Shown one piece after another: positions 1 to 21,051 of a DNA stretch of 21,051 nucleotides. The stretch is from a virus. The stretch is from IMG/VR virus record IMGVR_UViG_3300034061_004126, positions 1 through 21,051 of that record. The stretch is one strand, 5' to 3'. A model generated the notes under the pieces. It worked only from the letters and a program-made list of their open reading frames with translations, searched no databases and was not told the origin of the DNA. Both the position numbers and the translations under genes were made by a program. Each line of letters starts with the position of its first letter. Position 1 is the stretch's first letter.

Positions 1-1073
1 TTGAACAGGAAACAGGCCGCGGTCATGTCGAGGTTGCTGGCCAGGTCCACGCCGACGACGCAGGGCCGGCCGGCGAGCGCCTCCGGCGGGGGCCGGCGGC
101 AGCTCGCGAAAGCGTCCCCCTTGAACCACTGCTCATCCCGGCCGTCGGCCCAGACGTTGAGCGAGTAGCGGAGCCAGCGCGAGAACTTCCGGGAATCGGT
201 GGTCGCGTCCTGGTGGTCGGCCGCGAACTCCTCCTCGGAGAACGTGATCCCCATCGACGGATTCGCTTTCCGCCAGACGGCCGGATCGGAGAAGTCGTCG
301 TCGGGGGCGGCCGCGTAGATCAGGCCGTAGAAGGACGGGTTCGCGGCCGGGTCGCCGCCGTGCTCGTGGCTCACGAGCTGGGCGTCCTTCCACCACTGGT
401 ATCCGACCCCGTTCTTGTTCTCGCCGGCCGTGGAGATCGCGAGGACCAGGCCGTTCGGCGTGGCCCGGGTCGCGTAGGTCAGGGCCGCGATCAGCGCGTC
501 CGACTTGTGGGCGTGGATCTCGTCCACGATCACGGACCCGTTCAGGCCTTCGTTCCGGTAGGCGTCGGCCGACAGGCACCGGAGGACGTTCCCGTTCTCG
601 CGGTTTTTGATCAGGCTCTTCGAGTCGACGACCTCGAGCAGCTTCGCCAGCTGCGGGGAGGCCCGGACGAACTTCGACACGACCCGGTAGATCTCGCGGG
701 CCTGGAGGCGGTCGACCGCCGCCAGGTAGACGTCGGAGATAGGGTGGTGAGCGGTCAGGAGGTACTGGGCCAGGGCCGCCATCAGGAAACTCTTCCCCTG
801 CTTCTTCGGGCAGAAGATCCCGGCCCGGCGGTAGCGGAGCCGGCCGTCCGGCCGCTTCCACCCGAACAGCGGCTCGACGACCCGTTCCCGCTGCCAGTCG
901 ATCAGGCGGAGCGGCTCGGGAGCGCCGCCCGTGGTCGAGGGCATCCGGCAGAATCGCTCGATGAACTCGACCGGCCGGCCGGCGGCCGCGGGATCGAAGA
1001 CGTAACCCGGGCAGGCCTCGGGGCGGTCAGCCCCCGGTGAAGGCCCGGAGGGCGTCGTCTTCGTCTTCGGCAT
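1..1073 (-). CDS. terL: Phage terminase large subunit (TerL), 3' end cut by window edge
   Basis: This is the ATP-driven DNA packaging motor and nuclease that fills the prohead. The minus-strand reading frame is open from an ATG at 1073 to the window edge, about 357 residues, with no stop, so the C-terminus is missing. A Walker A-type motif CPKKQGKS lies at residues 88-95. A Walker B-type segment VIVDEIHAH follows, with D184-E185. The start of the RNase H-like nuclease domain appears as VVGVDLAS with its first acidic residue near D343. The order of ATPase then nuclease fits the Terminase_1 (HK97/P27-associated) family. The start codon lies inside the end of the TerS gene (47-nt overlap), suggesting translational coupling. 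Portal and capsid genes would be expected beyond the left edge. Identity is secure; the precise subfamily is inference. Confidence 0.93.
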   Translation of the reverse strand, partial: MPKTKTTPSGPSPGADRPEACPGYVFDPAAAGRPVEFIERFCRMPSTTGGAPEPLRLIDWQRERVVEPLFGWKRPDGRLRYRRAGIFCPKKQGKSFLMAALAQYLLTAHHPISDVYLAAVDRLQAREIYRVVSKFVRASPQLAKLLEVVDSKSLIKNRENGNVLRCLSADAYRNEGLNGSVIVDEIHAHKSDALIAALTYATRATPNGLVLAISTAGENKNGVGYQWWKDAQLVSHEHGGDPAANPSFYGLIYAAAPDDDFSDPAVWRKANPSMGITFSEEEFAADHQDATTDSRKFSRWLRYSLNVWADGRDEQWFKGDAFASCRRPPPEALAGRPCVVGVDLASNLDMTAACFLF

Positions 1074-1488
1074 GGTCGATCTCCGCGGCCGGCAACCGCG
1101 CCTCGTCGGCGGCGGTCAGGCCGAACTTCGCCGCCAGTGTGACGAAGTCGCGCCGCGAGTCACGCAGCAGCCGCGCGACCGGGGAGACCGCCTGGCCCTT
1201 GTCGGTCGCGGTGATCCACCCCTCCGCGGCGATCGTGCGGCCCAGCTCGCGGACGTCGGCGAACAAGTGGCAGAGCTGGGCGAATGCCTCCGCGTGGATC
1301 TGGCGGAGGCGGCCTTCGGCCGACAGCGTCGGGGCGTGGGCATCCCAGAAGGCGGCGGCCAGCGGCCGCTCGGCCAGGTGGGCCGGGGGAGTGACCGACT
1401 CCACTTCGGTCGCGGGTCGGGCGAGGGTGTTCCGGCCGGTTGTCGACCGCTCGGATGTCGGATCAGGCAGGGGGCCGCGTCTTCCCAT
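1027..1488 (-). CDS. terS: P27-family phage terminase small subunit (TerS)
   Basis: This is the DNA-recognition subunit of the packaging terminase. The protein starts MGRRGPLPDPT, the characteristic basic N-terminus of P27-type small subunits, and continues with a helical body of about 150 residues, the usual family length. I chose the ATG at 1488 because a GAGG Shine-Dalgarno-like stretch lies seven bases upstream and the family begins at this methionine; the frame also opens with a TTG two codons earlier at 1494. The C-terminus is acidic (residues near 140, rich in D and E). It overlaps the TerL start by 47 nt. The HNH gene lies immediately upstream, which is common in cos-type phages with this TerS. 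Confidence 0.88.
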   Translation of the reverse strand: MGRRGPLPDPTSERSTTGRNTLARPATEVESVTPPAHLAERPLAAAFWDAHAPTLSAEGRLRQIHAEAFAQLCHLFADVRELGRTIAAEGWITATDKGQAVSPVARLLRDSRRDFVTLAAKFGLTAADEARLPAAEIDHAEDEDDALRAFTGG

Positions 1489-1589
1489 TTTCAAGCCTCA
1501 CGATTTTTGGGAAACCCGACAGAAACTCGCGTTGGGGTCGCGTGGGGTCTTCCGTGGAATGTTGATTTTGTAGGCGACCCCACCCCCCA
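1489..1589. other. Intergenic gap between HNH and TerS; candidate cos region
   Basis: This 101-bp gap is one of the few spaces in a tightly packed operon. It holds a perfect 9-bp inverted repeat, tggggtcgc at 1533-1541 and gcgacccca at 1574-1582, plus a direct repeat of tggggtc at 1533-1539 and 1543-1549. In cos phages the cohesive-end and terminase binding sites usually lie next to terS, and HNH proteins often act there. The cos assignment is inference from position and repeats; no nick sites can be read from sequence alone. Confidence 0.35.
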
Positions 1590-1913
1590 TTACAGCGCCC
1601 CTCGCCGCCGCTGCTCGGCCCTGGTCTTCCGCCCGTGGCAGGCCGAACACCGCCAGGCCAGGTTCGCTTCGTCGTCGCTGCCGCCGTCCTCGAGCGGGAC
1701 GATGTGATCGGCGTGGCCGTTCTTCCCGTAGGCCACACGTCCGCAGTCCCGGCACACGAAGGCGTCCCTGGTCCCGATCCGGATCCGCTTGGCCCGCCAG
1801 TCCGCCGTGCAGTAGTGGGCGTGTTCCTTCGTCTGCTCGACGGCCAGGAATCGCGGCGGCTTCCAGCGTTCGATGCGGGCTGGCATGGCGTTACATTGTG
1901 CGTCTAGCGTCAC
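1590..1913 (-). CDS. HNH endonuclease, packaging-associated
   Basis: This is a small HNH nuclease that probably assists terminase in cleaving phage DNA during packaging. The 107-residue frame contains a zinc-binding pair CRDC, the core GHADHIVPLEDGG, then NLAWRCSACHGRK, which supplies the second CxxC and the last histidine of the HNH beta-beta-alpha metal fold. The start is taken as the GTG at 1913, whose codon overlaps the upstream stop (GTGA), the arrangement seen throughout this window. An ATG at 1886 would give MPARIERWK and is a good alternative; it lacks a clear Shine-Dalgarno. The place immediately upstream of P27 TerS matches the HNH-TerS-TerL order of many HK97-like phages, where HNH is needed for specific cos cleavage. 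A homing endonuclease role is less likely because the gene is in the expected packaging slot. Confidence 0.85.
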   Translation of the reverse strand: MTLDAQCNAMPARIERWKPPRFLAVEQTKEHAHYCTADWRAKRIRIGTRDAFVCRDCGRVAYGKNGHADHIVPLEDGGSDDEANLAWRCSACHGRKTRAEQRRRGAL

Positions 1914-2191
1914 GGGCCGACGTTGGGCAGCACCGCCGCGTACTGCTCGGCCGTGATCTCCTCAACCAGCCCGCCGGCGATCAGTTGCGGGAGCAGCTCG
2001 CTCGGAAGGTTGTAGTCGCAGTAGGCCGCCGACACGGCGAGATACACGCGGCCTTGCCCGTCGCTCGGCAGATCAGCCGTCAGCGGCAGAGATCGCAGCG
2101 TTTTCGTCGCGGCGTTGGGGTAGCCATACGCTGCGTCCAACTGGCCGCAGATGTCGGCGTACACGGCGGGCGTGGAGCGAAAAAATCTCAT
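1910..2191 (-). CDS. Hypothetical 93-residue protein after the LamG-type gene
   Basis: I do not recognise a family. The start is fixed by an ATGA overlap with the stop of the LamG-type gene (ATG at 2191-2189, TGA at 2190-2188), giving MRFFRSTPAVYAD. The protein has no signal peptide or membrane segment. It contains several aromatic residues and ends with a region like LPQLIAGGLVEEITAEQYAAV that looks helical. Its G+C content is visibly lower than that of the terminase genes and similar to the LamG gene, so the two probably moved together as one exchangeable unit. A chaperone or accessory protein for the neighbouring surface protein is possible but is only a guess from coupling. Confidence 0.7.
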   Translation of the reverse strand: MRFFRSTPAVYADICGQLDAAYGYPNAATKTLRSLPLTADLPSDGQGRVYLAVSAAYCDYNLPSELLPQLIAGGLVEEITAEQYAAVLPNVGP

Positions 2192-2955
2192 GCAACCGTG
2201 ATGCCCCACTTGCGGCCCAGATGCCGTTCGACACGCTGACGCTCGGCGGTGGTGAGGACGCGCGGCCAGAGCAGCACTTCTGCCAGTGTGCCGGTGCAGA
2301 GGTTCGCTCCAGTAGGCGTGCCGAAAACTGATGTCCCGAGCGAGTCAGTGTCGCTGGTGTTTCCGTTTGTCTGAAAAGATGTATTCGACGCCTGTTGCGT
2401 CCCACCAGCGAAAGTAAAAGCATCGCTGTTCGCGTAGTCAAGGATGCCTGTGTAGACATTGCTGCCAGTGCCAGCGGAATACCCGGCCCCCGCAAACGAG
2501 TCAGCGTCTAGCCTCCGGCCAGCAATGCCAAGGCCGCCAATCGCAGCAATAACACGCGCAAGCGCGAGCCTTGCCTGGCCTGCGTTAGTCCCGCTGCTGA
2601 TTTGCGCCAGGTTCTGCTGATCGCCGCTTCCCAATGATCCCACAACAATCAGCGTTCCGCCGCCGACATTTCGCAACACGTTCAGCGAGGCAGCGTTCCC
2701 GGTCATAAACGACGCACCGCTGGCCGATAAAACTCGTCTTCCGTTGAGCGTGCTTGTGCCGGGTTGGCTCCCGGCCGTCCCCTGCGCGAAGTGTCGCCCG
2801 TTCCCCGACAGGTCGCGCCACTCGCTGACCGTGGAGGCGTTGAACGTCAGCGAGGAATCCGCCGAAGCGTCCAGCCACAGGCCCAGATTGGCGATGCTCT
2901 TGGGGTTGAAGCCGGTCGGCGTCGGGCGTAACAGCCTCGGATTCATGGCACACAT
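2188..2955 (-). CDS. LamG/concanavalin A-like virion surface protein
   Basis: This is probably a beta-jellyroll, carbohydrate-binding-type protein exposed on the virion. About 255 residues. The N-terminal part contains LGLWLDASADSSLTF and VSEWRDLSGNGRHF, which are hallmark LamG-like openings in phage and bacterial surface proteins. The end contains LAEVLLWPRVLTTAERQRV followed by RHLGRKWGI, the usual closing strand and helix. There is no signal peptide. Starts at 2955 or 2946 are both possible; MNPRLLRPTPTGF at 2946 looks like the natural N-terminus, and neither has a strong Shine-Dalgarno. G+C content is lower than in flanking genes and codon use is more even, suggesting exchange. Whether it is on the tail or the head is unknown; the position beside packaging genes leaves a head fibre possible. 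Confidence 0.72.
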   Translation of the reverse strand: MCAMNPRLLRPTPTGFNPKSIANLGLWLDASADSSLTFNASTVSEWRDLSGNGRHFAQGTAGSQPGTSTLNGRRVLSASGASFMTGNAASLNVLRNVGGGTLIVVGSLGSGDQQNLAQISSGTNAGQARLALARVIAAIGGLGIAGRRLDADSFAGAGYSAGTGSNVYTGILDYANSDAFTFAGGTQQASNTSFQTNGNTSDTDSLGTSVFGTPTGANLCTGTLAEVLLWPRVLTTAERQRVERHLGRKWGITVA

Positions 2956-2992
2956 GGGCAGTTATGACGTTAGAGTGGTGATGTGACGACGT

Positions 2993-3439
2993 TCAGATGA
3001 CCCGCCAGCGGTCCGTCGTGCCGTCGTACACGAGCAGGGCCGCGCCGCCCTTGGCGGCCAGGACGTAGTCGCCCTCCCACGGAACCAGGATCCGGTTCAC
3101 GTCCGTCGAGTCGGCGCTGGCGTGTTTCAGGGTGATCGCGTCGGTCGAGTCGACGTTGATCAGGAGAATCGCGTCCCCGTCGTTCCGGGCCACGATCCCG
3201 GTGATGTTCCGGGCCGCGTTGGCCGTGAGCCGGAAGATGTCCTTCCCGGCCCCAGGCTCGTAGTTGTTTTGGTTCGCGCTGATCTCCGCCGGGCTCTCGA
3301 CCGTGTTGGTCCGGGCCAGGTCCACGATCGAGCCGATGGTGACCTTCTGGGTCTCGGTGCCGGCGGCGTTGGTGGCCGGGACGATCGCCCCAGCGGCGGC
3401 GCTGCCGGACGGTAGTTCGGAGATCTTGACGTCTGCCAT
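2993..3439 (-). CDS. KISELP-type phage fibre or decoration protein
   Basis: The 148-residue protein begins MADVKISELPSGSAAAG, an opening I know from many phage fibre and head-fibre proteins. Downstream it is predicted to be beta-rich, ending with VLAAKGGAALLVYDGTTDRWRVI, a typical strand-rich finish of a structural domain where the last strand has the pattern T-x-x-W-x-V. No catalytic motif, signal peptide or membrane segment is visible. The ATG at 3439 follows the small gene at 3444-3611 with a four-base gap. With the LamG protein immediately downstream it probably forms a surface appendage: this protein as attachment base, LamG as binding head. That division of roles is inference. Confidence 0.68.
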   Translation of the reverse strand: MADVKISELPSGSAAAGAIVPATNAAGTETQKVTIGSIVDLARTNTVESPAEISANQNNYEPGAGKDIFRLTANAARNITGIVARNDGDAILLINVDSTDAITLKHASADSTDVNRILVPWEGDYVLAAKGGAALLVYDGTTDRWRVI

Positions 3440-3443
3440 GGTG

Positions 3444-3611
3444 TTACTGCTCCGTCCGGAGGAAGTGGCCGTTCTCGGCCTGGAGTTGGTTCCCGGCCTC
3501 GGTCAGGATCGTGTTTGGGCTGGCCGGCTTCCGCCGCAACTGCTTCCGCAGCAGCGACAGGATCCGGTTGTTCCGGGGCGGGCTGCGGCGCGGCGGGGGG
3601 ATTCTGGTCAT
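3444..3611 (-). CDS. Small basic hypothetical protein, 55 residues
   Basis: A short gene that fits exactly between its neighbours: its ATG at 3611 lies four bases after the upstream stop and its TAA lies four bases before the next start. The protein begins MTRIPPPRRSPPRNN, continues with a basic stretch LLRKQLRRKP, and ends with ILTEAGNQLQAENGHF. The N-terminal half is proline- and arginine-rich and probably disordered; the C-terminal half looks like a short helix. The tight tandem placing is the main evidence that it is translated; there is no clear Shine-Dalgarno. I do not recognise a family and no function can be given. Confidence 0.55.
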   Translation of the reverse strand: MTRIPPPRRSPPRNNRILSLLRKQLRRKPASPNTILTEAGNQLQAENGHFLRTEQ

Positions 3612-3615
3612 GGTG

Positions 3616-3981
3616 TCAGGGTAGGGGTGGGCGGCCGGTCCCTTGAACCTGGCCCCGCCAGCGTTGGTCTCGTTCCTCGTCGCTCCAGGCCTGCTGCTCG
3701 AGCAGCGTCAGCCGGCCGTAGATCTCCTCCTCGGTGGGATCGTTCGGCCGTCGTCGGCCCCCGGTGCCGCGGCCGCGCTTCGGCAGGCCGGCGAGCTGGT
3801 CCTGGAGGCGGGCCTTCAGGGTGTCCACGCTCACCCCGATCGCCTTGGCGATCTGCTGCTGGGTCTCGCCGGCGAGCCAGGCCTGGCGGACCTGTTGGAT
3901 CTGCCGGGCCGTCAAGACGTTCCGCCGGGAGCCGCGGAACTGGTTCGTCCCGTCCCGTGCCCGAATCGGAAGCCGGCTCAT
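3616..3981 (-). CDS. Small helix-turn-helix DNA-binding protein
   Basis: A 121-residue protein, start fixed by an ATGA overlap with the stop of rusA (ATG 3981-3979). Residues roughly 23-57, with LTARQIQQVRQAWLAGE followed by QQQIAKAIGVSVDTLKARL, form a helix-turn-helix of the resolvase/sigma-like type, where A-x-x-x-G-V-S-x-x-T is the turn and recognition helix. The following stretch is rich in R, G and P and probably disordered, then an acidic and helical tail EEEIYGRLTLLEQQAW. It could be a late-gene regulator, because it sits between the early recombination genes and the virion genes. That role is inference; it could also be a DNA-packaging accessory protein. Confidence 0.7.
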   Translation of the reverse strand: MSRLPIRARDGTNQFRGSRRNVLTARQIQQVRQAWLAGETQQQIAKAIGVSVDTLKARLQDQLAGLPKRGRGTGGRRRPNDPTEEEIYGRLTLLEQQAWSDEERDQRWRGQVQGTGRPPLP

Positions 3982-4421
3982 GGCTGAAGCCTCCGGATCG
4001 TGACGATCGTCCGCGGGCGCTCGCCGTCGGCCGCGTACCGCTTCCGCCCGCTCCACTCGACGACCTGGTCGTCGTCGAGCCACACGGAGCCGGAGTCCGT
4101 GATCGCGTCGCAGGCCCCCTTACACAGGTTGTCCCAGTCCCCGGATCGCTTCGGGGGCCAGAGCGGGGCCTTCGCCGTCAGCGACCCGTCCTTCCGTCGA
4201 TGGGACGGCGGCCGCTCGATCACGAACTCGAGGTCGATCGCGTGGGCGTTCGCCGACGGGGTCCGGCCGGACGCCGCGATCCGGGCCGCCAGGACCGCCG
4301 CGGCCTTGTACCCCGCGATCCCGTTGTCCGGCGTGTAGACGTGGCCGTTCCTGGCCATCCGGGCCCGCGGCTGCGGGAACGGCTGGCCGGGGATCTCGAA
4401 CGTGATCGCGGTCGCATCCAT
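3978..4421 (-). CDS. rusA: RusA-family Holliday junction resolvase
   Basis: It cuts four-way junctions made by recombination and replication, which helps resolve branched phage DNA before packaging. The 147-residue protein, counted from the ATG at 4421, has the conserved RusA opening ITFEIPGQPFPQPRAR and the catalytic block GDWDNLCKGACDAI (D95, D97, K101, D105), followed by VWLDDDQV (D116-D118). These match the acidic metal-binding residues and the conserved lysine of the family. Length is close to the E. coli enzyme's 120 residues plus a small loop. A GTG at 4433 is an alternative start, less likely. The HTH gene downstream begins within its stop codon. It forms a recombination set with the Sak4-like ATPase and SSB-like protein further upstream in the operon. 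Confidence 0.88.
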   Translation of the reverse strand: MDATAITFEIPGQPFPQPRARMARNGHVYTPDNGIAGYKAAAVLAARIAASGRTPSANAHAIDLEFVIERPPSHRRKDGSLTAKAPLWPPKRSGDWDNLCKGACDAITDSGSVWLDDDQVVEWSGRKRYAADGERPRTIVTIRRLQP

Positions 4422-4458
4422 GCGGCCCGCCACGGTAGGCGATCCGCGGCGCGAGTCC

Positions 4459-4475
4459 AGCGTTCACCGCGTGGC
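4459..4475. repeat. 17-bp direct repeat, copy 1
   Basis: The sequence agcgttcaccgcgtggc occurs here and again at 4861-4877. The second copy includes the stop codon of the gene at 4866-5168. Read on the minus strand, this copy also carries a remnant of that gene's end: RSIETLATR-stop here against RHSIEIATR-stop in the intact gene. In-frame stops lie just upstream, so this is a fragment, not a gene. Confidence 0.8.
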
Positions 4476-4545
4476 CAAGGTTTCAATCGAGCGGGGTTAT
4501 CACGACGGCTGGCGCAACTATCGGGAACCGCAGAAACACTGGTTC

Positions 4546-4734
4546 TCAGCCTAGTCGTTCCAGCAGGCCGCCCAGCGCAGCCTTCAGCCGCAAGTCGTGC
4601 ATCTCGTCTGCCACTGCCGCCGCCCTTCGGATCGCCTTCAACTCCTCGTCGGTGAGCGTGAAAGGCGTCAGCGAGCAGTGCAGCGTCGTGCGACCGACAA
4701 CGTAGGGGCAGGTCTGCTCATTCGCATCGTTCAT
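4546..4734 (-). CDS. Small hypothetical protein in a probable inserted segment
   Basis: A 62-residue protein beginning MNDANEQTCPYVVGRTTLHC and ending with a helical region DEELKAIRRAAAVADEMHDL then LKAALGGLLERLG. There is no signal peptide or membrane segment. Unlike nearly every other gene here it does not overlap its neighbours: about 130 bp separate it from each side. Its G+C content is lower than that of the surroundings, and it lies between the two 17-bp direct repeats. These facts suggest an acquired cargo gene (moron). No function can be assigned. The Shine-Dalgarno is weak. Confidence 0.5.
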   Translation of the reverse strand: MNDANEQTCPYVVGRTTLHCSLTPFTLTDEELKAIRRAAAVADEMHDLRLKAALGGLLERLG

Positions 4735-4820
4735 CGTTTTCAGCCTCGGGTTCGGCGTGCCGGATTATCGGGCCGGTGTCTGCCCTGTCTCGCCGCTCCT
4801 GATCCTTCACGTTCCACGAT

Positions 4821-4856
4821 TTCAGCATTTTCCGGTGCCGGAAAACCGCTGCTGAA
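4821..4856. repeat. Inverted repeat (hairpin) upstream of the small cargo gene
   Basis: The left arm ttcagcattttccgg (4821-4835) and the right arm ccggaaaa plus tgctgaa (4838-4845 and 4850-4856) pair perfectly, except that the right arm has four extra bases (ccgc). The loop is tg. The core ttttccgg/ccggaaaa is a perfect 8-bp pair. It lies just after the stop of the 4866-5168 gene (minus strand) and before the 62-residue gene, so it could end or modulate transcription between them, or be an element end. On the minus strand it is not followed by a T run, so a classical terminator is not proven. Confidence 0.6.
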
Positions 4857-4860
4857 TGAA

Positions 4861-4877
4861 AGCGTTCACCGCGTGGC
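4861..4877. repeat. 17-bp direct repeat, copy 2
   Basis: This is identical to 4459-4475. It covers the last codons and stop of the 100-residue gene. The two copies are 402 bp apart and enclose the 62-residue gene and the inverted repeat at 4821-4856, as expected for a duplication or an insertion that copied the end of the flanking gene. Confidence 0.8.
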
Positions 4878-5168
4878 GATCTCGATCGAATGGCGGGACA
4901 GGTCGTCGCGGTCCATCAGGTTGTAATACACGCAGAAGACCACGTTCGCCTGGCCGTGACGGCTGATCAGGACGTCCCGCAGCTTCTCCAGGTTCGTCAG
5001 GGCTCGATACTGGAACTTCTCCGGGAACGACACCCGGACGAACGTCGTCAGCGGAACCCCGACGAAGTGGTCGAAGAAGATCTGGGCCGGGGCGTCCTTG
5101 TACGCTTCCGGCTCGTAGACCACCCGGCAGGCGTCCCGCAGCTCGTCGGGGGTGATGGCCAGGTACAT
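4866..5168 (-). CDS. Hypothetical 100-residue early protein
   Basis: The start is the ATG at 5168, two bases after the stop of the replication protein; the longer open frame upstream is an artefact of G+C-rich antisense sequence. The protein begins MYLAITPDELRDACRVVYEP and ends DRDDLSRHSIEIATR. It seems to be a compact mixed alpha/beta protein with an aromatic central stretch NVVFCVYYNLMD. I do not recognise a family. Being directly downstream of the replication gene, it may act in replication, but nothing in the sequence shows this. A degraded copy of its 3' end lies at about 4459-4490. Confidence 0.72.
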   Translation of the reverse strand: MYLAITPDELRDACRVVYEPEAYKDAPAQIFFDHFVGVPLTTFVRVSFPEKFQYRALTNLEKLRDVLISRHGQANVVFCVYYNLMDRDDLSRHSIEIATR

Positions 5169-5170
5169 GG

Positions 5171-6112
5171 TCAGGCCGCCCCCTCGCGGAGCTTGCGGAT
5201 CATCTCCGCCTTCGTCCGCTCCAGGTCGTCCCCGTCCCCCGGCTCTGCCGTGGACCCCTTGGCCGCCTTCGCCTCGAGGTAGGCCTGGCGGCGGGCCGCC
5301 TGCTCCGAAGCCCCGCGGGCCCACTCCGACGCGGCCTCCGCCGCCGGGCGGCGCTCGTCGCCCGGCCGGGGGCCGCCGCGCTGCTCCCGGGGGTTGTCGA
5401 ACTGCCCACCCAGGACCTTGTCCACGAAGCCGGGGGCGACCAGCTGCGGCAGGGTCACGGGGTCCCGGAAGTAGCGGCACCGTGGCAGGGCCTCGATCGC
5501 CGCCAGGGCCTTCTGGAACCATCCCTCCTCCGCCAGCCGGTCCGCCACCTTGTCCGGGGCGTCCGGCAGCTTCCAGGGCCTCCCAGTCCCCGCCGCCCAG
5601 GCCTTCCGGAGCGTGTCCCAGCCGGGCGGCCCGGCAGGGCCGCTGCCCTGGTCCCCCTGCGCAGCATCCCCGGGGGAAGAAGAAGAATTTCTCTCTCCTC
5701 TATCTCTTCTCTCTGGTGCGCGTTTGCGCACCGACCCGTGCGCGACAGCGCACGCACCCGTGCGCGACCGCGCATCATCGGCCCGGACGGAGTGCATGGC
5801 CCTGGTTTTCGCGGACTTCGAGAACCGACGCTCCCATCCGGGGATCGCCACAGTTCCGTTGTCGCCGTCGATCACCAGCCAGCCCACCGCCTCGACCTCC
5901 CGCCAGAAGTCCTCGTCGCCCCCGCAGATCCTCCCCAGGAGCCGGACCGACATCCGGGCCGTCCCGTCGGAGCTGTTCAGGGCCGCCCAGCCCCAGAGCA
6001 TCAGGAGCCGGCCGACGACCTGGTCGGGGGCCAGCCCCGTCCGGTCGACCAGCTCGAGGACCTCCGGCTTCTGGGGCAGGCAGACGTCGTAGGGAATCCA
6101 TTCACCGGCCAT
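5171..6112 (-). CDS. Probable phage replication initiation protein
   Basis: A 313-residue protein. The N-terminal ~100 residues (GEWIPYDVCLPQKPEVLEL, then a helical segment ending LLMLWGWAALN, then CGGDEDFWREVEAVGWLVI and IPGWERRFSKSAKTRA) resemble the N-terminal winged-helix-like domain of phage replisome organiser proteins. Residues about 110-160 are basic, serine- and glycine-rich and probably a flexible linker. The C-terminal part is helical and charged, ending ERTKAEMIRKLREGAA. A good Shine-Dalgarno (GGAGGG) precedes the ATG at 6112. The linker-coding DNA carries three tandem palindromes and a low-G+C tract, described separately as a candidate origin. Initiator genes with the origin inside the linker are known from lambda O. 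I infer the role from N-terminal likeness, operon place and the repeats; no catalytic domain is present. Confidence 0.6.
   Translation of the reverse strand: MAGEWIPYDVCLPQKPEVLELVDRTGLAPDQVVGRLLMLWGWAALNSSDGTARMSVRLLGRICGGDEDFWREVEAVGWLVIDGDNGTVAIPGWERRFSKSAKTRAMHSVRADDARSRTGACAVAHGSVRKRAPERRDRGERNSSSSPGDAAQGDQGSGPAGPPGWDTLRKAWAAGTGRPWKLPDAPDKVADRLAEEGWFQKALAAIEALPRCRYFRDPVTLPQLVAPGFVDKVLGGQFDNPREQRGGPRPGDERRPAAEAASEWARGASEQAARRQAYLEAKAAKGSTAEPGDGDDLERTKAEMIRKLREGAA
5677..5775. other. Candidate replication origin: three 22-bp-spaced palindromic iterons plus low-GC tract
   Basis: Seen directly: three tandem palindromes, ggtgcgc-N4-gcgcacc (5715-5732), cgtgcgc-N4-gcgcacg (5737-5754), and tgcgc-N4-gcgca (5761-5774), whose centres are exactly 22 bp apart. 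The second and third copies share the 13-bp direct repeat acccgtgcgcgac (5734-5746 and 5756-5768). Directly to the left is a purine run (5672-5687) then a pyrimidine run (5688-5714, one A inside); 5677-5714 has about 14 G/C in 38 bases, far below the surroundings. Spaced iterons beside an easily melted tract inside an initiator gene are the known plan of lambda-type origins. Origin function is inference. Confidence 0.5.
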
Positions 6113-6467
6113 TTGTAACCCTCCACACCCGCGCCCCGGCCGTCCCGTGGCCCTTCCTCCGGGCCGCGAACCCGACCGCCTCGATCTGCCCCCGGCGGGC
6201 CAGCGTCCCGATCACGGCCCCGAAGGCCCTGGCGTCGTGCGGGACCAGGCCCAGCCGCTGGCAGTGGTCGACGATCTCCTCGCCGGAGCGTGGCCGGCCG
6301 TCGGCCAGCAGCTCGAGCACCGCGGCCCGGGCCGCGTCCGCGTCGAAGCCGCGCCGCTCGGCCTTCTTCAGGCAGGCGGCCCCGGCGTCGATGCCGGCCT
6401 GGCGGGGCGCGGCGGCCTGGCTGAACAGGGGGCCGAAGTCGGCCCGCTCGGGGTAGTAGTCGCTCAC
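6102..6467 (-). CDS. Small winged-helix-like DNA-binding protein
   Basis: A 121-residue protein. The start is a GTG at 6467 whose codon overlaps the upstream stop (GTGA), with a strong GGAGGA Shine-Dalgarno four bases away; the longer open frame starting further upstream is an artefact. Residues about 45-120 look like a winged helix: AAVLELLADGRPRSGEEIV, then a recognition-helix-like segment AFGAVIGTLARRGQIEAVG, then a basic wing with AARRKGHGTAGARVWRV. The N-terminus contains a helical stretch that may dimerise. It overlaps the replication gene by 11 nt, so the two are made together. A role in replication or early gene control is inference. Confidence 0.68.
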   Translation of the reverse strand: MSDYYPERADFGPLFSQAAAPRQAGIDAGAACLKKAERRGFDADAARAAVLELLADGRPRSGEEIVDHCQRLGLVPHDARAFGAVIGTLARRGQIEAVGFAARRKGHGTAGARVWRVTNGR

Positions 6468-6739
6468 GACTTCCTCCAGATCCGTTGGCGAGCCTCGCGT
6501 GTGAAGATGCTTTCCAGGCCGTCGCGGTACTGCCACCGCTTGTAGGCCCCGTGCCCCATCGACCAGGTCTCCAGACCGAACATCCGCTCGATCCATGCGA
6601 TGTGACGGCGGACCGTCTTCTCGTGTGATCCAATGGCCTCGGCCATCTCCCAGAGGGCCGCCCCTCGTGGGCGGGCGATCATCGCGTCGAGGATGGCGAC
6701 CTGTTCCAGGCTGGACCGTGTTGCAACCTTCGGCGGCAT
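6464..6739 (-). CDS. Small helix-turn-helix protein
   Basis: A 91-residue protein starting MPPKVATRSSLEQVAILDAM. Residues about 25-50, with GAALWEMAEAIGSHEKTVRR, form a helix-turn-helix of the winged type found in small transcription factors (DeoR/HTH_11-like). The C-terminal half contains WSMGHGAYKRWQYRDGLE. The start overlaps the upstream stop by one base (TGATG). It ends within the start of the next DNA-binding gene. Two small winged-helix proteins side by side ahead of a replication gene suggest roles in origin use or regulation. No ligand-binding domain is present. Confidence 0.7.
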   Translation of the reverse strand: MPPKVATRSSLEQVAILDAMIARPRGAALWEMAEAIGSHEKTVRRHIAWIERMFGLETWSMGHGAYKRWQYRDGLESIFTREARQRIWRKS

Positions 6740-6921
6740 CAGTCGCGCACCTCCCCGACGAGCCGCCGGTCGAGGTCCGCGTTGACGTCACGCAGGGCCC
6801 GAATCAACACCATCATCCGGGCGTTTTCCGACCGGATCCGCTCATTCTCCGCCTCCAGCACCCGGGCCACCTCCGCCAGGTGGGCCCGCTGCCGCCGCTC
6901 TCGCATCCATCGAAACATCAT
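6739..6921 (-). CDS. Short coiled-coil protein, 60 residues
   Basis: This small charged protein begins MMFRWMRERRQRAHL and then has one long amphipathic helix, AEVARVLEAENERIRSENAR followed by MMVLIRALRDVNADL. The heptad spacing of L, I and V suggests a coiled-coil dimer. A good Shine-Dalgarno (GGAGGG) precedes the first of two adjacent ATGs at 6921. The stop overlaps the next ATG. It could be a partner for the HTH protein downstream, but this is inferred only from coupling. Confidence 0.62.
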   Translation of the reverse strand: MMFRWMRERRQRAHLAEVARVLEAENERIRSENARMMVLIRALRDVNADLDRRLVGEVRD

Positions 6922-7016
6922 GAGTCCCTCCGTGGTGATTTGGCCCCGTGACGTGGGGCGGACGGTCGGTCCAGGGTTCGGGAAGGTAAACCGCTCCTGG
7001 GTGCCGACGGCCGGTG

Positions 7017-7382
7017 TTACTTCGCGACCTCCGGCGGCGCTGTCCCTGCGGTCGTGATGCCGCTACGGCCGGGACCGGCCGGATGGTCGTCTTCGAGCGA
7101 CATGACCTCGTAGATGGCGTTCTCGAGGTCACGACGGAGCCTGGCGAAAATGCCCTGGCAGTGGGCCACGGCCTCGACGTGGTGCCGAAATACCCGCTGG
7201 TCCGTCGTCGGCCAGTAGTGGTCGACGCGGCCGTCGTCGTAGTGCAGCAGCTCGTACCCTCGCTGCGGCCGCTCGAACGTGGCCCGCCGGATCCGGTAGC
7301 AGGGCCGCTGGTCGTTCGAGATCCACGCGAACGCTTCCCAGACGGTCTCTCCGTGCTCGAACCGATCAGAATGGGATGTCAT
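7017..7382 (-). CDS. Hypothetical 121-residue early protein
   Basis: I do not recognise this protein. It begins MTSHSDRFEHGETVWEAFAW, has an aromatic central part with YELLHYDDGRVDHYWPTT, a histidine-containing helix RHHVEAVAHCQGIFARLRR, and a low-complexity C-terminus rich in A, G, P and T. A GGAGGG Shine-Dalgarno lies eight bases upstream. It overlaps the end of the SSB-like gene by 17 nt, so expression is coupled. The stretch between its stop and the next gene (6922-7016) holds the next Shine-Dalgarno and nothing else I can recognise. Confidence 0.68.
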   Translation of the reverse strand: MTSHSDRFEHGETVWEAFAWISNDQRPCYRIRRATFERPQRGYELLHYDDGRVDHYWPTTDQRVFRHHVEAVAHCQGIFARLRRDLENAIYEVMSLEDDHPAGPGRSGITTAGTAPPEVAK

Positions 7383-7833
7383 CGGGCGACCCTCCCTGGC
7401 CGGCGGCTTCGACCTTTTGCTTCGAGGTCCGGGCCGCGGCCTTCGCCGGCGGGGCGGCCGTCCCGGGGTTGGCCGACGCGGCGAACCCGTTAACGTAGAT
7501 CACCGGCTCCCCGGTCGTCTTCTTCGTGCCGCGCTTCGTCGTGACGATCACCCGCCGACCGACCGCGTCGTCGCCCAGGTCCTGGTCGCGGGGGATCCCC
7601 AGCGCGTCCAGGAGTTGCATCGCCGACTTGTGGTCCCGCTTCTGTGACGGGTCCAGCCACTTCTCGATCGGCGAGTATTCGCCCTCGACCGGCTGGAGCG
7701 TGACGACCAGCGCCGTTCGGCTCTGGTCCTTGGCGAACCACTCCTTCACCTTGACGATCTCGCACTCGTGATCCCCGTCCGGCAGCAGCTGCTCCGCCGC
7801 CTCGTAGTCCTGGTCGAACTGTTCAAACCGCAT
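7366..7833 (-). CDS. SSB-like protein with acidic DDIPF tail
   Basis: A 155-residue protein starting MRFEQFDQDYEAAEQLLPDG at the ATG 7833, with GGAGGAG upstream. The first ~115 residues are beta-rich and resemble small phage proteins (DUF669-like) that act as single-strand DNA binding or recombination accessory proteins: DHECEIVKVKEWFAKDQSRT, then a strand VVTLQPVEGEYSPIEKWL. The linker is A-, P- and K-rich, and the last residues are SPDDIPF. An acidic tail ending D-D-I-P-F is the well-known partner-binding tip of bacterial SSB. The Sak4-like ATPase lies one gene upstream, and Sak4 proteins are reported to work with phage SSB. The OB fold itself cannot be proven from sequence by eye. Confidence 0.68.
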   Translation of the reverse strand: MRFEQFDQDYEAAEQLLPDGDHECEIVKVKEWFAKDQSRTALVVTLQPVEGEYSPIEKWLDPSQKRDHKSAMQLLDALGIPRDQDLGDDAVGRRVIVTTKRGTKKTTGEPVIYVNGFAASANPGTAAPPAKAAARTSKQKVEAAGQGGSPDDIPF

Positions 7834-8098
7834 GGGCCGACTCCTCCCTGACTCGCAAGACCAAACCCTCGCGGTCCGCATACGCTCGGACCGCCTCAAC
7901 GTGTTCCGGCTGATATGAAAAGTGGCCGTAGGCCTTCGGCGGTGGCCACAGGCCCGCGGCCTCGAGGACCCGTTTCACCTCCCAGATCCCCATCGCGATC
8001 CGCTCGTCGATCAGCAGCTGCTCGAGCTGCCGGCGAGTGATCCCGGCCGCGGGCCAGTCGCCCCGCATCCGCGTCCAGGTGGTGTGCCATTCAGGCAT
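7823..8098 (-). CDS. Hypothetical 91-residue protein between recombination genes
   Basis: The protein begins MPEWHTTWTRMRGDWPAAG and contains ITRRQLEQLLIDERIAMGIW, an initial helix pair, then VKRVLEAAGLWPPPKAYGHF and VEAVRAYADREGLVL. This helical layout is compatible with a small DNA-binding domain (two helices followed by a wing), though no standard motif is clear. A GGAGGT Shine-Dalgarno stands five bases before the ATG at 8098. It overlaps both neighbours (8 nt with the Sak4-like gene, 11 nt with the SSB-like gene), so it probably acts with them. Function unknown. Confidence 0.66.
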   Translation of the reverse strand: MPEWHTTWTRMRGDWPAAGITRRQLEQLLIDERIAMGIWEVKRVLEAAGLWPPPKAYGHFSYQPEHVEAVRAYADREGLVLRVREESAHAV

Positions 8099-9023
8099 TC
8101 GCCACCTCCGGCTCGATCTGGTCGTGTCGCTGGCCGATCAGGGCCTCGAGCTGCTTGACCTGGTCGGCCGTCAGCTGGCCCTCGCTGCCCATCTGCTCGA
8201 CGTAGTCGCCGGCCTTCCCCAGGGCCTCGACGATCTTGCAGGCGGCGATCCGTTCGGCCAGCCGGTCGAACAGGCTGGGCTCCGCCCGGGTGGCGGACGG
8301 GGCCGGCGCGGCCGCGAAGATCGGGCCCAGGGCCTCGATCGTCATCGGGATCTCCGGGGCCAGCCCGAACCGGTTCTTCGCGTCCCAGGCCGCGGTCCGC
8401 TCCGTGAACAGGACCCGCTCCTTTCCGCCCTTGGCCCGGTTGCGGCCGTCAGCACCCTCGACGATCCGCGTCCGGTAGTTGGCGAACAGCAGGAGGTCGG
8501 ACCATTCCTTGACCAGCGGCCCGACCTGTTTCGACAGCTTCAGCTCGTAGCGGTCCCAGCCCTCGTCCATGTCGGGCGGGCTCGTCCGCTTCACGGTCGA
8601 GTGACCGACCAGCAGGACGTGGACGCCACGGTCGACGATCTGGTCGCAGAGGCCCAGCAGCGTCGAGAACTGCTCGGCCAGCTTCACGAACCCCTTCCCG
8701 AATCCGTAGTCCTCCACGGACCGCTTTCCGTCCTTCTTCAGCATGTGATCGAGCAGCGACCGTTCCGCCCAGTCGATCGAGTCGATGACGACCGTCCCGA
8801 ACCCCTGGGGGTCGCCGCTCAGATCGACGAGCGCCCCGTAGAGGGTCATCCAGTCCGGGCACCGCACCCGGGCCACGTCGAGCCGCCCCGTCCCGTCCTC
8901 GGTGTCGAGGATCACCGGGTTGGGCCACTGGGCGGCCAGCGTCGACTTCCCGATCCCCTCGGTCCCGTAGGCCACCCCGCGGACGGCCCCCTTCCTGATC
9001 CCTCGCTCGATCTTCAGCGCCAT
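8091..9023 (-). CDS. Sak4-like RecA-fold ATPase (single-strand annealing/recombination)
   Basis: A 310-residue P-loop NTPase of the AAA_24 type. It starts MALKIERGIRKGAVRGVAYG at 9023 with AAGGAG upstream; the longer frame reaching 9188 is an artefact. The Walker A motif GTEGIGKST is at residues 20-28, the Walker B-like FGTVVIDSIDW at about 75-85, and a sensor-like strand HVLLVGHST at about 145-153. The last ~60 residues are helical. RecA-core proteins of this architecture in phages (Sak4) pair single-stranded DNA and need SSB. The nearby SSB-like gene and RusA support a recombination module. Some members are annotated only as ATP-binding proteins, so annealing activity is inferred from the family. 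Confidence 0.8.
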   Translation of the reverse strand: MALKIERGIRKGAVRGVAYGTEGIGKSTLAAQWPNPVILDTEDGTGRLDVARVRCPDWMTLYGALVDLSGDPQGFGTVVIDSIDWAERSLLDHMLKKDGKRSVEDYGFGKGFVKLAEQFSTLLGLCDQIVDRGVHVLLVGHSTVKRTSPPDMDEGWDRYELKLSKQVGPLVKEWSDLLLFANYRTRIVEGADGRNRAKGGKERVLFTERTAAWDAKNRFGLAPEIPMTIEALGPIFAAAPAPSATRAEPSLFDRLAERIAACKIVEALGKAGDYVEQMGSEGQLTADQVKQLEALIGQRHDQIEPEVANA

Positions 9024-9024
9024 C

Positions 9025-9246
9025 TCACTCTCCTTGGGTAAAAACGCCGCGGGCGGGCTCCGCCACCCGCGGCCGGTTGCATCCCTGTCCCCGCCGGCTC
9101 CGCCGGCTTCCTGCGGCCCGGCATCCCGTGCCGTGCCGCTCCTCCTGAATCTGGATCGCGACCAGGGCCAGCCCAGCCAGGGCCACAACCACGAAGGTGG
9201 CCGCCATGGCCGCGACCGCGATCACGAGACCGTGGACGATGGTCAC
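9025..9246 (-). CDS. Small single-pass membrane protein
   Basis: A 73-residue protein from a GTG at 9246, which overlaps the upstream stop (GTGA) and has a strong GGAGGT Shine-Dalgarno six bases away. Residues about 5-32 (VHGLVIAVAAMAATFVVV then ALAGLALVAIQIQ) form one long hydrophobic segment. The rest is basic and polar (RAAGSRRSRRGQGCNRPR). This layout, short N-terminus then membrane helix then positive tail, suggests the basic part stays in the cytoplasm. Its place in the early operon argues against a holin, and superinfection exclusion or anchoring are possibilities. There is no evidence for any single function. Confidence 0.6.
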   Translation of the reverse strand: MTIVHGLVIAVAAMAATFVVVALAGLALVAIQIQEERHGTGCRAAGSRRSRRGQGCNRPRVAEPARGVFTQGE

Positions 9247-9494
9247 TCGAACACCTCCCCTTCGGTGTCGTTCGCGAGCGGCCGGAACTCGTCCAGCGTG
9301 GCCTTCGCCCGCAGCAGCAGCGCGGCCCCGGCCGGGATAAAGTAGGTGTTCACCCCGACCGGCCGGATCTCGGAGACCAGCCGCTCGAGGACCCGGCCGG
9401 GGGCGATCAGCTTTTGAACGATCTCGGCCCGCCGCTGCGCCCAGCGGTGTTCCGGACCCTTGCGGTACATGGCGCGGTGTCTTCCCTGAACCAT
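9243..9494 (-). CDS. Hypothetical 83-residue early protein
   Basis: Starts MVQGRHRAMYRKGPEHRWA at 9494; the ATG at 9470 is an alternative. It continues with a helix RRAEIVQKLIAPGRVLERL and then IRPVGVNTYFIPAGAALLL, a mildly hydrophobic stretch that is too short and mixed to be a sure membrane segment. The C-terminus is acidic (NDTEGEVFE). A GGAG sequence lies upstream, inside the end of the previous gene. Its stop overlaps the GTG of the membrane-protein gene. No family recognised. Confidence 0.62.
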   Translation of the reverse strand: MVQGRHRAMYRKGPEHRWAQRRAEIVQKLIAPGRVLERLVSEIRPVGVNTYFIPAGAALLLRAKATLDEFRPLANDTEGEVFE

Positions 9495-9497
9495 GGG

Positions 9498-9734
9498 TCA
9501 AAACTCCGCGATCATGGTGGGGTGGATGATGTGCTCCGTCCCCGACCGGTCGGCGATCACGATCATTCCGCCGGCGTTCGCGTCGAGCACCCGGCCCGGG
9601 ATCGGCATCGCGCCGACCGACGGCTGGAACCAGTGCTCCTCCCCCACCCTGATCGCGTGGCCGTAGGTCTCGGCCATCCCGGCCACCGCCGCGGCGGCCT
9701 CCGCATCACCTGGCATCCGTTCCATGGCATCCAT
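9498..9734 (-). CDS. Hypothetical 78-residue early protein
   Basis: The protein begins MDAMERMPGDAEAAAAVAG and ends DRSGTEHIIHPTMIAEF. The second half is strand-rich, with VGAMPIPGRVLDANAGGMIV, and could be a small beta-barrel of SH3 or similar type. A clear GGAGA Shine-Dalgarno lies eight bases before the ATG at 9734. It is the second gene after the early promoter. I do not recognise it and suggest no function. Confidence 0.65.
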   Translation of the reverse strand: MDAMERMPGDAEAAAAVAGMAETYGHAIRVGEEHWFQPSVGAMPIPGRVLDANAGGMIVIADRSGTEHIIHPTMIAEF

Positions 9735-9764
9735 GCCGATGTCTCCTGTGAAGTGTCGGTATCT

Positions 9765-9833
9765 CTAAAACGAACCGGCCGCGATCAGCCGGGCAACGAT
9801 CACCAGCAGCTCGATCCAAAAGTCGACGTTCAT
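9765..9833 (-). CDS. 22-residue hydrophobic leader-type peptide
   Basis: This short frame begins at the ATG 9833 with a strong GGAGGA Shine-Dalgarno and ends with TAG at 9765. It encodes MNVDFWIELL followed by VIVARLIAAGSF, one hydrophobic helix. It would be the first reading frame after the promoter at 9859-9887, about 20 bases from the expected transcript start. Small membrane peptides and leader peptides with this layout are common but hard to prove by length alone. The support is position plus Shine-Dalgarno. Confidence 0.45.
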   Translation of the reverse strand: MNVDFWIELLVIVARLIAAGSF

Positions 9834-9857
9834 GTCGTCCTCCGTGACGATGGGCCA

Positions 9858-9887
9858 GACGATATGGAGTTATCTCCAAATCGTCAA
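9858..9887 (-). promoter_or_regulatory. Sigma70-like early promoter covered by a palindromic operator
   Basis: On the minus strand, TTGACG (9887-9882) is followed by a 17-base spacer and TATCGT (9864-9859); these match the -35 and -10 boxes in five of six and four of six positions. The interval is almost entirely a 28-bp near-palindrome at 9858-9885, with arms gacgatatggag and ctccaaatcgtc (11 of 12 pairs) around ttat. An A7 run on the minus strand just upstream of the -35 could act as an UP element. A repressor dimer bound here would block polymerase, so the early operon is probably switched at this site. The binding protein is unknown. Confidence 0.6.
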
Positions 9888-9920
9888 CAGCATTTTTTTC
9901 GGCTGCAAAACCGTGGCACT

Positions 9921-10172
9921 TTAGGCCGATTTCCGCCCGCCTGGGCGGCGGCCGCAGAGCTTGCCGGCCTTGCGGAGCCGCTCTCGCTCCGCGGCCAGGC
10001 GCTCGATCTCGTCGGCGTCGTAGACGAAGGCCCGCGCGGACACTTGTTCCGACCAGATTTCGCCGCGGGTGGCCATGCCGCGGATGTGCGAAACGCGGCA
10101 TCCGTAGATTTCCGCGGCTTCCTGGGTGCCGCATACGCGGCGCTTCGGTGGCAGTCGGACGGACATCTTCAT
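9921..10172 (-). CDS. Excisionase-like small HTH protein
   Basis: An 83-residue basic protein starting MKMSVRLPPKRRVCGTQEAA (ATG 10172; the ATG at 10166 is an alternative). Residues about 14-45 (GTQEAAEIYGCRVSHIRGMA and TRGEIWSEQVSARAF) fit the MerR/excisionase-type winged helix-turn-helix, in which a tyrosine- or cysteine-containing turn is followed by a wing. The C-terminus is highly basic (RKAGKLCGRRPGGRKSA). Placed head-to-head with the integrase across 284 bp, it is the expected position for a recombination directionality factor, or for a repressor of the early promoter just downstream. The two roles cannot be told apart by sequence. No good Shine-Dalgarno is visible; the nearest GGAGG is about 18 bases away. 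Confidence 0.65.
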   Translation of the reverse strand: MKMSVRLPPKRRVCGTQEAAEIYGCRVSHIRGMATRGEIWSEQVSARAFVYDADEIERLAAERERLRKAGKLCGRRPGGRKSA

Positions 10173-10266
10173 GGCCCGGATCGTAGGGCCCCTCCTCCGT
10201 GAATCAATACGGGCCGACTTGCCCTGGGGGTCCGGCCGCGCGTAGCGTTCCCTGCTGGCGGGATCG

Positions 10267-10307
10267 GGCGAACCTTCGGATCCCCGGACGGGATCCGAAG
10301 GTTCGCC
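10267..10307. repeat. Perfect 18-bp inverted repeat, 5-bp spacer
   Basis: The arms ggcgaaccttcggatccc (10267-10284) and its exact complement (10290-10307) enclose cggac. It lacks a T run on either side, so it does not look like a standard terminator. Inverted arms around a short spacer resemble core sites of tyrosine recombinases, and it lies 150 bp from the integrase start. It could equally be an operator or an RNA hairpin. Confidence 0.85.
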
Positions 10308-10428
10308 AATGGCGGGGACAGGATCTCCACCCCTTCGGGGGTCACAACCCGCACGACCTGCGCCAGCGGCATCCGAATGGACCAAGGGTGCTGGCCGCAC
10401 GGATTTTCCGGTGGCCCCCCGCATGGAC

Positions 10429-10455
10429 GCGACCTATCCCTCCGTAAGAGGTCGC
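10429..10455 (+). promoter_or_regulatory. Hairpin that can cover the integrase ribosome binding site
   Basis: The arms gcgacct (10429-10435) and aggtcgc (10449-10455) pair fully across a 13-base loop. The right arm contains most of the AGAGGT Shine-Dalgarno that serves the integrase ATG at 10457. If this folds in the mRNA, it would reduce integrase translation. Pairing is seen directly; regulation is inference. Confidence 0.45.
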
Positions 10456-10456
10456 C

Positions 10457-11365
10457 ATGATGTCGCTCGATACGTTTCTCGATACCGTCTATGTCCCGCT
10501 CAAACTCCGCGGCCGGTCGCCCGAATCGGTCCGCCTGCTCCGTCACGCGATCCGCCAGTTCAGCCTCCACCTCGAGCGGCCCGCCACGCTCGACGACTTC
10601 GACGACCTGGTCGTGAGCCGGTTCCTGGCGGCGAGGGCCGCGAAGCTGTCGCCGAACTCCGTCGCCCGCGAGCGGTCCGGCCTGCTGGCCCTGTGGAACC
10701 TCGCCCAGGCCCGCGCCCTGGTCCGCCTGCGGCCGCTGGTGGCCCCCGAACTGATCCCGGAGAAGACCCCCCGGGCGTTCACGGCCGACGAGCTGGCCCG
10801 CCTGTGGGCCTCCTGTGGCGTGGTGCGGGGCTGGGTCGGTCCGATCCCGGCCCCGGTCTGGTTCCAGGCACTGCTCGGCGTCCTGTTCTATTCCGGCGAG
10901 CGGATCACGGCCGTCCTCCGGGTCGAGCGGTCGGGCTGGTCGCGGCCCTGGCTGGCCGTGCCGGCGACGGCCAGGAAGGGGAGCCGGAAGCCGGCGGCCT
11001 ACCAGCTTCCAGACCACGTCGCCGACCTCGTCGACCAGGTGTCCCGGCACGATCAGCCGGCGCTGTTCTTCTGGCCGGCGAGCGACACCGCCCTCCGCGA
11101 GCGGTGGAAGGTGATCACCCGTCGGGCCGGGCTCGGGGAGGGGCCGGAGGTCCAGTTCCACGCGCTCAGACGCAGTTTCGCCAGCCACCTGACAGCCGCC
11201 GGCGGATCGGCTCGGGAAGCCCTGCAACATTCCAGCGAAAAAGTCACCCGGCGGTATCTCGACCCCAGGATCACCCAGGCCGGCCAGCCGGCCCCGTGGC
11301 AGCTGCTGCCGCGGATCTGGCCGGGCGACATCGAGCCGCCGCCGGGGGCGGCCGGCGCGGCCTGA
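10457..11365 (+). CDS. int: Tyrosine recombinase / phage integrase
   Basis: The only plus-strand gene. It recombines phage attP with a chromosomal attB site. The 302-residue protein has an N-terminal SAM-like core-binding domain (about residues 1-95) and a C-terminal catalytic domain. The catalytic residues can be placed: R149 in SGERITAVLRVE, K174 in RKGSRKPA, H235 and R238 in FHALRRSFASH, H258 in QHSSEKVTRRYLDP, and the nucleophile Y267. The first arginine box is slightly altered from the usual TGLR. It starts at the first of two ATGs (MMSLDTF). Its stop (11363-11365) abuts the stop of the convergent HAD gene with no space. This is a short single-core recombinase with little or no arm-binding domain. 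Confidence 0.92.
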   Translation: MMSLDTFLDTVYVPLKLRGRSPESVRLLRHAIRQFSLHLERPATLDDFDDLVVSRFLAARAAKLSPNSVARERSGLLALWNLAQARALVRLRPLVAPELIPEKTPRAFTADELARLWASCGVVRGWVGPIPAPVWFQALLGVLFYSGERITAVLRVERSGWSRPWLAVPATARKGSRKPAAYQLPDHVADLVDQVSRHDQPALFFWPASDTALRERWKVITRRAGLGEGPEVQFHALRRSFASHLTAAGGSAREALQHSSEKVTRRYLDPRITQAGQPAPWQLLPRIWPGDIEPPPGAAGAA

Positions 11366-12646
11366 TCACCCCCGGTGGTCCACCTGATGCTGGCGGAGCA
11401 GCTCGCGGGGGACGGCCTTGGCGACGGCCTCCGCGGCCCTGATCACATGGTCCGCGGTCACGCCCCGCGGCGGGCGGCAGCAGAGCCGGGCCCCGTCGAT
11501 CGAGGCCGTCCGGTGGACCCGGACCGGCGCGGGGTCGTACTCGAGCGGGGCCCGGATCGGGCGGCCTTCGCGATCGACGTCGATCACCCGGCCCTGGTCG
11601 TCGTAGTTCATCACCTCGACCGCCGTCCCGGTCCCGATGCCGCGGAGCGTGGCCAGGGCCGGGGCGTGGGCCGCGAGTCGCCGCTGGCCGCACACGAAGA
11701 CGTAGGCCAGGTCGATCCCCGTCTTCTTCGTGAACTCTCGGACCGTCTTCCCCGTGCCGTGGAGATCGACGAACAGCGTCCCCGGGGCCAGCCGCTTGAC
11801 GTATGTCAAGAAATCCGCCGACGGGTTCCGGAGGGTCTGCCGGCTGGCGTCGAAAATCGTCACCGGCTCGCGGTAGAGCGCGTGGTAAACCTTCGAGAGG
11901 AGGATCGAGTCGCGCGAGACGAAGGCCAGGCGGGCCGGCCGGGCCGTGAACGCGTAATCGTGGACCAGAGCGGCGGCCAGCAGCAGGAAGGGGACGTTCG
12001 CTGCGGCGGACCCGTCCCACCAGATATGCTCGTCGGAGCCGCGGGGGTGCGGATTCATCAGCCGGGCGGCCCTGGCGGCCCCGGCCACCTCCCAGAATCC
12101 GTCCCGCTCCCAGGCGGTCTCCTGGCTCGTCGGCTTGCCGGCGGCGAATCGCTCGGCCCGGAGCCCGGCGGCCCGGGGTTGCTCCCAGTCGCTGCGCTGG
12201 TTGTCTCCGACGTGGAGGTCGGCCTGGCGGGCCGCCTCCGACTTCCACCACTGACCCGACCATTTGGCATCCCACGAGGTCACGATCTGGACCGTCTTCG
12301 GGATCCCGATCCGGTCGGCCAGCTCGCGGACCTGGATCGTGGAAAAGTAGGTGTCCGACACGATCCGGTCCCCCGGGCGGACCCTCGTCACGTTCTCCGC
12401 GATCGGGTAGGCCCCGGCCACTTCCGCGGCCCACTCGTCGCGCTTCAGCTGCTCGACCCGGGCGGCCGTCCAGCCGGTGATCTCGCGGACCTGGTCGAAG
12501 ATCCCGGCCCAGGTCTTATCGCTCCGCCGCTCGGCCTCCTGGCGGATCCGGACGTAGGCCGCCCCGCCGACGGCCTCGAACACCCGCCACGGTTCGTGGC
12601 CGGCGGCCCGACCCATCAGCGTGTCGAAGAAATCCCAGGATGTCAT
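11366..12646 (-). CDS. HAD-like hydrolase of glycan-associated type (COG5610-like)
   Basis: A 426-residue protein, start set by a one-base TGATG overlap with the GT25 gene (ATG at 12646). The N-terminal domain has HAD motifs: WDFFDTL (D5, D8), RIVSDTYFS (S97, D98) and HVGDNQRSD (G147, D148, D153). The C-terminal domain has the pattern FVSRDSILLSKVYHAL (243-257), an ASRQTLRNP segment and LFVDLHGTGKT (291-301), also seen in the predicted HAD proteins found in polysaccharide clusters. The partners in known loci are glycosyltransferases, and here a GT25-like gene sits directly upstream. It may act on sugar phosphates or polymer ends. The substrate is unknown. No terminator separates it from the integrase; the two genes converge with touching stop codons. 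Confidence 0.72.
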   Translation of the reverse strand: MTSWDFFDTLMGRAAGHEPWRVFEAVGGAAYVRIRQEAERRSDKTWAGIFDQVREITGWTAARVEQLKRDEWAAEVAGAYPIAENVTRVRPGDRIVSDTYFSTIQVRELADRIGIPKTVQIVTSWDAKWSGQWWKSEAARQADLHVGDNQRSDWEQPRAAGLRAERFAAGKPTSQETAWERDGFWEVAGAARAARLMNPHPRGSDEHIWWDGSAAANVPFLLLAAALVHDYAFTARPARLAFVSRDSILLSKVYHALYREPVTIFDASRQTLRNPSADFLTYVKRLAPGTLFVDLHGTGKTVREFTKKTGIDLAYVFVCGQRRLAAHAPALATLRGIGTGTAVEVMNYDDQGRVIDVDREGRPIRAPLEYDPAPVRVHRTASIDGARLCCRPPRGVTADHVIRAAEAVAKAVPRELLRQHQVDHRG

Positions 12647-13257
12647 CACCAGCTCCTCGCGCGGACCTTCCGACCGGAGACGTCGCTGACCCCGTCGGCC
12701 TGGCCGCAGAGCCACGGAGCCACCGCGTAGACCGCGATCCGCCTCTTCCAGTGCAGGATCCCGAAGTGGTGGTCGATGTGGTGCCGGGCGGTCCACAGGG
12801 CCGGGTCGGGCCGCAGGTGGTCGCGGAGCAGCTCGAGGGCCGGGCGGCCGAAGATCGCGTAGGCGTGGGTCCGGTTGACGTTCCGCCCGCGGACGATGCC
12901 GGGCGGCCCCGGCTCGGCCCGGGCCAGGTGCTGGCCGCCCAGGTAGAGCATCTGGCAATCGGCCGGGACCTCGAGGCCCGCGAGCCGCTCGGCGAAGTCG
13001 GGGACGAACGTGGCGTCGTCCTCGAAGATCAGGATCGACTCGATGTCGATCGCCAGCGCGTAGTCGATCACGGCCCGGTGGGACTGGTAGCAGCCCCAGG
13101 CCCCGGGCGTGGTCGCCCACCATAGCGGCGGCCGGTCCTCCTGGCCGTCGATGGCGGGGTAGGGCAACGCCGCGAGCCGGCCGTCGAGCCGCTCGTAGAA
13201 CCCTGCCAGCCGGTCCGGCCGGCGGGCCAGCGAGATCACGACGACGCGGTCGAACAT
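12646..13257 (-). CDS. Glycosyltransferase family 25-like protein
   Basis: It probably adds a sugar to a surface glycan or to a virion protein. The 203-residue protein starts MFDRVVVISLARRPDR, the LARRxDR N-terminal signature of the family 25 (LPS biosynthesis) group. It also has the conserved GCYQSHRAVIDYA (55-67) and ILIFEDDATF (75-84, with EDD at 79-81 as nucleotide-sugar/metal site). It is short for the family, which often exceeds 240 residues, so the acceptor part is reduced. It overlaps the upstream gene by 22 nt and the HAD gene by one base. Together with the HAD gene it forms a small glycan-modification cassette inside the phage late region. Which glycan is changed (cell surface or virion) cannot be read. 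Confidence 0.8.
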   Translation of the reverse strand: MFDRVVVISLARRPDRLAGFYERLDGRLAALPYPAIDGQEDRPPLWWATTPGAWGCYQSHRAVIDYALAIDIESILIFEDDATFVPDFAERLAGLEVPADCQMLYLGGQHLARAEPGPPGIVRGRNVNRTHAYAIFGRPALELLRDHLRPDPALWTARHHIDHHFGILHWKRRIAVYAVAPWLCGQADGVSDVSGRKVRARSW

Positions 13258-13748
13258 GGCCCGGCCCCCGGAGGCGTGCAGCCGGGCCCGCGGAGCGTGT
13301 CCGCGTTCAGGTGGGGCCAGAGGGCCTCCGAATGGATCGCGGCCAGCAGGCCCCAGGCGGCGTGGGGCAGATGGTCCTCCGACCGATCGCCGGCCAGGTA
13401 CTGGTAGATGTGCCTGATCGAGTGGTTCAACAGATCGTGGACCGGCATCCCCCGCTCCCAGTTGAAGTCGGAGTATTTGGCGGCCCCCTCCGCACACGTC
13501 CGGGCGACGGCCTCCAGGCCGATCGGCGACACGAGGTCGTAACGGGTGGCCTCCGCGTCACTCGACCGGACGGCCCCGGTCTGAAACTGCACCACGTCGC
13601 CGGACCGCTCTTTCATCGCCTGCTCCTTCAGTGTTCGGATCATCGCGAGAGCGTAGGAGGCTAACGTCCCCCCGGTGCCAGTCCAGCAGTTCGCCGGCCC
13701 GATCCGGCGGGCGAGCTGCTCGGCCTGCTCGAGGTCCTCGGGGCTCAC
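13236..13748 (-). CDS. dATP/dGTP diphosphohydrolase-type protein (dGTP_diPhyd_N/DUF5664)
   Basis: A 170-residue protein. The core (counted from the internal ATG 13616) has FQTGAVRSSDAEATRYDLVS, GAAKYSDFNWERGMPVHDLL and DRSEDHLPHAAWGLLAAIH. These match a phage-associated family annotated as the N-terminal domain of dATP/dGTP diphosphohydrolases; MazZ of cyanophage S-2L, as I recall, is one characterised member. Enzymes of this kind remove pyrophosphate from purine dNTPs. The frame begins at a GTG (13748) overlapping the metallophosphoesterase stop (GTGA), with GAGGAG upstream. A second start at 13616 has a perfect AAGGAG six bases away, so a 126-residue form may also be made. The residues before it (GPANCWTGTGGTLASYALAM) look like real protein. 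Activity is inferred; the family is common in phages without modified bases. Confidence 0.7.
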   Translation of the reverse strand: MSPEDLEQAEQLARRIGPANCWTGTGGTLASYALAMIRTLKEQAMKERSGDVVQFQTGAVRSSDAEATRYDLVSPIGLEAVARTCAEGAAKYSDFNWERGMPVHDLLNHSIRHIYQYLAGDRSEDHLPHAAWGLLAAIHSEALWPHLNADTLRGPGCTPPGAGPCSTASS

Positions 13749-14764
13749 GAACTCCTCACCTTCCCGTCGGCCGTGATCCGGAGATTCTCGACGTCGAACT
13801 CGCCGTCGGCGTGGATCGTCGCCACCGCGAAGCCCCAGTTCCAGGAGTTGATTCGCGCGTATTCCGGCGTGAGATCGCACAGGCACCCCGTCGACCAGTT
13901 AAACGTCTCGCGGTGGTCGAAGTCGGCCTCCGCGTGGCCGCTCGTGCGGTGGTGGTGGCCGACCAGGCCCGTGTGCTTCATCCGCATGTAGGCCCCGCGG
14001 GCCGGGTTCACCGGTGACGACATCCCCTTCGGCAGTTCGTGGCCGTGGAGGATCGGGAGCCGGCCCGCCATGATCGGCCGCTGATCCTCGACCAGGTCGA
14101 TCCCGTGGTCGTCGAGGTTCAGCCAGGCCTGGAGCGACATCCGCCGCTCCTTCGACAGCTCCGGCGCGTGCTGCCAGATGTAATGCTGCCAGCGTTCCTC
14201 GTGGTTCCCGGCCTTGTAGACGATCGGGATCCCGGGGAACGTCTCCCGGATCCAGCCGACGAAGTCGCGGACGGCCTCCAGCTCGCCGGAGAAGTCGCGT
14301 TGCCGCGGGTCCTTCGTGTAGCGGGAGATCGCGTAGAAGTCGGCGATGTCGCCGTTTAGGACCAGGGCCTCGATCCCGATCTCGACCAGGTGGTCGACGG
14401 CGGCGCGGACCGCGATCTCGGAGTGATACGGGACGTGAACGTCCGACAGGATTCCGACGCGGCCCGTCACCTCGAGGCGGTAGCGGGTCCACGGGCGGGC
14501 GATCGACGGCGGGAGCGTGTAGTTGACTCCCGCCTGGCGGGGCTCGCGGCTGGCGGCGGCCTTCACGACCTTCCGGTCGGCATTCCCATGGACCCCCAGC
14601 TGGCGCATGATCCGATTTCGCGCCTGGTCGATCGTCAGGGCCCCGTTCGACTCCGCGACCAGCATCCGGGCCAGGCCCCGGGCGGCATGGTCGGGGTTCT
14701 CGCGAACAAGCCGGCGGGCGATCTCCGTGATCTGGTCGCCGCCTGGTGTGCCTTTCGGTGGCAT
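13745..14764 (-). CDS. Calcineurin-like metallophosphoesterase
   Basis: A 339-residue protein starting MPPKGTPGGDQITEIARRL at 14764, with GAGGAG upstream; the longer frame to 14866 is an artefact. Residues 102-339 have the five metallophosphatase motifs: GILSDVH (D108, H110), NGDIADF (D139), AGNHEE (N187, H188), ILHGHE (H240) and VGHHHR (H270, H271), which bind two metals. The first ~100 residues are helical and contain ITEIARRLVRENPDHAARGL followed by LTIDQARNRIMRQLGV, perhaps a helix-turn-helix-like N-terminus that binds DNA. Such enzymes may cleave phosphodiesters in nucleotides, DNA or RNA. The substrate cannot be told. It is the first gene of the cargo set that continues to the glycan genes. 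Confidence 0.85.
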   Translation of the reverse strand: MPPKGTPGGDQITEIARRLVRENPDHAARGLARMLVAESNGALTIDQARNRIMRQLGVHGNADRKVVKAAASREPRQAGVNYTLPPSIARPWTRYRLEVTGRVGILSDVHVPYHSEIAVRAAVDHLVEIGIEALVLNGDIADFYAISRYTKDPRQRDFSGELEAVRDFVGWIRETFPGIPIVYKAGNHEERWQHYIWQHAPELSKERRMSLQAWLNLDDHGIDLVEDQRPIMAGRLPILHGHELPKGMSSPVNPARGAYMRMKHTGLVGHHHRTSGHAEADFDHRETFNWSTGCLCDLTPEYARINSWNWGFAVATIHADGEFDVENLRITADGKVRSS

Positions 14765-14814
14765 CCTTGCCTCCTCTGGGGTGGGAACGCAGTCTGCCCG
14801 CCTCCGGCGACGAG

Positions 14815-15216
14815 TCAACTCGACACCGGCCCCCACTTGCCCACTGGGCAGGACTCGTTCGCCCAAGAGAGTTTGCTGACAAACTGCCGCTCACGCACGA
14901 CAGGGCAACCGCACTGGCGGCACGCTCGGCCGTCGAAGTGTTCGCACGTCTGGCAGATGGCGAACCGCTGGGCCACTTGCTCGTCGGTGGCACGGGGCAT
15001 CCCGGCGGCGACGTGGCGGGCCGCAGACCGTGCGAAGTTGGCGGCCCTCGTGACGAGCGACACGCCCGGCTTCGGCTTGGCGGGATAGGCCGGGTGCGTC
15101 TCGTCCACCGTGATCGTGTCGCCGTCATCGCTGACGATGCAGCCCCGCACTTCGTCTAGCGTGTAGCCCCGTTGAGCGCAGCGGGCGGCAAGGTGTGAGC
15201 GGCGGCACGAAATCAT
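14815..15216 (-). CDS. Zinc-ribbon protein, tail-tip neighbour
   Basis: A 133-residue protein starting MISCRRSHLAARCAQRGYTL; the start is fixed by an ATGA overlap with the Cys-rich gene. The first half has CIVSDDGDTITVDETHPAYP, a pattern I associate with phage-linked proteins in planctomycetes. The second half has a metal-binding zinc ribbon: AICQTCEHFDGRACRQCGCP and then a final cysteine in ESCPVGKWGP, so a CxxC pair, a CxxCxC triplet and one more Cys. About 50 bp lie between its stop and the next gene, with the Shine-Dalgarno of the metallophosphoesterase. It could be a structural or assembly protein, because it is transcribed after the tail genes. Confidence 0.7.
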   Translation of the reverse strand: MISCRRSHLAARCAQRGYTLDEVRGCIVSDDGDTITVDETHPAYPAKPKPGVSLVTRAANFARSAARHVAAGMPRATDEQVAQRFAICQTCEHFDGRACRQCGCPVVRERQFVSKLSWANESCPVGKWGPVSS

Positions 15217-15770
15217 GGCAGTGGGTTCGCAACCCCGGGGCGGCAGCACGGATCGCCCTGACATCCGCTACATGGGACGCAGTTCATGTTCGGGATTTCC
15301 TCGGTTGGCAGTTGCTCGCAGGGGCCGACGCTTCCGAATGCGAGGAAGTCCGTGCCGGGGAACTTCGGGCCGCCTAGATCGCCATCGCCTTGAGTGCCGC
15401 AGCACCCGCCGGAAATACTCAGCAATCCCGGTTGGTTCAGCGCCCACAGTGTCCTTGGCGGGTCAGCCCAAGGCGCAAAAAAACTAATAACTTTTTGTTC
15501 AGCCACAGCCATCGTCGCGCTGCAATACCCCGCCTCGTTCATCGCGTCTAGCATATCCTCGCCCCACCCAATTATGGTTGCGGCTGCGGCGTTTGCTTCC
15601 TCTTCTGTCTCCCAAGAGGTCACAGCGTCAAATGGATCGACGCCAAGCCGGTCGTATTCGAACGTAATCCCCGGGCAGTAGCAGCATCCGCCGCAGCAGC
15701 ACGCCTGCTCCGTGCCGACCTTGCCGTCACGCAGCACGACCTTGCCGTCTTGGAGCGTGATGAGCGTCAC
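15213..15770 (-). CDS. Cysteine-rich phage protein, probably tail-tip associated
   Basis: A 185-residue protein containing 15 cysteines. It starts at a GTG (15770) overlapping the upstream stop: MTLITLQDGKVVLRDGKVG then TEQACCCGGCCYCPGITFEY. Further Cys clusters are GGCCG near residue 132 and NCVPCSGCQGDPCCRP near the end. The central part is helical (TEEEANAAAATIIGWGEDM). The pattern suggests several metal sites or a disulfide-linked protein. The DNA is lower in G+C than the tail genes, and one stretch (15478-15500) has an A7 run and AT-ending codons. Similar openings occur in hypothetical proteins of planctomycete prophages. Function unknown. Confidence 0.68.
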   Translation of the reverse strand: MTLITLQDGKVVLRDGKVGTEQACCCGGCCYCPGITFEYDRLGVDPFDAVTSWETEEEANAAAATIIGWGEDMLDAMNEAGYCSATMAVAEQKVISFFAPWADPPRTLWALNQPGLLSISGGCCGTQGDGDLGGPKFPGTDFLAFGSVGPCEQLPTEEIPNMNCVPCSGCQGDPCCRPGVANPLP

Positions 15771-16273
15771 GACGACCCCTCTTCACACGAGGTAGTAGTG
15801 ATCCATTTCAGGCACCCATTTTCGTGCCCTAAAACCTGTGTTTCTCCAGGGTCGTAATCTGGAAGTTGCGTTAAGTCTTCTCCGCCGATGCCAGGGCAGT
15901 GACAGCCCCCCGACCCGTCTCCCTCGCCGACGCAGCTCTCGGCCTGGACCAGATACCAGCAACCGTTCTCGGCGAGGGCCAGCTTTACTATTCGGCCGCC
16001 GTTGACATCGAAGGACTGGTTATGGGCCAGCAGCGATTCTCCGCCGCTGCCATATCCTTCTTCGTCGCAGGAGTCCTCGAACACTAACGAGACTTCTTGG
16101 GTTTCACCTTTGATCCACGGCGCTACCGTCTTGCCAATCTTGATAGGTGTCCCGTCGTCCCCGACCGTCCGGAACTTCACCGGCGGCTGGTCGCGGTTGC
16201 CGCGCTCGTAGGCCCGGGTCGCGGCGATGATTCGCCGGGCTGATCCCTCGCCGAACTTTACTCCTTTCGCCAT
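15767..16273 (-). CDS. Cys-containing phage protein, second of the tail-tip trio
   Basis: A 168-residue protein starting at the ATG 16273 (TGATG overlap with the upstream stop; a GTG at 16276 is the alternative). The N-terminus is basic (KGVKFGEGSARRIIAATRA). The middle is strand-rich with VKFRTVGDDGTPIKIGKTVA and ALAENGCWYLVQAESC. The end has GGCHCPGIGGED and NGCLKWITTTSCEEG. It has seven cysteines and shares the motif GGCxCPGI with the next gene. The three genes here overlap, so they are probably made together, possibly as a tip complex. No known family recognised. Confidence 0.65.
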   Translation of the reverse strand: MAKGVKFGEGSARRIIAATRAYERGNRDQPPVKFRTVGDDGTPIKIGKTVAPWIKGETQEVSLVFEDSCDEEGYGSGGESLLAHNQSFDVNGGRIVKLALAENGCWYLVQAESCVGEGDGSGGCHCPGIGGEDLTQLPDYDPGETQVLGHENGCLKWITTTSCEEGSS

Positions 16274-17181
16274 CACGAGCTCCCGGCCAGGATCGCGGGC
16301 TCGCCGAAGACATCGCCGAAATCGGCCTCCTCGTAGACGTCGAACCCGTCGCCGTCATTCGCGACGAGCGGCTTCGTGCCGGCGGCCAGGGCCGTTCCGT
16401 CCGTGTCGAGGCCGACCGGCTGCTTCACCGGCTTTCCGTCGTCGGTCGTGATCGCCCGCTTGCCGCCGCTGCCGTCCAGCTCCATAAACCCCACGTCCCA
16501 CGGCATTAACTTCCACGTCCCGGGGTCGTAGCGGAACTCCCACTGGCTCTCGACGTAGGCCAGCGTCCCGGCGTCGTCGGCCCCGTTCAGCCGCGAGGTC
16601 GTGACCCGCTTCGCCCCCTTGAAGTAGGCCTTCCAGGTGAACTCCTCGCCGTCGGCCCAGGCCGCGTCGTTGATCCGTCCGTCCGCGGCGGCCACGTCGG
16701 CCTCGAGGCCGGCGTCGTCCTCGTAGCACCGCGTCAGGGTCCAGCCCTGCTCCTGGCGTTCCTTCTCGAGGCCCTCGATCGGGTCGCCCGCGGCGTTCAC
16801 GATCGATTCCCCATCGCGATCGGTGAACGCCGGGACGGTGGTCGCTCCGCCGGACCGCTCCCAGACGTCTTCCGGAATCCCGTTCTCCGTGACCTCCTTC
16901 CCCGCCGGGGGCGCGTAATACTGGACCGTGAGCGTCCACCGCATCCCGTCCCGGCCGACCGGCGACAGCTCGAACTCCTGGGCCTTCAGGGCCGGGAGGT
17001 CGAAATGGTCCGTCCCGTAGGTCAGGCCGATCGTTGCCGTCACCCCGGCCAGGATCTCCGCCTTACTGGTCAGGGGGCTGTCGGTGCGGATCTGCCACCG
17101 CTCGGTGGCCCGCATGGATTCCCCGTACTTGCCGGAGAGGCTGGTCCCTTCGACGATTCGTTCGTAGCTCACCCAGGCCAT
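16273..17181 (-). CDS. Probable distal tail / baseplate protein
   Basis: A 302-residue protein starting MAWVSYERIVEGTSLSGKYG directly after the tape measure gene, with GGAG upstream. It is strand-rich, with ATIGLTYGTDHFDLPALKAQ, MRWTLTVQYYAPPAGKEV, FTWKAYFKGAKRVTT and the repeated aromatic pattern WEFRYDPGTWKLMPWD. In siphophages the gene after the tape measure is usually the distal tail protein (Dit) or first baseplate hub protein, and this position plus beta-rich content is the main support. No catalytic motif is visible. Exact identity would need structure comparison. Confidence 0.55.
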   Translation of the reverse strand: MAWVSYERIVEGTSLSGKYGESMRATERWQIRTDSPLTSKAEILAGVTATIGLTYGTDHFDLPALKAQEFELSPVGRDGMRWTLTVQYYAPPAGKEVTENGIPEDVWERSGGATTVPAFTDRDGESIVNAAGDPIEGLEKERQEQGWTLTRCYEDDAGLEADVAAADGRINDAAWADGEEFTWKAYFKGAKRVTTSRLNGADDAGTLAYVESQWEFRYDPGTWKLMPWDVGFMELDGSGGKRAITTDDGKPVKQPVGLDTDGTALAAGTKPLVANDGDGFDVYEEADFGDVFGEPAILAGSS

Positions 17182-17184
17182 GGC

Positions 17185-18714
17185 TTAAAACTCCACCGCG
17201 AGATCGTCTTCGCCGCCAGACGTGTTGGCGGCGATCTGCTCGAGCGCCGACAGCTGCTGCTCCTGAACACTGTCCCCGCCCCGCATCAGGCGGAACATCT
17301 CCGCCACCCCTTCGCTCGACCGGCTGTCGATGCCCTTGATCGCCTGGGGCTCGACGGCCGCGGCCACCGACTGGGCCATCTGGTCGGCCACCCCGGACCC
17401 GGCCTCCTCGATCTGGCCGGCGGAGGCCTGGGCCTGGGCGATCGCAGAGTCGAGGGCCGTCGTGAGCGGTCCGGCCACGGCCGCCCCGGCCGCCGCCATG
17501 GCAGGGTCGCCGGTCATGGCGAACTCCATATTCTTGGCGGCGGAGTTGATGTTCTCCGTGATGCCCCGGTCGATCTCGGCGTTGAATGCCTGGGCCCCGG
17601 CGACCACCGAGTCGAGCGACGACGTGTCGAATCTCAGGAACTTACCGATCTGCTGGGCGATCGTCGCGAGCCCCTCGAAGGTCCCGCTGAACCCGCGGAC
17701 GACCAGGAGGAGCCCGACCTGTGCCGCGTCGAACACGCCGGCCAGGAAGGCCCCGGCCCGGCCCAGGAAGCCGACGACGTTGTTCCACTGGCCGCCGATC
17801 TGGGAGACGTATTCCCAGACCCCGGACAGGTTCGTAATCAGCCAGTCCCCGATCCCCGCCAGGAACCGGGCCCCCTGGAGGATCCCGTCCCCGATCGCCT
17901 GGCCGATGTTCGCCCCTCCGATCGAGCCGACAAGGTTCGTGAACGTGTCGGCCACGTTCTTCACGGCCGGGGCCAGGTAGGCGACCACTTGCTGGACGAC
18001 GCCGTTCATAGCCTGGCCGGCCAGCGTGAAGGCGTCGTTCATCGCCTCCACGTCCTGGCCCTGGGCCGTGGTCAGGGCAAGCCCCAGCCGCTCGGCCTGC
18101 TCGGCCGCCTGCTGAATGCCCTCGGCCCCGCCGGCGAACAGCGGCAGCAGCTGGGCCCCGGCCCGGCCGAACAGTTGAACGGCCGCGGCCGACCGCTGGG
18201 CCTCCGTCGGCAGTTCGGCGATCGCGGAGGAGATCGCCTGGAACCGCTCCGCGGCCGACATGCCGCCCAGCTCCTCGAGCGACAGCCCCAGGCCCTCGAA
18301 CGACTTGCGGGCCGTGGCCGACCCGTTGACGGCCTTCACGAAGGCGACGTCGGCCTTCGTCGCCGCGTTGGCGATCGAGTCCATTCCGACGCCGGCCAGG
18401 TCGCCCGCCAGGGCCAGCCCCGAAAACTCGCCGTACGTCATGCCGAGTCGGGCCGCCAGCTTGCTCTGGCTGTCGATCACCTGGGCCTGGGCGTTGCCCA
18501 TCGACACGAGCGACCGGACGTAACCCCCGGCCGCCGACATGATCCCGCCGAAAAACTGGGCCCCCTGGATCGCGACCAGCGTCCGCATGTTGCCCGCGAG
18601 CGACGAGACCTGGCCTTGCATCCGCCGCATCGACGACGCGGCCTGATTCACGCCGGTTACGAGCCCGCTCGAGTTGGCCGTGAAGACGGCCGAGACCTTG
18701 CCGATCTGAGACAC
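17185..18714 (-). CDS. Phage tail tape measure protein
   Basis: It sets tail length and is carried inside the tail tube. The 509-residue protein is almost fully helical, with many A, G and S. The N-terminal third has ANSSGLVTGVNQAASSMRRM and a segment SSLAGNMRTLVAIQGAQFFG, and the middle has hydrophobic stretches such as GLLLVVRGFSGTFEG near residue 330. It follows the tail chaperone pair, as in most siphophages. The start is a GTG at 18714 with GGAG six bases upstream. At about 0.15 nm per residue, the usual ratio, the tail would be near 76 nm long. This is short for a siphovirus, and the length is an inference. Confidence 0.9.
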   Translation of the reverse strand: MSQIGKVSAVFTANSSGLVTGVNQAASSMRRMQGQVSSLAGNMRTLVAIQGAQFFGGIMSAAGGYVRSLVSMGNAQAQVIDSQSKLAARLGMTYGEFSGLALAGDLAGVGMDSIANAATKADVAFVKAVNGSATARKSFEGLGLSLEELGGMSAAERFQAISSAIAELPTEAQRSAAAVQLFGRAGAQLLPLFAGGAEGIQQAAEQAERLGLALTTAQGQDVEAMNDAFTLAGQAMNGVVQQVVAYLAPAVKNVADTFTNLVGSIGGANIGQAIGDGILQGARFLAGIGDWLITNLSGVWEYVSQIGGQWNNVVGFLGRAGAFLAGVFDAAQVGLLLVVRGFSGTFEGLATIAQQIGKFLRFDTSSLDSVVAGAQAFNAEIDRGITENINSAAKNMEFAMTGDPAMAAAGAAVAGPLTTALDSAIAQAQASAGQIEEAGSGVADQMAQSVAAAVEPQAIKGIDSRSSEGVAEMFRLMRGGDSVQEQQLSALEQIAANTSGGEDDLAVEF

Positions 18715-19405
18715 CGCTTACTCCGTTTCTTCAGGCCCGGCAGGGCCGCGAGCCGGCCGCTGATTTCGTCATCGGTCAGGGCCACCTTCGGCCGGTACTC
18801 GTCGCCCTGGCGATAGGTGATCAGGAACCGCTCCTCGTCATGCTTGTCGAACTTGCCCACCAGCCCGGCCCGGATGAGGCTTGTCATCCGACCGGCCACG
18901 AGCCAGGGCTGGCCCCAGGGCTCGATCAGGTAGAAGGCCATCCACCGCCGCAGCTGCCGGCGGGTGATCCGCCGCTTGAAGTCCTCCACGTCCCATTCGT
19001 TCATCTCGAGGGCGAGCCGGTAGGTGAACAGCTCCCACGGGTCCGCCCTCAGTCTTTTTTTTCCTCTTCGACCTGTTCTTCCGTCGGGTCTTGCATGAGC
19101 GGGACGCAGAATCGGGCGATCTCGTCGATCACCTTCGGCTCGCTGGCGGCCAGGGCCTCGAGGGCCTCGTCGGTCTGGGGGACCGTCCGCTCGCCGCGCT
19201 CGTCGCAGAGCATCAGCTGAACGAGCCGGGCCGCCAGGGGCGCGTCCCCGCTCTGGTGCTTGTTGCACCACATGCGCCACTGATCCACGTCGCCGCTCGA
19301 CGGGTTGCGGACGAACACCTTCCGCCCGCCCAGCGACTTCACCTCGAGCTCGAGCGGTCCGCCCTTCAGCGCCGCGAGATTCAGCAGTTCATCGAAGGAG
19401 AGCAT
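18657..19405 (-). CDS. Tail assembly chaperone GT, made by -1 frameshift
   Basis: A fusion of the short chaperone (117 codons) and the downstream frame (132 residues) through a -1 shift at the A8 run, giving about 249 residues. The downstream part starts RLRADPWELFTYRL and has EWDVEDFKRRITRRQLRRW then MAFYLIEPWGQPWLV, a helical domain well known in the T half of siphophage G/GT chaperones (MSRRELxxWxAxxxxxPxG type). The frame has no good start of its own; the part of the open frame before the slip site is random antisense-like sequence. It overlaps the tape measure start by 58 nt. The chaperone coats the tape measure protein before tube assembly. Frame use is inference from pattern. Confidence 0.82.
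19049..19405 (-). CDS. Tail assembly chaperone G
   Basis: A 118-residue protein starting MLSFDELLNLAALKGGPLEL, with GGAG six bases upstream. The first half is strand-rich (LEVKSLGGRKVFVRNPSSGD) and the second helical, ending EEQVEEEKKD. Small acidic-tailed proteins of this size lie between the tail tube gene and the tape measure gene in most siphophages and are the first product of the frameshift pair. Its last codons contain the slip site, and the stop comes directly after it. The acidic tail and position fit the G part of the G/GT set. Confidence 0.82.
   Translation of the reverse strand: MLSFDELLNLAALKGGPLELEVKSLGGRKVFVRNPSSGDVDQWRMWCNKHQSGDAPLAARLVQLMLCDERGERTVPQTDEALEALAASEPKVIDEIARFCVPLMQDPTEEQVEEEKKD
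19055..19062 (-). other. Programmed -1 frameshift site (A8 slippery run)
   Basis: On the minus strand a run of eight A lies at the end of the short chaperone gene, read in frame as GAA AAA AAA GAC TGA. A slip back by one base on A-AAA-AAA continues as AGA CTG AGG GCG into the T frame. The stop of the first product lies four bases after the run. A GGG-CCC pair close downstream could form a small stem. The site also suits transcriptional slippage. Reading frames are seen directly; use in cells is inference. Confidence 0.8.
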
Positions 19406-19408
19406 GCG

Positions 19409-19798
19409 TTACTCCAAAACGCCGGTGAGTTGGAACGTGGCGGTCCCGGTCGACCACTGGCCCGACCGGCCGGAGTGGTTGAAGGCCATCAGGATGGCCT
19501 CGCCCGAAATCACGTTTCCCGGGCTATCAAACACGATCTGGGCCTTGAGTCCAGCGTCGGTCGCCTCGAAGGATGGCGGCCCCCAGAAGGTGAACGTGAG
19601 CGTCGGCGGCTCGATGCTGGTCACGTCGTACTGCTTCAGGACCCGGGCATTCGCGCCGGCCCCGAAGACCGGACTATCGACGTGGGTGACCTCGTGGGTC
19701 TCGCCGGCTTTCGACTCAGTGTCGAAGCCGGTCAGGAAGCCGATCGGGATTCCGTTGAATAGGACGGACGTCCCCTGTGAAGAGTAGAAGCCGGGCAT
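19409..19798 (-). CDS. Tail tube-like protein, second copy
   Basis: A 129-residue beta-rich protein starting MPGFYSSQGTSVLFNGIPIG, with GGAGG close upstream. It has IEPPTLTFTFWGPPSFEATD and ends GQWSTGTATFQLTGVLE. The size and strand content match siphophage tail tube proteins. Its opening pattern, MPG followed by GT and then F-x-G, resembles that of the gene just upstream (19811-20203). The tail chaperones follow directly, which is the usual order after the tube gene. Two tube-like proteins in series is unusual. Confidence 0.72.
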   Translation of the reverse strand: MPGFYSSQGTSVLFNGIPIGFLTGFDTESKAGETHEVTHVDSPVFGAGANARVLKQYDVTSIEPPTLTFTFWGPPSFEATDAGLKAQIVFDSPGNVISGEAILMAFNHSGRSGQWSTGTATFQLTGVLE

Positions 19799-19810
19799 CG
19801 GTCCCTCCGA

Positions 19811-20203
19811 TCAGGACCCGGCCTGTTCCTCGCCGTCGATCACTTCCTCGAACGTGGCCGAACCTTCGACATAAGCGTTCGTCTTGCGGGACAGGCCGGC
19901 CGCGGTAACCCGATAGGTGCCGCTGCCGTCGGCCGTGTCCAGTTCGCCCACGGTCCCCTCGTCGATCGACACCGTGTTGTCCACGGAGCGGTAGGCGATC
20001 GTGAACTTCCGCGGGTCGCGCTTGGGCACGATCGGGGCCAGCACCATCACGGCGTCCTCGCCGTGCGCGACGTCGAGCGTCGTCATGTCGAGCCGCTCGC
20101 GGCTGGGGGCGGACGTCTCATAGGAGATGTCCATGCACTTGTAGGTCTCGCCGTCGAACTCGAAGGTCGTCCCGTGAGACGTGACGAAGGTATCCCCTGG
20201 CAT
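19811..20203 (-). CDS. Tail tube-like protein, first copy
   Basis: A 130-residue protein starting MPGDTFVTSHGTTFEFDGET, with AGGAG six bases upstream. It has CMDISYETSAPSRERLDMTT, PRKFTIAYRSVDNTVSIDEG and ends with ATFEEVIDGEEQAGS. Predicted beta-rich with few helices, it fits a tail tube fold. Its start resembles that of the next gene. The two may form a mixed tube, or one could be a tube and the other a cap or tube-linked protein. Which is the main tube cannot be decided by sequence alone. Confidence 0.68.
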   Translation of the reverse strand: MPGDTFVTSHGTTFEFDGETYKCMDISYETSAPSRERLDMTTLDVAHGEDAVMVLAPIVPKRDPRKFTIAYRSVDNTVSIDEGTVGELDTADGSGTYRVTAAGLSRKTNAYVEGSATFEEVIDGEEQAGS

Positions 20204-20206
20204 GGG

Positions 20207-20638
20207 TCACTCCTGGTAGGTGATTTCGACGGTCAGCTCGACGGTGAAGGTCGGTTGCTCGCGGCCCTCGAGGAATCCGGAGTCGCCGTCGGCGACGTCC
20301 ACCACGAGGCATTTTTCGATTGTCTCCCCGTCGGCCGAACCCTTGAACCTGTGGATCGCGGCCGTGATCGCGTCGGCGATCTCCCAGGCCTGGACGTAGG
20401 AGTCGGCGAAAACCGCCACGTTGAACGTGGCCACCGGCGGAACCTCGTCGAACTCCGGGAGGTCGTCGAGGGCATCGGGCAGCAGCTGCTCCCGGATCGT
20501 GGCCGTGCGGTTGTAGATGACGTAGGGGGGGTCGCCGGCCCCGGTCATCTCCACCGGCCAGGCCGTGACCTCGTAACCGCTCCCGCTGCCGGTGGCGTCC
20601 TCGATCGCGGCTTTCAGCCAGACGTGGGGGGAACCCAT
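20207..20638 (-). CDS. Tail terminator-like protein
   Basis: A 143-residue protein from the ATG 20638, with a TGATG overlap of the upstream stop (a GTG at 20641 also fits). It starts MGSPHVWLKAAIEDATGSGS. It has PPYVIYNRTATIREQLLPDA, a strand-rich VPPVATFNVAVFADSYVQAW, and a helix AWEIADAITAAIHRFKGSAD. The pattern of one helix (about 30 residues in from AW) between strands fits the tail completion family (lambda gpU/DUF3168-like), which sits between the neck and tube genes, as here. It caps the tail tube and joins it to the neck. Confidence 0.68.
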   Translation of the reverse strand: MGSPHVWLKAAIEDATGSGSGYEVTAWPVEMTGAGDPPYVIYNRTATIREQLLPDALDDLPEFDEVPPVATFNVAVFADSYVQAWEIADAITAAIHRFKGSADGETIEKCLVVDVADGDSGFLEGREQPTFTVELTVEITYQE

Positions 20639-21051
20639 CACCGCCTCCGGTAGTTCGGGTTTGAGTTTTTGCCGCTGGCCAGTTCACGGGCGGCGGCTTC
20701 GAGGGCCTTCTTCATTTCCGAGACCAGCAGCGACTGGGCCGGGCCTTTCGACGCCTGCCGAAACTGCTCCATAATCTCGCGGGGCCGAATGAACTTCGTT
20801 CCCTGGTCGATCCAAATGGCCTTCCGGCTCTCGAAGCCGGCCTTGAATCCGACCACCCCGTACACGACCCCGTCCCGGTTGCGGCCGATGTATTTCGATT
20901 TGACGGTCGCGGCCCGGCGCAATGAGCCGCCCCGCCGCTTGAAGTTGTCTTTCCTCTGCCCGCGGACGATCGTCGACTGGATCGTTTTCGTGCCGCCTTT
21001 CGGCGTCAGCCGTTTCAGGAGCGGGACCTGCGGGCGGAGAACCCGCTTCAT
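20638..21051 (-). CDS. HK97-gp10-like head-tail connector protein
   Basis: A 137-residue basic protein starting MKRVLRPQVPLLKRLTPKGG; the ATG lies exactly at the window edge, so an earlier start beyond it cannot be excluded. It has TKTIQSTIVRGQRKDNFKRR, VYGVVGFKAGFESRKAIWID and a helical end, SLLVSEMKKALEAAARELA. The pattern of an early basic strand pair and a VGF-x-(A/S) strand, with a mention of W-I-D-x-G-T, fits the HK97-gp10 family of neck proteins. The head genes would lie beyond the right edge. The stop overlaps the next start. Confidence 0.78.
   Translation of the reverse strand: MKRVLRPQVPLLKRLTPKGGTKTIQSTIVRGQRKDNFKRRGGSLRRAATVKSKYIGRNRDGVVYGVVGFKAGFESRKAIWIDQGTKFIRPREIMEQFRQASKGPAQSLLVSEMKKALEAAARELASGKNSNPNYRRR

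Follow-up and report, generated by a model that had tools for sequence, protein, structure and literature searches.

An exchange slot in a small cysteine-rich gene at the end of the tail genes of uncultured phages

Why should three small neighbouring genes at the end of a phage tail operon encode so many cysteines, and what do their products do? We analysed a virus record of 21,051 nt (the window), in which the tail genes lie on the minus strand in the order tail terminator, probable tube proteins, tape-measure protein, D, B, A, C and metallophosphoesterase (Table 1). A sequence-only reading had described B, A and C as three consecutive cysteine-rich proteins, the first two related by a common motif, that carry metal clusters and might form a new type of tail tip. 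Its counts are correct: A has 15 cysteines in 185 residues, B has seven in 169 and C ends in a zinc-ribbon-like domain. C, however, is a mosaic partner of A and no paralogue. The low G+C content reported for two of the genes is also real, since A (61.1%) and B (59.8%) fall below the window as a whole (68.3%), and GC3 (68% in A and 69% in B) is ∼23 points lower than the 92% of the neighbouring D and tape-measure genes.

The locus and its genes

Table 1. Features of the locus and of the putative recombination functions, with positions in the window
Feature	Position	Strand	Description
A, whole gene	15213..15770	-	185 aa, 15 Cys; overlaps of 4 bp with B and with C
A, fixed leader	15693..15770	-	Codons 1-26 (MTLITLQDGKVVLRDGKVGTEQACCC); putative 5′ homology arm for the exchange
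A, exchangeable body	15216..15692	-	159 aa, 12 Cys, pI 4.05
B	15767..16276	-	169 aa, 7 Cys; directly 5′ of A
C	14815..15216	-	133 aa; cassette-linked N-terminal domain and zinc-ribbon C-terminus
C, N-terminal domain	15082..15216	-	Codons 1-45; moves together with the A body
C, 3′ crossover zone (ITVDETHPAYP)	15082..15114	-	Common backbone resumes here in four same-backbone phages
D	16273..17181	-	302 aa; candidate tail hub; 5′ of B in nearly all loci
Tape-measure protein	17185..18714	-	509 aa; match to phrog_9483, E 4e-35
Sak4-like single-strand annealing protein	8091..9038	-	Match to phrog_124, E 8e-41
Phage SSB, likely Sak4 partner	7366..7899	-	Match to phrog_378, E 4e-9

Viral contigs were scanned with A and 77 related loci were collected, all of them on metagenomic contigs. 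The order D-B-A-C, 3′ of the tape-measure gene, is kept across the related phages, and B lies directly 5′ of A in the loci examined, in most of them with the 4-bp overlap. Among the isolated phages of the collection searched, none matched A, B, C or D, and a search for a host in the collection of bacterial and archaeal genomes yielded no relative that could be confirmed. No sigma-70-like promoter was detected in positions 13600-19000 of the window. The literature searched holds no description of this system, although such an absence is not a proof of novelty.

The motif GGCxCPGI, said to be common to A and B, reads GGCHCPGI in B and GGCCYCPGI in A; the spacing differs and only C-x-CPGI is common. 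The closest relative of A (in locus L002) has CYCPAI at this site, and relatives of B (in L029, L081 and L082) have QGPGI, CCPNI or CKPPAV. In a structural model of B the motif (residues 123-130) falls within the loop of lowest confidence. As the motif is not conserved in the relatives of either protein, and A and B have no recognisable relationship, we see no sign of the proposed duplication or common fold. The rest of the B model (pLDDT 71.7) is a helix with an OB-like barrel; its matches, to ribosomal proteins and IF1, are weak (TM about 0.3, Z about 6) and we read it as an OB-like barrel and nothing further. The C-terminus of B (..GCLKWITTTSC) is conserved, with a C-terminal cysteine that is invariant in the main B type. 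Some phages (L037:6438-7973 and L060:8019-10004) have a larger B, of 511-661 aa and with 11 cysteines, so that B also accepts inserts.

The model of D (pLDDT 82.6) has a strand-helix-strand order that we read as two tube-like domains. It is most similar to phage proteins that are uncharacterised (E 3e-10). The solved structures that it matches with Z of 5-6 include tail and baseplate proteins, from Mu, monocin, Milano, Pa193 and others, and also ribosomal proteins. The model thus points weakly to D as a tail hub. A sequence-profile search of the PDB with A, B and D gave nothing useful.

The C gene probably starts with the ATG at 15216, rather than at 15264, as judged from the 4-bp overlap of this start with the A stop codon and from the conservation of the resulting 133-aa form in relatives. 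The C-terminal domain has six cysteines in a zinc-ribbon-like arrangement and resembles the small phage zinc ribbon phrog_13558 (E 6e-9), from which C differs by an additional N-terminal domain that moves together with the A body. Apart from this match and a weak one to DUF6171, nothing was found for C, and no chaperone family was among its matches.

Cassette exchange between the A leader and the start of C

What nearly all 77 loci have in common in A is limited to a 26-residue N-terminal leader (MTLITLQDGKVVLRDGKVGTEQACCC and slight variants of it), which ends in a triplet CCC that is invariant in the main leader type; since retrieval was anchored on A, this conservation at the protein level is partly so by construction, while identity of the leader at the DNA level is not. 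We compared leader DNA in 1139 locus pairs whose D proteins are <40% identical. The median identity is 80.8%, with values up to 100% and at least 95% in 41 of the 1139 pairs; for the 78 nt on either side of the leader the corresponding identities over all pairs are 33% (upstream) and 30% (downstream). Conserved residues use the same codon in 73.7% of cases in the leader versus 44.9% in D. This similarity is consistent with a leader region that has been transferred repeatedly; selection on the DNA may be an alternative source of it.

The leader family extends beyond the reach of our search, given that relatives of B at L081:8384 and L082:10500 are followed by A genes with other leaders (..DERACKCC.. 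and ..AATDTECCC..). The L002 leader also differs (MALVVDGGGLVNKGGALGTGQACCC).

Beyond residue 26 the A proteins fall into 23 sequence clusters and are unrelated between groups; close relatives have a conserved N-terminal part and a replaced C-terminal part, the body. For the body no match was found in Pfam, PHROGs or PDB. Comparison of profiles gave few links among the clusters: two groups are alike over their first 65 residues only, and the window body has a weak link (38% probability) to the largest body family, for which single-sequence scans returned only loci already known. The bodies are thus mosaics in their own right. Very long bodies with GGSGY-type repeats are present in L008:5768-7477 (543 aa) and L038:10001-12112 (677 aa), and repeats in the long A variants find matches among the structural proteins of phages (baseplate wedge, head closure).

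Four phages have one backbone (92-98% DNA identity outside the slot) with four different A bodies. Two of them, L011 and L013, match the window at 97-98% over >10 kb, both sides of A combined; for L080 the identity is 96% across 5 kb upstream and 92% across 345 bp downstream, where the start of C is aligned. A further contig, L079, is 99.8% identical to the window up to its end just inside A. From codon 27 of A to the start of C the same-backbone phages are unrelated or strongly diverged: the match breaks where the leader ends and picks up again in C, where window and L011 are 57-73% identical over the first ∼100 nt and then 100% identical over the following 200 nt. Over the stretch compared, the only strongly variable backbone parts among window, L011 and L013 are the A slot and about 9747-10170. 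The latter region of the window adjoins an integrase and an excisionase-like ORF and is probably a lysogeny-control region.

Conversely, one body is found in differing backbones (window/L002, L013/L004, L003/L019, L023/L026, L030/L071 and L061/L076). L011 and L009, whose flanks are unrelated, are 100% identical between ∼nt 60 of A and ∼nt 100 of C. The window body is 92.7% identical in DNA to that of L002, which has another leader, another backbone and another C C-terminus. By the positions at which the backbone match stops and resumes, the 5′ crossovers map to the 78-bp leader and those on the 3′ side to ITVDETHPAYP in C, near its codons 36-45, and from these positions the mobile unit is the A body together with the N-terminus of C. 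The 3′ crossover zone includes the 18-mer CACGGTGGACGAGACGCA, present once each in 29 of 150 loci in a set that includes overlapping copies. Many A bodies end in NPLP; this is encoded by the DNA directly before the overlapping C start (AACCCACTGCCATGA) and probably results from the 3′ arm as a side effect.

Within the limits of metagenomic contigs, cassette exchange at the A slot is shown; the exchange that had been suspected from G+C content is, in this direct form of replaced A bodies and C starts, far more strongly supported. Could the swaps be apparent only, with an assembler led by shared leader and C sequence to join different phages? All records are metagenomic contigs, and contigs often break just past the leader: seven ends fall in the 110 bp that lie 90-200 nt past the A start, where ∼1.5 are expected from the density in the next 2.8 kb (Poisson p about 0.001). 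With many bodies behind one leader an assembly would be expected to fork there. However, two joins would be needed per swapped contig, the L011 leader has base differences absent from both supposed parents, the same pattern is seen in contigs of different IMG data sets, and some common bodies, such as that of window and L002, have already diverged, unlike a fresh chimera. We thus regard misassembly as a very improbable source of the pattern. The two ends of a single 35-kb contig (IMGVR_UViG_3300043786_000899; loci L029 and L031) both lie at or near A, and the B genes there differ, pointing to two variants of the same phage within one sample.

The N-terminus of C follows the body. Codons 1 to about 40 are co-inherited with it, and body families retain their type of C N-terminus across backbones; the window is nearest to L002 in this part, despite unlike backbones, and differs from the same-backbone L011, L013 and L080. 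The commonest N-terminus is a 45-residue HLEARCRQRGYTLDEV domain; in several body families its place is taken by other small Cys/His domains or by domains of ∼200 residues (L030:4759-5529, L041:10111-10824, L042:6760-7551, L053:5831-6625 and L072:10432-11148). Some of the latter, in two body families, have a weak match to a glycosyltransferase DXD domain (Gly_transf_sug, E 0.005-0.01, below the Pfam cut-off), with C-terminal domains as elsewhere. The C-terminus of C varies separately from the N-terminus and comes in three types: a zinc ribbon, a GLGD..CGCxKRQ domain and one other. The second of these recurs in many C proteins as PGLGDMVAAGLSAVGITKERV..CGCxKRQxxLNxLGRKFGIG (for instance L003:4714-5001), alternating with the other two.

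In polymorphic toxin loci a fixed N-terminus is followed by a variable C-terminus, and the next gene moves with the latter. The layout of A and C matches this, and one could take the A body as a tail-delivered toxin or other effector and the C N-terminus as its cognate immunity or control domain, which would explain their joint movement. Unlike immunity proteins, though, one C N-terminal type goes with many unrelated bodies; a toxin domain was searched for in the bodies and none was found, and some bodies bear the virion-structural repeats mentioned above. An effector role is in our judgement quite improbable. Because a single C N-terminal type serves unrelated bodies, the link is not strictly body-specific, and specificity is unproved.

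The cysteines of the A bodies

The sequence-only reading preferred metal clusters to disulfides, and a metal-loaded tail-tip complex of A, B and C, in which the A cysteines bind Fe-S or Zn in the cytoplasm, has arguments in its favour. Iron-sulfur clusters in siphophage tail tips are real, the example being lambda gpL, a tail-tip protein with a [4Fe-4S] cluster domain (PMC10721106); C carries a zinc ribbon; and the CCC of the A leader and the C-terminal cysteine of B, invariant in their main types, could make a four-cysteine site, possibly one for metal. The resemblance to gpL is that of conserved cysteines in a tail-tip protein adjoining the hub. The differences are that no sequence similarity was found (PHROGs, Pfam and PDB gave no gpL-type match) and that the cysteines of the A body are not conserved in position. 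The gpL type has four conserved cysteines in one C-terminal iron-binding domain; the invariant cysteines here are the CCC of the A leader and one in B.

For the bodies the numbers point another way. After exclusion of the three leader cysteines, 21 of the 23 clusters have an even count (p 7e-5), and within families the count mostly shifts by pairs (6, 8, 14; 12, 14; 14, 16). At 50% clustering the even counts divide 12:15 into multiples of four and others. The positions of cysteines differ from body to body. Cysteine makes up 7% of body residues and histidine 0.4%, and CxxC is not enriched (z 0.9). A zinc-finger or ribbon body was rejected on the same figures. Odd counts occur in one body family of five members, whose C proteins have glycosyltransferase-like N-termini. 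Taken together, even counts, lack of CxxC enrichment and scant histidine favour paired cysteines over zinc or Fe-S sites; disulfides that form once the cell has lysed, or under oxidising conditions, would fit better, so metal clusters are disfavoured for the A body and the metal-loaded complex as a whole is hardly a likely account. That the three leader cysteines and the invariant cysteine of B form a joint is speculation.

The bodies are acidic as well, with a median pI of 4.05 and a highest value of 4.56, and lysine is absent from 15 of 33. Since D, the tape-measure protein and the probable tube proteins are also acidic, this property alone is unremarkable.

A candidate receptor-binding tip

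In the tail operon the genes for the tape measure and the candidate hub D come first, and A follows at the distal end. From the genes before it (tail terminator, tape measure, hub-like D) and from the kept order D-B-A-C, a tail-tip placement of A, B and C is plausible. With A where tips sit, with a fixed partner, and as nearly the sole strongly variable part of the backbone, an exchangeable tip is the best explanation; we consider A to be an exchangeable tail-tip protein, most likely a receptor-binding (adhesin) subunit on a D-B hub, with a probability of about 0.62.

In siphophage receptor-binding proteins and tailspikes a conserved N-terminal anchor carries an exchanged C-terminus, and their genes stand at the end of the tail genes. 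A has the same fixed attachment part, replaceable recognition part and gene position; it differs in an anchor of only 26 residues that ends in CCC and in acidic, cysteine-rich bodies without known homologues. Swapping of tips in phage receptor-binding proteins is known as such, but we know of no case with edges so small and exact and with so many alternatives per slot. In Alteromonas phages A5, V22 and P24 the host-recognition modules consist of a tail fibre and a cognate chaperone (PMC10579305); there too a recognition gene at the tail end and a small next gene are common to otherwise unrelated phages, and the co-inheritance of the downstream gene is as in A and C. However, those modules are about ten syntenic genes with long fibres and DUF4376 chaperones, whereas the unit here is ∼0.6 kb with edges inside two genes and small cysteine-rich bodies, and has no sequence relation to them. 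Receptor-binding proteins diversified by DGRs (PMC6199706, PMC10743442) likewise have hypervariability confined to part of a tail gene, produced by adenine-directed substitution from a template repeat. Diversification of the DGR type was rejected for A, where bodies are replaced as whole domains and not by scattered adenine-directed substitutions.

Variability alone is silent on which selection acts. Instead of a receptor-binding part, A might be a decoration of the virion or surface under immune or defence pressure (host defence, superinfection exclusion), and the glycosyltransferase-like domains that move with some bodies are compatible with surface modification. We hold this to be unlikely, as A stands at the end of the tail genes, its coupling to B is fixed and no other tail-fibre candidate was recognised in the window.

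If A is the receptor-binding tip, its fixed 26-residue leader would dock it onto B, and the body would be an acidic, probably disulfide-paired domain drawn from a pool common to many phages. One body would be replaced by another through homologous recombination at the 78-bp leader and at the short conserved codon 36-45 stretch of C; the C N-terminus would move with its A body and the C C-terminus would vary separately. Exchange at such short homology could plausibly be the work of the Sak4/SSB pair that the phage itself encodes; in phage HK620 annealing by Sak4 is stimulated by its SSB (PMC5928155). C would probably act as a body-linked partner of A and may serve in its assembly or modification.

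A more specific version of the receptor-binding reading has unrelated temperate phages sharing small disulfide-rich acidic binding domains in the manner of plug and socket. The leader CCC and the C-terminal cysteine of B would form a four-cysteine joint, the body's own C partner (small Cys/His or glycosyltransferase-like) would assemble or modify it, and the DNA edges would stay similar as recombination handles. We put this forward tentatively, as a combination that is doubtful in its entirety.

The regularity of a leader followed by a replaceable body is invisible from one sequence alone. If the receptor-binding reading is true, the leader sequence by itself would allow metagenomes to be mined for the host-recognition domains of this group of uncultured phages, exchange of host range between unrelated phages via a common pool would become testable, and the bodies would be an unusual instance of paired-cysteine adhesins in phages. 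The fixed start with its swappable body resembles a natural plug-in system for changing the binding target of a phage.

One further observation concerns the region 3′ of the tail genes, where a GT25-like glycosyltransferase and a large protein without a family match adjoin each other (window 11366-12658 and 12646-13497).
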